A stretch of DNA of 63,282 nucleotides from an uncultured Flavobacteriales bacterium (GTDB lineage: Bacteria > Bacteroidota > Bacteroidia > Flavobacteriales > Schleiferiaceae). Both the position numbers and the translations under genes were made by a program. The stretch lies in assembly GCA_950073045.1 (NCBI GenBank), contig CATMQD010000002.1, forward strand, positions 1 to 63,282, written 5' to 3'. The notes beneath the pieces were generated by a model. The model was not told the origin of the DNA, made no database searches, and saw nothing but the letters and a program-made list of their open reading frames with translations. How positions within the stretch are numbered: position 1 is the stretch's first letter; every line of letters begins with the position of its first letter. This document shows, piece after piece, positions 1 through 63,282 of the stretch.

Positions 1-1
1 A

Positions 2-295
2 GAGTACTTCCAATCTAATAATGAAGGGGAACTTATTGATGCCATGCATAGGATGGCCACTGAATGTGATGGGCTGATCTTAAACCCAGCAGCTTATACC
101 CATACCTCTTTGGCGCTGGGTGATGCGGTTAAGGGAATTAACTGCCCCTTAATTGAAGTACATATTTCCAATGTGTATCAAAGGGAGAACTTTCGACATA
201 AAAGTTATATCTCATCTGCCGCAAAAGGCACAATAAGCGGTTTAGGCTTGCAGGTATATAAACTTGCTCTGCTTGCATTTATAGCAGAAGGATAA
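2..295 (+). CDS. aroQ: 3-dehydroquinate dehydratase type II, C-terminal part (5' end outside window)
   Basis: Open frame from base 2 (EYFQSNNEGELID...) with ILNPAAYTHTSLALGDAV and EVHISNVYQRENFRHKSYIS motifs typical of AroQ. Confidence 0.93.
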   Translation, partial: EYFQSNNEGELIDAMHRMATECDGLILNPAAYTHTSLALGDAVKGINCPLIEVHISNVYQRENFRHKSYISSAAKGTISGLGLQVYKLALLAFIAEG

Positions 296-359
296 TTGCA
301 AAGCTCCCGGCAGATTAGAATCTATTTGTATTTTAGAAGGGAATTCTAAAACCTCTAAA

Positions 360-674
360 ATGATACTTACAACAACCGAATCAGTTCCTAATCGAGAAAT
401 TGGTGAAATACTTGGAATTGCACGCGGTAGCACCGTTCGAGCACGAAATATTGGTCGCGATATTTTCGCTGGATTGAAAAACATCGTAGGGGGGGAAATA
501 GAGGAGTACACCAAATTACAAGCTCATGCCCGCGAACAGGCGATGCAAAGATTACAACAAGATGCAGAGCGCATGGGAGCAGATGCTGTGGTAAATATTC
601 GTTTAACTACCGCCATGGTAATGCAAGGGGCTGCCGAAATTCTTGCTTACGGTACAGCGGTAAAATTGAAGTAA
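360..674 (+). CDS. YbjQ/UPF0145 family heavy-metal-binding-domain protein
   Basis: 104 aa; MILTTTESVPNREIGEILGIARGSTVRARNIGRDI...GADAVVNIRLTT pattern of YbjQ family. Confidence 0.9.
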   Translation: MILTTTESVPNREIGEILGIARGSTVRARNIGRDIFAGLKNIVGGEIEEYTKLQAHAREQAMQRLQQDAERMGADAVVNIRLTTAMVMQGAAEILAYGTAVKLK

Positions 675-675
675 T

Positions 676-807
676 ATGAATCCTGAGCTCTGGCCAATTT
701 ATATAAATGTTGGTATTTGGTTAATATTACTTATATTAATCATCTACTTGATTTTCCGAAGGTTAAGGATTCGAGATCAAGAGAACTTTGAGAAGCGCGA
801 TAATTAA
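676..807 (+). CDS. small single-TM protein (43 aa), hypothetical
   Basis: ORF not in supplied track: MNPELWPIYINVGIWLILLILIIYLIFRRLRIRDQENFEKRDN*, starts 1 nt after stop of ybjQ-like gene. Confidence 0.5.
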   Translation: MNPELWPIYINVGIWLILLILIIYLIFRRLRIRDQENFEKRDN

Positions 808-830
808 ATCTCCTACTAAATACCACTCTA

Positions 831-1907
831 TTGAAGTTTGAATTCCGCATTACCTTAATCTACGTCCTGCTTGGGGTAAGCTGGATTTTATTCTCGGATA
901 TGGCGGTAGAGCGCCTGGTGGAGTCGGAATCGGTACAGGCTAATCTTCAAACTTATAAAGGTTGGTTTTATGTGCTTACCACGGCTTTAATCTTCTTTTT
1001 CTTTATGCGCCGGCATTTGGAAAAGTTGCGGGTAACTGAATTAGAGTTAGCCCAACATAAAGAGAGTTTGGAGGAAAAAGTACAATCGCAAACTCGCACA
1101 CTCGACAAAGCGCTAAAGGATATTAATGATCGGCACAATACTCTGCAGGAAAAAAATCAGGTGATTCACCAGAAAAACCTAGAGTTGGAAAAAGCGATGC
1201 AGGAGCTCAAGGAAGCGCAAGTGAATTTAATGCGTACCGAAAAGCTTTCTTCTTTGGGAATGTTAACCCGCGGTCTTTCTCATGAGATAAACAATCCCCT
1301 AAATTATATTTCTGGTGGTTTGGTGGGTTTGGAAGATCAAAATGTGGGTGATATTAATCCCGAAACCAAGCTTTCGATGGAGAGTATTCGCATTGGCTTA
1401 AATCGTGTATCTCGAATTATCCGCAGTTTAAACTTAATGAGTGCTCCGGCGGGACCTAATGATGACCATTGCGATCCGAGTAAAGTGATGGATGATGTTT
1501 TGGAAGCATTAAGCTCGGAGTTCACCCAAAAGGAAGTCAAACTCTTGAACGAGTTAAATTGTAATTGCTATTCGATAAATGCCAATGATGCCGAGCTCTA
1601 CCAAGTGTTTTACAATATTTTAAAGAATGCCTTTCAGGCAGTACCCGACCAAGATGGCGAGATTCAAATAAAGGCTAGTCAAGGGGAGAGAGGATGCCGC
1701 TTTAGCATAATTGATAATGGTGAAGGCATTCAAAAGGTAGATTTACCTCGGGTAACCGATCCGTTTTTTACTACCCGAGAAGCAGGGCAGGGGGAAGGTT
1801 TAGGTTTATCCATCGCCTTTACCATTTTACAAAAGCATAAAGCTGAAATGATAATTCATTCTGAGCCTAATTCGGGAACCGAAGTAATTGTTGAAATTCC
1901 TAAATAA
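831..1907 (+). CDS. membrane sensor histidine kinase with coiled coil
   Basis: N-terminal TM helices, H-box LSHEINNPLNYISGG, N-box and G-box DNGEGI / GEGLGLSIA. Confidence 0.9.
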   Translation: MKFEFRITLIYVLLGVSWILFSDMAVERLVESESVQANLQTYKGWFYVLTTALIFFFFMRRHLEKLRVTELELAQHKESLEEKVQSQTRTLDKALKDINDRHNTLQEKNQVIHQKNLELEKAMQELKEAQVNLMRTEKLSSLGMLTRGLSHEINNPLNYISGGLVGLEDQNVGDINPETKLSMESIRIGLNRVSRIIRSLNLMSAPAGPNDDHCDPSKVMDDVLEALSSEFTQKEVKLLNELNCNCYSINANDAELYQVFYNILKNAFQAVPDQDGEIQIKASQGERGCRFSIIDNGEGIQKVDLPRVTDPFFTTREAGQGEGLGLSIAFTILQKHKAEMIIHSEPNSGTEVIVEIPK

Positions 1908-1912
1908 TAAGC

Positions 1913-2284
1913 ATGCCTTTAATTCTATACGTAGACGATGAGGAAGTGAATCTGCTTCTTTTTAAGCTGAATTTTAAAAAGCATTTTGAGGTACAGACTG
2001 CAAGCAATGGGGCCGAAGCCTTAGAAATGCTAGAAGGTGGCCTACAGCCAGATATCGTAATTAGTGATATGAAAATGCCGGGCATGAATGGGGTAAGCTT
2101 TTTAAAGAAAGCCAAAACCCTTCTGCCTCACACTCCATTTTACATTTTAACTGGATTTGAAATCATCACCGAAATTCAAGAGGCTTTAAATGCGGGTCTT
2201 ATCCAATCTTATCTGCGAAAGCCATTTGAGCGCGATAAACTTATTGAAGAGTTTAATGCCGCTTTGCAAGCAAAATCAGAATAA
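1913..2284 (+). CDS. response regulator receiver protein (single REC domain)
   Basis: LYVDDEEVNLLLF, DIVISDMKMPGMNG, YLRKPF motifs. Confidence 0.92.
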   Translation: MPLILYVDDEEVNLLLFKLNFKKHFEVQTASNGAEALEMLEGGLQPDIVISDMKMPGMNGVSFLKKAKTLLPHTPFYILTGFEIITEIQEALNAGLIQSYLRKPFERDKLIEEFNAALQAKSE

Positions 2285-2712
2285 TGGAAGAGGTATTTAA
2301 GAAGAAACTCAATTTTAAAGAAGAAGAGAAGCTATTTATAGCTGGTACTCCAAAAGAGCTCAAACCCGAATTAAAGTGGTTAGAGGAGCTAGGTACTCCA
2401 GATATTCCCGGAAAAATAGACTTAGCCTTAGTTTTTGTGCAAAAACAAAAGGAGCTCGATCAATGGATTGATAAGCTAGCTCCTAAATTGAATGGTGATG
2501 CCAAGCTTTGGTTCGCCTATCCCAAAAAGAGTAGTAAAAACTACAGCAGTGAAATTACCCGCGATTCGGGCTGGACGAAAATAGGTGAATACAATATGGA
2601 GCCGGTACGACAAATTGCTTTAAATGAAGATTGGTCTGCCTTGCGCTTCCGCAAACTGGAATACATTAAAACCTTAAAGCGAAGGGATAGCATGCGCCTT
2701 ACTAAGAAGTAG
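2284..2712 (+). CDS. hypothetical protein (DUF3052-like)
   Basis: 142-aa ORF overlapping upstream stop; WFAYPKKSSK and C-terminal WSALRFRK features. Confidence 0.6.
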   Translation: MEEVFKKKLNFKEEEKLFIAGTPKELKPELKWLEELGTPDIPGKIDLALVFVQKQKELDQWIDKLAPKLNGDAKLWFAYPKKSSKNYSSEITRDSGWTKIGEYNMEPVRQIALNEDWSALRFRKLEYIKTLKRRDSMRLTKK

Positions 2713-2714
2713 GA

Positions 2715-4775
2715 TTATTCCTTTACCACCTTCACTACAAAACCATCAGCCCAAATCCAGTATACCCCGGGTTCAAACGAAGTTAGATCGATAGATTCGC
2801 CATTGATGTCCATCAGGCTGCGACCTTGTGCATCGATGAGCTTGCCGGCCTTAATTGGACGACTAAAATAAAGCTCCTTCTTAGTGGGATTGGGATAAAC
2901 TTCAAATCCTTCAATTCCGGTTTCCCCTAAATTAAAATCACTTAGAAATACACAGTCGGAGGTATCGGTGCAATTACCTTGACTTATGATTACGGCAAAA
3001 TTCCCGGGATAGGGACTAGTAAGCATTTGATTAGTATCACCTACTAGTATCTGTTGATTATCACAATCGAACCATTGATATTGAGCATTATTGGCTAAGG
3101 CCATCGCTACATTTCCAGAGATAGTAAAAGAAATGGCGGTATTAACTGTATCAATTTGCAAATTGGTAATAAGTATCGAATCGCAGCCACTTGCTGATTG
3201 TAGCGTGTCAATGTATTGTCCGCTTTGATTAACGATAGTTCCGCCTGGTAATTGGTATTGAGAACAAGCCGTAATACTAAGGGTATCCATTATCTGTGGT
3301 AGTACTACTAAATCCAAGCTAATCAAAGAATCACAGCCATTGGCGGCACTAAGAGTAGTTTGATAAATACCACTACTATCTAGGTTTAGGCCATTAAAGT
3401 TTAGGCTTTCGCCGAAGCATAGGGTATCGCGAATTAGAGTTGAAATAACATTGCAAATACTGTCCATGAAATAAACCGATCCAGCTCCAGCTACATAATT
3501 TAGATTTAAAGAATCCTCATCATCATTTGGAGCTCCCACTATTAAAGCACCATTATGATAGGCCAAGTCGTAGCCAAAACTATCGAATGTGCTTAAAGGA
3601 ATAATTCGGTCCTGAGGAAGAATAATTTGTCGAAATTCAAAACTATCAACCGCTGTATTGTATTGAAACCAATAAACACCACCAGCAGAAGCCATTGCAT
3701 TCGCTTGATTGGCATCATGGTCTTCATTTGGGACTCCGATAAAAAGGTTGGGCCAATTTAAAACAAGAGCATCACCGAAATTATCATTATCTAAAGGCTG
3801 GGGCTGGTGAATTATCTGCTTAAGCTGATGACCGTTTTGATTTAAAGTTAAATGGAAAACTGCACCCGGAGCAGAAAGGGTATCATAACTATAGTCGCGA
3901 TTGGAGATAATTAAATTACTATCCTCCCAAGCAATGGCAGCACCAAGAGTGCCTCCACCCTGAAAGATAGTGTCGGTAATGTGAAGGTTTTGGTTCCAAT
4001 TTCCGAGACTGTTTTCTTTAAAGCGATAAATAGCACCATAGTAACCTAAAAGTTGACCGGCAGGGGTGAGCCATTCTTCAGGTGCAGACACAAGTATTTC
4101 ATCACCTTGCAAGGCCACATCCATTCCGAAATGGCCACTGCTGCTTACAGAGGCGCTCAGTTTTTCGGCGAATGCCCAATTACCATTCTGATATTTATAA
4201 ACATAAGCAGAGCCAGAATTTGTTAAACTATTTTGATTTAAGGAGTCGCTGGGATTTCTTTCAGCGCCAATTACAATAGTATTGCCATTAATAGCTACTG
4301 AACATCCAAACCTAGAGTTGTTTGCGGTGTCGTTCGAAATCAATCTTTGACTATGAACCCAGCGATCATTTTGTAAAGTAAAAACATGAGCAGCTCCATT
4401 GGCTGGAAAACCAACATATTCGCCACGAGCACCAATAACTAGCGTAGAATCCTGCACGGCCATAGACCAACCGAATTGGGCTAAATGATTACGATTACTG
4501 GACTGTAGCTTTTGATGAAAAGACCATGCGCCGAAGGAGTTTTTCTTATAAACCATTACAAACCCCGCATTGGAAATCGGATTTGCGTCGGCAGTGTCAT
4601 ACGGAGATTGTGGTGCACTCATAAATGCAAAACTGTCGGTTAAGGCTAAACTGTGACCTAAGCGAGCAAAAACTGTTCGGGTGCCAGGATCACTAAATTT
4701 TTGCTTGCCATTAAAGGACTGAGCAAGTAGGAGATTAACAGCAAGGCAGAGTAGTAGTGTACTTAAGTGACGCAA
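2715..4775 (-). CDS. T9SS-secreted protein with FG-GAP/integrin-alpha-like repeats
   Basis: Signal peptide, repeated GxSVAINGNTIVIGA..., C-terminal YPNPTKKELYF...GVYWI sorting domain. Confidence 0.85.
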   Translation of the reverse strand: MRHLSTLLLCLAVNLLLAQSFNGKQKFSDPGTRTVFARLGHSLALTDSFAFMSAPQSPYDTADANPISNAGFVMVYKKNSFGAWSFHQKLQSSNRNHLAQFGWSMAVQDSTLVIGARGEYVGFPANGAAHVFTLQNDRWVHSQRLISNDTANNSRFGCSVAINGNTIVIGAERNPSDSLNQNSLTNSGSAYVYKYQNGNWAFAEKLSASVSSSGHFGMDVALQGDEILVSAPEEWLTPAGQLLGYYGAIYRFKENSLGNWNQNLHITDTIFQGGGTLGAAIAWEDSNLIISNRDYSYDTLSAPGAVFHLTLNQNGHQLKQIIHQPQPLDNDNFGDALVLNWPNLFIGVPNEDHDANQANAMASAGGVYWFQYNTAVDSFEFRQIILPQDRIIPLSTFDSFGYDLAYHNGALIVGAPNDDEDSLNLNYVAGAGSVYFMDSICNVISTLIRDTLCFGESLNFNGLNLDSSGIYQTTLSAANGCDSLISLDLVVLPQIMDTLSITACSQYQLPGGTIVNQSGQYIDTLQSASGCDSILITNLQIDTVNTAISFTISGNVAMALANNAQYQWFDCDNQQILVGDTNQMLTSPYPGNFAVIISQGNCTDTSDCVFLSDFNLGETGIEGFEVYPNPTKKELYFSRPIKAGKLIDAQGRSLMDINGESIDLTSFEPGVYWIWADGFVVKVVKE

Positions 4776-4831
4776 AATGATGTATTTGTCTTTAAATATA
4801 GTGCATAAACGCTTTCAGCCGAAAGGCAAAA

Positions 4832-4868
4832 AAAATCCCGACCCCCATTAAAGGAAGGCCGGGATTGG
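4832..4868. terminator. stem-loop with flanking A/T tracts (aatcccg...cgggatt)
   Basis: Inverted repeat aatcccg / cgggatt next to poly-A, 3' of the 4894..7158 minus-strand gene. Confidence 0.65.
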
Positions 4869-4893
4869 TATTTTTAAATTGGGCTATTTAAGC

Positions 4894-7158
4894 TTACTTC
4901 TTAAGGATCTGTAAGTTTCCAGCCTCAGATACTAAGCTGTAAATACCTCTTGGTAGTTCGCTAAGGTTGGCTTCAAAACCATTTACCTCCATTACAAACT
5001 GTCCATTAAGGTTGTACAGTTTACCAGCTTTAACTTCTTGAGTAAAGCGAACCATGCCATTGCTTGGATTTGGATAAGCTTGTAAAGTGAAAGCACGCTC
5101 TTCTTCATCTAAACCGATGGTTCCACCGATGGCGTATAAAGATAAAGTTCCCGAAACCTCATTGGCGATAGCTAACATCATTTCACCATTAGGGCTCTTA
5201 TCTGCAGAAATAAACTTAATATCTTCTGGACCAAGATCACCGGCGTTGATATCATCAGCATCAACAGTGAAATCGCGGTAAAGGAAATAGCTGATGAAGC
5301 TTGGATTAGTAGGATCGGTGATATCATAAACCATAATTCCACCCATACGCTCTAATCCAATAAAGGCAATAGTAAATCCGTTAATCTCGGCGATTTCGAT
5401 CGCTTCGGGCTCAGATGCTTTATCATCAGAACGAGACTTTTGGGAGTCGTTATCGTCGTTATTCGAGTTAAACTCATTAGGGTAAAGACTAAATAGAGTT
5501 TGGGCAAACTGATCTTCACTATCCCAAACTAGGTTTAGGTTTTCATCCCAAATAGAGAAACCGCGACCACCGTAAGAGTAAATCTCATCATAGTCTCCAT
5601 CGCCATCAGTATCCCCTAAAGTAGTGGTGATGTTTAAGCGACCAAGGCTATCTTCCATTTGCAGGTTAGCCGCATTTGGGAAGGCCGTTGGGTCTAAATC
5701 TAAATCTTCTACGCGTTCTTCTTCACTCCAAGCATCGTAATCGCGTGCATCACCTTCATTAGCTGTGGCGATATATACATTTCCGTTCACTTCAAATGCT
5801 TTAATGGCATCAGGCTGATACATACCAAACACAGGCCAGTTGCGAATATCAACCGCCGATGAACGGTTAGAGGCATCCATTTTATTATTACCGGTAGAGT
5901 AATCTTTAAAACCTAAAGCGCCTAAAGCGCTAATGCTGTTGTTGCCAAGATCGATTACCGCCATGGCGTTGTTTTCCTGGCAAACCACAAAGGCTTTGCT
6001 GTTATCTGGGGCTACCGCGATGTATTCGGGCTCTAAGTTTTGCGATAAACGTGGTTGTGTGCCTTCGATGGTAATATTGTCGATTTGCCAACGAGCAGCA
6101 TTTCCTGCACCTGGAGATCCTTGGTAAAGAAAAGCCACACTTACACTTTGCTCTAAATAACTATCTAAGCTGTAACGACCAGAATTGGTGTCGGTATTAC
6201 TTCCTGGAGAAAGCACAAAGTTCATGGTAATAGTATCCCAGCTTGCAGTGCTTGGATCCATAGAGTTAGAAGGATCGTAATCGGTAGAGATTAATACGTC
6301 TAAAGAACCACCGCTAAAACCTCGAGTGCTTTCAAAGCTTAGGTAAGCGGAATCTAATCCAGTTAATAATTCTGGATAGGTGATTAACCAAGACTCCGAA
6401 GGACCACTAGCGCTAAAGGCATTGGCCTCGGCAAAGTGATCGCCACTGAAATCATCGTAATACCAAGCGGCATCACCGGCAGTATTAAACACAATTACAT
6501 TGTCTAGAGAGTCGGTAGTGTTTTCGAAATCCTCCATATAGTCGGCAACGGGACCGAAATTACGGATGTTGGGATCGTAGTTCGCATCAAACTGAGTGAA
6601 GTCGAGGGTAGTTACATCGCTTTGGCTAAGATTTGGAATGCCACCACTAATGTCGATAATCGATACGCTGCCCATAGGATCGGCGCTGTAATCATCATCT
6701 GGCTCTCCTTCATTAGCCGAAAGAACTTTCATACCATCATGGGTGAAAGTTACCATGTCGGGTAATACACCTACTTCCACATCAGCTACATAGGCTAGGG
6801 TAGAATCGAAGAATACAATATGACCGTTTTGATCAAAATCATTGGCCTCTACCGCCACCGCTAAATAGCCATTCATATAGGCTACCGAATTAGCGGCATC
6901 ACCATAGGTAGTAATGTCGATGGAATCGGTTTTTACGATATTGGTCGGATTTGAAATATCGAACACATCGATATGATCGCTAAATCCATTAACCGCATAA
7001 AGTACTTGGCCACTGGCATTGTAGGCCACGATTTCCATAGCACCTTCGTCGAATTGACCGCTTTTATAGCTAGCCAAATAACTAAGGTCTACTAAGTTTT
7101 GAGCTTGCATTAAGAAGCCGGAAAGTAGTAGGAAAAAGAGTGTAGTCGTTCTTTTCAT
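4894..7158 (-). CDS. choice-of-anchor I family beta-propeller protein, T9SS-sorted
   Basis: EYIAVAPDNSKAFVVCQENNAMAVIDL, QPDAIKAFEVNGNVYIATANEGDARD, C-terminal YPNPSNGMVRF..GIYSL. Confidence 0.87.
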   Translation of the reverse strand: MKRTTTLFFLLLSGFLMQAQNLVDLSYLASYKSGQFDEGAMEIVAYNASGQVLYAVNGFSDHIDVFDISNPTNIVKTDSIDITTYGDAANSVAYMNGYLAVAVEANDFDQNGHIVFFDSTLAYVADVEVGVLPDMVTFTHDGMKVLSANEGEPDDDYSADPMGSVSIIDISGGIPNLSQSDVTTLDFTQFDANYDPNIRNFGPVADYMEDFENTTDSLDNVIVFNTAGDAAWYYDDFSGDHFAEANAFSASGPSESWLITYPELLTGLDSAYLSFESTRGFSGGSLDVLISTDYDPSNSMDPSTASWDTITMNFVLSPGSNTDTNSGRYSLDSYLEQSVSVAFLYQGSPGAGNAARWQIDNITIEGTQPRLSQNLEPEYIAVAPDNSKAFVVCQENNAMAVIDLGNNSISALGALGFKDYSTGNNKMDASNRSSAVDIRNWPVFGMYQPDAIKAFEVNGNVYIATANEGDARDYDAWSEEERVEDLDLDPTAFPNAANLQMEDSLGRLNITTTLGDTDGDGDYDEIYSYGGRGFSIWDENLNLVWDSEDQFAQTLFSLYPNEFNSNNDDNDSQKSRSDDKASEPEAIEIAEINGFTIAFIGLERMGGIMVYDITDPTNPSFISYFLYRDFTVDADDINAGDLGPEDIKFISADKSPNGEMMLAIANEVSGTLSLYAIGGTIGLDEEERAFTLQAYPNPSNGMVRFTQEVKAGKLYNLNGQFVMEVNGFEANLSELPRGIYSLVSEAGNLQILKK

Positions 7159-7330
7159 AAGAATTCGAATTATTTGGTTTCAAAATTCTTAAGTGAATGC
7201 TCCCTTGATTTTTCCTTAATATTAAGTCTAGTTGAAGCTTAGTGAGATAAGTTTAAATTTTAGTTAAGCCTTATTTAACCTAGAACAAATGCTCTAATTC
7301 AGGAATCTATCCCGGCAATCATATTTAATT

Positions 7331-9256
7331 TTAATTGATAATCACCTTTAACTTTATTGTTTCGCCAACTTGATTCTGCCAAAGAACGAAGTAGAAGCCT
7401 GGTTTTAGGCCAGAAACTTTAAGGGAACTGGAATTTATACTTTCAATTTGAGCTTTTACCACTTGACCATTAAAACTGAAAATAGAAACAGTTTCTGGCT
7501 TTAACTGGAATCCCTCAGCACTTAGCATAAATAGCCCTTTTGAGGGATTGGGATATAGATTTAGTTCTTGTTTTCGATGTTCTTCTGGGAGACTCACATT
7601 CGCATTGCACTGTCCACCGAGCATATTAATCCTTAAATCGTCGATTCCCAATATACCTCGGCCTTGGGCTGAATAGGTTTCAATTCCCAAGTAATAATTC
7701 CCAGCTTTTGAAATATGGAAAGTATCGCTAAACCATTGATAAGTTGAGTCCCAACGCCTACCAAAATCATTAATTAGTTGAGGCGTGCTAAAAACGTCAG
7801 AGCTGTCTATGATCACTCTAAAAGAAACAGCGGAGCTCGAGTCCAATCGATCATTAGTATGACGAAACCTAATCTCGTAAATTCCGTCCCTCAACTGCAG
7901 GCAAGGCGAGGAAAGTATCCAATTGGCAGGTGGAGGGCTAAATTGGACAATTGCGGCCCCTGAATTCCCAATTGAACCTTGATTTAAAATACTATCAGCA
8001 TCAATTGCGATATCCCAACCATTATTATCAAGCCAATCTTTTTCTGCTCCCCATCGCAGGACAGAACTGGAGTAAGTCTTAGTCTTGTCAAAATCTTCTT
8101 CAAAGCAAGAATTGGAATCTAGAATCTTAAACGAATTGGGAAGTGCAGTAATGGTATCGATTACTGTTAAGCTACCATTTGGACTGGGAATTTGATAATA
8201 ATAACGCAAATAGTAAGCTTGAGAACTCCAAGGAAATTTATAGATTTTGAAGTTGCTTTTCGACCTACAGACACTGGGGCTTGGAAGATAAAAGGTATCC
8301 TGTTTAAGCAAGGATCCTAGCGCCGTGCTCGTTTGGAAAATGAGGGGTATGGAATCACTAAGCAAATTTTGGCCATTATAGCTTCCACTTAAAACGGCGA
8401 TTAGGGTATCTAGTTTGCAATTTTTGGTATTTAGATTTAGGGTGCCCGCTTGTAATTGTAAATTAAACTCAGGGTATTTACTGGTATCCAATTGGTAAAC
8501 CGGCATACTATCTAAAACTGCTTCCGCCGCTTTGCGCTGAAGGTAATTGGCCCAATTGGTGTTTAATCCTGCGGTATAGCTAATTCCTACTGGCGACTTC
8601 CCGGTGATGCTAGCATAATGTGTGCATGCAGCGAGATAGGAGCCCATAAGGTTGGGGTGACTATTATCGCCAGTGTGCAGTATTAAATTACTGGTATCTG
8701 CTAAGGCTATCCGCCAAGATTCACCAACTGGACTGGTAGATCCCTTTATCTCCTTTGCCATTTTAATATAGCGACTTTTCAAGGTGTCTTGCATGTGATC
8801 GAAGTCGTTGAAATTCACACTGCAATGCACATTATTCTGATCACATTGTTGCCCTCCAAAACGTCGCCCCCAAGTCATAAAGAGGAGAACTTTGGAGCAG
8901 TCGTTCTGCTGGGCGGCATAAGACTCTAATACCCTAAGCGCCGGTAGGGTAAGGGTATTAAAGTAGTGGTCTATTGTGGGTACTTGCGACTGTTCCTGAA
9001 CAATAAAGTATTTCCAGGCCCTTTCTTGAATTTTAGCAAGGTGACTAGGATTGTTTATATGAGATTGAATGGTAAAGCCGCCTTGGGTCATGCTTTCTAC
9101 ATAAAAGGTATCGCCAGCAGATTTGGAGAGCATGTCGAAAAGGGCTGGCAAATTATTTCCGGCTGTATAACTGTTGCCTAAAAAGAGAACCGAGTCAGTT
9201 TGGGCTGAAACCAGAAAAGCGCTGCACCACAGGAGAATGATTAAGGGATATTTCAT
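7331..9256 (-). CDS. SGNH/DUF4886-like esterase-type secreted protein with T9SS sorting domain
   Basis: VLFLGNSYTAGNNLP (GNSxT block), HPNLMGSYLAA, C-terminal YPNPSKGLFML. Confidence 0.8.
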   Translation of the reverse strand: MKYPLIILLWCSAFLVSAQTDSVLFLGNSYTAGNNLPALFDMLSKSAGDTFYVESMTQGGFTIQSHINNPSHLAKIQERAWKYFIVQEQSQVPTIDHYFNTLTLPALRVLESYAAQQNDCSKVLLFMTWGRRFGGQQCDQNNVHCSVNFNDFDHMQDTLKSRYIKMAKEIKGSTSPVGESWRIALADTSNLILHTGDNSHPNLMGSYLAACTHYASITGKSPVGISYTAGLNTNWANYLQRKAAEAVLDSMPVYQLDTSKYPEFNLQLQAGTLNLNTKNCKLDTLIAVLSGSYNGQNLLSDSIPLIFQTSTALGSLLKQDTFYLPSPSVCRSKSNFKIYKFPWSSQAYYLRYYYQIPSPNGSLTVIDTITALPNSFKILDSNSCFEEDFDKTKTYSSSVLRWGAEKDWLDNNGWDIAIDADSILNQGSIGNSGAAIVQFSPPPANWILSSPCLQLRDGIYEIRFRHTNDRLDSSSAVSFRVIIDSSDVFSTPQLINDFGRRWDSTYQWFSDTFHISKAGNYYLGIETYSAQGRGILGIDDLRINMLGGQCNANVSLPEEHRKQELNLYPNPSKGLFMLSAEGFQLKPETVSIFSFNGQVVKAQIESINSSSLKVSGLKPGFYFVLWQNQVGETIKLKVIIN

Positions 9257-9265
9257 TTTAGATCA

Positions 9266-10579
9266 TTAATTAGGTTTTAAAGGATAAGCCTTGGCATTAG
9301 CTCCAGTAAACAGACTCACTAAACGATATTCTGCATCAAGTGAAGAGGCTTCATTATCATCTGCTGCTTCTGGTTCAATTTTAAGCAATATCCCACCGGC
9401 GATATAATCTGAACTCTCAACCGCTAAGAAACTGGAATCTACCGCTACACCTAAAAGTTGAAATTTATCACCTTGTTTTAATTCTCCTTTTAGATAAATG
9501 TACTGGCCGAGATATTTTTCAGGATCCTTAAGCGAACTGAGGGTGTCTTGTTTTAAGATCTTCTTTTCAAAAAATCCTGATTGATCGATCATTTGCAAAA
9601 CCTTGGTTTCTTTAGAGTAGTCGAGATCTATTAAATCGATTAAGGCTTGAGCTTTATCGGGCGATTTTAGATGGTACATCTCCGCAATAGCGTAGCCAAT
9701 ATAATAGGCTAAGTCACGGGTGTCGAACTCGTTGGGGGCATTGCTCCACAGCCATTCGTAGAGTTTTTCTTCAAACATCTCGGCTTCGAACTTTTTCTTT
9801 ACAGCAGGATGAGCTTTGCCATAATTTATAGCGGGTACTGGTGAAGCTTTGCCAGTAACTTGTACCGCTAAATATTCTGCAATACCCTCATAAAAGGAGA
9901 TGAACAACAAACTCTGAGGCATTGCTTTTTGCTGCGTATGCACAAACTCATGTATGTTTAGAAATACTAAGTTCTGGATTGGCTCAGTGGCAAAATAGTT
10001 TTCCAACCAAGCTTTAGTTCTACCTTCAAATTCCGATAGGTCAATGTTACTATCGCCCATGGCTAATTCGCCGCCAATTAAAACCTTGTTACCCTGGGTA
10101 GTCCCATTGGTCCGCATGGCTCCGATGGTAAAGTAAATATCCGCTGGTTTCAACTTAGGATAGAGCATTTGCAAATCGCGAATACCTTTATTGAGTTCAG
10201 TTTCCAATTGCGGAGCTTTTAGAGTGTTAGGCCGAATTGAGTTCCAAAATTTAGGATAGCGATTGATGAGCTCGATGTATTCTGCCGCTTGGTAATTCCG
10301 TACTTCTCGTATTTTATCTAAACCAATACTAGCCCGACTGAGATAGAGGGAGTCCAAGATGGCAATTTGTTTTAGGCTGTCACTTTCGGTCACAATCAAA
10401 TCAAAAGCCTCCCAAAAGTGGAGGATGTCGGTTGAATGCACCTTGCTATTACTTTGGCCTATTAAATTATTCGCAATCAACAGTGCTAAGAAGCTGTAAA
10501 ATAGTTTAGAGATTATTTGGGGTGTTCGTCCTGCTTTCTGTCGGAGGAAGTAAATGAAGGTATAAGCTATAAGTTGCAT
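9266..10579 (-). CDS. predicted Zn-dependent protease (DUF2268/gluzincin-like)
   Basis: NIHEFVHTQQ with downstream EGIAEYLA motif. Confidence 0.7.
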   Translation of the reverse strand: MQLIAYTFIYFLRQKAGRTPQIISKLFYSFLALLIANNLIGQSNSKVHSTDILHFWEAFDLIVTESDSLKQIAILDSLYLSRASIGLDKIREVRNYQAAEYIELINRYPKFWNSIRPNTLKAPQLETELNKGIRDLQMLYPKLKPADIYFTIGAMRTNGTTQGNKVLIGGELAMGDSNIDLSEFEGRTKAWLENYFATEPIQNLVFLNIHEFVHTQQKAMPQSLLFISFYEGIAEYLAVQVTGKASPVPAINYGKAHPAVKKKFEAEMFEEKLYEWLWSNAPNEFDTRDLAYYIGYAIAEMYHLKSPDKAQALIDLIDLDYSKETKVLQMIDQSGFFEKKILKQDTLSSLKDPEKYLGQYIYLKGELKQGDKFQLLGVAVDSSFLAVESSDYIAGGILLKIEPEAADDNEASSLDAEYRLVSLFTGANAKAYPLKPN

Positions 10580-10722
10580 CTTGAAATCGAATTCATGATT
10601 TTCCTAAAGTATAGATAAAAACTGATAGCTCAGTTCATTAGCTTTTTAGAGGTTCTAACCTTTCGCAATTTTTAACCAATCCCCTTTTCAGAGAATCCTT
10701 TCTTTGCAGAAAATCACCAATC

Positions 10723-11826
10723 ATGCGAAATATATTTACAGTTCTAATTCTGGGCCTCGGTTTTAGCTTAAGTGCACAGTTTCACAGTTTAACCATGCCA
10801 AAGGCTAGTCCCGAAGCAAGTCTGCGCCAGCAAGTTGGGGTTACTTTTGTTGAGATAAACTATCACAGTCCAGCCAGTCGAGGACGTAATGTTTGGACTA
10901 ATAGTCGAGTGATACCTCAAAATGCGGAGCCCATTCCTTGGCGAGCAGGAGCGAATATGAATACCACTATCAGTTTTGATTCTGACGTGGAAATTAATGG
11001 CCAGGCTTTAGCAGCTGGTTCTTATGGTTTTCATATAATTCCCAATGGTCATAGTCATACCCTGCTTTTTGCTCAGCCAGATAATTTATGGGGTAGTTAT
11101 TATTTAGATGTAGAAAATCAGGTGGTTTTAAAGGTTGAAGTACAGGATACTAGCAGCGCTTTTAATGAATACTTGAATTATGTTGTAATTGACCGAGATC
11201 AAAATAGTGCGGTGTTTGCCTTAAAGTGGGAAGATCGAATGATCCCGTTCACCGTTTCTGTGGATCTTAATAAAACAACGGTTGAAAAATGGCGCTACGA
11301 ATTAAACGGCGAAAACACCTATCAATGGGAAGCCTGGAATGATGCCGCTGCTTGGTGCCTTCGCAATAACACCAACTTAGACGAAGCCTTAGGATGGGTT
11401 AATCGTTCTATTAATGGGGGCTATGGAGGTTTCGCAGGACATCTAAGTTTTAGAAACCTTTCTACAAAATTGGAGATTTTAGATGCTTTGGCGAAGCATG
11501 ATGAATTAGCTGAAAACCTAGAACTCTTGCAAGATATGAGCTTTGATGCTGATGATGCCCATTATATGGGGGCCACTCTTTTAAAGTTAAAACAAGATAA
11601 ATCCACGGTTAAACTAATGGAGAAAGGTTTAGCCGATAACCCTGGTGATTGGGGAATGTACCTTTATTTGGGAATTGCTCACTATTATCTTGGGGCAGAA
11701 GACGCTCGTGACGAAGCATTAGAGTCTTGTTCCGAAAATTGTCCGGAGGGTTTTAAGCCTCGATTGAAAGCAATTCAAAAGCAAATGGAGAATGGGGAAT
11801 ATGAATATCCGCAGCGGAAAGCTTAA
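10723..11826 (+). CDS. DUF2911 domain-containing protein
   Basis: Signal peptide, PKASPEASLRQQVGVTFVEINYHSPASRGRNVW...WRAGANMNTTI. Confidence 0.88.
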   Translation: MRNIFTVLILGLGFSLSAQFHSLTMPKASPEASLRQQVGVTFVEINYHSPASRGRNVWTNSRVIPQNAEPIPWRAGANMNTTISFDSDVEINGQALAAGSYGFHIIPNGHSHTLLFAQPDNLWGSYYLDVENQVVLKVEVQDTSSAFNEYLNYVVIDRDQNSAVFALKWEDRMIPFTVSVDLNKTTVEKWRYELNGENTYQWEAWNDAAAWCLRNNTNLDEALGWVNRSINGGYGGFAGHLSFRNLSTKLEILDALAKHDELAENLELLQDMSFDADDAHYMGATLLKLKQDKSTVKLMEKGLADNPGDWGMYLYLGIAHYYLGAEDARDEALESCSENCPEGFKPRLKAIQKQMENGEYEYPQRKA

Positions 11827-12478
11827 GATTATTGTTTTTGTTTTACTCTTCCCACTATCTATCTGGGGGCAAGACTTAATTGGTAGTTTCCGTGAGTACC
11901 ATGAAGGGATTTCCACCTCTGTTGTTCGGTATCAATTTTTTTCAGACAGCAGTTTCATTTACGAGCTTAAAGATGATGTGGGTGCTTATTACGGCAGAGG
12001 TGAATTTCATCAAAGCAATGATTCCCTTCGCCTTGAATTTAATAGGATTCCTGCCGAGTATAAAAAGCGCTCTATAATTAGTAAGTCGGGAAAGGATAGT
12101 CTTAGCCACTTAAGTTTGCTAAATCCTTTAAATCGAAAAAGGCCTTGGTCTTATAAGTATCAGATTTTTAGCGGAAATGATATGCTTCGCCGAGGTGAGG
12201 CAGACCAATTTGGCAGGATTAGTTTTAAACTGCAAGAGGGAGAGTATTTAAGACTATGGACTGATGGGCAGGAGTCAACTTTAATCTCAAGTGAAGAGTT
12301 TAAAATGGATTGGTCTGAGACCGATTCTGTGCAGGAGATTGTAATTCTAGATTCTGGCTTAAAGAGTTCCGTGGTTTACCTCGAGGATATAATTCATGTT
12401 TATGCCATTCGTAAGTCTAGGCATGGCTTTCGCCTGAAACAAAATGGAAGTTGGATCGAATACCGTGCAAAGGAATAA
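11792..12478 (+). CDS. hypothetical secreted protein
   Basis: 228-aa ORF with signal peptide; true start probably an internal ATG (MNIRSGK) overlapping upstream gene. Confidence 0.6.
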   Translation: MGNMNIRSGKLKIIVFVLLFPLSIWGQDLIGSFREYHEGISTSVVRYQFFSDSSFIYELKDDVGAYYGRGEFHQSNDSLRLEFNRIPAEYKKRSIISKSGKDSLSHLSLLNPLNRKRPWSYKYQIFSGNDMLRRGEADQFGRISFKLQEGEYLRLWTDGQESTLISSEEFKMDWSETDSVQEIVILDSGLKSSVVYLEDIIHVYAIRKSRHGFRLKQNGSWIEYRAKE

Positions 12479-12485
12479 TTGCCTG

Positions 12486-12875
12486 CTACTTCATCGGAGT
12501 GCATACCTCAATTAAAAATCCATTTAGATCTAGGAGGTAGGCCACTTTTTGTCCCCAAGGCTTTTCCTTTAAGGGTTCAAACTCTTCCGCTCCAGCGGCA
12601 GTGGCTTTAGCTAAATCAGCTTCAATATTTTCGGTGCTAAAAGCAAGCTCAATTCCAAATGGCGATTTACCCTTTTGGGCCTTTTGATAGGAGGCTTTAA
12701 AATTAGATTCCCCTAGGCTATGTTTAGCAAAGGCCAAAGTGGTAGCGCCACTTATAAGCTCACCATAATCGCCTTCGGGACTCATAAACTTAATCTCAAA
12801 GCCAAAAGCTTCTTTATAGAATTGAAGGCTGAGGCTAACATTTTCAACGTAAAGGATGGTATAAGCAAATAGCAT
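12486..12875 (-). CDS. VOC family (glyoxalase-like) protein
   Basis: YTILYVENVSLSLQFYKEAFGFE...YLLDLNGFLIEVC. Confidence 0.92.
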   Translation of the reverse strand: MLFAYTILYVENVSLSLQFYKEAFGFEIKFMSPEGDYGELISGATTLAFAKHSLGESNFKASYQKAQKGKSPFGIELAFSTENIEADLAKATAAGAEEFEPLKEKPWGQKVAYLLDLNGFLIEVCTPMK

Positions 12876-12943
12876 GGTTAATGTTTTTTCTTTTATAATA
12901 GCTCCTCGAATTTAAATGATAGGAGCCTGATAGAGGAAGGCTT

Positions 12944-12982
12944 CAAAAAAAAAAAAAACACCCCTCACATAATGCAAGGGGT
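12944..12982 (-). terminator. rho-independent terminator downstream of gap
   Basis: cacccct...aggggtg inverted repeat preceded on + strand by poly-A (poly-T on minus strand). Confidence 0.8.
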
Positions 12983-13022
12983 GCTAATCTTATAATAACT
13001 AAGACCTAGGGTCTTTTAAAGC

Positions 13023-14477
13023 CTAATAATAACGCTTACGACGTACTTCAGCGATGTATTTACTTAAGCGGATAACCTGACGGCTGTATCCATACTCATT
13101 ATCGTACCAAACATAAAGCGTCATGTTTTTGCCATTAGCATCAACAATGGTAGCAGGGCTATCGAAGATAGATGGGCAAGATTCACCAACGATATCGCTA
13201 GATACTAATTCGTTGCTCATGCTATAACGAATCTGCTCAACTAAATCGCCTTTAAGAGCTGCTTTACGCATTACTTCGTTTACACCTGCTAAGTCGGTAG
13301 CGTTTTTAACTTCTAAGTTTAAAATTGCTAAGGAACCATTAGGAACAGGAACACGAATAGCATTAGAAGTTAATTTACCTTCCATTACTGGTAGTGCTTT
13401 GGCAACTGCTTTTCCAGCACCAGTTTCGGTAATAACCATGTTTAAGGCAGCAGCACGACCACGACGGTATTTCTTGTGCATATTATCTACCAAGTTCTGG
13501 TCATTAGTATAGGCATGCACCGTTTCGATATGACCACGCTCTACGCCGAAAGCATCTTCGATAACTTTCAATACTGGAGTAATCGCATTGGTAGTACAGC
13601 TTGCCGCTGAGAAGATATCTACTTCTTTAGGATCGTAATCGGTTTGGTTAACACCGTGTACGATATTGGGAACGCCTTTACCAGGAGCGGTTAATAATAC
13701 TTTGGCAGCACCTTTAGCTTTAAGGTGACGGGCTAAAGCCTGATCATCGCGGAAAGCACCGGTATTATCAATAATTAAGGCATCGTTAATTCCATAAGCG
13801 GTATAGTCGATGTCTTCTGGAGCGCTTGCGCTGATAAATTTAATTTGACGACCATTAATTATAAGGGCCATGTTTTCTACATCCGCTTCAACGGTTCCTG
13901 GGAAGTCACCGTGTACGGAATCTACTCTTAAGTTAGAGGCTCTTTTTTCTAAGCTCTCTGGAGTTTCACCGCGGCTAACTACGGCGCGTAAACGCAATTG
14001 CTCACCCATGCCTTCTTGCGCCATCAATTCGCGCGCTACTAAACGACCAATACGACCGAAACCATAAAGAACAACGTCCTTAGGGTTTGTGCGCTGCATG
14101 TTGTTGGGACCGATAAAGTCTTTCAACTTATCCATTAAGAATACGGTCTCGTTGGCATAATCATTACCTTCTTTTAACCATTCGCTAGCTAAGCGACCAA
14201 TGTCCATACGAGCCGGAGCAAGGTCTAATTTTACTAACTCGTCTAGTAGACTTACAGTGTCGGAAATGGTAATGTTTTGTCCAACAAAATTGCGAGCATA
14301 GGAGTGCAGATTCAATACTTCACTTGGACGTTGGTCCACTAGAGTATTGCGGAAAAGAACGGTTTCAATGCCTTTATCTAAATAAAGATCATTGATGTTC
14401 TTAATAAATTGCACGGCCAGCTTTTCTTGCTGGATCCTTTGAGCAACAGAATCTTGATAATTGTTTGTCTGCGCCAT
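13023..14477 (-). CDS. gap: glyceraldehyde-3-phosphate dehydrogenase with N-terminal extension
   Basis: YGFGRIGRLVARE, SAASCTTNAITPV, WYDNEYGYSRQV. Confidence 0.95.
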   Translation of the reverse strand: MAQTNNYQDSVAQRIQQEKLAVQFIKNINDLYLDKGIETVLFRNTLVDQRPSEVLNLHSYARNFVGQNITISDTVSLLDELVKLDLAPARMDIGRLASEWLKEGNDYANETVFLMDKLKDFIGPNNMQRTNPKDVVLYGFGRIGRLVARELMAQEGMGEQLRLRAVVSRGETPESLEKRASNLRVDSVHGDFPGTVEADVENMALIINGRQIKFISASAPEDIDYTAYGINDALIIDNTGAFRDDQALARHLKAKGAAKVLLTAPGKGVPNIVHGVNQTDYDPKEVDIFSAASCTTNAITPVLKVIEDAFGVERGHIETVHAYTNDQNLVDNMHKKYRRGRAAALNMVITETGAGKAVAKALPVMEGKLTSNAIRVPVPNGSLAILNLEVKNATDLAGVNEVMRKAALKGDLVEQIRYSMSNELVSSDIVGESCPSIFDSPATIVDANGKNMTLYVWYDNEYGYSRQVIRLSKYIAEVRRKRYY

Positions 14478-14599
14478 TTTAGCGGTTTTAGAGAGGGATT
14501 AAAAACGCCGCAAATGTAGGTATTTAAGCTTATTTGCAGACTATCATTGTTCTGGCTTTTACAGACTTGAATCCCCTAAGCTTAGTGTTAAAAGTACCT

Positions 14600-15628
14600 T
14601 TAGTAGATTCCTTGTTGGTTGGCCCAATTACGATACTTGGCACCATTAATATTATGCTGCCTTAAAGTACGTGCAAAGGCGTGATAACCTGGTCGATCAG
14701 GATCAGCACACATATAAATATAGCTGTGGTTTTCGGCTTTTAATACGGCATCAATACTGCGGGGATCGGGAATACGAATCGGCCCTGGAGGTAAACCTTC
14801 GTATTTATAGGTATTGTACTTAGAGTCGATGGATAGATTTTTAGTGTAAACCCTGCGCACTTCAATATTGGGATCTTCCTGTTTCATGGCGAAGATTACC
14901 GTGGGATCGGATTGCAGTTTTATATTTTTTTCTAATCGGTTTATATACAGCCCTGCTACTCTGGGCATTTCACTGGGCTTGGAGGTTTCACTCTCTACGA
15001 TACTGGCCAGTGTAATTACCTCGTGTCGGTTTAAACCACTTTCATCTAAAAGAGATTGACGTTTTCCCCAAAATTTCTCCGATTCTTGAAGCATTCTTTG
15101 CACAAAATCTTTGGGGGAGGTATTCCAATAGAACTCATAGGTGTTTGCGAGGAAAAATCCCGGCAGCTCTTCACGACTAATTTTAAAGTCTTCCAAAATT
15201 TCAGGGCCTTCTAAATAGTTTAAAAACTCTAAGGAATCCGGCTCCAAGTCGCGCGCAGCTTGTCCGGCCAAACCTTTGAGGTCCATTGCCATATTTAGCG
15301 TAAGTCGCACAGGCTCTTGAATTCCCGCGCGGAGGCGATTCACTAAAGTATTATTATTCATTCCCGGCTCAAGGGCATAACGACCAGGCTTTAGAGATTT
15401 ACCAAGCTCCTTGGCTTCTGCTAAAATTTTAAATGATTCTGGGTTTTCGAGTAAGGTATCGAGCCGAAAGGCTACACGCTCTAAATCATCTTCGGGGGCC
15501 ACAAAGAAATACTGAGTTTGGCCAAAGTCTCGAACATTAGGCTGTAATGCAATGCTGTAAAATTTATAGATCAAATAAACGCCCAATGATAAAATGAGGG
15601 TTAAGAAGATGAGTAGCGGTTTTTTCAT
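14600..15628 (-). CDS. mltG: endolytic transglycosylase MltG
   Basis: MKKPLLIF TM start; ASIVESETSKPSEMPRVAGLYINRLEKNIKLQSDPTVIFA; YNTYKYEGLPPGPI. Confidence 0.95.
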   Translation of the reverse strand: MKKPLLIFLTLILSLGVYLIYKFYSIALQPNVRDFGQTQYFFVAPEDDLERVAFRLDTLLENPESFKILAEAKELGKSLKPGRYALEPGMNNNTLVNRLRAGIQEPVRLTLNMAMDLKGLAGQAARDLEPDSLEFLNYLEGPEILEDFKISREELPGFFLANTYEFYWNTSPKDFVQRMLQESEKFWGKRQSLLDESGLNRHEVITLASIVESETSKPSEMPRVAGLYINRLEKNIKLQSDPTVIFAMKQEDPNIEVRRVYTKNLSIDSKYNTYKYEGLPPGPIRIPDPRSIDAVLKAENHSYIYMCADPDRPGYHAFARTLRQHNINGAKYRNWANQQGIY

Positions 15629-17595
15629 TGAAAGAAGTTCTGATAAAGGTTTTGCGCTTGTTGGTTGTTCGGGTCGAGGCGCAAGATAGCAAGCACCGCC
15701 TTTTTTAAAGTTTCCGCATCCTCTTTTTGCATGGCCCAACGACCTAAATTTTGCCAAGCTAATAGGTAGTCAGGATAATGTTCTATGCATTGCTCTAAAT
15801 AAGGACCGGCCTCCTCAATACGACCTTGCTGAAGATATAGGAAGGCCAAATTGTTTAAGGCCTCTTTATGATAGCTTTCCTCTGCTAAAACCTCCTTCCA
15901 TAGCGATTCAGCACGGCTAATTTGCTTTTGCTGATAAAGTAAAGACGCAAATTTGTTTTTAAAATCGCCAATAAAGGGAGCAAGTTCTACCGCCCGCTCA
16001 TAAAGTGCTAAAGCACTTTGAACTTCCCCCTTCATTTTATAGGCTTCCGCTAAGCGATAGGCTGTCCATGCATCTTTATTACTATAATCGCGTTTATTTA
16101 AATTTTGCATTAATCGCTCCAAGCCATATTGCGAAGCAAAGTGATATAACTGCTCATAATCTTGGGCGAGGTAGAAATAATAGGTCCAGAGGTAGATCCG
16201 CTCGGGATAATTTTTAGCTACTTGATTCAGAAAGGTGGCTGCGCTATCTAAAAGGTAATTCCTTGCTCCAAAACGCTCATATTGTTGTAAGTAGGCCAAG
16301 GCCTTGTCGCGGGCTGAAGGTTGCTCATCATTAATAGACTTCAATTCAATAAATACCCCCTTTTCCTCCAAGGCATCAGCAATTTGCTGGGGTTTACGGA
16401 TATAGTGATCGTGAACGGTAACGTGCGGAATATCACTAGCCTGGGAAGGAGGCATGTGACATTTTACGCAATTGTCGTTTTCGAGCGCTCTCGCTTCAGC
16501 GGAAGCGGAACATAAAACCTGGGTGCTTTGGCCATGACAATTGGTGCAGCTAAGGTTGAAGTTTTGCAAATTGGTTTCCTTTACCGAAAGGTGAGGATTA
16601 TGGCAAGAAGTACAAGTATATTGTTCGGGCGCCGATTGGTAGCATTTACTCAGCTTAAAGCGATCGGCATGAGAGGCCATAATAAAGCGATCTTCGGAAT
16701 CTGAATAGCGGGGTAAGAAAACCTGCATCACCTCTTTTAATTCCATGCCCGGCTTAAAATCAAAAAAGCTTTTGCCTGGCTTTAAAACAGCATTTCCTTG
16801 GAGGTGACAACGTTGGCAAATTTCAAATTGCAGCTGGGCGCTGAGGCGTTTGGGATTAACAATACTGCGATCGGCCATTTTGGAGGTGTCGGTAATTTCA
16901 CCACGGCTAATTTTAGCGACATGGGCTTCACCTGGACCGTGGCAGCGCTCGCAGTTTATCCCCTCGGGTATCGATTTAAATTTATTGCTACTCCCCATCA
17001 CAAATTCGGTGGGCATCGCATTGTGGCATGACATACACTCGAGGCCAATTATCCGTGAAAAGCGACTATTGTTGCCATCTTCAAAACCAGGTGGGAAATC
17101 GAGTTTTTGCTCTTGGGCATACCAGGTAAAAGGTGCCTGGTGGAAATAAGAGTTTTCTTCGAGGAGGTGAGAGTTCGTATGCTGGCCGCTACCAATTACA
17201 TAATCGATTATCTTAACTAATTGATGGGTGGTGTCGCCATCTTCTATACGAAACTCCTTGAGGTAGAGTTGATTGTTCTCCCAAAAAGGTTGATAGTAAT
17301 AGTCCAAATATTCATCATAAAGCAAACTATGGCCATCAATATCTGCAATGCTTTTTAGGGTATCCGCTTTCGCGAGAGATTGCCCCATACCCGTTTGGGA
17401 AAATGTTTGGTGAATTCCGGCATGGCAGGTCATACAGGTTTGCATACCTACATAGCCCACGGTATCATGATGATTAAGCCAGGCGAGTTCTTCTTTTTCC
17501 GCGCTAGAGCTGAGCTTATTAGGCTTTTCATCACATTGAATAGCCAGGCTTCCAATTAGGAAAAGAATGGCAACTAAGACCAGGCTTTTTCTCAT
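15625..17595 (-). CDS. multiheme c-type cytochrome with C-terminal TPR repeats
   Basis: Seven CXXCH motifs (CMTCH, CMSCH, CERCH, CQRCH, CTSCH, CTNCH, CVKCH), lipoprotein-like N-terminus MRKSLVLVAILFLIGSLAIQC, then TPR region. Confidence 0.9.
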   Translation of the reverse strand: MRKSLVLVAILFLIGSLAIQCDEKPNKLSSSAEKEELAWLNHHDTVGYVGMQTCMTCHAGIHQTFSQTGMGQSLAKADTLKSIADIDGHSLLYDEYLDYYYQPFWENNQLYLKEFRIEDGDTTHQLVKIIDYVIGSGQHTNSHLLEENSYFHQAPFTWYAQEQKLDFPPGFEDGNNSRFSRIIGLECMSCHNAMPTEFVMGSSNKFKSIPEGINCERCHGPGEAHVAKISRGEITDTSKMADRSIVNPKRLSAQLQFEICQRCHLQGNAVLKPGKSFFDFKPGMELKEVMQVFLPRYSDSEDRFIMASHADRFKLSKCYQSAPEQYTCTSCHNPHLSVKETNLQNFNLSCTNCHGQSTQVLCSASAEARALENDNCVKCHMPPSQASDIPHVTVHDHYIRKPQQIADALEEKGVFIELKSINDEQPSARDKALAYLQQYERFGARNYLLDSAATFLNQVAKNYPERIYLWTYYFYLAQDYEQLYHFASQYGLERLMQNLNKRDYSNKDAWTAYRLAEAYKMKGEVQSALALYERAVELAPFIGDFKNKFASLLYQQKQISRAESLWKEVLAEESYHKEALNNLAFLYLQQGRIEEAGPYLEQCIEHYPDYLLAWQNLGRWAMQKEDAETLKKAVLAILRLDPNNQQAQNLYQNFFQ

Positions 17596-18119
17596 AAATC
17601 CTCCTTCAAGAGTTGAAACAAACATTCATCTACAAAGGAATCGCCTTGACGATACCATTGTTTACGCTCGCCGTATTTTTTAAAACCTACTTTTTCAAAG
17701 AGCGCTATACTGGCCTCATTATTTAGGGCAATGCCAGCATAAACCTGTCTGAGGTTAAAACTTTGAAATAGGTAGTCTATAAATAGTTTGAGTGCCTTTT
17801 GCGCATAACCTTTTCCAGATTCACTTTGCTTGCCAATTAGGATCCCGATTCCCCCTCGCAAATGGTCGGCATCGAAGTCAAAACAATCTACTAGGCCTAT
17901 GCTTTCGTCGTCTTTGCAGATTACCAATCGCAGCTGTCCACTTTGGTAGGGACTTTCACCGGCTTGCTTTAAATATTGCTTTAGGAGATATTGGCTATGG
18001 GGCATCCTTTGCTGGGAGGCAGACCAAAAAGCAGGATCGTTTTCCCAAGCGAGTAATAAGCTGAGGTCTTCCGGCTCTAAAGGCCGAAGATGAATTTCGT
18101 CTTTGCGGAGCTTTATCAT
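17592..18119 (-). CDS. GNAT family N-acetyltransferase
   Basis: LRPLEPEDLSLLLAWEND... GKGYAQKALKLFIDY.. NEASIALFEKVGFKKYGE. Confidence 0.92.
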   Translation of the reverse strand: MIKLRKDEIHLRPLEPEDLSLLLAWENDPAFWSASQQRMPHSQYLLKQYLKQAGESPYQSGQLRLVICKDDESIGLVDCFDFDADHLRGGIGILIGKQSESGKGYAQKALKLFIDYLFQSFNLRQVYAGIALNNEASIALFEKVGFKKYGERKQWYRQGDSFVDECLFQLLKEDL

Positions 18120-18877
18120 GCGATTTGGCCTTCAAAAACTTTAAGGGCTGGTCCTACCAACCAAATATTATGATAGCCCTTGTCGGGATGGAACTGAATG
18201 GTGAGTCCTAAGGTTCCGCCTTTGGTATGCATTTGAACCGGAGAGGGGGCCTGGTATTTATGATGAGCTACCAATGCGGCTGCCGTTACTCCTGTCCCAC
18301 AGCTGTAGGTTTCGTCTTCTACGCCACGCTCGTATGTACGCATTTGCCAATTCTGACCAGCGCCTTGCACAAAATTTACGTTTACGCCATCTTTTTTATA
18401 GGTATCGCTGTACCGGATGGCATGGGCGGCCGAAAGAATATCCAGTTGATTAGGATCATCTATAAACTGAACGTGATGAGGTGAACCAGTATCAGTAAAG
18501 AAATCGCCCATTCGTGATTCTATATTGGCCACATCGCCCATTTGTAGTTTTACGCGCTCGGCTTCCACTTGTGCTTTATGTGGACCATCGATGGCAATAA
18601 AGCTGAATTGGTCTCCCATTCCTAAATCGTGAGCAAAGCGAGCGATACATCGACCGCCGTTACCACACATGCTGCTCTCGCGACCATCGCTATTGTAATA
18701 GATCATTCGGAAGTCGTATCCCGCTTCCTCGGCCAAGATTATTAGGCCATCGGCACCAATTCCAAAACGACGGTGACAAAGTTTCTCGATTTCTTTCTGA
18801 CTGATTGTCGGAATTTCCCGGCGACCATCGATCATGATAAAGTCATTTCCGGTACCTTGGTATTTGTAAAATGTCAT
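18116..18877 (-). CDS. dapF: diaminopimelate epimerase
   Basis: MTFYKYQGTGNDFIMIDGR, YYNSDGRESSMCGNGGRC, ERGVEDETYSCGTG. Confidence 0.97.
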   Translation of the reverse strand: MTFYKYQGTGNDFIMIDGRREIPTISQKEIEKLCHRRFGIGADGLIILAEEAGYDFRMIYYNSDGRESSMCGNGGRCIARFAHDLGMGDQFSFIAIDGPHKAQVEAERVKLQMGDVANIESRMGDFFTDTGSPHHVQFIDDPNQLDILSAAHAIRYSDTYKKDGVNVNFVQGAGQNWQMRTYERGVEDETYSCGTGVTAAALVAHHKYQAPSPVQMHTKGGTLGLTIQFHPDKGYHNIWLVGPALKVFEGQIA

Positions 18878-18989
18878 ATGGTGCTTGCCCTGTTAAAAAG
18901 TCGTTAAAGGCGGTTGTAGAAAGGTACTAGGCCTTGACATGGAACAGTTATTGGAAAAAATTTGTTGCAAAGTAAAAAGATAGGATAAC

Positions 18990-20444
18990 ATGAAGAATAT
19001 AGCAAAGCTCATTTTGATTTCAGCTTTTGGCGGAATGATCACTTTGGGTTTGTACAAAGCTTTTTTTGAAAAGCAAAACAGCAAAACCTACATTGAAGCT
19101 CCCGCCCAAGTAAACCAAAGTCCCGTAAATTATAGTATCCCACCGACTGCTCCCGATAATTTTGTAGAAGCAGCCCAAAAGAGTGTCCATAGTGTGGTGC
19201 ACGTTAAAACTGCTGTTCGCGCCCGCGTTCCGGTTGTGCAATCGCCTTTGGACTTTTTCTTTGGTGTGCCGCAAGCTCCCGGTGAAGGACAATTGCAATT
19301 GGGAACCGGTTCGGGAGTAATTATTAGTGGAGATGGATATATCGTTACGAATAACCATGTAATAGATAAGGCTGAGGAAATTTTGGTTAGTCTTAATAGT
19401 GGTGAGGAGTATTCGGCAAAAGTTATCGGTACTGATCCCACAACCGATATTGCCCTCATTAAAATTGATGACGAAGTAGAAGGATTGCCTTACCTCAATT
19501 TTAGCAATAGCGATAATATTAAAGTGGGCGAATGGGTGCTAGCGGTAGGAAATCCTTTTAATCTAACTTCAACCGTAACTGCCGGTATCGTATCTGCGAA
19601 AGCACGAAACATTGGCATTATTAATGAACGCGCAGCCATTGAATCCTTTATTCAAACTGATGCAGCGGTAAACCCCGGTAATAGCGGTGGTGCCTTGGTA
19701 AATACTCGTGGTGAGTTAGTAGGAATTAATTCTGCAATTAGCACGCGCACCGGAAGCTTTGAAGGTTATTCCTTTGCCGTTCCTAGCAATTTAGCCGAGA
19801 AGGTAGTTGCCGATTTAAAAGAATATGGCACCGTACAGAGAGCCTTTTTAGGCGTAAGCATTTCAGATGTTAGTCAGCGTTTAGCCGATGAAATGAACTT
19901 AGATGTAAACTCTGGGGTTTTCGTAGGTGGTTTGAGCGAAAATGGCGCTGCGGCAGAAGCCGGTATTCAGGAAGGTGATATTATCGTAGCGGTTGATGAC
20001 CGTGAAGTGAAAAAGATGGCGCAGCTCCAAGAGATTATTGGAGGTAAACGTCCAGGAGAGAAAGTTAAAGTATCGGTATTAAGAGACCAGGACCGTGAAG
20101 ATTTTATGGTTACCCTTCGAAATGTAAATGGTACTACTAAACGCTATAAAAAGGAAGATCTTCAGTTTTTAACCCTGTTGGGTGGCAGCTTTAGAGAGGT
20201 GAATGAAAAGGAACGTCAGGCTTATCGAATTCCTTATGGCGTAAAGATTATTGATGTGAAGTCGGGCATCTTAGCAGACCAAGAGATTCCAGCTGGTTTC
20301 ATTATTACTCAGATTAATCAGAAGCCGATAAAAACGGTGCAGGATATTAATGAAATTGGAAAATCATTACCCCGCGATAAACCAGTTATCATTTTTGGTG
20401 TTTTACCTAATGGTAGAGAGAAATACTACGCTTTTGGTTTTTAG
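18990..20444 (+). CDS. Do/DegP-type periplasmic serine protease with PDZ domains
   Basis: GSGVIISGDGYIVTNNHVI, TDIALIKI, AAVNPGNSGGALVN, PDZ segments. Confidence 0.96.
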   Translation: MKNIAKLILISAFGGMITLGLYKAFFEKQNSKTYIEAPAQVNQSPVNYSIPPTAPDNFVEAAQKSVHSVVHVKTAVRARVPVVQSPLDFFFGVPQAPGEGQLQLGTGSGVIISGDGYIVTNNHVIDKAEEILVSLNSGEEYSAKVIGTDPTTDIALIKIDDEVEGLPYLNFSNSDNIKVGEWVLAVGNPFNLTSTVTAGIVSAKARNIGIINERAAIESFIQTDAAVNPGNSGGALVNTRGELVGINSAISTRTGSFEGYSFAVPSNLAEKVVADLKEYGTVQRAFLGVSISDVSQRLADEMNLDVNSGVFVGGLSENGAAAEAGIQEGDIIVAVDDREVKKMAQLQEIIGGKRPGEKVKVSVLRDQDREDFMVTLRNVNGTTKRYKKEDLQFLTLLGGSFREVNEKERQAYRIPYGVKIIDVKSGILADQEIPAGFIITQINQKPIKTVQDINEIGKSLPRDKPVIIFGVLPNGREKYYAFGF

Positions 20445-20469
20445 ACTGCGTGATTTGAATTAAGGAAGA

Positions 20470-20497
20470 AGGGTCCCGATTTTTCGGGACCCTTTTT
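20470..20497 (+). terminator. rho-independent terminator
   Basis: gggtcccgatttttcgggaccctttttatttta. Confidence 0.88.
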
Positions 20498-20640
20498 ATT
20501 TTATGAGCTTAGAACTAAGACTTCGTAATCTAGCGTCTAGCGTCTTCTCTAAAATGAAACCTGATGAAACTAAGAGTTGATACTTTCTAGGAACATTATG
20601 GAGAACTACTAAGTACTCAATACTAGCTACTAAATACTAA

Positions 20641-23268
20641 TTACAATTTCGCCAAACTCTCCTCCAAAGCCTTAATCTTAGTCTCGGCATCTTCTTGTTT
20701 GGCTTTTTCCTTGGCAACCACCGCCTCAGGGGCATTATTCACAAAACGCTCATTGGATAGTTTTTTCTCTACCGCTTTTAAGAAGCCTTTTTGATAATCC
20801 AATTCCTTTTCTATGCGTTCTTTTTCTGCTTCAAGGTCTACCTGATCATCAGCAGGAATAAAGAATTCATATTTACCAGCTAGGAAGCTAAAGCCAATTC
20901 CACTATCCTCGGATTTACTTTCCATACTTCCGATGTTGGCCAGTTTAGCAGCAAGATCGCGCAGCTCAGGAGTTAGTGCCTCATCTGCCGGAAGGTGTAA
21001 GTCTAAGCTTTCCTTAGCGGGGATATTTTTGGAGGCGCGAACATTTCTTACACCGTTAACTACTGCTATCATTTGATCGAAGCTGGCTAAATAAGCGTGA
21101 TCGGGATTTTGCATTTTGGGCCATTCCATTAAGGAAACGCTTTCTCCTTCTTTACGCTCGCCTAGATTATGCCAAATTTCTTCGGTAATAAAGGGCATGA
21201 AAGGGTGTAAAACCGAACAAATCTCTTCAAAGAAGCGGATGCTTTGTTCGTAAACTGCTTTGGAAATAGGCTCGCCATAAGCAGGTTTAATAGACTCTAA
21301 ATACCAATTGCAGAAATCGTCCCAAACCCATTTGTAGCTTATCATTAAAGCTTCGGAAATTCGGTAAGATTCGAAGCTGGCTTCTAATTTCTCAAGAGTT
21401 TCTAATTTCTTTTCGGCGAACCAACGCATGGCAGCGATATCGGATTCGCTTGGTGATTTATCGCTTACTTCCCAATTGAGAACTAGGCGTTGGGCATTCC
21501 AAATTTTATTGGCGAAATTCCGACCTTGCTCGCAGAGCTCTTCATCAAAAGGAAGGTCGTTACCCGCAGGTGAAGTAAGCAACATTCCTACCCGAACACC
21601 ATCGGTGCTGTATTTTTCCATCAGCTTAATGGGGTCGGGGGAGTTACCTAATTGCTTAGACATTTTTCGACCTTGCTTATCGCGAACAATTCCCGTTAGG
21701 TAAACATTGCTAAAGGGTTTGGTGTCCCTCATTTCGTAGCCGATGATAATCATCCGGGCCACCCAAAAGAATAAAATTTCGGGGGCGGTAATCAAATCAC
21801 GAGTAGGGTAGTAATAGTTGATTTCTTCATTTTCGGGCTCCAATACACCATTAAATACCGAAAGTGGCCAAAGCCAAGAAGAAAACCAAGTATCTAAAAC
21901 ATCTGGCTCCTGTTGTAGGTCTTCGGCCATTAAATCTGCACCATATTGAGTACGCGCTTTCTCTAAAGCTTCGGCCTCATTCATGGCTACCACAATTTTT
22001 TGGCGATCACCTTTAATATACCAGGCTGGAATTTGATGTCCCCACCAAAGCTGACGAGAAATATTCCAGTCGATAACGTTCTCCATCCAATGACGGTAGG
22101 TGTTCTTGAACTTTTCGGGAATAAGTTGAATCTCGGCATCATCGGCCATTACCGCTTCTATGGCTGGTTGAGCAAGTTCCTTCATTTTAAGGAACCACTG
22201 ATCAGAAAGGCGAGGTTCTATAACCGCTCCAGTACGCTCACTGGTACCTACTTTATTCTGGTAGTCTTCAGCCTTAATCAAAAAGCCTTTTTCCTCTAAT
22301 TCTTTAGCGATGGCCTTGCGCACTACAAATCTGTCCTGACCCTCATAATGCAGGCCATGCGCATTTAATTTACCTTCTTCATCGAGCACGTCGATTATCT
22401 CCAAATCGTGCTTTTTACCAATATTATAGTCGTTGATGTCATGCGCCGGAGTGATTTTTAAACAACCAGTTCCAAATTCAACATCTACATATTCGTCGGC
22501 AATAATTGGAATCTCACGATTGGCGATGGGCACGATTACCTTTTTACCAATGAGGTGGGTATAGCGCTCATCTTCCGGATTTACGCAAATCGCTACGTCG
22601 CCCAAAATAGTTTCAGGACGAGTAGTAGCCACCTGAATACTTCCCGAGCCATCGGCCATAGGGTAAGACAAGTGATAAAGTTTTCCGTTTACCTCCTTAT
22701 GGATTACCTCTTCATCTGAAAGGGTGGTTTTGGCTTGGGGATCCCAATTTACCATGCGATAACCGCGGTAAATAAGTCCTTTCTCAAAAAGGTGTACAAA
22801 TATTTTCAGCACCGACTCCGAACGAGTTTCATCCATTGTAAAGGCTTCTCGGTCCCAATCGAATGAACAACCAAGCTTCTTTAATTGCTGCTGAATAATG
22901 CCACCATGTTTATGGGTCCACTCCCAAGCATGCTTTAAAAACTCTTCACGACCAATTTCAAATTTATCGATTCCTTCTTCCTTTAGCTTATTAACTACCT
23001 TCGCTTCGGTAGCAATTGAAGCGTGATCGGTGCCAGGAACCCAACAAGCATTATAGCCTAACATTCGAGCGCGACGGATTAATACATCCTGCAGCGTATT
23101 GTTGAGCATATGGCCCATATGCAAGACACCCGTTACGTTTGGTGGTGGGATAACAATAGTATAAGACTCCCGCTCGTCAGGAACCGATTTGAAGAACTTG
23201 TGATCCATCCAATAAGAATACCACTTGTCTTCTGCACTAAGATGCTCGAACTTGGCCGAAACGCTCAT
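20641..23268 (-). CDS. valS: valyl-tRNA synthetase
   Basis: PPPNVTGVLHMGHMLNNTLQD, GTDHASIATE, GRKMSKQLGNSPDP, C-terminal coiled coil. Confidence 0.98.
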   Translation of the reverse strand: MSVSAKFEHLSAEDKWYSYWMDHKFFKSVPDERESYTIVIPPPNVTGVLHMGHMLNNTLQDVLIRRARMLGYNACWVPGTDHASIATEAKVVNKLKEEGIDKFEIGREEFLKHAWEWTHKHGGIIQQQLKKLGCSFDWDREAFTMDETRSESVLKIFVHLFEKGLIYRGYRMVNWDPQAKTTLSDEEVIHKEVNGKLYHLSYPMADGSGSIQVATTRPETILGDVAICVNPEDERYTHLIGKKVIVPIANREIPIIADEYVDVEFGTGCLKITPAHDINDYNIGKKHDLEIIDVLDEEGKLNAHGLHYEGQDRFVVRKAIAKELEEKGFLIKAEDYQNKVGTSERTGAVIEPRLSDQWFLKMKELAQPAIEAVMADDAEIQLIPEKFKNTYRHWMENVIDWNISRQLWWGHQIPAWYIKGDRQKIVVAMNEAEALEKARTQYGADLMAEDLQQEPDVLDTWFSSWLWPLSVFNGVLEPENEEINYYYPTRDLITAPEILFFWVARMIIIGYEMRDTKPFSNVYLTGIVRDKQGRKMSKQLGNSPDPIKLMEKYSTDGVRVGMLLTSPAGNDLPFDEELCEQGRNFANKIWNAQRLVLNWEVSDKSPSESDIAAMRWFAEKKLETLEKLEASFESYRISEALMISYKWVWDDFCNWYLESIKPAYGEPISKAVYEQSIRFFEEICSVLHPFMPFITEEIWHNLGERKEGESVSLMEWPKMQNPDHAYLASFDQMIAVVNGVRNVRASKNIPAKESLDLHLPADEALTPELRDLAAKLANIGSMESKSEDSGIGFSFLAGKYEFFIPADDQVDLEAEKERIEKELDYQKGFLKAVEKKLSNERFVNNAPEAVVAKEKAKQEDAETKIKALEESLAKL

Positions 23269-23415
23269 GAAATATCGTTTTTTAAAACAGCCGTCAAAGT
23301 TAATATTTAGCTCACAGGAGCAAGCTTTAACTTTGGTATAATTTTCGCGTACTAATCGGTATTGAGTAAAGCATATTTATTCCCTAAATTTGAATGTCTA
23401 ATTAAAGAACGAACA

Positions 23416-23859
23416 ATGAGACGACTGATCACCACTTTAGCGGTGGCCTTTTTTGGCTTCACCGCCATGGCTCAACAAAAAGCTGACAACCCTAACGCAC
23501 CAACTATCGACTTCGAAACCGAAGTGGTAGATTATGGTACTGTTGAAAAAGGAGCTGACGGAACCCGTGAGTTTCGATTCACCAATAATGGTAAAGAACC
23601 ATTAATCATTACCAATGCCAAAGGATCTTGCGGCTGTACCGTGCCAAGCTGGCCACGTGAGCCAATCGCTCCAGGTGAATCTGGTGTAATTAAGGTGAAG
23701 TATGATACCCAACGTGTTGGAAACATTAATAAGTCGGTAACTGTAAATACCAATGCAAGCACTCCCGTGAAAGTATTGCGTATTAAAGGTAAAGTAGTTA
23801 AGCCTGAGCAGGTTAAAACTACACCTGAAAAAGAACGTACTTCTCTTATGGCGAAGTAA
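23416..23859 (+). CDS. DUF1573 domain-containing protein
   Basis: Signal peptide MRRLITTLAVAFFGFTAMAQ; DYGTVEKGADGTREFRFTNNGKEPLIITNAKGSCGCTVPSWP. Confidence 0.93.
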   Translation: MRRLITTLAVAFFGFTAMAQQKADNPNAPTIDFETEVVDYGTVEKGADGTREFRFTNNGKEPLIITNAKGSCGCTVPSWPREPIAPGESGVIKVKYDTQRVGNINKSVTVNTNASTPVKVLRIKGKVVKPEQVKTTPEKERTSLMAK

Positions 23860-23879
23860 TTTTACCGAATAGCATTTAA

Positions 23880-23921
23880 AAAATCCCGGTTCCTTGGTTT
23901 TAGGATACCGGGATTTTTTTT
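23880..23921 (+). terminator. rho-independent terminator
   Basis: aaatcccggt...accgggatttttttt. Confidence 0.85.
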
Positions 23922-23997
23922 GCGTTATTATAACGCAGCGATTAAATTATTTTATGTTTTATTTAAATTTTTATAAGTTTGACGAAAATAAAACATA

Positions 23998-24531
23998 ATG
24001 AATCGACAAACTGTACTGAAAATTACTGTGATCCTGCTGCGTTTTCTGCAGCTTCTCTGTTTAATGGGTTTAGGTCTTTTGATTTACGACGTTATCGCTT
24101 TTAGCATTGACCCCAGCCATAATTTTGTGCGTTGGGAATGGTATATGAATGAAACCTTGACTATAGCTCAAGGCGATGAAGAGTATCCGCTTCAAAGCAA
24201 GCTTTCCTATTATTTTAATTGGCTGCAAATTACTCTTCAGCTATGGCTGATGCTGCTGATTTGGCAAAATCTAATTCGGGTAGTGGGCTCGGTAGCGAGC
24301 TTTAAAACATTTATTAAAGACAATGCCGCGAGTTTTTTTAAGATCCGCAACTTGGTGTTTTTCCTCTGGATCTTAGATACCTTTCACCTTTTTCAGGAAC
24401 TGGGAGCAGCAATACAAATGACTTGGGGTTTTAATTTGGAGATTCTCCTTTTCGCTTTAGCGGCCCATGTTTTAGCCTTGATCTTTAAAGAGGGCAAGCG
24501 ATTAGCCGATGAACAAAATTTGATTGTATGA
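23998..24531 (+). CDS. DUF2975-like membrane protein
   Basis: Four predicted TM helices; coupled to a small Xre/YozG-type HTH gene. Confidence 0.7.
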   Translation: MNRQTVLKITVILLRFLQLLCLMGLGLLIYDVIAFSIDPSHNFVRWEWYMNETLTIAQGDEEYPLQSKLSYYFNWLQITLQLWLMLLIWQNLIRVVGSVASFKTFIKDNAASFFKIRNLVFFLWILDTFHLFQELGAAIQMTWGFNLEILLFALAAHVLALIFKEGKRLADEQNLIV

Positions 24532-24734
24532 TAAGGGTAGAATTGGATGTAATGCTGGCCCGGCGTAAGATGAAGCTGAAGGACTTGGCGGCAGAAATAG
24601 GAATTTCCGTAACTAATCTATCGCTTTTAAAAACCGGCAAAGCTAAAGGGGTGCGATTTGAAACCTTGGCCGCTATTTGTAAATGCCTCGACTGTCAGCC
24701 TGGCGATTTACTGGTTTTTCAAAGCGAAGACTAA
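24528..24734 (+). CDS. small HTH transcriptional regulator (YozG/Xre type)
   Basis: LDVMLARRKMKLKDLAAEIGISVTNLSLLKTGKAKGVRFETLAAICKCLDCQPGDLL. Confidence 0.92.
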   Translation: MIRVELDVMLARRKMKLKDLAAEIGISVTNLSLLKTGKAKGVRFETLAAICKCLDCQPGDLLVFQSED

Positions 24735-25243
24735 TCCCTGGAGCGGAGGCGCTGCTTTAATTCATTGCGCGAGTTTTTGCCGAACATCCAAAGACCACTG
24801 CGTTGGAAAACGGCTTTTGCTTCCGCTTCCATTAAACCACCGATAACATCGGGTACCTCGCCAAAAAAGGGAGGAAAGTGCTGTAGCTCATCATCTTCCA
24901 TAATATTCCACTTGCTATGTCCACCCATAAATGGAGAAGGTAAGGCATATACCACTCTGCTAATTTTGTACTCTCTAGTCATAAAAGCACACATGGGGCA
25001 AGGCTCGCAATTGGAGTATAAGGTGGCGCCTTTTAAATTGGAATGTCCTACTTTTTCATGCGCTCGATGCAAGGCAATTACCTCTGCATGATCAGATACT
25101 TTTTGGGCGGCATTATTGGATGATTCGGAAATAATCTCGCCATCCATAACCACTAAAGAACCAAAAGGGGCGTCACCCTTATCCATACTCTCGGCCGAAA
25201 GCTCGATACAACGTGCAATGTATTTGGAATCTAAGTCTGACAT
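24731..25243 (-). CDS. nucleoside deaminase (guanine/cytidine deaminase-like)
   Basis: HAEVIAL and PCPMCAF zinc-binding motifs. Confidence 0.92.
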   Translation of the reverse strand: MSDLDSKYIARCIELSAESMDKGDAPFGSLVVMDGEIISESSNNAAQKVSDHAEVIALHRAHEKVGHSNLKGATLYSNCEPCPMCAFMTREYKISRVVYALPSPFMGGHSKWNIMEDDELQHFPPFFGEVPDVIGGLMEAEAKAVFQRSGLWMFGKNSRNELKQRLRSRD

Positions 25244-25344
25244 GGGAGCGAAAGTATAGAATTATACGGCATCAGCGAAAGCGGCAAAAAGGGATAAAAC
25301 AAACACAATAAAAAGATTTACTTTCGAGGCAAACAAACAGCACC

Positions 25345-25791
25345 ATGCGATACTCATCCGAAATTACCATTGATCTGCCCCGTGAAAAAATCATTGAACT
25401 GTTTGATAATGAGGAGAACATGTTTAATTGGATGAAAGGCCTAAAAGAAGTGAAGCACTTAGAAGGGGAGCCTGGACAAGAGGGTGCTCGCTCGGAAATG
25501 CATTTCGAAATGGGTAAGCGTAAAATAAGCATGGTGGAAACTATTTTAAACCGGAATTTCCCTGAGCAATTTAAAACCTCCTATTCTACAAAAGGGGTTT
25601 ATAATGAGGTGGATAATCGTTTTGAGAAAATCGATGAAAATCATACACGCTACATCACCGAGCATTATTTCCGCTTTGATGGCTGGGGCATGAAAGTGAT
25701 GGCCTTCTTGATGCCAAGCGCCTTTAAAAAACAGAGCATGCAATATTTAAAGGACTTTAAAGCTTTCGCTGAAGGAGAAATTCAGGAATGA
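25345..25791 (+). CDS. SRPBCC family protein
   Basis: SSEITIDLPREKIIELFDNEENMFNWMKGLKEVKHLEG. Confidence 0.83.
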   Translation: MRYSSEITIDLPREKIIELFDNEENMFNWMKGLKEVKHLEGEPGQEGARSEMHFEMGKRKISMVETILNRNFPEQFKTSYSTKGVYNEVDNRFEKIDENHTRYITEHYFRFDGWGMKVMAFLMPSAFKKQSMQYLKDFKAFAEGEIQE

Positions 25792-26276
25792 TTGAAACTG
25801 AACGTTTGTTTTTACGTCCCTTGGTTAAGGAAGATTTCCCTAGCCTTTTAAAGATGTACAAAGAGCCGGATTCCAATAAATTCATTCGACCGCTAAGAGG
25901 GAAAACCGAGGCAGAGTATGCAAGCTTTTTAAATTTAAAGCTATCCAATAACAGCCAGGCCAATGGCTACTTTCTAACGGTGCTTAATGAAAATCAGGAA
26001 GTACTGGGAACTGCTAACTTCAATTTCTTCGAAGCTTTGCAACTAGAACATATTGGAGTTCACTTGATGCGCAATGCATGGGGCTGCGGGTATGGAACGG
26101 AGATCATAAAGGCTCTAGTGAAATTTGCGGAATCTAAAGGTCGAACGGAAATCCATGCCTTAGTTGAAAAGGGCAATCATCCATCTGTAAAGATGCTGGA
26201 AAAGTCGGGCTTGAGTTTTTCTGAAAACCTGATCCTCTCTGGGGATCAATTAATGCTTTGCAAGCTGATATTTTAA
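25788..26276 (+). CDS. GNAT family N-acetyltransferase (RimJ/RimL type)
   Basis: IETERLFLRPLVKEDF...GYGTEIIKALVKFAESKG. Confidence 0.92.
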   Translation: MIETERLFLRPLVKEDFPSLLKMYKEPDSNKFIRPLRGKTEAEYASFLNLKLSNNSQANGYFLTVLNENQEVLGTANFNFFEALQLEHIGVHLMRNAWGCGYGTEIIKALVKFAESKGRTEIHALVEKGNHPSVKMLEKSGLSFSENLILSGDQLMLCKLIF

Positions 26277-26918
26277 ATGAAGGAGTTTAAACGAATCATT
26301 AGAGGCCTCATTTATTTAGGAATCCTAACTGCTGTTTTCGGAGTCTTAAATTACCATCTGATTTCCTATTTCACCACGGAGAAAAATAGCTATGACTTAA
26401 AAGATGTACCTACAAAATCAACCGCTCTGGTATTAGGTACCGCTCAGTATTTAAATAATGGTCGCACCAATTTGTACTTTAAATTTAGAATTGATGCGGT
26501 TTACGACTTGTGGAAAGCCGGTAAGATTAAATATATTCTGGTAAATGGCGACAATAGCCGAAAGGACTACGATGAACCTACCGCCATGAAAGAAGCCCTG
26601 ATTAAAAAAGGAATTCCTGCCAATCGTATATATCTGGATTATGCGGGCTTTCGAACCCTAGATTCGATGGTTCGCGCTAAAAAGGTATTTGGCCAAAGGG
26701 ACCTAATTATTGTTACGCAGCAATTTCATGCCGAAAGAGCTTTAATCCTTGCCATGTTCAATCACATTCAAGCTTTTGCTTACAATGCTGTAGACGTGGA
26801 TGTTTATTATGGTTTTAAAACCAGTTTGCGGGAATACCTTGCCCGCATAAAAATATGGATTGATCTCATCTTTGGGGTGGATCCCAAGTTTTTAGGAGAG
26901 CCAGTTTCGATTCCTTAA
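26277..26918 (+). CDS. SanA/YdcF family (DUF218) membrane protein
   Basis: ALVLGTAQYLNNGRTNLYFKFRIDAVYDLWKAGKIKYILVNGDN... IIVTQQFHAERALILA. Confidence 0.9.
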   Translation: MKEFKRIIRGLIYLGILTAVFGVLNYHLISYFTTEKNSYDLKDVPTKSTALVLGTAQYLNNGRTNLYFKFRIDAVYDLWKAGKIKYILVNGDNSRKDYDEPTAMKEALIKKGIPANRIYLDYAGFRTLDSMVRAKKVFGQRDLIIVTQQFHAERALILAMFNHIQAFAYNAVDVDVYYGFKTSLREYLARIKIWIDLIFGVDPKFLGEPVSIP

Positions 26919-26927
26919 ATTGCTGGC

Positions 26928-27431
26928 ATGTATCGACTTACTCTTCTTTTCAGCTTCTTGTTTATAGGTGTATTAAATGCTCAAAACTGTCCTTGTTGCA
27001 CCGACTATCATGAACAATTCGATTTTTGGGAAGGAGAGTGGGTTGTAAGTGACACTCTTGATAATATCCTAGGCTATAACACCATTGTAAAGGAGCCAGG
27101 TAATTGTCTTTTGAGGGAACATTGGCGAGGTGCCAGCGGTGGTAGTGGCCGAAGCATGAACTTTTTCGATCCGGCCGATTCTACCTGGAATCAAATTTGG
27201 GTAAGTGGCAATGGCTTTATTCTCCGCTTAAAAGGTGGCCTTTCGGCAGATGGAAAATCGATGCAGCTCCATTCCGAATGGCATCAAAATAAAGAAGGCC
27301 AAAATCAGCGGCACCAAATCACCTGGCGACCCTTCAATGAAGATGAGCTCATTCAAGAATGGCAAATTATTAACCAAGCGGGAGTAGTTCAACAAACCCT
27401 TTTCTATGGTATTTATCGAAAAGAGGGCTAA
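26928..27431 (+). CDS. secreted protein, DUF1579-like
   Basis: FDFWEGEWVVSDTLDNILGYNTIVKEPGNCLLREHWRG. Confidence 0.72.
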   Translation: MYRLTLLFSFLFIGVLNAQNCPCCTDYHEQFDFWEGEWVVSDTLDNILGYNTIVKEPGNCLLREHWRGASGGSGRSMNFFDPADSTWNQIWVSGNGFILRLKGGLSADGKSMQLHSEWHQNKEGQNQRHQITWRPFNEDELIQEWQIINQAGVVQQTLFYGIYRKEG

Positions 27432-27457
27432 GTGCTATAACCTACTATTAAACTGGC

Positions 27458-28825
27458 TTATTCCTTTATAAAAGGAAAAGCTTTATCGCCAACTTTTAAA
27501 AGGTAGGCACCTGGCTTGAAATTGGAAACATCTACCTTGAATTCCTTGCCATACCTTAAATGTCCTTTTTCCAAAGTTTGTCCGGTCAAATTGTGAATAC
27601 TGTAGCGCAAGTCTTCTAAGGCCAAACCTAAGTCTACAAATAAAAGGTCTTTTACTGGGTTGGGATAAATTGAAACTTGACTGAAATCTATATCGTTTAA
27701 ATTAAAGCCAGAAATCACCAAGTTTTTACAAGCTGAGGTATCTACACAATTTCCGATGGTGATTTCCACTGCATATTGTCCGCTTAGCGCGGCAGTAAAA
27801 GTTTGACTGGTAGCACCAGGGATAGGAGCGTAATTAGAATTGCAATTGAGCCATTGATAATTGGCTCCCGATTGATTAGCGCTTAGGCTAGGAGAGGCCA
27901 CACTTACCGAAGTATCGATTTGTGGACTTACAGTTAAATTTAAGTTTACCACCGAATCACATCCGTTTAAAGCGGCACCCACTAAAGTATCACTGTAGGT
28001 CCCGGTGCTATCATATACTGTATTTCCCACAGTAATTGAAAAGCCATCACACTCGTTTAGGCTGAGGTTATTTACTGCTAATCCTGCCGATATTGAAGCA
28101 CCAGTAACCCAATTCGAACTATTACCATTCAATGCAAAGTTTTGCAGGGTTCCATCAGCGCCAGCTATTTCTTCGGTAGCGGTCGTAATTCCGGTGTTTG
28201 AGGCTCCCGCACTACCTTCATTTAATTTATAGTAAGCCACTAAGCCGCTTGGTAAAGCACAGAATTCGGAGTTTTTATCGGCTATTAACTCAGCGCTAGT
28301 GCGGGCTACATTCCACATTCGGTATTCATCGATAGTACCTTTAAAAGGGATGGTCCCACCAGGAACTCTTTGCCCAATTCGGAGGTCGGTGTTTCCGCTA
28401 GGCGTATTTACGGTACTTAAATTACTGGTGCCCACTTGCAGGCCATCAACATATAAATAGCCTGTTCCGTTTTTTAAAACAAAGGCCACATGTGCCCATT
28501 GGTTAAGAGGCACCGCATTATTGGTGGAGCTCATATTTGCATTGGTCCCTCCCGATATAAAACCTAGTTGCAAATTGGCGTTCACAAAAAAGGTATTTCT
28601 AGAACCCACGGCATTAGTGCCATAATCTGAAATTGCAGTATTGCCTGTAGGTGTGGAGCTTAAATAAATCCAAGCTTCAAAAGTTCGATCAGCAGATCCT
28701 GTAATTCCAGCGAAGGTGGTTTGCACATAATCTGCTGTTCCAGTTGGGTCTAAATTTAATCCGTTTTGTGCGAATACAGAAAGCGAGAATAGGCTAAAAA
28801 AACAGAAGGAGTAAATTTTCTGCAT
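27458..28825 (-). CDS. LamG/concanavalin-fold T9SS-secreted protein
   Basis: LamG-like region (FKGTIDEYRMWNVARTSAE) and C-terminal YPNPVKDLLFVDL. Confidence 0.87.
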   Translation of the reverse strand: MQKIYSFCFFSLFSLSVFAQNGLNLDPTGTADYVQTTFAGITGSADRTFEAWIYLSSTPTGNTAISDYGTNAVGSRNTFFVNANLQLGFISGGTNANMSSTNNAVPLNQWAHVAFVLKNGTGYLYVDGLQVGTSNLSTVNTPSGNTDLRIGQRVPGGTIPFKGTIDEYRMWNVARTSAELIADKNSEFCALPSGLVAYYKLNEGSAGASNTGITTATEEIAGADGTLQNFALNGNSSNWVTGASISAGLAVNNLSLNECDGFSITVGNTVYDSTGTYSDTLVGAALNGCDSVVNLNLTVSPQIDTSVSVASPSLSANQSGANYQWLNCNSNYAPIPGATSQTFTAALSGQYAVEITIGNCVDTSACKNLVISGFNLNDIDFSQVSIYPNPVKDLLFVDLGLALEDLRYSIHNLTGQTLEKGHLRYGKEFKVDVSNFKPGAYLLKVGDKAFPFIKE

Positions 28826-29057
28826 AGTGGTGGCTGTGTTTGGTAGTAGTGTGCTGGCTAATTTAAATAAAGCGGATGTATTAATGACAGCACTCCATAT
28901 CTTACCCTAATAGAGGCTACTGGAAGTATAAGCACTTAAAACTTAATCTTAATCCTGCTTAGTATTAGCCGCCAATTCATCAAGCTAAATTTACTTCGGT
29001 AGGTAAATTTTAGGCAGCAATATTCATAGAGGGTCTATTGTGTTTTATCTTCGAATT

Positions 29058-29603
29058 ATGAAGATAGGAATTGTATCAGCTAGCACCCGTATTAATCGAA
29101 TCAGCCATCGAATCGCTTTATCCTTAAATAAAGAGCTCGAACAGCGTAAGCAAAATCCTCAGCTCATAGATCTCAAGGAGTGGGATTTACCAGTTTTCGA
29201 AGAACGCATCGATCGATTGGAGAATCCCGAAAAGCGCCTATTAGATTTGAAAAACCTGCTTTTAGACTGTGAGGCTTTTATTTTTCTAAGTCCGGAGTAT
29301 AACGGAGCAATTGCCTCCGGGCTCAAAAACTTTATGGATCTCTATGCCAAGGAGCCTTTTATGCATAAACCGATTGGGGTGGCTACTGGCTCTACGGGCG
29401 CTATGGGTGGTATTCGTGCCGCTTATCAGCTACAGCAAAATATTCTTACTATTCATGGCTTACCCCATCCGCGAATGCTTACGGTGGGCCGGATGCATGA
29501 GGTGCTTAATGAGGATGGAGAGGTTTTAGAAGAAGCTTTTGGAAATACACAAGCCAAGTTCTTGGATCTATTTTTAGATTTCGCCCAGCGTTTCGAAAGC
29601 TAA
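29058..29603 (+). CDS. NADPH-dependent FMN reductase family protein
   Basis: MKIGIVSASTRINRISHRIA ... FIFLSPEYNGAIASGLKNFMDLY. Confidence 0.93.
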   Translation: MKIGIVSASTRINRISHRIALSLNKELEQRKQNPQLIDLKEWDLPVFEERIDRLENPEKRLLDLKNLLLDCEAFIFLSPEYNGAIASGLKNFMDLYAKEPFMHKPIGVATGSTGAMGGIRAAYQLQQNILTIHGLPHPRMLTVGRMHEVLNEDGEVLEEAFGNTQAKFLDLFLDFAQRFES

Positions 29604-29689
29604 TTTTCTGACTTCATTTTCTGTATTTTCCCTTGCTCAAAAAATGAGGGGCGATTTGGCCTTTTCTTAATTTCTATTCGAGCGAGGCT

Positions 29690-30676
29690 ATGTATATAAA
29701 AAGGCATTATGGTTTTTGGATGACCTTCCGTTGGTCCATTAAACCTTTTTTATTGGGATTAATTTACGGAGCGGCCATTTTCTGTTTGGTGAAGTTTGCA
29801 AACTTCGACTTGGCTTTTCCCTGGCAACCGGTTTCGGTAATCGGTATAGCAGTAGCCTTTTACTTGGGCTTTAAAAATAACAGTTCCTACGATCGTACTT
29901 GGGAAGCCCGTAAAATTTGGGGGAGTATAGTTAATAATAGTCGCAGTTTTGGGGCGGCAGTTATTTCCTTTACGCAAGGCGCTAAGTCCAGTGAGATTAA
30001 GCGCGAGCTCATTTTCCGACATTTAGCCTGGCTCACCGCATTGCGTCATCAATTACGCTTAAGTAGGGAATGGGAACATACCGACGAACGCCTTAACAAT
30101 CGCTACTCCCCAAACGTTTGCGAAGATTATAATGATCGTCTTTTTAATGAATTGGCCCAATTTCTGAAAACGGAGGAACTCGACTATTTGCACGATAAAT
30201 CCAATGTGGCTACGCAGATTATGCGCATTCAAGGCGAGCAATTACAGCGCTACCGCGATGAAGAGGCCTATGAGGATTTCCGACATATGGAATTACACCA
30301 TTTAATGGTCTCCTTTTATGAAGATCAAGGTAAGTCGGAGCGTATTAAAAACTTTCCTTTTCCCAGGCAGTATGCCAGTACCGCATTATGGTTAACCATG
30401 GTTTTTGCGGTTTTTGTTCCCTTTGGTATGCTCGATGTTTTTGAGGATCGTGATTCTTGGTTACAGTACCTCAGTCCAGTTATTAGCGCTTTAGTAACTT
30501 GGATTTTCTTCCTTATGGAAAAGATTGGCGATTATTCTGAAAACCCTTTTGAAGGAACCTATAATGATGTGCCAATCACCTCTATTGCTCGCGGCATAGA
30601 AATCGACCTCAAAGAAATGCTCGATGAAACCGATATCCCCAAGGCCTTTAGTGCCGAGAAAGGATTTTTGATGTAG
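29690..30676 (+). CDS. bestrophin-like (UPF0187) family channel protein
   Basis: GFKNNSSYDRTWEARKIWGSIVNNSRSF; ENPFEGTYNDVPITSIARGIEIDLKEML. Confidence 0.94.
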   Translation: MYIKRHYGFWMTFRWSIKPFLLGLIYGAAIFCLVKFANFDLAFPWQPVSVIGIAVAFYLGFKNNSSYDRTWEARKIWGSIVNNSRSFGAAVISFTQGAKSSEIKRELIFRHLAWLTALRHQLRLSREWEHTDERLNNRYSPNVCEDYNDRLFNELAQFLKTEELDYLHDKSNVATQIMRIQGEQLQRYRDEEAYEDFRHMELHHLMVSFYEDQGKSERIKNFPFPRQYASTALWLTMVFAVFVPFGMLDVFEDRDSWLQYLSPVISALVTWIFFLMEKIGDYSENPFEGTYNDVPITSIARGIEIDLKEMLDETDIPKAFSAEKGFLM

Positions 30677-30833
30677 AAGAATGTTTGCTTTCTGAGATGA
30701 TCACTTTAATTGTGGTCAAGCTATACCAGGCACGCACACAAGTCTAAGTTCTAGCGTCTAGCGCCTCTGGCCAACAATTCTTACTACAAGCACATCCATT
30801 ACTAAATACTAGCTACTAAATACCAGCTACTTA

Positions 30834-31307
30834 CTAATCATGATGATAAGGCTCGCCCTTTAATATTGTAGCTGCGCGGTATAATTGTTCCGCAAAGAGG
30901 GCGCGTACAATTTGATGGGAGAAAGTCATCGCCGAAAGGCTAAGCTTATAATTGGCACGAGCATATACCTCGGGCGAAAAACCATAAGGACCGCCAATTA
31001 CAAAAATGAGGCGCTTGGGACTTTGGTTAAACCATTTTTGGATTTGCTGGGCAAACTGACGAGAGTTGAGGCTCCTTCCTTTTTCATCTAAAAGCACAAG
31101 CCAATCGCCAGACTGCACTTCTTCTAGCAGTTTTTGGCCTTCCTGCTGCGACACTTCATCACTACTTAGCTTATTGCGATTCCTTAAATCGGGAATCACC
31201 TTAGTCTCAAAAGGCCAATAGCGCTTTAAACGCTGATAGTATTCTTTTTCTAATTCTGCCGTGGCGGCTTGGGTGGTTTTCCCGTGCAGGATTAAAACTG
31301 TTTTCAT
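30834..31307 (-). CDS. rlmH: 23S rRNA (pseudouridine1915-N3)-methyltransferase
   Basis: 157 aa; LLDEKGRSLNSRQFAQ, FVIGGPYGFSPEV, MTFSHQIVRALFAEQLYRAATILKGEPYHHD. Confidence 0.97.
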   Translation of the reverse strand: MKTVLILHGKTTQAATAELEKEYYQRLKRYWPFETKVIPDLRNRNKLSSDEVSQQEGQKLLEEVQSGDWLVLLDEKGRSLNSRQFAQQIQKWFNQSPKRLIFVIGGPYGFSPEVYARANYKLSLSAMTFSHQIVRALFAEQLYRAATILKGEPYHHD

Positions 31308-31442
31308 AGCTTTTGCAAAGAAAGTAAAGCTCGGGCATTATAATACTGACCTGATCTTGTTCATATTTATCTGGAATATTTTAAGATCAAGGGAATTAGA
31401 TTGCTCCTAATTACCTTATTTAGTATTGCATTTTTCCTCCAA

Positions 31443-32528
31443 ATGATGACTAACCAACGCAATGTATTGCTTATCGCATATGATGAGCATTTAGTTCTAA
31501 GCTTTCTTTACTGTGTAAGAAAGCAAAAGGGTTTTAATTATTACTTGCTTACCCATAAGCCTAAAAGCTCAGCTGGACATTCCCGCTACCTTAAAGGCTT
31601 GCGATACTATAAGGAGTATTCTGACTTGGAAACGGTAATCCCCCAATGTTTAAAAGAATGGAGCATCGACCTCTTAATGCCCATCGGGGAGAAGGAGTCT
31701 TTAGAGGTGAGTCGTAACCGTAGCACCTTTGAGAAATTATGCAAGGTGATGCCCCTTACCGATCCAGAGCATTTTGAGATTGCAACCAATAAGAAGGCGC
31801 TCAACCGCTTTTTGCTCGATCGTGACCTACATTTAATGTCGGCCACCCTCGAATTAGACGATCCTCAGTTTAAAAGCAAATTGGACGACTTCCCTTTTCC
31901 AGGCTTGGTGAAACCAGCTCAAGGTGCATTTGGTAGCGGAATTACAACGGTGAAGGATCGTAAGGAATTGGAAAGTTTTCTGGAAAAGGAAAATCCAGAG
32001 CCCAGTCATTATTACTTGCTGGAATACATCAGCGGAAGCGATATAAACTGTATTGTAGTTTGTGAAGATGGTGATGTAAAACATTGGTCGGTACAAGAAT
32101 CTCCGGCCAAGGAAATCGGGAACTACAATAAAAACGACGATTTGATTTTTCGTCCGGCTCCTGAGGTGTTGGAGGTGGTAAAGCCCATGCTAAAAGCCTT
32201 GAACTATCAAGGGGTAGCCTGCATTGATCTTCGTAGGGATACCGCTAAAAACAAAGTCTTTCTTTTGGAAATAAATGCTCGATTCTGGGGCTCTATGATG
32301 GCCTCTCTACTCAGGGCAAATGTGAACTTCCCCTTAATAATGCTTAAGCTCACTGCAGGCGAATCTGCACCTGAGTATAAAAAAACGGAAGGCAAACAGA
32401 TTTCTACCAACACCTATATCCGAGAAACCTTGCGTTTTAAGTTTCCAAGGATTAGCCAATTAAAGTTTTGGCCTTATTTAAATGATCCAATGGCGCGCAT
32501 CATGAAGTATTGGTATCAGCGATTCTAG
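31443..32528 (+). CDS. ATP-grasp domain-containing protein (carbamoyl-phosphate synthase-like)
   Basis: FPGLVKPAQGAFGSGITTVKD..., YLLEYISGSDINCIVV, VFLLEINARFWGS. Confidence 0.87.
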   Translation: MMTNQRNVLLIAYDEHLVLSFLYCVRKQKGFNYYLLTHKPKSSAGHSRYLKGLRYYKEYSDLETVIPQCLKEWSIDLLMPIGEKESLEVSRNRSTFEKLCKVMPLTDPEHFEIATNKKALNRFLLDRDLHLMSATLELDDPQFKSKLDDFPFPGLVKPAQGAFGSGITTVKDRKELESFLEKENPEPSHYYLLEYISGSDINCIVVCEDGDVKHWSVQESPAKEIGNYNKNDDLIFRPAPEVLEVVKPMLKALNYQGVACIDLRRDTAKNKVFLLEINARFWGSMMASLLRANVNFPLIMLKLTAGESAPEYKKTEGKQISTNTYIRETLRFKFPRISQLKFWPYLNDPMARIMKYWYQRF

Positions 32529-32585
32529 GGCATTTGCCGTATTGATTGCTAGGGCAAATTGGCGCAGATTTGAAAAAAACGAATT

Positions 32586-33341
32586 ATGCGCTTTTTAAAA
32601 TTTACCCCTTTCTTTATTTTATTCTTCACTATAGTGGCTTGCAGCTCCGATGATGATTCGGATGATATGCAAGAACCAGGCATTACTTTACCCTCGGGAA
32701 TAAGCGGTACTAGCTATAATTTAGAATGCAGCTTCGCTAATACGGGTGCCCCTTATCAAGTCGGTCACGAGGCTACATTTAACTTTGGCAGCGATGGTTC
32801 GCTAGCCATAGACTTTGATCCCACGGCAGGCAATGGCAGTGAAGTTAATGTGAGCAATGGCAGCCAAGTAAATACGGAGTTTGTTTGGGAGGATAGTAAT
32901 GGAGGGTATAAATATGCCCTTTCCTTAAAGGCTGATGATTCACTTAATGAAGTTAATGTCTTTGATTTACAGGGGAATTTCCTCAATCAATGGACGCCAA
33001 AGCCAGATGCCGCCGCCAATTTAAATTTGATAGTGGCGCTTGAGGGTAGTTATACCGTACAATCGGTAAATGGTGGCACGCATAGCAGCGGCGCCTTTAC
33101 CATTAATGCCGATGGAAGTATTGATTTCGATACCGGTATTAGCTTCAGTGTTTCCGATTATGCGCTAATCAGTGATCGTTTGGATGTTTTAGATGCTATT
33201 TTCATCGACATGCAACCTTGGCCCGATGAGCCTTATCCTCGCTTGGAGCTTTTTGTAGATCCTAATGATCAAAGCAAATTGATACAAGCAATATATCGAG
33301 AAAATTACCCCGGTTCAGGCTCTATAGAGTTGAATTTTTAG
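32586..33341 (+). CDS. putative lipoprotein
   Basis: Lipobox-like FTIVACSSDDDSDD; no recognised domain. Confidence 0.7.
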   Translation: MRFLKFTPFFILFFTIVACSSDDDSDDMQEPGITLPSGISGTSYNLECSFANTGAPYQVGHEATFNFGSDGSLAIDFDPTAGNGSEVNVSNGSQVNTEFVWEDSNGGYKYALSLKADDSLNEVNVFDLQGNFLNQWTPKPDAAANLNLIVALEGSYTVQSVNGGTHSSGAFTINADGSIDFDTGISFSVSDYALISDRLDVLDAIFIDMQPWPDEPYPRLELFVDPNDQSKLIQAIYRENYPGSGSIELNF

Positions 33342-33349
33342 GAGGAATG

Positions 33350-33376
33350 AAACCCGGATTTTTCCGGGTTTTTTTA
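33350..33376 (+). terminator. rho-independent terminator
   Basis: aaacccggatttttccgggttttttt. Confidence 0.88.
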
Positions 33377-33455
33377 GGCTCCATTTTTTTAGGCTCCTTT
33401 TTTTGGGACGGCAGCATTTTGACCGTATCTTATAGCAATTCAGATACCCCCATTT

Positions 33456-34664
33456 ATGCTGAACCCCCCCATTCCAAAAAACGAGAAAGAACGCCTAGCT
33501 CGCCTATATGAGTATTCCTTATTGGATACTATGGATGAGAAGGAGTACGATCAAATAACCAAAATGGCGGCCTTGCTCTGCGATGCTCCCATCAGTCTAA
33601 TTTCTCTTATCGACCGCGATCGGCAATGGTTTAAATCTAGCTTTGGCTTAGATTCAAAACAAACTCCCCGCGATCAGGCCTTTTGTGCTCATGCCATTAA
33701 TGAACCCGATCGTCCTTTAGTAGTTTCAGATTCTAGAGAAGACGAACGTTTTAAAGATAATCCGCTGGTTGCAGGAGAACCCAATATTGGTTTTTACGCA
33801 GGCTTCCCATTAGTAACTAAAGATAATTTGGCTTTAGGAACCTTGTGTGTAATCGACCGTAAGGCTAGAGATATATCAGAGCGGGAGATTGAGAGCCTAG
33901 AGATTTTAGCCAATCAGGTGGTAAAGCTGTTCGAATTGCGAAGAACTAGTTTGGAGAAGGACCGCTATTTAAAAGACTTAGAGGCTCGAAATAAAAACTT
34001 GGAGGAATTCGCAAGAGTTGCGGCGCATGATATAAAGTCGCCCTTGGCCAATATTAGATCTACTGCCGAATTGGTTTTAGCTAAGGCTGATAATTTAGAG
34101 GAAGAGCAAAAAGAACTTATCGGTTTAATGATGGATAGCTCAGACCAACTAAGTAGCCTAATCGATGGAATTTTGCGTCATTCCCGCACTAATGAGCTTA
34201 TTTTAGAAGAGCGTTCCTGGTTCTCCTTACCCAATTTGGTGGATAAGAACCTAAAAATGTTGGAGCCTATTAATAGTGCCGAGCTAGACATGGAAGTGGA
34301 GCCAGGCTTAGATCAGATTTATTCGAACCGTACCGCTTGGCAACAAATTATAATTAACCTAGTGGCCAATGCCCTTAAGTATAATAATAATCCAGCACCC
34401 AAGGTAACCGTCCACCTAAAAGCGAATGAGCGTAATATAATTTTGGAAGTAAAAGACAATGGTCCGGGCATCGCCTTTGAGGACCAAGAACGTATTTTTA
34501 GAATCTTCCAAACTACCTCTAATCGAGATCATACTGGCAGCACCGGCACGGGAATTGGCTTGGCCACGGTTAAGAATATCGTTAATGGCATTGGCGGCGA
34601 AATCAGCTTGCAGTCGACCCTTGGCGAGGGAGCCAGCTTTATAGTTTCCATTCCTGTAATCTAA
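33456..34664 (+). CDS. GAF-domain sensor histidine kinase
   Basis: GAF-like DAPISLISLIDRDRQWFKSSFGLD...FCAHAI; AAHDIKSPLANI H-box; DNGPGI, GTGIGLATVKNIV. Confidence 0.93.
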   Translation: MLNPPIPKNEKERLARLYEYSLLDTMDEKEYDQITKMAALLCDAPISLISLIDRDRQWFKSSFGLDSKQTPRDQAFCAHAINEPDRPLVVSDSREDERFKDNPLVAGEPNIGFYAGFPLVTKDNLALGTLCVIDRKARDISEREIESLEILANQVVKLFELRRTSLEKDRYLKDLEARNKNLEEFARVAAHDIKSPLANIRSTAELVLAKADNLEEEQKELIGLMMDSSDQLSSLIDGILRHSRTNELILEERSWFSLPNLVDKNLKMLEPINSAELDMEVEPGLDQIYSNRTAWQQIIINLVANALKYNNNPAPKVTVHLKANERNIILEVKDNGPGIAFEDQERIFRIFQTTSNRDHTGSTGTGIGLATVKNIVNGIGGEISLQSTLGEGASFIVSIPVI

Positions 34665-34781
34665 TAAATAGGCTAAACGAGAGCACTCAACCGCTTATCG
34701 TCCAAAAAAGTTCTTTAATCGATTTTTTGCCTTCTTACATTATTAGCCGTCGCACTTTTGGATTGTTAAATAATTAAAAGG

Positions 34782-36803
34782 ATGAAAAAAAGAGCTTTAT
34801 CATTGGCAGTAGCAGCATTGGTTTTGGCCTCCTGTTCGAAAGAAGAAGGAGTGCAGCAAACTGCCTTTACCAGTCAGTCCCAAGACCTTAAGGAAATTAA
34901 TTTCCCTGCAGATTTCAATTTTAGCACTGCCCGTGAGGTTCAGGCGGAAGTAGCGGTTTATGGTTTAAAAGATCAGCCCCTAGCCGGAACTCGTGTAAGC
35001 TTTTACAAACAAGATCCAGAGAAAGGTGCACAGCCTTTAGCAGTTGGTGTTACCAATGCCGCAGGTATTTTGGAAATGCCAATTAATGTTCCTGCTTATA
35101 CCGAGAATATTTATGTAAAAGTTCATACCGCGGGTATTGCGAATAGCGCAATGGTACAAGCCGGAAACTTTAACCTTACCTTCGGTGGTAAGCCACAATT
35201 CCGCGATTTCGGTTTCGGAAAAGCCAGTGGAATTACTGCTCGTACTCCAATTAACAACAACTATTACTATATAGGTTCTTTCACTAATGGCTCCGAAGCT
35301 GGTTTGCCATCTTACTTAGAAACTCCCGGTGATGTTCTTAGTCAAGAGTTTTTAGATGATGTAAATGCCTCTTTACCAGAGTCGTCTCCGGTGCCTACCA
35401 ACAATCCTTCTTACCTTACTGTAGGAAATGAATTAGACGTAGTAATCGACGATCGTAGTGATGTTTGGATCACCTTTGTTACCGAAGGTGCCGGCTATAA
35501 AAACGCACTTGGTTATTACGTATTCGATACTCAGAATCCCCCTGCTACTGTAAATGATATCGACTCAATTTTTGTAGTACTTCCAAACGCTTCTTTAGAT
35601 GGCGCTGGCGGTAAACTACAAGCTGGTGATAAAGTGAAACTAGGAACCTTTGAAGGTGGTAAAACCATTAGCTGGGTACTTTTCCAAAATGCTTGGACCG
35701 GCTCGGGTATTAATACCAATGGTACTAAATACTATTCTCGTATCGACTTTAACACCGCCGAAAGCGATCCTACCAAACGTCAACATACTGTACAATTAGC
35801 CGATATCGGTCGCCAGTTACTCTTAAATGGATTTGAAGATCAAACCCGTAGCGTAAACTCCGATAATGATTTCAACGACCTAGTATTCTACGTAACTGCT
35901 AACCCTTGGGAGAACGTAAACATCGGTAATATTCCTCCGGTAACTCCAGAAGACGACTGTGATAATGATGGAGTATCTGACGAAAGTGATGACTTTCCAT
36001 GTGATGCTAGCCGCGCAGTACGCAATACTTACACCGGTACCTTGGCTTACGAAGACCTTTGGCCTTCTCAAGGTGACTACGACTTTAACGATATGGTAGT
36101 AGATTATGAGATCGACCACATCTTAAACGGTGCTAACCGCTTAGTAGAAATTGAAGCCGATTGGACGGTAAGAGCAGTAGGTGCTGGTTATGAAAACGGT
36201 TTTGGCTTCACCTTCGATGGACTTAATCCAAATGTGATTAGCAGTGTTAGCGGTCATAATTTAAGTAAGAATTTAATCACCAATGCAAGCAATGGTTTGG
36301 AGTCTGGTCAAAGTAGTGCTACCATTATCACTTTCGACAATGTGTTTGATGTGATGCCAAACCCTGGAACCGCCTTTATTAATACCGTTGTAGGTGAAAC
36401 TAGCGCTAGTCCGGTTACTGTATCTCAGCTTATCACCTTTACTAGCCCTCAAGTTCAAGCCCACGTAGGTTTACCTCCTTATAATGCCTTCATCTTTGTA
36501 AATGGTGATCGCGGTCGTGAGGTGCACTTAGCCGATAAAGCTCCTACCGACTTGGCAGATGCTAATAACTTCGGATTGCATGCTGATGCCACCGATGTAA
36601 ATGCAGGTTATACTTATAAAACCGCGAATGGATTGCCTTGGGCGATTAACATCAGCGAAAGCTTCGACTACCCCGTAGAATATACTCCGGTAAACGAAGC
36701 CTACTTAAACTTTACCAACTGGGCCACCAGCGGAGGAAGCACCAATACCGATTGGTTTACCGACGCTATTGGCAACCGCGATCTTTCTAAGATCTATCAA
36801 TAA
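34782..36803 (+). CDS. LruC domain-containing lipoprotein (paralog 1)
   Basis: Lipobox LASCSKEEG; DNDGVSDESDDFPCDASRAVRN...DLWPSQGDYDFNDMVVDYEI; ends WFTDAIGNRDLSKIYQ. Confidence 0.92.
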   Translation: MKKRALSLAVAALVLASCSKEEGVQQTAFTSQSQDLKEINFPADFNFSTAREVQAEVAVYGLKDQPLAGTRVSFYKQDPEKGAQPLAVGVTNAAGILEMPINVPAYTENIYVKVHTAGIANSAMVQAGNFNLTFGGKPQFRDFGFGKASGITARTPINNNYYYIGSFTNGSEAGLPSYLETPGDVLSQEFLDDVNASLPESSPVPTNNPSYLTVGNELDVVIDDRSDVWITFVTEGAGYKNALGYYVFDTQNPPATVNDIDSIFVVLPNASLDGAGGKLQAGDKVKLGTFEGGKTISWVLFQNAWTGSGINTNGTKYYSRIDFNTAESDPTKRQHTVQLADIGRQLLLNGFEDQTRSVNSDNDFNDLVFYVTANPWENVNIGNIPPVTPEDDCDNDGVSDESDDFPCDASRAVRNTYTGTLAYEDLWPSQGDYDFNDMVVDYEIDHILNGANRLVEIEADWTVRAVGAGYENGFGFTFDGLNPNVISSVSGHNLSKNLITNASNGLESGQSSATIITFDNVFDVMPNPGTAFINTVVGETSASPVTVSQLITFTSPQVQAHVGLPPYNAFIFVNGDRGREVHLADKAPTDLADANNFGLHADATDVNAGYTYKTANGLPWAINISESFDYPVEYTPVNEAYLNFTNWATSGGSTNTDWFTDAIGNRDLSKIYQ

Positions 36804-36831
36804 GTCCCTATCTATACCCCTCTATACAGAG

Positions 36832-36868
36832 AATCCCCGGCCTTCAGCTTAGCTGATCGTCGGGGTTT
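36832..36868 (+). terminator. rho-independent terminator of LruC paralog 1
   Basis: ccccggccttcagcttagctgatcgtcggggttttc. Confidence 0.7.
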
Positions 36869-37085
36869 TCTCATTTAAATAGCCTTCTAATCCTTGCTTT
36901 TACAGGGTTTAGGCTTTCGCCTGAAGAAATATTGCACCTATTACAGTCTGGTTGCTAGTTCTTTGCGGTTTATCTATCAAAATAAACCGTTCGTCTAATC
37001 ATCGTTTTATTGGTGGCCTTGGTCGACAAAAAAAAGCCTTTAGGCTTGCTATATCGCACTTTTGAGCTGTACAAAAACAACAACC

Positions 37086-39116
37086 ATGAAAAATAAAGTA
37101 ATAACCCTAGCAGCCGCCGCTCTACTTGCTGTAGCTTGTCAGAAAGATAACTCGGCTAATTTAAATGCCCCTGTTTATTCAGATCAGGGAGACATTAAAG
37201 AACTTAACATTCCTACTAATTTCGATTTCAGCACCGCGCGTGAAATTGAGGCCAGCATCACCGTAAGGGGATTAAAAGACCAGCCTTTAGGTGGTAAGCG
37301 TATTAGCTTCTACAAAGGTGATCCTGATAAAGGGAATGCCAGCCTATTAGGAGTTGGGGTAACCAACCCAGCGGGAATGCTCGATATGCCCGTACAAATT
37401 CCTTCTTATACCGAAGAAGTAGTGGTAGTTGCTCATGCAGCCGGATTTGCTAACAAGCAAGTAGTTTCCAGCTTATCCAATATTCAAATTGATTTTGGTG
37501 GTACTCCTCAACGTGATGGCATTGTTGGAAAAACTGCCGGCGTGCAAAATGTTACACCAATCAGTGGTAATTATTACTACATGGGTGGCTTTAGCACGGG
37601 TTCACAAGCTGGTTTGCCAAATTACCTTGAGCCACAAGGAGATAATATCTCTCAGCAGTTTTTAGATGATGTAAATGCCTCTTTACCAGAAAACGTTTCG
37701 ATTCCCAATAACAATCCTTCTTACCTAACTACGGGTAATGAACTAGACGTGATTGTGGATGAGACAAGCGATGTGTGGGTGACTTTCGTGTCGGAAGGAG
37801 CGGCCTACAAAAATACCTTAGGATACTATGTGTTCGACACCGACAATCCACCAGCAAGTGTAAACGATATCGACTCGGTATTTGTGATTTTACCAAATGC
37901 TTCTGTAACTGGCGGTTTAGGTCAGCTGGTAGCTGGAGATAAAGTTAAACTAGGCACCTTTGAAGGTGGTAAAACCATTAGCTGGGTGCTCTTTCAGCAA
38001 GGTTGGAATGGCAATGGCGTAAACGTAAATGCTACTAAATTCTACTCTCGTATCGAATTCAATACCGCAGAAAGCGATCCTACTAAACGTCAGCATACTG
38101 TACAATTATTAGACATTGGTCGTGAGCGTTTATTAAATGCCTTTGAAGATCAAACTCGAAGTAATAACGGCTCCGATAATGACTTTAACGACTTGGTATT
38201 CTATGTTACCGCTAACCCTTGGGAAAACGTAAACACTGGTGGAATTCCTCCGGTAACGCCAGAAGATGATTGTGATAATGATGGTGTATCTGATGAAAGT
38301 GATGACTTCCCATGTGATGCTAGCCGTGCAGTGCGCAACACCTTTACTGGAACTTTGGCTTACGAAGATTTATGGCCTTCACAAGGTGACTACGACTTTA
38401 ACGATATGGTGGTAGATTACGAAATCGATCACATTTTAAATGGCTCAAACCTTTTGGTAGAAGTAGAAGTAGATTGGACCGTACGTGCAGTAGGAGCAGG
38501 CTTCCATAATGGTTTCGGCTGGTCTTTCGACGGACTTAATCCAAATGTAATTGCCAGTGTAAGTGGACAGGATTTAAGCGAAGGAATTATTAGCAATTCG
38601 TCCAATGGTACGGAGAGCGGTCAAACCGACGCAGTAATTATCAGCTTTGATGATGTGTTTAATGTAATGCCAAACCCTAGTTCTAAATTCGTGAACACCA
38701 TTGAAGGTGAACCTTTTGTGGCGCCACAGACCATCAGCAATAAAATCACTTTTACCAGTCCACAGCAACAATCTTTAGTTGGCTTACCTCCTTACAATCC
38801 CTTCATCTTTACCGATGCTACCCGTGGAAATGAGGTGCACTTAGTAAACAAGATGCCTACGGATTTAGCCGATAACAGCAAATTTGGCACAATGGCCGAT
38901 GCTACGGATGTAAATGCCGAATCGACGTATAAAACTGAAAATGGTTTGCCTTGGGCGATTCATATCAGCGAAAGCTTTGATTACCCAAAGGAGTACACTC
39001 CAGTAAATGAAGCTTACTTAAACTTCGCAAGCTGGGCTACTAGTGGCGGAGCGAGCAATGCCGATTGGTTTACCGATGCAATTGGCAACCGAGATCTGAG
39101 TAAGATCTATCAATAA
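37086..39116 (+). CDS. LruC domain-containing lipoprotein (paralog 2)
   Basis: MKNKVITLAAAALLAVACQKDN lipobox; same domain layout and ending as paralog 1. Confidence 0.92.
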   Translation: MKNKVITLAAAALLAVACQKDNSANLNAPVYSDQGDIKELNIPTNFDFSTAREIEASITVRGLKDQPLGGKRISFYKGDPDKGNASLLGVGVTNPAGMLDMPVQIPSYTEEVVVVAHAAGFANKQVVSSLSNIQIDFGGTPQRDGIVGKTAGVQNVTPISGNYYYMGGFSTGSQAGLPNYLEPQGDNISQQFLDDVNASLPENVSIPNNNPSYLTTGNELDVIVDETSDVWVTFVSEGAAYKNTLGYYVFDTDNPPASVNDIDSVFVILPNASVTGGLGQLVAGDKVKLGTFEGGKTISWVLFQQGWNGNGVNVNATKFYSRIEFNTAESDPTKRQHTVQLLDIGRERLLNAFEDQTRSNNGSDNDFNDLVFYVTANPWENVNTGGIPPVTPEDDCDNDGVSDESDDFPCDASRAVRNTFTGTLAYEDLWPSQGDYDFNDMVVDYEIDHILNGSNLLVEVEVDWTVRAVGAGFHNGFGWSFDGLNPNVIASVSGQDLSEGIISNSSNGTESGQTDAVIISFDDVFNVMPNPSSKFVNTIEGEPFVAPQTISNKITFTSPQQQSLVGLPPYNPFIFTDATRGNEVHLVNKMPTDLADNSKFGTMADATDVNAESTYKTENGLPWAIHISESFDYPKEYTPVNEAYLNFASWATSGGASNADWFTDAIGNRDLSKIYQ

Positions 39117-39144
39117 GTCCCTATCTATACCCCTCTATACAGAG

Positions 39145-39187
39145 CATCCCGACCCTCAGCTTTTGCTGGGGGGCGGGATTTGCTTTT
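39145..39187 (+). terminator. rho-independent terminator of LruC paralog 2
   Basis: atcccgaccctcagcttttgctggggggcgggatttgctttttt. Confidence 0.8.
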
Positions 39188-39263
39188 TTATAAAACCTGA
39201 CAATAAGGCCGAAATAGGAAAGGGGGCAGGGCCTTTGCGGCAAAGAGGGAAATTAATTTCACT

Positions 39264-39692
39264 ATGTCAAAAGTAAAAGCCACCGATACGGTGTTAGTAC
39301 ACTACACTGGAAAATTGGAGAACGGAGAAGTATTCGACGATTCCACCGGTCGCGATCCATTAGAAGTAAGTTTAGGTCAAGGGATGGTGATTCCCGGTTT
39401 TGAGAATGGCCTTATCGATATGGAAGTAAACGAGAAGAAAACCATTCAGATTCCAGCGGCGGAAGCTTATGGTGAGCACCGTGCGGAATTAGTGCAGGAT
39501 GTGCCTAAGAATCAGCTTCCAGAAGAGATTAAGCCAGAGGTTGGAATGCAATTAGTATCTCAAACTCCCGACGGACAGCAGATCCCATTGGTAGTAACCA
39601 AAGTAGAGGAGGAGCACATTACCGTAGATGCTAACTCTCCACTTGCAGGTAAAGACTTAACCTTCGATTTAGAATTGGTAGCAATTAAGTAA
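39264..39692 (+). CDS. FKBP-type peptidyl-prolyl cis-trans isomerase (SlyD-like)
   Basis: VLVHYTGKLENGEVFDDSTGRDPLEVSLGQGMVIPGFENGLIDM. Confidence 0.95.
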   Translation: MSKVKATDTVLVHYTGKLENGEVFDDSTGRDPLEVSLGQGMVIPGFENGLIDMEVNEKKTIQIPAAEAYGEHRAELVQDVPKNQLPEEIKPEVGMQLVSQTPDGQQIPLVVTKVEEEHITVDANSPLAGKDLTFDLELVAIK

Positions 39693-39764
39693 GCAAAGCG
39701 CTATAATGGCCTTTGCAAATTAAATTGCTTAATTATATTTGCAGCCCGCAAATTTAGCGGGCAT

Positions 39765-39837
39765 CGGGATGTAGCTCAGTTGGTAGAGTACACGTCTGGG
39801 GGGCGTGTGGTCGCTGGTTCAAGTCCAGTCATCCCGA
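39765..39837 (+). tRNA. tRNA-Pro (anticodon GGG)
   Basis: Acceptor CGGGATG/CATCCCG, anticodon arm CACGT-CTGGGGG-GCGTG, T arm CTGG-TTCAAGT-CCAG; no encoded CCA. Confidence 0.93.
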
Positions 39838-40011
39838 CATTAATAGAAACTAAAGCACTCAAGAAATTGGGTGCTTTTTTTGGTTCTTTACCTAGTCAGT
39901 GTATGTTAGTTGCTAATCAAGTGTATTAAAAAACCTCTCAAAGAAGAGAATATGACAGGTCATTAATCATAGTCTTTATTGTTAACTTAGGCTATGAATT
40001 CACTAGTTTGA

Positions 40012-41355
40012 GTGAAAGAAGTAGAGGATTATTCTACTAACTTGCAAAGGATGAGAATTGACGAAATAAAACTTGAAAATTTCAAGGGCTTTGAAAGTGA
40101 AACATTCTCTTTTCCAAGCCAGTTTACGGTTATTATCGGGAATAATGCCAGCGGGAAAACCAGTATATTAGATGCTATAGCGGTTGCAGCAGGGTCATTG
40201 TTTTTAGGTTTAGATGGTGCCGAAAGTCGAAACATTCAAAGGGATGAAATAAGATTAAAGTGGGTTGACGGTGATCCTAGGCCTCAATTGCCGGTCCTTG
40301 TTTCAGCCATAGGCTCAGTCTCTGATAAAAAAGGTATTACTTGGCGTAGAAGAATTACTAGCGATCAAGGCCGAACCACTAGGAAGGGGGCGGAGGCGAT
40401 TGCTAACCTTGCTAAGGAAATGCATCAAAAGTATCGATCTGGATCAAATGCAGTAATTTTCCCGGTAATCGCTTATCATGGAACTGGTCGCCTTTGGGCC
40501 GAACATCAGGAGAAGGTTGATTATAAGAAAAACACCGAACACGTTCTATCTGGATATAAAGACTGCCTTTCGCCTAAATCTTCAAGCAAAGCATTTTTAA
40601 CTTGGTATAAAACCTTTTATCAGGATGCTACGAACTTTGATAATAAGAAGGATAAAACGCTACTTAATACTTTTAATAAAACGATCACCAAACTCATTCC
40701 GGAGTGGTATGACATGAAGTACCATTACGGACTTGATCAATTGATTGGTTTTTACAAAGGAGAAAAAGGAGAGGAAAGACAGCAGTCATTCAATAATTTA
40801 AGTGATGGTTATAGAAATATGATTGGCATGGCTGCTGATGTAGTTTACCGCTGCTTAAAGTTGAACTCCCATTTAGGGGCTAATGCGGTAAAAGAAACCC
40901 CAGGTATTGTGCTTATTGATGAACTAGACCTTCATCTTCACCCCAAATGGCAGCGACAAGTAGTTAAGAAATTAAAAGAGACTTTTCCTAAAGTTCAGTT
41001 TATATGCACCACTCATTCACCTTTTATTGTTCAAAGTCTTAATGCGGAGGAGCTTATAAATTTAGATGGAAAGGTGCTCGCCGCAGATCCATTCAAAAGG
41101 TCTTTAGAAGAGAACGCACTTTATATGGGTGCAGAAACCGAGAGAGGTGAAAGGTTTCAAGAGAAAGTGAATGACGCTAAGCGATTTGATGAAATTCTAA
41201 ACAAAGCTGTAGAAGCAAAGAGTCGTTCAGCCTTATCTGGGGAGGAGTTGCAGACTCTCAACGACATTCTATTGAAAAATAGTGATGATCCAGCTTTAGT
41301 TGCTAGACTTCAGATTAAGAGGCTGTCTAAACTTGGATTAGATGAGACCAGTTAA
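40012..41355 (+). CDS. AAA family ATPase (AAA_21/OLD-like), candidate PtuA of a Septu-type module
   Basis: Walker A VIIGNNASGKTSILDAI, FNNLSDGYRNMIGMAADV signature, Walker B GIVLIDELDLHLHPKWQ, CTTHSPFIVQS; start may be ATG at 40051. Confidence 0.9.
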   Translation: MKEVEDYSTNLQRMRIDEIKLENFKGFESETFSFPSQFTVIIGNNASGKTSILDAIAVAAGSLFLGLDGAESRNIQRDEIRLKWVDGDPRPQLPVLVSAIGSVSDKKGITWRRRITSDQGRTTRKGAEAIANLAKEMHQKYRSGSNAVIFPVIAYHGTGRLWAEHQEKVDYKKNTEHVLSGYKDCLSPKSSSKAFLTWYKTFYQDATNFDNKKDKTLLNTFNKTITKLIPEWYDMKYHYGLDQLIGFYKGEKGEERQQSFNNLSDGYRNMIGMAADVVYRCLKLNSHLGANAVKETPGIVLIDELDLHLHPKWQRQVVKKLKETFPKVQFICTTHSPFIVQSLNAEELINLDGKVLAADPFKRSLEENALYMGAETERGERFQEKVNDAKRFDEILNKAVEAKSRSALSGEELQTLNDILLKNSDDPALVARLQIKRLSKLGLDETS

Positions 41356-42043
41356 TAAAGGCGTAGTTCCCACGGATGAAAATGGCGACCCTAAAGTCTA
41401 TAAAGAATATGGCTATGCCAGAAGAGACTTGATTAACCGAATGGGAGAATACTGTTCTTATTGTGAAGTTCGGCTGCCTGCTTCACTGGCTGTTGAACAT
41501 GTTAGACCTAAGTCTTTGAACCCGAACTTAGAAACGGCCTGGGATAACTTTCTATTGGCTTGCACCAATTGTAATTCAATAAAAGGCAAAAAAGACATTG
41601 ATTTAGAGGAATATGTTTGGCCGGATAGGCACAATACAAGTCTTATTTTTAAGTATGAAGACAATGGTTTTATTAAGCCTGTAAAAAATCTTAGTGTTGA
41701 GATAACTGAGAGGGCTAAAGCTTTATTGGATTTGGTTGGCTTAAATAGGACTACTTCTGCAGAGGGTACCAATGATTACGATAAAGCTTCAGATAGACGC
41801 TTTGAGAACAGGCTTTCAGCGATTCTTCATGCCTACGAGTCTGTTCACTTATTGGAAGAGGCTCCCGATAATGCCAAAAAGCCTATCATTCAACTACTCA
41901 TGAAAGTGGTTCAATCAGGTGGTTTTTGGTCAATTTATATGATGGCCTTTAAGAATCATCCTGAGGTCAGAAGAAATTTGATTCAAGCTCTTCCAGGTAC
42001 TCGTGAGGAGTTCTTTAATGAAAATGGCGAGCCAGTTGATTAA
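41342..42043 (+). CDS. HNH endonuclease (TIGR02646-like), candidate PtuB
   Basis: YCSYCEVRLPASLAVEHVRPKSLNPNLETAWDNFLLACTNCNSIKGKK; overlaps the ATPase gene by 14 nt. Confidence 0.88.
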   Translation: MRPVNKGVVPTDENGDPKVYKEYGYARRDLINRMGEYCSYCEVRLPASLAVEHVRPKSLNPNLETAWDNFLLACTNCNSIKGKKDIDLEEYVWPDRHNTSLIFKYEDNGFIKPVKNLSVEITERAKALLDLVGLNRTTSAEGTNDYDKASDRRFENRLSAILHAYESVHLLEEAPDNAKKPIIQLLMKVVQSGGFWSIYMMAFKNHPEVRRNLIQALPGTREEFFNENGEPVD

Positions 42044-42276
42044 AAGGCAGTTATTAGTATAGGTGCAAGGCCAAGAGCGCAAATATAAATTCGCAGGCCG
42101 AAAAAGTTCAATTTAGATTTGCCATCTCAATTAAGCTCAATTCCCCATAATTCACCTCTCAAAAATCATGGCCTAAGATTTGCAGCTATCTCTAGGCAGA
42201 GCCAAGCTTTCCCGGTCTTCCAAAAGACTCAAAAAAAAAGTACCTGAGAAAAAATAAAAAGCTCAGGTGAAAATTT

Positions 42277-42318
42277 AAAAAGCTCAGGTACTTTTTCCTA
42301 AAAGTACCTGAGCTTTTT
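42277..42318. repeat. 19-bp perfect inverted repeat, 4-nt loop
   Basis: AAAAAGCTCAGGTACTTTT-TCCT-AAAAGTACCTGAGCTTTTT. Confidence 0.95.
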
Positions 42319-42515
42319 AGTTTTTGCTGGCCAGCAAAACTTAGGACTAGGCCAGTAAAGTAGTGGGAGTAGGCGAGCAAAGTGCTAGCAGCAGGGCGGT
42401 AATTTGCGTTTGTTTAAGGGTAATAGCTTAAAAGGCCTCAAAGAGCGCTGTGCTAGGCGGTAAAATCTGTCCCTTTATATTTCTTAGCTTAGCCATAACC
42501 TAATCTGCTTTTAAT

Positions 42516-43118
42516 ATGAAACCAACTGCTACGCTATTCCTGGTAATTATCATTTCATTTTTCTTTAGTGCAAGCTGTGCTAATAATAACCAGTCACAAG
42601 ACAGTCCTGTAAAGCCAGTCTCGCAAGAAGAGCCGGTTTATCAATTGGCGCTAAGCTTAAATGAAGAGAAACAGGTAGGAAAATGGGAAAATGGAAAAGC
42701 CGACTTGTCGGGGCTATCCTTACCTTTTTCATTTTCTTGGGAGGGAAGTGTTTATGAAGTGCATAAAGCAAGCACCATTGGCTGGGAAAAACAATCCGGG
42801 ACTTTCAATCTATATTTAAGCTTAGAAGTTTTTAATAGAAATACGGGCGACACTCTGCTTTATGCGGCGCCTCTAAACCTCATTAATCGCTTAAATCCTA
42901 AAGGGAGTCCTTTACCTTGTTGTCAGGCCTATTTACATTTATGTAAGCCAACCAAGGGTGCAGCCCAAGGATTTCAGAGAAACTCTAATGCTTGTATTAT
43001 CGGTTGCGATTGTGGTAAAAGTCCATGTGACCATAGTTTGAGCACTGGCGATTTAAAGGGAACTGATTTGATATCCGAGATTAGTAGGCATTTGATTGCC
43101 AATAGTGACTCTAATTAA
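42516..43118 (+). CDS. putative lipoprotein with Cys-rich C-terminal segment
   Basis: Lipobox FFSASCANNN; CCQAYLHLC...ACIIGCDCGKSPCDH. Confidence 0.7.
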   Translation: MKPTATLFLVIIISFFFSASCANNNQSQDSPVKPVSQEEPVYQLALSLNEEKQVGKWENGKADLSGLSLPFSFSWEGSVYEVHKASTIGWEKQSGTFNLYLSLEVFNRNTGDTLLYAAPLNLINRLNPKGSPLPCCQAYLHLCKPTKGAAQGFQRNSNACIIGCDCGKSPCDHSLSTGDLKGTDLISEISRHLIANSDSN

Positions 43119-43803
43119 TAAATGAAAATAAACTTGTCACGCTTAAGCCGAGTCTCAGCGCAATTTGTACAGACTGAAGTCGATAAATAGGTGTGTTGAT
43201 AATGTACTTTACTGGAAACCATCTTTTTGGTCTACTATTCTTCATTATAATCTCTTTGGTTTCAGCCGCAATTAAACTACGTAAAGCCATCGTTGAAGGA
43301 TTGATGGAGCACTCTTTCAGTCCATACTGGAGAGCGAAATCGTAGTCAAAATCTTTGGGGTTTACTCCTTCATTATGTTGAAGAGCCGATTCAATTCGAT
43401 CTAGAGCTTTTACAAGTTGGGCTTCCTTGCTTTCTTGCCCATTGTATTCCTCCCACAGCTTTAGCAAGGCCGTTTGTGAACTATTAGGTAAGAGGCTCAC
43501 CATTTCTTTAAAATCTCTATCCTCATATTGATCTGCATTGGGTAAAAACTGCTTTTTTGGAGCGGGAATGTCTCCTTGCAAGGCTTCACCTAAATCGTGA
43601 ATCAGACTCATAGCCAGCATTTTTTCTAAATTCAGTTCTTGCGAATACTCTTTCTGGAAAAGCATTACTAATACGGTAAGTCTCCAAGAGTGTTCGGCTA
43701 TACTCTCTTTTTTCCCTTTGCTGGTCCTAGCCGCTCGGTGTTCGTTTTTCAATGCTTCACAGGCCTTTACAAAGGCTAGTACTTTCCTAATTTCCTTGTC
43801 CAT
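43111..43803 (-). CDS. HD domain-containing phosphohydrolase (YfbR/HDDC2-like)
   Basis: SIAEHSWRLTVLVML, LIHDLGEALQGDIP, ALDRIESALQH. Confidence 0.9.
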   Translation of the reverse strand: MDKEIRKVLAFVKACEALKNEHRAARTSKGKKESIAEHSWRLTVLVMLFQKEYSQELNLEKMLAMSLIHDLGEALQGDIPAPKKQFLPNADQYEDRDFKEMVSLLPNSSQTALLKLWEEYNGQESKEAQLVKALDRIESALQHNEGVNPKDFDYDFALQYGLKECSINPSTMALRSLIAAETKEIIMKNSRPKRWFPVKYIINTPIYRLQSVQIALRLGLSVTSLFSFIN

Positions 43804-44159
43804 CTGTATTAATATTTAAAATCTCCTATACAATCTTATTGATACCTTTTAGGCTTAATGTTCTTGTATTGAGTTCTTTGTGATGTAATATTCTCACATT
43901 GTAAATGGAATGGATGTAGAACGATTTGTAAATCGGGATTAAACTTGTTCTACAGGCCTCAAGTAAGCTTGCTAATGAAGAGACAAGGGCTTTTGCTGCG
44001 GTAGAATTGAAAGAGAATTAATCGGTTTAGCTAAATAAGAGTAGAGCAAAAAAGTGCGAATCTGGAGAAAGCCAAAGCCACCAGCAGTCAAAGATTAAAC
44101 TTACTGGCCTAAATAATATAAAATAGAAGGGCCGTTATTTAGACAGAATTAAACAAGCC

Positions 44160-44969
44160 ATGAAAAAACTACTAAGCCTACTTTTTACGATTATCCTCTT
44201 TAGTGCCTGTGAAGAGCAACAATTATCCAACGGCGATAAGTTGTCAAGTGGCGTGACCGGAGTGGAGCAAAGTATTCCAATTACTCATAGAGAAGCTCCT
44301 CATCCAGCAGGTAATTCGAAAATAATTAAAGAAGGCCGCTTAGGCTTAGAAGTAGAAAACCTAGAAGAAGCAAAGTATTTCACCGATTCTTTATTGAATA
44401 GATATCAAGCCTATTATGGTGAGGAAAAGTTAGAGCGCAGCTCCTACAGGCAGAGTTACAAGCTGCTCATACGTGTTCCAAGGCAGAATTTCGAAAAATT
44501 GGTTTCGGCTTTTGATAATGGAAGCGGCCAAATAATTTACAAAGAAATCGAGAGTGAAGATGTAGGCGAGGAGTTTGTGGATTTGGAAACGCGTTTAAAT
44601 TCGAAACGTGCTGCCTTAGAACGTTATCGTCAGCTATTACAAAAGGCGAATTCCATTGAAGATATTCTTTTAGTGGAATCTAAAATTCGATTTATCGAAG
44701 AGGAAATTGAAAGTAAAACGGGCCGACTACGGTATCTGCAAGATCAAGTGGATTACAGCAGTTTATCGGTGGATATCTCCAAGGAGATCATCATGGAATC
44801 TAAAGAAGACGATGGTTTTGGTCGACAGGTCCTTAATGCCTTAGGCGATGGTTGGTCTGGATTTAGGAGCTTAATAATATTCGTAATACGAATCTGGCCA
44901 TTTTGGTTGGTTCTTTCCCTCTTAATCTGGATCATCACTAAAGGACTAAGAAAAAGGAAGAATGGCTAA
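44160..44969 (+). CDS. DUF4349 domain-containing lipoprotein
   Basis: LFSACEEQQ lipobox; DLETRLNSKRAALERYRQLLQKANSIEDILLVESKI; C-terminal TM helix. Confidence 0.9.
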   Translation: MKKLLSLLFTIILFSACEEQQLSNGDKLSSGVTGVEQSIPITHREAPHPAGNSKIIKEGRLGLEVENLEEAKYFTDSLLNRYQAYYGEEKLERSSYRQSYKLLIRVPRQNFEKLVSAFDNGSGQIIYKEIESEDVGEEFVDLETRLNSKRAALERYRQLLQKANSIEDILLVESKIRFIEEEIESKTGRLRYLQDQVDYSSLSVDISKEIIMESKEDDGFGRQVLNALGDGWSGFRSLIIFVIRIWPFWLVLSLLIWIITKGLRKRKNG

Positions 44970-45118
44970 GTGAGGTGTATAGCTTGCTATAATGTAAGCT
45001 GAAGGTAGATTGATTTAATATATCAATAATAGGATTATTATAATGATTTCCTTATTTTGAAGGACATTAATGGTTTAATTTTTAAGCTTTTTAGTCTAGA
45101 AAACACCCCACTTTTTCT

Positions 45119-46222
45119 ATGAAAGTTTATAATGTACTGTCCTCCATACCAGCGGTCAAGGGTAAATTCACCCTTAAAATTCTATTTGTAGCTTTTGTTG
45201 GAATTCATATTCCACTTTTTGCCATTATAGGCTATTTGGTGGTCTCTGCTTTGGATGCTGAAGGAGCTTGGACCATCGGACTCCTAACTTTAGGATTTAC
45301 CTTATTAGCCACCATTGCCACATTATTGGTTTTAAATAGTCTTCTTCAACCAGTACTAAAGGCTAAAAAGGCCTTAAACGATTATATAAAATACTCTAAG
45401 GTTCCGAATTTACCCACAAATTACAATGATGAGGCTGGGGTTTTAATGCGCGATATTCAGCTGGCCATTAACACTTTAGAGGAATATGAGGAACGCCGTT
45501 TAAGTTCCTTGCAGCTTTTGTCGCATGATCTGCAAAGTCCTTTAAGAACCACACTTGGAATACTCGATTTTGTAAAGGAGGAGAAGGATCCCGAATTTAT
45601 TAAAGAGCATCATTTGCTAATTGAAGAGTCGCTCCAAAGTCATTTAAGTGAATTAGAAGCTTTACTCAAGGAATTAAAGGATTCTCGCAAGGCTGGAATG
45701 GAATCCGTAGAGCTTAAGGAGTGTTCCTTAACTGATTTATTTACGGCCGTTGAAAAGCGCTTTGCGATGGCTTTAAGTCAGAAGGAATTAAAACTAGAGC
45801 TACAGAATGACTTAGATGTGCTTAAAGTACCGCAATCTCCGCTTCATAAAAGCATCATTAATATTATTAGCAATGCTATTAAATATAGCGAGCCTTCTTC
45901 CATCATAAAGCTCTCCACTAAACTGAAGGGGGATTTTCTATATATTTCCATTAAGGACCATGGCGAAGGCTTCGACCCTGAGGATACCTCTAAGATTTTT
46001 CAGTATGATTTATCACTGCGCAAAATTGGAGAGGCGCAAAAGGAAAACTCCCATGGGGTAGGTCTGCACCTTTGTCAAGCCCTTATGAATAAAGCTGGTG
46101 GCGAGATAAGGGCCTTTAGTGAAGGCAAGGGAAAAGGCGCCACATTTACCATTAAATGTCCAGTAGAGAAATTAAAGGGACAGGCGAATCACAATAGGGA
46201 AGAACGCAGCTTCTCCTTATAA
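45119..46222 (+). CDS. sensor histidine kinase
   Basis: Two TM helices, HAMP-like, SHDLQSPLRTTLGILDF H-box, DHGEGFDPED, SHGVGLHLCQALM. Confidence 0.9.
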   Translation: MKVYNVLSSIPAVKGKFTLKILFVAFVGIHIPLFAIIGYLVVSALDAEGAWTIGLLTLGFTLLATIATLLVLNSLLQPVLKAKKALNDYIKYSKVPNLPTNYNDEAGVLMRDIQLAINTLEEYEERRLSSLQLLSHDLQSPLRTTLGILDFVKEEKDPEFIKEHHLLIEESLQSHLSELEALLKELKDSRKAGMESVELKECSLTDLFTAVEKRFAMALSQKELKLELQNDLDVLKVPQSPLHKSIINIISNAIKYSEPSSIIKLSTKLKGDFLYISIKDHGEGFDPEDTSKIFQYDLSLRKIGEAQKENSHGVGLHLCQALMNKAGGEIRAFSEGKGKGATFTIKCPVEKLKGQANHNREERSFSL

Positions 46223-46860
46223 GCTCTCCCAATCGGAATTAGTTGTTCATTTTTTAGGCGGAGCTGTGCGCTCTGCATCTCAGTAATGTGCTTAACATTA
46301 ACCAAGTAAGAGCGATGGGCGCGTATGAAACCATTTTCTTGCAGGCTATCTTCCCAATAATTTAGGCTCTCTTTACTTAAGATAATACGATCCTTTAGGT
46401 GCAGCTCGGTATAGTCCATATCGCTTTTTATAAAGCTCAGCTCTGCGGTATTAACCCTCTGATAATCATAGCCAGTCTTTACCATAAACTCCTGGCTCGT
46501 AGAATCGGGTTCTTGGTCTAGGAATTTCTGAATAGCTTTCTGAAATCGCTCGGGGGCAATGGGTTTTAAAAGATAATCAATCACTCGATATTCGTAACTC
46601 TCCAAGGCATAATCGGGAAAGGCAGTGGTTAATATTACCGCCGGTGGTTCTTTTAAATTTCTTAGAAAGTCCATTCCCGACCACCTTGGTAAATGAATAT
46701 CTAAAAAGATAAGATCGACTTTATTCTCTTGCAGCCAATCTCTAGCATCTACAGCATTGGTAAAGGATTGCTTCAATTCTAAGTTTGGATATTTTTCCAA
46801 ATAGCGCTTAATAATTCGCTGTGCCGGAATTTGATCTTCGATAATGATGCACTGCTTCAT
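46189..46860 (-). CDS. LytTR family response regulator
   Basis: IIIEDQIPAQRIIKRYL, DLIFLDIHLP, LytTR RAHRSYLVNVKHI. Confidence 0.95.
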   Translation of the reverse strand: MKQCIIIEDQIPAQRIIKRYLEKYPNLELKQSFTNAVDARDWLQENKVDLIFLDIHLPRWSGMDFLRNLKEPPAVILTTAFPDYALESYEYRVIDYLLKPIAPERFQKAIQKFLDQEPDSTSQEFMVKTGYDYQRVNTAELSFIKSDMDYTELHLKDRIILSKESLNYWEDSLQENGFIRAHRSYLVNVKHITEMQSAQLRLKNEQLIPIGRAYKEKLRSSLL

Positions 46861-47897
46861 GAGGCTCGGTTTAACTGAAGCTGCAAGTCCAATTCCAATT
46901 CAAATTGATCGGAGCCATCCTTTATCGACAGTTGATGTTGCTTAGGATAGAGTAAATGGAGTCTTTTTCGAACATTTTGCAGTCCTATTCCGCCTTTAAT
47001 ATCTTGAGTGTTGCTTTCACTTCCTTTGCGATTACGGCAATGGAATTTAAGTTCGCCTGCTTTATTGATAGTCAGGCTAAGTTCTATCTCCAAATTATCA
47101 CTGAGGCTGGCCAAACTATGCTTAAAAGCGTTTTCTACAAATACATTTAAAATTAATGGAGCGATCTTAAAGTCATAGGAATCAATTTCCTTTTTCCATT
47201 TTAAAATTCCACGTTCCTCAATTTGTAATTCACTAAGCTCAATAAAGCTATCTAATTGCTCTACCTCATGTTTTAGTGGTACATACCGATCTTGTGCTTC
47301 ATACAGCATATAGCGCAGTAGGCCCGAGAGCTTTAATAAAATAGTAGGCGTTTTAGGTGAGTTTTCTAAAGCGAGCGCATATACATTATTCAGATTGTTA
47401 AAGAGGAAATGTGGGTTTATCTGAGATTTTAAAAACTGCAATTCGCTTTCATTAATCAAGCTTTGCAATTCTTGCAGTTCTTTTTCTTTAGTGATGGCAT
47501 CCCAAGCGAATTTAAAGCCAGTTAAGATGGTAATTACCGGCAGTAAGTCTATTAAGGATCGGAAAATACCAGGGAAATGACTGCCTCGAGTATCGGGGAA
47601 AAAGATTTGCTCCAAAAGCCCTTCTTCCACTAGCATTACCAAGGCTAATAGTCCAATTAAAGCAGCAAAAAAGCCAATATACTTTTTGGGGTAGAGTAAT
47701 TTGGGGAATAAAAGGTAATTGAGAATGGCAGCGGCAATGGTGTAGTTAAGGAAGAAATACACTTCATAGGTTTCCACCTGATGGTTTTCGCGCCAACCTG
47801 CCCGGTCGAAGGCATAAAACACAAAAACCAAGGCATGCAGTATAATCTGAAAGATTAGCTCCCAAGCCCATTTTTTATTTCGAAAATCCATATTCAC
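46857..47897 (-). CDS. LytS-type sensor histidine kinase
   Basis: LKSQINPHFLFNNLNNVYALAL, GGIGLQNVRKRLHLLYP. Confidence 0.95.
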   Translation of the reverse strand: MNMDFRNKKWAWELIFQIILHALVFVFYAFDRAGWRENHQVETYEVYFFLNYTIAAAILNYLLFPKLLYPKKYIGFFAALIGLLALVMLVEEGLLEQIFFPDTRGSHFPGIFRSLIDLLPVITILTGFKFAWDAITKEKELQELQSLINESELQFLKSQINPHFLFNNLNNVYALALENSPKTPTILLKLSGLLRYMLYEAQDRYVPLKHEVEQLDSFIELSELQIEERGILKWKKEIDSYDFKIAPLILNVFVENAFKHSLASLSDNLEIELSLTINKAGELKFHCRNRKGSESNTQDIKGGIGLQNVRKRLHLLYPKQHQLSIKDGSDQFELELDLQLQLNRAS

Positions 47898-48078
47898 ATT
47901 GCGAAGCTATCATTCTCCTAGAAAGAGTTTTAGTAAAAGCAGCTTAACGGCGATTTCAAATAGGCGAACAACCAAATTGATCTTCAATTGTAGTTTAACC
48001 ATCGACTTTGGTCGTTGGGCAGGAATTATTTGAATTTAGCTCAATTGCACAGTTCTTTTGCAGCGAAATATTTGGGAT

Positions 48079-50451
48079 ATGCAGAATTTTTGGACAAGCC
48101 TCTTTTTTATCGCCTTTATGGGATCTTCTTTTTTACTCCAAGCTCAGGAGGAAACCAAGATTAGCGGAAAGGTGTTGGATGAGGCGACTAAAAGTCCCAT
48201 TCCCTATGCTTCCATTTCCCTTTACGATGCTGAGACCAATAAAATTAAGGGCGGAACGACTACCGATGATAATGGTAGTTTCCAGCTAAATACCACCCTT
48301 AGTTCCTTTTACCTAGAATTAAGCTTTATTGGTTATGAAAATAAGGTGCTAAAAGATCTAAAGCCTGTAAATGGTCTTATTAACCTGGGTGATATCCTAT
48401 TGAGTGAGAATAGTCAAAGTTTAGATGAAATTCAGGTAACAGCAGAAAAGTCGGTGACCGAGTTTAAGCTGGATAAACGTGTTTTTAATGTGGGTAAGGA
48501 TATTAGCACCTCTGGATTAGGGGCCTTAGATGTTTTAGAGAGTGTGCCCTCGGTAAATGTGAATATCGAAGGTCAGGTTAGCTTAAGAGGGAACTCAGGA
48601 GTGCAAATTCTCATTAATGGCAAACCCTCGGTTTTAGCCGATGAAGGAAGTAATGCCTTAGGGACAATCACCGCAGATATGATTGAAAGTATCGAAGTGA
48701 TTACGAATCCATCCGCCAAGTACGAGGCGGAGGGCACCAGCGGGATTATCAATATTATTTTAAAGAAGGAAGAGAAGAAGGGCTTTAATGGCTCGGCCTC
48801 GGTAAATACTGGAGTGCCTGATAATCATAGTATTGGAGTGAGTTTAAATCGCCGCACCGAGAATTTTAATTTCTTTACCCAATTTGGAGCTGGCTACCGC
48901 TCTTTGCCTCGCATCAACGAAAGTTTAAACCGTAATTTATTGGATGGCACTGAGGTATATAGCGAAGGGAAGGAATTTAGGAATGAGAATTTCTACAACA
49001 TTACCCTAGGAACAGATTACCATATAAATGATTGGAATGTAATTACCCTTTCCGGGAATTTTGCCTACGAAATTGAAGATCAGCCCTCGGAAACTGATTT
49101 TGAGATACGCAATGGCAGCGATTCCTTATTATCGGCTTATCGTCGTACCGAGAACACTTCGGCTACAAATCCCAAGTATCAATATGATTTGCAGTACGAG
49201 AGGCAGTTTAAAAGTCATGAAGATCATAAGCTCTTAGTAAGTGCCCTAGGTCGATTTTTTGGCAAGGAGCTAAGTTCCCAATTCGTAAACACCGCTCTGG
49301 AAAACAGCGATGTAGATCCAAATCAACGTACCGAAACCAGTTTCTTCGATCGCAGTTTTGTGTACAAGGTAGATTATACCAATCCTATTACTGAGGAATA
49401 CAGCATTGAAGCAGGGGGTATTTACGATCAAAATAATGTGGGTAATAATTATGAGGTACTAAATAATAGCGCCAACGGCTATATTACCGATAGCAGCCTC
49501 ACTAATAATTTCGAGTATAATCAAAGTGTTCTGGGAATCTATGGTACAGCGGCTTATGAAGGTGAGCGTTGGGGGGTTAAATTAGGATTACGTTACGAGC
49601 ATACTTTGCTTAACACCTTATTAACTACTACCAATGAAGCCAATAATCAGGATTATTCTAATTGGTTTCCCAGCCTGCATACCACCTATGAGTTTTCACC
49701 GCGATTTTCGCTTCAAGCGGGTTATTCCCGTCGGATTTCTCGTCCACGGATGTGGGACCTAAACCCTTTCTTTAATATTCGTAACAACTATAATATCAGA
49801 AGAGGGAATCCGGCCCTTCAGCCCGAGTTTGGTGATTCTTATGAATTAACTGCCATTAGCATTTTTGAGAAATTTTCCATTAGCACCAGCATCTATCATT
49901 TATATGCTACAGAGGTAGTAGATCGGGTTACCTTCTTCGAAAACAACGTAAGCGTTACCAAACCCATTAATGTGGGAAGTCGCAACCAAACCGGTTTAGA
50001 AATTACTGGCAAATACAACCCCGTGAATTGGTTAAGTATAAATGGCGATTTCAACTATGGTTATTTTAATCGGGAAGGAGTTTTTGAAGATCAAGACTTT
50101 GCCTTTGAAGGCGATAAGTGGAATAGCCGGATGACCGCAAAGTTTAAATTACCAGCCGATTTTGATTTGGAACTTAGTGGCAATTACAATTCACCTTTTG
50201 TAAATGTGCAAGGCAATGTTTCAGGTTTCGCTTTCGCTGATCTTGGTATTCGTAAAAAACTATGGAATGGTAAGGCGGTAATCAACTTTAGCATTCGCGA
50301 TGTATTTGCTTCCCGGATTTATGAAAACTTTGTTTATCAAGAAGACTTTTACGCTTATTCCTTCTCCCAAAGAGGGCGTTTCTTTACCCTTGGCTTTAGC
50401 TACAGCTTTGGAAAAGGGGAAGCCATGACCTATAGCGGAAGACGACATTAA
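48079..50451 (+). CDS. TonB-dependent receptor / outer-membrane beta-barrel family protein
   Basis: Carboxypeptidase-regulatory-like N-terminus, plug GLGALDVLESVPSVNVNIEGQVSLRGNSGVQILINGKPS, barrel. Confidence 0.93.
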   Translation: MQNFWTSLFFIAFMGSSFLLQAQEETKISGKVLDEATKSPIPYASISLYDAETNKIKGGTTTDDNGSFQLNTTLSSFYLELSFIGYENKVLKDLKPVNGLINLGDILLSENSQSLDEIQVTAEKSVTEFKLDKRVFNVGKDISTSGLGALDVLESVPSVNVNIEGQVSLRGNSGVQILINGKPSVLADEGSNALGTITADMIESIEVITNPSAKYEAEGTSGIINIILKKEEKKGFNGSASVNTGVPDNHSIGVSLNRRTENFNFFTQFGAGYRSLPRINESLNRNLLDGTEVYSEGKEFRNENFYNITLGTDYHINDWNVITLSGNFAYEIEDQPSETDFEIRNGSDSLLSAYRRTENTSATNPKYQYDLQYERQFKSHEDHKLLVSALGRFFGKELSSQFVNTALENSDVDPNQRTETSFFDRSFVYKVDYTNPITEEYSIEAGGIYDQNNVGNNYEVLNNSANGYITDSSLTNNFEYNQSVLGIYGTAAYEGERWGVKLGLRYEHTLLNTLLTTTNEANNQDYSNWFPSLHTTYEFSPRFSLQAGYSRRISRPRMWDLNPFFNIRNNYNIRRGNPALQPEFGDSYELTAISIFEKFSISTSIYHLYATEVVDRVTFFENNVSVTKPINVGSRNQTGLEITGKYNPVNWLSINGDFNYGYFNREGVFEDQDFAFEGDKWNSRMTAKFKLPADFDLELSGNYNSPFVNVQGNVSGFAFADLGIRKKLWNGKAVINFSIRDVFASRIYENFVYQEDFYAYSFSQRGRFFTLGFSYSFGKGEAMTYSGRRH

Positions 50452-50464
50452 TTTCAAATTTAAT

Positions 50465-50968
50465 ATGAAAGCTCACCACAAGATGCGAGTTTGGCATCGC
50501 TACCTAGGTTTTTTCTTAGCCGGAATAATGGCAGTTTATGCGCTAAGCGGAATTGTATTGGTTTTCCGCGATACGGATTATTTCAAAAATCAAGAAATAA
50601 TTAATGAGCAGTTGCAAACGGGTTTAGATTCAGAGCATTTAGGACAAGCACTAAATATGAGACGGCTTAAGGTAGAGAAGGAGGAGTCTGGGATGCTATA
50701 CTTTCGTGATGGCCAATACAATTCCATCACTGGAGAGGTGTTTTACACCAAAAAGGAGCTGCCTTTCTTTTTAGATAAGATGACCCATCTGCATAAAGCA
50801 ACCAGCAGTAGGCCACTTTACTTCTTAAATATATTCTTTGGCTTAAGACTTTTATTCTTTGTGGTTTCTTCCTTTTGGATGTTTTTCCCAGGAACCAAAA
50901 TATTTAAAAAGGGCTTGTTGTTTACGGCCATCGGGGCAGTATTAACCTTTGTACTTCTTTTTGTTTGA
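50465..50968 (+). CDS. PepSY-associated-TM-like membrane protein
   Basis: MRVWHRYLGFFLAGIMAVYALSGIVLVF start and further TM helices. Confidence 0.75.
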   Translation: MKAHHKMRVWHRYLGFFLAGIMAVYALSGIVLVFRDTDYFKNQEIINEQLQTGLDSEHLGQALNMRRLKVEKEESGMLYFRDGQYNSITGEVFYTKKELPFFLDKMTHLHKATSSRPLYFLNIFFGLRLLFFVVSSFWMFFPGTKIFKKGLLFTAIGAVLTFVLLFV

Positions 50969-51019
50969 TTTAATTATGCTTGGCAAGGGATAGGATTGCG
51001 AAATGCCAGTATATAGTAA

Positions 51020-51049
51020 AGCCTCAGAGTTTCTGGGGCTTTTTTTATT
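51020..51049 (+). terminator. rho-independent terminator
   Basis: agcctcagagtttctggggctttttttatt. Confidence 0.8.
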
Positions 51050-51119
51050 GGCAAAATATCCAAAAGCCATTTATAAAACGCTTAAGCCTCTGCTAATCAG
51101 TTCGTGTTTTCCTTATTGA

Positions 51120-51647
51120 GTGAAAATAGTTCTGATGAAAAACAACGATACAGAATCACTGATTCCCGAAGAGCGGGTGGCCCAATGCATTATCATCCTT
51201 AGAGGGGAGAAGGTTATTTTAGACTTTCACTTAGCCGCCTTTTATCAAGTAGATAATAAGAACCTTAAACAGGCTGTACGTCGAAATTTAGAAAGGTTCC
51301 CTGAAGATTTTATGTTTAGGCTTAGTAACCAATAGATTAGCCTCCTGGTATCACAAAATGTGATACCCTCAAAAAGCCATTTGGGGGGATCTAAACCTTT
51401 TGCCTTTACCGAGTCGGGGGTAGCAATGCTGGCCAGTATTTTAAAAAGCCCCATGGCAATTTCAACCAGTATTGGCATTATAAGAACCTTCACCCAATTA
51501 CGGAAGATGAGCCTTAACTATGAGGAGCTTAAAGCCCGTATTGATAGTATTGAGAACGATTTCGGTAGAAAGTTTCGAATTTTATTTCAAGCCTTGGAAG
51601 GCATGAAGGAGCCTGAAGCTGAACGTAAAAGGATCGGATTTAAATAG
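51120..51647 (+). pseudogene. ORF6N (KilA-N-like) domain protein interrupted by one in-frame TAG at 51333..51335
   Basis: Same frame on both sides: LRGEKVILDFHLAAFYQVDNKNLKQAVRRNLERFPEDFMFRLSNQ * ISLLVSQNVIPSKSHLGGSKPFAFTESGVAMLASILKSPMAI. Confidence 0.82.
51347..51367. repeat. palindrome copy 1 (inside ORF6N coding sequence)
   Basis: GGTATCACA-AAA-TGTGATACC. Confidence 0.95.
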
Positions 51648-51685
51648 CACTTAAAAAGTAAATTGCTGTTTATTAAGGTTTTAAC

Positions 51686-51716
51686 TTAGGGGTATCACAA
51701 TTTGTGATACCCCTAA
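51686..51716. repeat. palindrome copy 2, 15-bp arms
   Basis: TTAGGGGTATCACAA-T-TTGTGATACCCCTAA. Confidence 0.97.
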
Positions 51717-51851
51717 AGCATTCAAGAGGTCTATTCAGGTGAGTTCCCATCTTAAAGGGAGTTTTTAGGTAGCAGATGATGTAATAATAGGCTATTAATA
51801 AGCCAATTTGCAATTGCTAAAAACCTTAATTACTTGTTAATAAGGGTTTTA

Positions 51852-51886
51852 TTTAAGGGGTATCACAAATTGTGATACCCCTTAAA
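51852..51886. repeat. palindrome copy 3, 17-bp arms
   Basis: TTTAAGGGGTATCACAA-A-TTGTGATACCCCTTAAA. Confidence 0.97.
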
Positions 51887-51909
51887 GACTCAAGTTTAGG
51901 TCCTCGTTT

Positions 51910-52782
51910 CTACCATTTCCTTAATAAGCCATTAGGCAGTGCACTGGCTTCGAACTCATTTAGCACCTGAGCATTAAATGGATTTATACGCCAAACTTTA
52001 TGCGGCGCAACAAAGGCTCTTGCATCGAAAAGGTAAAGGCTCTTGCTTTCAGCGTGAAAATCCAAACCATAAAAGTTTTCACAATTTAGTCGCACTATGC
52101 CTTTCGCCTTAAAATGGTTGGTTTTTTGATGGTGGTAAAGGCTATCGCCATCGTAGCTGAAGAAGCCATTTTGGCCACCAGCCGAGCATAAAGCTCCATC
52201 TAAAATCTTTACAGAATCTACGAATGAAAGGCTTGAATCGGGATGAGACCAAGAGTAAAGCACACCATTATCTAAAGCGATAAACAGGTTTTCTTGATAG
52301 TTTAAAACCGCCCTTACATTATCATTAAAACGTATTAACTCTTGGGGAACAGCATTAGGAGCCACAATGCTTTCGACTTGCGAGGGATAAACTAAAAGCA
52401 ATTGATTACGCCAGCTGCAAAGGGAATTTGGAATACCGTTAAGGTTTTTGTGGGCGATTAAGTTTCCATCCAAATCAAGCTCTTGCAGCTTAGGTTTATA
52501 AAGGTCGCTCATCCATAAACTGCCCTGCCAAAACCACAGGTTTTTTGGAGCGCCCAGTCCCGGACTACTTTTTAACTCGGTCCAATCAGCATTACAAATC
52601 ACCAATTCATTAGAACCATTCATTACCAAATAATAGCGATCGCCAATTTTATGAGCTTCTTGTATTACATCGCCTAAGGGCTGGGCATTGGCCTGTCGGA
52701 AAAGCCCATCTTGATAAATACCTTCCTCCGGATCAAACTGACCTAAACTGGCATTACCCCACTGGAAATTTCCTTCATTCAC
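51910..52782 (-). CDS. YncE/DUF5074-like beta-propeller protein (BtuG-like candidate), N-terminus unclear
   Basis: VNEGNFQWGNASLGQFDPEEG start region and repeated propeller-like strands; frame open upstream to about 52845 without ATG or signal peptide. Confidence 0.75.
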   Translation of the reverse strand: MNEGNFQWGNASLGQFDPEEGIYQDGLFRQANAQPLGDVIQEAHKIGDRYYLVMNGSNELVICNADWTELKSSPGLGAPKNLWFWQGSLWMSDLYKPKLQELDLDGNLIAHKNLNGIPNSLCSWRNQLLLVYPSQVESIVAPNAVPQELIRFNDNVRAVLNYQENLFIALDNGVLYSWSHPDSSLSFVDSVKILDGALCSAGGQNGFFSYDGDSLYHHQKTNHFKAKGIVRLNCENFYGLDFHAESKSLYLFDARAFVAPHKVWRINPFNAQVLNEFEASALPNGLLRKW

Positions 52783-52823
52783 AATGATGGCTAAAGTTGA
52801 ATCAGGTACTACTTCGGATCCAT

Positions 52824-54731
52824 TTACCGACTGTGGCCCAAACTCCTAATGCCAGCTTCCGGTCGCCAAGCAATTGTCTGGTAATCGATATCTCCCAAAT
52901 TATGTACGCTAAAGCTCAGTTTTAAATAATGGTTGCTAATTACTTTTCCATAACTAAGCTGAAGATCCTGAAGGATATAGCCAGGTAAATAGTATTGATT
53001 GCCCTCATCTAAATAGTATCGATCGGTAAAGTTGAGGGAATAGGCCAAACGCAATTTTTTATAATAGACCTGGGGATTAAAGTTTAAGCTATGCCCAGGA
53101 TTATAAGGCAGTTGATTACCTTCTGCTTGGGGATTAGAAGTATTAGATTTTATTTGATTAAAAAGGATCTGGTAGTTTATATCGGCCCCATAGCGCCATT
53201 TCCCTGAAAAGAATCTTAGCTTCCAAATAAAATCGCTTCCATAGTTCTGAACCGATTTTAAATTTACCGGCCTCCATAAATTATTTAAGGGCGTCCATTG
53301 TATCCAGTTGCCTACCCACATAAAATAACTATGTAGTTCCCAACGGCTGCTCCAATTCGAACTCTCTAATTTATAGTTTAAACCAAAGTTCACTTGATAA
53401 CTTTCCTCTGGCTCTAAATCTTTATTTCCGGCAAGATCCCAGTATAAATCATTGAGGCTCGGTACCCGGTAATTCCGACTGATGCTCAAATGTGGTTCTA
53501 ACTGAAAATTTCCGATATGCCAAGTTAAACTCCCTGTGAGCGGAGCAAATTGATCATCATATAATTCGCTTCGTAATTGCAAGTTGACGGTGCCCGCATT
53601 TGGCAATTCGAACTCGATAGTACCATATAATGCATTAAGCCAACGCATTGCATTCTGATTGTAACCATTCGATTGCACTCTATCGTTTCGACTTTGAAAG
53701 GCGATTTCAGCATCTAGCCAATGGCGCTGCATAGTTTTTAGTCGTAATTGAGCTTGGTAGGATTGGTAATTGTTTTGATCTACCGAGTCGGAGCCTGCGA
53801 GCTGAAAGCGATTAGAGGAAGCCACCAAACCCACTTGGGCTTTAAATATGAGCTTCTGATCAACATATTGTTTTTGGTATTCATTATTCCAGAAGAGATT
53901 TTCATCGGTCATCCGATCAAATAAACCGGCATTGGTGAGCTGGATGCGCGGAAGCGATCTTTTAGTTTGGCTGTACCAAATAGTACTGCTTAGAAATTGT
54001 TCTGGTTTTAAACGATAATTTAAAGCCTGTTCTAAATGAATTTGCTGGAAATCCGCATTTTGCAATTCTTGGTCCCGAGCTTCTTCTCCGGGAATACGGT
54101 AGGGATAGTTATTTTCTAATTGATGAAAGGAAACACTGGTTTGAGCACGTAATTTACGTTTACCATAAGCTGTCCAAGCTTGGTATTCTTGTCGCCCAAA
54201 ACTACCTGTTCCAGCACGTAAGTACAGTTTGTTCTTCCCGCGCTTAGACCATTGTGTATTAAGGTTTAAGGCCGCACCAATACTGCCCGAGCCTAAGGGC
54301 AAGGAGCCGGCCCCGAAATCTACTTCTAAGCTTTCCCAAGGCTTACTTTGCAAAAGAGAGAGATCCATTAAGGCGAGGTTAGGCGGACTAATATCTAATC
54401 CATTCCAATACACTTTATTATGGTTGGAGGAAGTACCGCGCACGCTTAAAGTAGCAATGCCATTGGAGCCGTAAGATCGAACAAACAATTCGGTATTTTG
54501 CTTTAGAGCTTCCGCAAGATTAAAGGCTTGGAAGTCTAGAAGACTATCGCTACTATAGGCAATTCGGTGTCCATCATTACCTTCAATGCGCGAAAACTCC
54601 AGCGATAGCTCCTTTAAAATGGCTTGCATGCTATCGCTAAGCCAAATAGCGCTACTGTCTTTTTGGGCTTTCACCTGATGGGCAAAAAGTAAAAGCGATA
54701 TGATGAGTAAATATCTCAAGGCCTGAGCCAT
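52824..54731 (-). CDS. TonB-dependent receptor, BtuB-like (cobalamin uptake candidate)
   Basis: Signal peptide, plug FNLAEALKQNTELFVRSYGSNGIATLSVRGTSSNHNKVYWNGLDI, barrel; lies in riboswitch-led operon. Confidence 0.9.
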   Translation of the reverse strand: MAQALRYLLIISLLLFAHQVKAQKDSSAIWLSDSMQAILKELSLEFSRIEGNDGHRIAYSSDSLLDFQAFNLAEALKQNTELFVRSYGSNGIATLSVRGTSSNHNKVYWNGLDISPPNLALMDLSLLQSKPWESLEVDFGAGSLPLGSGSIGAALNLNTQWSKRGKNKLYLRAGTGSFGRQEYQAWTAYGKRKLRAQTSVSFHQLENNYPYRIPGEEARDQELQNADFQQIHLEQALNYRLKPEQFLSSTIWYSQTKRSLPRIQLTNAGLFDRMTDENLFWNNEYQKQYVDQKLIFKAQVGLVASSNRFQLAGSDSVDQNNYQSYQAQLRLKTMQRHWLDAEIAFQSRNDRVQSNGYNQNAMRWLNALYGTIEFELPNAGTVNLQLRSELYDDQFAPLTGSLTWHIGNFQLEPHLSISRNYRVPSLNDLYWDLAGNKDLEPEESYQVNFGLNYKLESSNWSSRWELHSYFMWVGNWIQWTPLNNLWRPVNLKSVQNYGSDFIWKLRFFSGKWRYGADINYQILFNQIKSNTSNPQAEGNQLPYNPGHSLNFNPQVYYKKLRLAYSLNFTDRYYLDEGNQYYLPGYILQDLQLSYGKVISNHYLKLSFSVHNLGDIDYQTIAWRPEAGIRSLGHSR

Positions 54732-55663
54732 AATTTACTGCGCTTTTGATCGCCGTCCTTAAAATTATATTGCAGAATATAAAGCCCAGCAGGTACTCCG
54801 TCTAGCGAAAGCGTAGAACCGGTAGCTATTTTAATGATGGTACCATTAAGGCTAAGCAAATGCATACTTTCTGCCTTTTCTACGCTAACTCTTGTTTTGG
54901 CTGGATTAGGGTAAGGAAGTTGGGCTTGGGTCTTAAATTCGTTAATTCCGATGGAATTAGGATTTAGGAAAGCCAAGGCATCTAAATCGAAGCCACCTGA
55001 GGCAAAAGCGGTAGGGTAGGGCTCATTTATAATTCGGCCTTGTGCATCGCGACTGGCAAATTGAGGATCGATGCTGCCAATAGCATCTACAATTCGAATA
55101 TAACGCACGGTATCCAGCTGCGGAAGCTCTGCTAAGTCAAAAGGTTGACCATAATCAGCCCGGTATTTTCCTGCTAAGTTTTTCACATAACTGGGCTCAC
55201 TAGAACCAAAAGCCCCAGTTTGAACTGAGGTATCTAAAAGACAAGTAGCCGGAAAACGATAAAATGTTTGGCCATCGGCACTCACTTCAACAAAGGCAAA
55301 TTCTAGAAAAACATCGCTAAAGCTGTTTTCGAAAATGGCAAATTCTGGCCCAGCTTGATTGTAGATTGGGGTACTAAGGTAAAAGGTAGCCAGACCACTA
55401 TCACCAAGACTCACCACTTGGCCATCGGCATAGCCCAATGCGAGACTAGAGTCGCCATGACTACTAAATCCCAAGCTTTTATTAGCAATATCGAGATAGC
55501 CTCTCTGGATAATAACCGAATCGGCCCAATAGCTAATGAGGGAGCTGTCCTTGTGGATGGCGCTTGTACCGGGTATTCCAGCTGCCGGAGCAAAAGGACC
55601 CTGAGACTGTGCATGCAATCCCAGGGTGGTTAAAAAGAGCAGTATTCCGAAAAGGAAGCGCAT
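54716..55663 (-). CDS. T9SS-sorted surface protein in cobalamin operon
   Basis: MRFLFGILLFLTTLGLHAQ signal; GPEFAIFENSF...FVEVSADGQTFYRFPA...GGFDLDALAFLN; C-terminal YPNPAKTRVSV. Confidence 0.85.
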   Translation of the reverse strand: MRFLFGILLFLTTLGLHAQSQGPFAPAAGIPGTSAIHKDSSLISYWADSVIIQRGYLDIANKSLGFSSHGDSSLALGYADGQVVSLGDSGLATFYLSTPIYNQAGPEFAIFENSFSDVFLEFAFVEVSADGQTFYRFPATCLLDTSVQTGAFGSSEPSYVKNLAGKYRADYGQPFDLAELPQLDTVRYIRIVDAIGSIDPQFASRDAQGRIINEPYPTAFASGGFDLDALAFLNPNSIGINEFKTQAQLPYPNPAKTRVSVEKAESMHLLSLNGTIIKIATGSTLSLDGVPAGLYILQYNFKDGDQKRSKLWLRP

Positions 55664-56766
55664 TAGTTTAAGATCAGTCGCTTGGAAACTCCATCTATAT
55701 TGATGATGTAAAATCCACGTTTCCAATCTTCCACATTTAAAGTATGCTGACCATTTACAGTAGCTTGATAAACTTTTTGGCCTTTTGAGTTAAATACCAA
55801 AAGCTCATTATTTCCCTCAGCTTTAATCTGTACTTGGTTTACCGCAGGATTAGGATAAAGCTTAAGCTGAACCAAATTCTGCTCAGGCGAGCTTACAGGC
55901 ATATCATTATTAGGTACTCGTGGACGCAAGGCTGGAGCAAAGTCTGTATAACTGCAACCAAATAATTCGCCAGCTTTTACATAGGTACTTATGCCAGCAT
56001 TCATATACCAGTTTCCCACATTTGTAGCACTCCAGGTGCTCCAATAATCTGGCGAACCGCCGATGCCACTCCAAGAATTGTAGGTGATATCATTTAAGAA
56101 ACCCGCGGCATTTACGCTTAAGCCCGCTATTGCCTGATCAAGATCGCTTAAAACCTGAGAAGCTTGAACGGAATCATTAAAGAGGTAGCCAAAAACGAAT
56201 CGGCCGCTGTCGGTGCTCGATTGAAAATCAATAAATAGGGCAAGACTATCGCTACCAGATCCAATCCATTGATCAACCATCGTAAAGTTGAAGGAGTTTG
56301 GATCGAAAGCAGCAATTGGCTGTCCGGGAACTGCAGCGGGATTAAAATCGGTGTAGCTTAATGCAAACCACTCACCATCTACCAATGGAGTAGCAATACC
56401 GGCATTCATTACTAAACTAGAGGTGTCGGCACCACTCCAAGTACTCCAATAGTCGGGTTGACCTGCGAGGCCAGCATGTTCGCCGTAAATAATGTCGTTT
56501 AAGAAACCACCGGCAATGGCCACTTGTAGGTTTTCATCAGCGGCAGCTACAGTGTTTAAGAGGTCTTCTCCGGTTTGAGCACCAGAATAGGCATAGCCCC
56601 AAACATAGCTAGAGTCGGAAGTTCCGTCATTAAAGTCGATGACCAAAAGGGTGCTGTCGGTACCGGAGCCAATCCAGAATTGTACATCGGAATAATTGAA
56701 CTGTGCAGAAAGGGGCCTGATCAAAAGGATTACGATCACTAGCCCAAGGAATAATTTTTTGTCCAT
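55663..56766 (-). CDS. T9SS-sorted surface protein with internal duplication, first gene of cobalamin operon
   Basis: MDKKLFLGLVIVILLIRPLSAQ signal; two copies of WIGSG(T/S)DS..GFLNDI.Y..PDYWSTWS..; C-terminal YPNPAVNQVQI. Confidence 0.87.
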   Translation of the reverse strand: MDKKLFLGLVIVILLIRPLSAQFNYSDVQFWIGSGTDSTLLVIDFNDGTSDSSYVWGYAYSGAQTGEDLLNTVAAADENLQVAIAGGFLNDIIYGEHAGLAGQPDYWSTWSGADTSSLVMNAGIATPLVDGEWFALSYTDFNPAAVPGQPIAAFDPNSFNFTMVDQWIGSGSDSLALFIDFQSSTDSGRFVFGYLFNDSVQASQVLSDLDQAIAGLSVNAAGFLNDITYNSWSGIGGSPDYWSTWSATNVGNWYMNAGISTYVKAGELFGCSYTDFAPALRPRVPNNDMPVSSPEQNLVQLKLYPNPAVNQVQIKAEGNNELLVFNSKGQKVYQATVNGQHTLNVEDWKRGFYIINIDGVSKRLILN

Positions 56767-56887
56767 GTAAACATGAATTAAAAGGGTTGAACAAAATATT
56801 CCAGGGGAAAAAGAAAAGCACAAAAATTCGGGCTAGCCGAAATTCGGAGCTTAATGCTTTTATCCTGAAAGCTTTAAGTATGTGCTA

Positions 56888-57040
56888 ATGGCAGGGCTTC
56901 TGACTTATCTCACTTTTAAGGCCTTCCCGCATAAACAGTGGCATTGTCTTAAAAGCTTATGAGAATCACAGCTTCAGGAAAAGTCCCGGAATCACACCGG
57001 CTTCCCTTTTAATTTCAAGGTGGGACATGCATCCTGCCTT
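56888..57040 (-). promoter_or_regulatory. cobalamin (B12) riboswitch
   Basis: Minus strand: AAAAGGGAAGCCGGTGTGATTCCGGGACTTTTCCTGAAGCTGTGA...GACAATGCCACTG..GCGGGAAGGC...AAGTCAGAAGCCCTGCC; P1 GGCAGG/CCTGCC. Confidence 0.93.
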
Positions 57041-57071
57041 AAAAACCAAAAGCAGGGCAAAAGTAGAAGAA

Positions 57072-57497
57072 TTATTGGAGCTTCTTGATTAATCCTGTAA
57101 CAACTCCCCAAATTCGAAAATCCATAAATTGAGTAATCCTCAATGGCTCGAAATCCGGATTTTCGGGTTGAAGGTAGTATCCATCTGATTTTTTGAGCAG
57201 TCGTTTTACTGTATAATCGCCATTAATAACAGCCAGTATAATCTGACCATCACGGGCTTGGACTTCTTTATCAACGATAAGTAAATCCCCATCGTCAATA
57301 CCTGCTCCAACCATAGATTGACCGCTAACGCGCACACAGAATGTGGCCTTAGGATTTTTCACCAACTCTTGGGAAATGTTAATGCTGTCGGGGAAATACT
57401 CCTGAACATAGGATGGATTTCCGGCGGCTACGCCTACATCAAAAAATGGAATTTCAATTCCCGCTTCAGCTTCGATATCGTAAATGGCTACAGACAT
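57072..57497 (-). CDS. umuD: UmuD-like S24 autoproteolytic peptidase
   Basis: GVAAGNPSYVQEYFPDSINISQELV cleavage region, VSGQSMVGAGIDDGDLLIVD serine motif, GDYTVKRL lysine motif. Confidence 0.9.
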   Translation of the reverse strand: MSVAIYDIEAEAGIEIPFFDVGVAAGNPSYVQEYFPDSINISQELVKNPKATFCVRVSGQSMVGAGIDDGDLLIVDKEVQARDGQIILAVINGDYTVKRLLKKSDGYYLQPENPDFEPLRITQFMDFRIWGVVTGLIKKLQ

Positions 57498-57558
57498 AAT
57501 TCGGATTGAGCTGGAAATTAGCAATTTAAAGAGGGTGGATTTGGATTATGTACTAAGC

Positions 57559-58404
57559 TTATGCACCCTTTAATGTTAATAAGTCGGATAGTTTTTCAAA
57601 GTCCTCAGGATATAATTGATCGAGCACTTCTACATAAGGACGGTTGTGGTAAAAACCCCTATCATAGTTAGTAATTGCCTTTGTGAGGTATTCTCGAGAT
57701 TTGGGATATTGATGATTGGAGTAGGCAATAAGGGCCAGGTGGTAATGGGCATCAGCTGATTCGGGATAAACTTCCAGCATCCGCTTTAGGGATTCTACCG
57801 TTGGCTGATAGTTGTAGCCATACTCTTTTAAGGAAAGAGCCAAATAAAGATGGGCATTGGCATCCACCCACTCGGCACCAACCTCGGTGCTTATCCGATC
57901 AATGTATTTCTCCAAATACTTAATGGCATTAGGATAGTTTTTGGCGCCATAATAAGCTACTCCTCGCATGTAATCATGATCTTGAGCCTGGGAGTTGTTA
58001 ATGGTTCCCGTTATAGAATCCATTTGGTCGAAATCGGCAATAGCCCTTTTATAATCGCGGTAAAAGTAGAGGTAGAGGTAGCCCCTGAATCCCATCCAAG
58101 GGTCGGGTTTTAATTCGGCCGCTTTGGCGTAGAAATAGAACATTTCATCGGCCAGGCCACGCTTTACTCTAGCGGTCCCCATTTCTCGCCAAAAGTCACC
58201 ATTGCTAGAGTCTAAGCTTAAAGCTTCTTTAATATGAAACTGCTCTGGGACCGAGCCTTGATAATGATAGCTTACTCCATTTAAAACGGACTCCGCGAGC
58301 TGCGCTTTTTCGGATTCTTTAATGTCTTTTTTATACCACTGATGAGGCTGGCTGCAAGATGCCAGCAGCATCAGGCTAAGGCAGAATATCGATAATCGTC
58401 GCAT
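57559..58404 (-). CDS. TPR-repeat lipoprotein
   Basis: LMLLASCSQPHQ lipobox; multiple TPR-like helices (ADAHYHLALIAYSNHQYPKSREYLTKAI). Confidence 0.82.
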   Translation of the reverse strand: MRRLSIFCLSLMLLASCSQPHQWYKKDIKESEKAQLAESVLNGVSYHYQGSVPEQFHIKEALSLDSSNGDFWREMGTARVKRGLADEMFYFYAKAAELKPDPWMGFRGYLYLYFYRDYKRAIADFDQMDSITGTINNSQAQDHDYMRGVAYYGAKNYPNAIKYLEKYIDRISTEVGAEWVDANAHLYLALSLKEYGYNYQPTVESLKRMLEVYPESADAHYHLALIAYSNHQYPKSREYLTKAITNYDRGFYHNRPYVEVLDQLYPEDFEKLSDLLTLKGA

Positions 58405-59482
58405 CTTTAATTTTTAAGGTGATATAGGCGTAAGAATCGCGATTCTCCCCGCGAATTACCGTGGGCTGCCAGTTTTCGAGATTATTTAAAAACTCGAAGA
58501 TGTCTTGTACTGCTTCTTCTGGCAAGCTTTGTTTTTGGTAATTGAAATCATAGGCTTCGGCAATAAATCGCCCGGCCTTACCTTGGCAAGAAATGACAAA
58601 TCGGAAGGTGAGCATGCCCTCGAAGTTTTTGAAAATACTAGGGTCAACTGCCTTTTTCAACCGATTTACTAGAACCTTCTTACCCTCGGAGTAAGCAGCA
58701 TCTGGTTCGCCATTATAATAGTCGGCGATAGATTTTTCTTCCCCACAAAGTTTAAAATCGACATGGCTTCCCAAGATTTTATTTGGGTCGATATAGGCTA
58801 CCCGTTTTTCGCCGTGATAGGCTCTTTTTTTAAACTCCGAAAGCGGCATTTGTTCCATGAGCTCTGTCTCGTAGATGCCTTCATTTCCTTGTTCCCAGCC
58901 ATAGTAGAAGCCTAATCCTTGGAGATAGATTTCCTTGGCTTTCCAGTCATTAAGGGTGCTATCGGTTTCTAAATTCCGGTAGGAGCGATTAAAGGAAAAC
59001 TGCAAGCCTTTCTTAGCCTCGATAAGGGTGTCGATTCGATTAAATTGATGGCTAATGTATTGATGTTCTTGATCTTGGTAATTGTAATTCTCTTTGTAAA
59101 AGGAACTAGCGCTATCGCGAAAGTTTTTCACTGCTCCCGCTTCAATGCGCACTTCCAGAGTGTCGCCATTTGCGATATACCAAGCCGAATCTACATGTAA
59201 AGAGGCTTCATCAATATGAAAGTACTGCCAGCCAACCAGCTCAAAGCCGGCATTAAAGTTCTTCACTTCGAGTACTTCATTATCTAGGATTTGATAAGTG
59301 GCATAGGACAAGCGCGTGCGCTGTTCCAGCGTATTATCATAGGGCTTAAAGTGGTTATAATACTTGTTGGCGATCCCTTCTTCTAAAATTTTAGAGGGCG
59401 GTAAATGGTCTAGTACCGGATTGTTGTTCATCTGGCAAGCCACCAAGGTAAAACTTGAAAGTAGCGGGATTAGTTTTTTCAT
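58376..59482 (-). CDS. hypothetical lipoprotein
   Basis: LVACQMNNN lipobox; overlaps next gene. Confidence 0.65.
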   Translation of the reverse strand: MKKLIPLLSSFTLVACQMNNNPVLDHLPPSKILEEGIANKYYNHFKPYDNTLEQRTRLSYATYQILDNEVLEVKNFNAGFELVGWQYFHIDEASLHVDSAWYIANGDTLEVRIEAGAVKNFRDSASSFYKENYNYQDQEHQYISHQFNRIDTLIEAKKGLQFSFNRSYRNLETDSTLNDWKAKEIYLQGLGFYYGWEQGNEGIYETELMEQMPLSEFKKRAYHGEKRVAYIDPNKILGSHVDFKLCGEEKSIADYYNGEPDAAYSEGKKVLVNRLKKAVDPSIFKNFEGMLTFRFVISCQGKAGRFIAEAYDFNYQKQSLPEEAVQDIFEFLNNLENWQPTVIRGENRDSYAYITLKIKDATIIDILP

Positions 59483-59714
59483 CGGTGGGTGAAAATACTA
59501 AAACTTAGACCGCTCACTGTGTTCGCTTTTAGATTCTAGAGGCTAGATCGTTCACTATTAGATTTGATTTTGGTGGAATTCTGTTTTTTGCAGATAGTGA
59601 AGGTATTTGATAAGGTAAAGCTCTGTGGTTTTTAAGTCTCCTTGTTGCAGAAAGCAAAGGTTTCAATTCCCAAATCTTTAGGTAGGGTAGCTTTCCCTCA
59701 TAGCGACCACGGGC

Positions 59715-61283
59715 TTACTTCACCAAAATTTTAAAGGTGCCGTTTAAATCACCGCTTAAAGCAATTTGATATAAGCCAGGCTCTAAGTTTAAATTGAGAC
59801 GATAGGCATTAAAGGCTTCTATTTGCTCTTGTTTAACTAATTGGCCATTTAAATCAAAGATCATTAAAGTAGCCTGCCATTCGGTATTCTTCTGAGCATC
59901 AATGATTAAGTGATCGAGAGCAGGGTTGGGGTAAACTTTAAATTCTTCATCAGCCATTATTAATTTTGGCTCAGAAAGAGATAGGGCCAGCTCAAAATTG
60001 GGAATTCCATAACCCAAAGAGTCGTTGGGAGAAGTATAAAGGTGTGCTGATTGACGAATATAATCGGCAATTTCTTCACCTTCTTTGGCAGGATAGGCCT
60101 CCATTAAACAGGCTGCTAAACCGGCGATTAAGGGAGCGGAGTAAGAGGTTCCAAAATCAAAGGATACTATACCAGCACCATCTACTAAAGTGGTCGGGGA
60201 GCCTTGAGCGGCGACATCAGGTTTTACTCGACCATCGAAGCTGGGTCCACGACTTGAGAATTGGGCATAGTCGCCAAGATAGCTTACTGCACCAACACTT
60301 AGTACAGAATCACCATCTGCAGGAGCGCCAATATATTGCCAAGCTTGATCCCCATTATTACCAGCAGAAGAAACCACTAAAATGCCTTTACTGGCCGCCT
60401 TATCCGCTGCCTTGGTGATTAAGGTGGTATTGCCATCTAAATCGGAGTAGCTGAAATTGTTTTGGGAATTATCGAAAGTGGTATAGGATACCGAGGTATT
60501 AATAAGATGCACTCCAACACTATCCGCAAATTCTGCTGCCATAAGCCAATAGTCCATTTCAATCGGGGTTTCCTGACTAATATCTTCAGTGGTGAAGAGC
60601 CAGTAATTAGCATGAGGAGCAGTACCCACAAGGGTATCTGGATGATTGGCGGCCATAATGGAGAGTACCGAATTTCCGTGACTGCCATAGCCTCCAAAAA
60701 CATTGGTATCGCCACTTATAAAATTATGGGTGCCTAATAGTCGACCAGATTGCAGCAGGCTATCCATACTCGGCGCTTGTTGCAAACCATAGAATCCAGC
60801 ATCAATAACGGCAATGGTAACTCCTTTGCCAGTATAACCCTCAAGGTGAAGCTTATCGCCATTTAACATTCTTATCTGGCCACGACCAAATCCATAGTCT
60901 AATGAATCTGCGGCGCTAAGCTTGCTTAAGTGACTATGATGATTTCTTGGGTATTCGATTCTTTCTACGAAGGGAAGTTCTGCAAATATTTCGGGATTGG
61001 GATGCTGCAGGTAGAGGTAGTTAAACCAGCGTGAATAGGCTAGAATTTCGGCATTGAGCTCCTTTATGGCTTGGCGATATTCGGGGGCGATAGGAAGGTC
61101 ACTTTTCCCAATTTCAATTCCTTGCAAGTTCCTGCGAGCGATGGCTTCTTTAGAAAGAAACTCTTCTGGAGTCTCTAAAAGCTCAACACTAGAGCCTTTG
61201 TCTTTTAAGTAAAGTCTAAAACTGGTATTACTTTGAGCATTTAAACCTAGACCGATGAGCAGTAGGAATAGAAGTTTGTGCAT
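59715..61283 (-). CDS. S8 (subtilisin-like) serine peptidase, T9SS-sorted
   Basis: GVTIAVIDAGFYGL (Asp), GSHGNSVLSIMA (His), FGTSYSAPLIAGLAA (Ser), C-terminal YPNPALDHLII. Confidence 0.93.
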   Translation of the reverse strand: MHKLLFLLLIGLGLNAQSNTSFRLYLKDKGSSVELLETPEEFLSKEAIARRNLQGIEIGKSDLPIAPEYRQAIKELNAEILAYSRWFNYLYLQHPNPEIFAELPFVERIEYPRNHHSHLSKLSAADSLDYGFGRGQIRMLNGDKLHLEGYTGKGVTIAVIDAGFYGLQQAPSMDSLLQSGRLLGTHNFISGDTNVFGGYGSHGNSVLSIMAANHPDTLVGTAPHANYWLFTTEDISQETPIEMDYWLMAAEFADSVGVHLINTSVSYTTFDNSQNNFSYSDLDGNTTLITKAADKAASKGILVVSSAGNNGDQAWQYIGAPADGDSVLSVGAVSYLGDYAQFSSRGPSFDGRVKPDVAAQGSPTTLVDGAGIVSFDFGTSYSAPLIAGLAACLMEAYPAKEGEEIADYIRQSAHLYTSPNDSLGYGIPNFELALSLSEPKLIMADEEFKVYPNPALDHLIIDAQKNTEWQATLMIFDLNGQLVKQEQIEAFNAYRLNLNLEPGLYQIALSGDLNGTFKILVK

Positions 61284-61381
61284 GTTTTAATTTTTAGTGG
61301 TACAAAAATGCCCACTCCAAACTTTTCGGAAGTTCCAGATTTCATAAAGAGGTTCGGGATTTCATTTAAGCTCAAGTCGGC

Positions 61382-61597
61382 TCACTTATAAAATTCCTCC
61401 ACTATTTCTTTGGCTTGCATAAAATCGCTCTCTTCTACCAAAAGGTCTACATCATTTTGGGCTGAGCCAAAGCCAGCTAAACGAGCAGATTCTACATTAT
61501 TGCGGATTACCGAAGGAATGCCTTGCTCTTCTAAAAGAGCAACAATGCGATTAATAGTGATAGCCGAACTGGTGAGGAGCCGAACGTGATTACTCAT
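61382..61597 (-). CDS. DUF2007 putative signal-transducing protein
   Basis: VRLLTSSAITINRIVALLEEQGIPSVIRN..DLLVEESDFMQAKEIVEEF. Confidence 0.88.
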   Translation of the reverse strand: MSNHVRLLTSSAITINRIVALLEEQGIPSVIRNNVESARLAGFGSAQNDVDLLVEESDFMQAKEIVEEFYK

Positions 61598-61634
61598 GGT
61601 GTAAGAATTTGCCTATAAGATAGCAATTTGAAGC

Positions 61635-62414
61635 TTAGGCAATAATCTTCTTTATAACCCGAAGTTTATGGGTATGGCCGCGTTCTTCGTGATTAAAAAT
61701 ACCACTCTGATCGAGGCGGTCGAGGCGTACTTTACCACTAGCGTGAAGAATGTAATTGTCTTTAAGAATTATCCCCACGTGTACGATGCGGCCTTCATTA
61801 TTATCGAAGAAAGCTAAATCGCCCGGTTCCGATTCTTCAATAAAACTTAAGGTTTCGCCTAGTTCCGCTTGTTGCCAAGCATCGCGTGGAATTTGATGGC
61901 CGGCAATGCGATATACCATCTGGGTAAAACCCGAGCAATCGATACCAGCAGGTGTTCTGCCGCCCCAGAGATAGGGGGCATGCAGGTAGGAAAAGGCCGT
62001 TTCTATTAACTGAACTCTGCTTTGGGTTTCAGTAATGGCCTGTCCATTAAAATGAAAATCCTGACCAGCGAGGGAGAAGTTTTGCTCCGCATCGAGGTTA
62101 GGAAGATAGGAACCCAAAAAGATGGGGAAATAGGTTCCGCCATCTTTTTGAGTAACAATTTCTATTAAATCCGAGGCAATGGAGACTTGAGCATCTTTAC
62201 GGATTTGAGTTTGTTCCTCATCCATAAAATGGGATTGTTTACGATCTATCCAGCCTTCGTAGCGATCGTGGTGCAAACGAATGCGAATCCACTTTTTACG
62301 CTGTTCCAGCACATCATAACTTTCCCCAAATATCACCTGGTTAACCATTTCTGCCGTATCGGCGGGATCCAGGCGCATTGGAATAGCGCTCAGCTTGCAA
62401 ATGCCTCTCACCAT
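61635..62414 (-). CDS. C40 (NlpC/P60) peptidase with SH3-like N-terminus
   Basis: PYLWGGRTPAGIDCSGFTQMVYRIAGHQIPRDAWQQ, GRIVHVGIIL. Confidence 0.95.
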   Translation of the reverse strand: MVRGICKLSAIPMRLDPADTAEMVNQVIFGESYDVLEQRKKWIRIRLHHDRYEGWIDRKQSHFMDEEQTQIRKDAQVSIASDLIEIVTQKDGGTYFPIFLGSYLPNLDAEQNFSLAGQDFHFNGQAITETQSRVQLIETAFSYLHAPYLWGGRTPAGIDCSGFTQMVYRIAGHQIPRDAWQQAELGETLSFIEESEPGDLAFFDNNEGRIVHVGIILKDNYILHASGKVRLDRLDQSGIFNHEERGHTHKLRVIKKIIA

Positions 62415-62418
62415 GTAT

Positions 62419-63282
62419 TTAGGCCATGTTTTCGATTACCATTGCCGAAGCACCACCGCCACCATTACAAATACCAGCAGCACCATATTTACCCTGGTTT
62501 TGCTTAAGTACATTAATTAGAGTAACGATAATACGTGCGCCTGATGCACCTAAGGGGTGACCCATAGAAACCGCTCCACCATTGATATTGGTTTTGGCAG
62601 CGTCAATTTCTAATAACTTCACATTGGCAAGACCAACTACCGAAAATGCTTCGTTTAATTCATAAGCATCTACCTGATCTTTGTTGATACCAGCTTTGGC
62701 TAGAGCTTTCGGTAAGGCTTTGGCTGGAGCAGTTGTAAACCACTCTGGCTCGTGGGCCGCATCAGCGTAAGCGTTTACTTTAGCTAATGGGGTTAAACCT
62801 AGAGCTTCGGCTTTTTCGGCTGACATTAACACTAAGGCAGCGGCGCCATCATTAATATTAGAAGCATTGGCCGCAGTTACGGTTCCTTCTTTATCGAATA
62901 CCGGACGTAAAGTTGGCACTTTCGCCGTGTTTACTTTAAATACGTCTTCGTCTTGCTCTACCATTACGGGATCGCCTTTACGCTGTGGTACGGCAACTGG
63001 AATTACTTCGTCAGCGAAACGACCTTTTTCCCAAGATTCGGCGCTACGACGGTAGCTTTCAAGTGCAAAATTGTCTTGCTCCTCACGACTAAACTCCATG
63101 TCTTTGGCACAAAGCTCAGCGCAATTTCCCATGTGCACTTTATTGTAAATGTCAATAAGTCCATCGCGTAACAAACCGTCTTTAGACTTGATATCGCCTA
63201 ACTTGGTGCCATTACGACCTTCTAAATAATGAGGCACATTGCTCATACTTTCCATACCACCGGCAACTACTACATCTGCATC
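62419..63282 (-). CDS. acetyl-CoA C-acyltransferase (thiolase), 5' end outside window
   Basis: VVVAGGMESMSNVPHYL, NASNINDGAAALVLMS, NINGGAVSMGHPLGASGARI, GICNGGGGASAMVIE; frame open to window end. Confidence 0.96.
   Translation of the reverse strand, partial: DADVVVAGGMESMSNVPHYLEGRNGTKLGDIKSKDGLLRDGLIDIYNKVHMGNCAELCAKDMEFSREEQDNFALESYRRSAESWEKGRFADEVIPVAVPQRKGDPVMVEQDEDVFKVNTAKVPTLRPVFDKEGTVTAANASNINDGAAALVLMSAEKAEALGLTPLAKVNAYADAAHEPEWFTTAPAKALPKALAKAGINKDQVDAYELNEAFSVVGLANVKLLEIDAAKTNINGGAVSMGHPLGASGARIIVTLINVLKQNQGKYGAAGICNGGGGASAMVIENMA

Follow-up and report, generated by a model that had tools for sequence, protein, structure and literature searches.

ORF6N-domain genes carry a conserved palindrome that co-varies with their recognition helix and is probably an intragenic operator

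Comparative analysis of ORF6N-domain genes revealed that nearly all ORF6N domains have a palindrome over one set of codons, those for R-S-Q-x-V-T, with arm letters that differ from gene to gene. Sequence statistics establish that this palindrome is conserved family-wide, that it is constrained at the DNA level and that it follows a helix-to-site code, in which one residue of the recognition helix predicts the letters of the site. The palindrome probably serves the ORF6N protein as an intragenic operator, with autorepression as its most likely use. From the same sequence comparisons we infer direct binding, a dimeric protein, autorepression and cross-regulation among ORF6N proteins.

The ORF6N gene of the window and its three palindromes

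The window (the whole stretch of 63,282 nucleotides analysed) contains an ORF6N-domain gene on the forward strand at 51135-51647, its frame running from an ATG at 51135 to a stop at 51645-51647. The first-pass annotation had placed a palindrome within an ORF6N reading frame. The domain was confirmed by a Pfam PF10543 match of the read-through translation (100.5 bits, E=6.4e-29; the curated cut-off is 27.8 bits), but the frame is not intact, as the sequence has an in-frame TAG on the forward strand at 51333-51335, four codons 5' of the internal palindrome, which is either a nonsense change or a sequencing error. The TAG weakens the case for a working copy in the window, not the identity of the gene as ORF6N; unless it is a sequencing error, this copy is probably a pseudogene. 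A helix-turn-helix (LAAFYQVDNKNLKQAVRRN) is predicted at 51231-51287 (forward strand) from the sequence and from an AlphaFold model of the homolog L013. The forward-strand codon at 51270-51272 specifies Gln46, the recognition-helix residue that, by the family code, predicts an operator of class CA (TCACAA).

All three palindromes described in the first-pass annotation are present, and none is expected by chance (100 dinucleotide shuffles). The internal palindrome at 51347-51367, GGTATCACAAAATGTGATACC, consists of GGTATCACA-AAA-TGTGATACC, encodes VSQNVIP and is kept in homologs; it is the proposed intragenic operator. The two downstream palindromes, TTAGGGGTATCACAATTTGTGATACCCCTAA at 51686-51716 with 15-bp arms and TTTAAGGGGTATCACAAATTGTGATACCCCTTAAA at 51852-51886 with 17-bp arms, each have a 1-nt centre, and their flanks look alike by eye. 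None of the three is assigned to a strand. All three are of class CA, as the code predicts from Gln46, so they were probably sites of the window ORF6N protein before its frame broke. Since the gene is now broken, the sites are probably relics, or are used by a related protein from another element. Flanking palindromes may be copies, or may be left over from ORF6N genes that have decayed. No promoter palindrome was seen upstream of the window ORF6N gene. A GTG within the internal palindrome starts a 95-amino-acid frame (51360-51647) that spans the second half of the broken gene, and a restart of translation at this GTG is possible.

A search of all 348 contigs of the genome (3.47 Mb), as the first-pass annotation had proposed, found this palindrome three times, always at the window locus, where the sole ORF6N domain of the genome also lies. 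The pattern GTATCACA-N(1-6)-TGTGATAC was found in four of 398 genomes of the order Flavobacteriales: the source genome, a genome of the same genus (L006, within an ORF6N gene) and two others that lack an ORF6N gene there.

Conservation of the palindrome beyond codon need

Scanning of species genomes with the read-through window protein yielded 67 related loci from many phyla, and addition of Bacteroidota genomes, viral contigs and plasmids enlarged the domain set to 248 distinct full ORF6N domains. ORF6N was present in 117 of 396 Bacteroidota genomes. The 248 domains were compared with synonymous shuffles, in which each peptide was kept and the synonymous codons were redrawn. Matched arm pairs averaged 10.27 of 11, against 4.99 (standard deviation of the mean 0.09) after shuffling, and 114 domains carried a perfect palindrome where 0.055 were expected. 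At least nine of the 11 pairs matched in 239 of the 248 domains, compared with 226 of 2,000 windows taken elsewhere in the same loci, a conservative control since those windows still hold promoter and orphan sites beyond 400-600 bp. Alignment of related ORF6N genes, a further check that had been proposed, found the internal palindrome conserved at the same place beyond codon need in more than 90% of genes. These comparisons argue that the palindromicity of the coding site is itself under selection. Neither palindromes scattered over the genome independently of ORF6N nor homologs with the downstream sites and without the internal one were found. The internal site, whose position many phyla share, can be explained without the other origin offered by the first-pass annotation, a mobile palindromic element that entered the gene.

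The two arms change together between ORF6N genes, amino acids included, and the symmetry is kept in the peptide variants RSQIVT, RSQIAT, RFQIGT, RFQFET, RCQIGT and RSKIST; 26 scored genes use another frame of the palindrome (VTNCD, VANCD and others). The conserved peptide motif RSQ.VT can therefore owe its existence to the DNA that encodes it. At arm position 4 (n=213) the pairs are AT in 106, GC in 59, CG in 37 and TA in four genes, with zero G-T and zero A-C. Counted along the whole arms, mismatches of the G-U type (27) do not outnumber those of the A-C type (42), which indicates a constraint on double-stranded DNA and not on RNA; the wobble-tolerant pairing of a structured RNA element is absent.

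One residue of the recognition helix predicts the site

Of all protein columns in the family alignment, the one most informative about site class is column 20, which lies in the recognition helix (mutual information 1.66 of 1.80 bits). Outside the motif, column 17 follows with 1.38 bits, and the remaining columns reach at most 0.48 bits. Arm positions 5-4 are predicted by this single helix residue as CA for glutamine (110 of 114 genes), CG for glutamic acid (60 of 61), GC for arginine (23 of 35), TC for lysine (19 of 19) and TT for leucine (four of five), and the 12 exceptional arginine genes each keep one cognate half-site. Both half-sites fit the code in 216 of 234 genes, where the best of 2,000 shuffles gave 99, and at least one half-site fits in 231 of the 234. 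All seven genes fetched after the code had been noted (L288-L294, from plasmids and one phage) fit as well; in L293, for which the automatic scan had picked another palindrome, the motif reads TCACAATCTGTGA, as predicted.

The most telling test of the code is the choice among synonymous serine codons in the motif, which tracks the helix residue 27 codons away: TCA with glutamine in 98 of 99 genes, TCG with glutamic acid in 49 of 50 and AGC with arginine in four of four. Where the palindrome is translated in a different frame, the genes still obey the same code for glutamine and glutamic acid in 21 of 22 cases. Textbook contacts pair glutamine with adenine, glutamic acid with cytosine, and arginine or lysine with guanine, and the ORF6N residue-base pairings agree with them. 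It is thus very probable that the ORF6N protein itself reads its palindrome, and, as far as sequence can tell, the specificity of the site agrees with that of the protein encoded around it, as is required of an operator. The first-pass proposal of an operator for the ORF6N protein is strongly supported by this prediction from the helix residue, by conservation beyond codon need and by the genome-wide tie to ORF6N genes.

The AlphaFold model of L013, a monomer with a mean pLDDT of 80.8, has the helix-turn-helix at residues 19-39 (helices 19-25 and 30-39) followed by long C-terminal helices, and the part encoded by the palindrome forms a loop region at about residues 60-76. Structure comparison found no significant solved relative (Ski/Dachshund-type folds came top, with E=0.04), and a sequence search found none either.

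Repeated change of site class

On a tree of 238 rows, built without the helix and motif columns and approximate in its FastTree topology from 91 columns, the site class changes at least 63 times. Independent pairs of glutamic acid and glutamine genes on supported branches agree with the code in 7.4 of eight cases and disagree in none. Two genes that look like the same locus (L114 and L139) are 93% identical elsewhere and differ in helix and palindrome together. Likewise, tandem ORF6N genes on a Parabacteroides plasmid are 91% identical elsewhere, one being Gln/CA and the other Arg/GC. A Parabacteroides plasmid record (L285, 3849-5582) holds three tandem ORF6N genes beside leuS, one of class CA and two of class GC. 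Template switching is reported to homogenise inverted-repeat arms in coding DNA and to yield multi-residue changes (PMC8604942), and template switching between the arms is a plausible route by which both could change jointly.

Palindromes at promoters and association with ORF6N genomes

Additional palindromes peak 250-300 bp upstream of the internal one. Operator-like sites lie at -200 to +20 of the inferred start in 32 of 211 genes (15%), a strong enrichment over the roughly 0.007 expected per gene. Among the promoter sites, 21 of 41 are of the same class as their own gene (13.3 expected); since they are often of another class, many resemble targets of different ORF6N proteins. From a simple autoregulator one would expect more frequent promoter sites and closer agreement in class. 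Near these sites the standard Bacteroidota -7 motif turned up rarely and was not convincing. Across Bacteroidota, GGTCRCAANTTGYGACC occurs in 43 of 117 genomes with ORF6N and in three of 279 others (Fisher p=2e-22).

Proposed mechanism and alternative explanations

According to the proposed mechanism, ORF6N, which has a helix-turn-helix in its N-terminal part and long helices in its C-terminal part, would bind as a dimer whose recognition helices each read one half-site. Within that helix, the L-[NK]-X residue would contact arm positions 4-5, glutamine pairing with A, glutamic acid with C, arginine or lysine with G, and leucine with T. Bound ORF6N would stop RNA polymerase inside its own gene and so repress that gene, and, where a promoter palindrome lies about 250-300 bp upstream, repression could proceed by joint binding of, or looping between, both sites. 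Promoter palindromes of another class would serve as sites for other ORF6N proteins. Autorepression as the main outcome is likely, though less certain than the reading of the site by the protein.

The same biochemistry is compatible with mutual silencing of mobile copies of the same class, and the palindrome may then chiefly tag each gene copy, allowing the ORF6N protein already in the cell to recognise and silence copies of its class that arrive on phages or plasmids, as in an immunity or incompatibility group, with self-regulation not the main role. ORF6N genes are indeed found on phage contigs, on plasmids and adjoining integrases, all 19 of 19 aligned ORF6N members match both the PADLOC defence candidate PDC-S05 and a PHROG anti-repressor family, and a site inside the gene cannot be lost on transfer. 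Same-genome paralog pairs of one class are also fewer than expected (15 observed, 20.6 expected, P=0.04), a weak divergence that is suggestive only, and the same 7-bp half-site was seen in 0 of 60 same-genome paralog comparisons, which is not significant. However, a site bound by its own product would repress the resident copy as well, so that silencing leaves autoregulation in place, and silencing as the main role is considered unlikely. A broader arrangement, which we put forward tentatively, is a self-addressing gene family, in which each gene might hold an address read by its product and a one-residue code might set its class. Mobile copies that share a class would silence each other, arrays of mixed classes at promoters would wire paralogs into a network, and the palindrome could change class through a single template-switching event, along with the helix residue.

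Explanations without a DNA-binding role fare worse than an operator. A perfect inverted repeat in coding sequence, with paired changes, could be an RNA hairpin in the ORF6N mRNA that acts on stability or translation control or as a frameshift signal. This is highly improbable and was rejected by the mismatch spectrum, in which G-U does not exceed A-C and position 4 has neither; moreover, complementarity reaches the 1-nt centre, copies also lie outside genes and the letters are predicted by a helix-turn-helix residue. The perfect arms may instead result incidentally from the repair of quasi-palindromes by template switching, with selection for binding playing little part, given that such homogenisation is documented in coding DNA (PMC8604942) and that the arms exceed a plausible contact zone, reaching 25 bp in L035. 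This account leaves unexplained why the site keeps one position across phyla, matches the helix residue and is enriched at promoters, and template switching as sole cause, contradicted by the helix code, is very unlikely. Co-evolution of helix and motif residues through contact inside the protein, with the DNA pattern secondary, would agree with the mutual information that motif columns 47 and 50 also carry with site class, but it is these columns that encode the site. Synonymous serine codons, moreover, are predicted by the helix residue, and genes in another frame fit the code; protein-internal co-evolution was rejected on these two grounds and is scarcely credible.

Comparison with known systems

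Intragenic operators are known singly, as in lac O2 within lacZ, gal OI within galE and the coding-region operator of purR, where a repressor site in the coding region, often accompanied by one at the promoter, a few hundred bp distant, acts by roadblock or looping. The ORF6N site resembles them in lying within a coding region. They are single-gene cases, whereas the ORF6N site is family-wide, lies in the domain signature and co-varies with the recognition helix. Palindromes linked to genes or inside genes are also known from REP-associated tyrosine transposases with their REPs and from Rickettsia palindromic elements. Unlike these, ORF6N has no transposase domain and its palindrome has one fixed intragenic position and few copies per genome, at ORF6N loci. 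REP/RAYT systems combine many dispersed copies with a tyrosine transposase; the source genome has three copies and the protein is ORF6N. A dispersed REP-like repeat was accordingly rejected, all three copies being at the window locus. Mitochondrial genes of Nematomorpha contain perfect inverted repeats of up to 284 bp in conserved coding sequence (PMC6649704), and the ORF6N palindrome is similarly inside conserved protein-coding sequence. The Nematomorpha palindromes are long and the abstract of that report names no binding protein (PMC6649704), in contrast to the ORF6N site, which is short, fixed and proposed to be read by its own product.

PF10543, the anti-repressor PHROGs (phrog_4792 and others) and PADLOC PDC-S05 represent the same protein family as the window gene. 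In the literature searched, no description of an ORF6N DNA target, self-binding site or recognition code was found, nor any report of palindromes in ORF6N genes (subscription papers and preprints lay outside the coverage). A family-wide intragenic operator in a domain signature, co-evolving with the recognition helix, was likewise not found there. The widespread ORF6N family (PDC-S05), whose function is largely unknown, thereby acquires a predicted DNA target, with a recognition code that can be tested. With protein and site in one short gene, it also offers hundreds of natural pairs for studying how repressor and operator specificity change jointly.

Orphan palindromes, arrays and small plasmids

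No ORF6N domain was detectable near eight of the 63 palindrome places listed, and several orphan palindromes fall in short ORF6N-like remnants. Five orphans (L219, L220, L225, L226 and L227) lie in ORF6N-like coding remnants, for example RSQFVTSSWGG and SELVTNCDRFATLK, from which the rest of the domain is absent. In L079 (G293), two GGTATCACA..TGTGATACC palindromes at 4613-4633 and 6466-6486 have no ORF6N gene nearby, and each precedes a gene that, judged from its sequence by eye, is AbiEi-type antitoxin-like, one of them with a Fic-like domain fusion.

Four palindromes of four classes, spaced at exactly 34 bp, occur at 3090-3216 of L232 (the same locus as L170), between a truncated gene for the first half of ORF6N and an intact ORF6N gene. 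Upstream of the ORF6N gene of L035, a 51-bp perfect palindrome at 2832-2882, with 25-bp arms and a 1-nt centre, is one of three palindromes at that place. Two plasmids of Segatella copri, L281 (2,955 bp) and L282 (4,140 bp), have only a replication protein and ORF6N as annotated genes, and the palindromes of both ORF6N genes fit the code.
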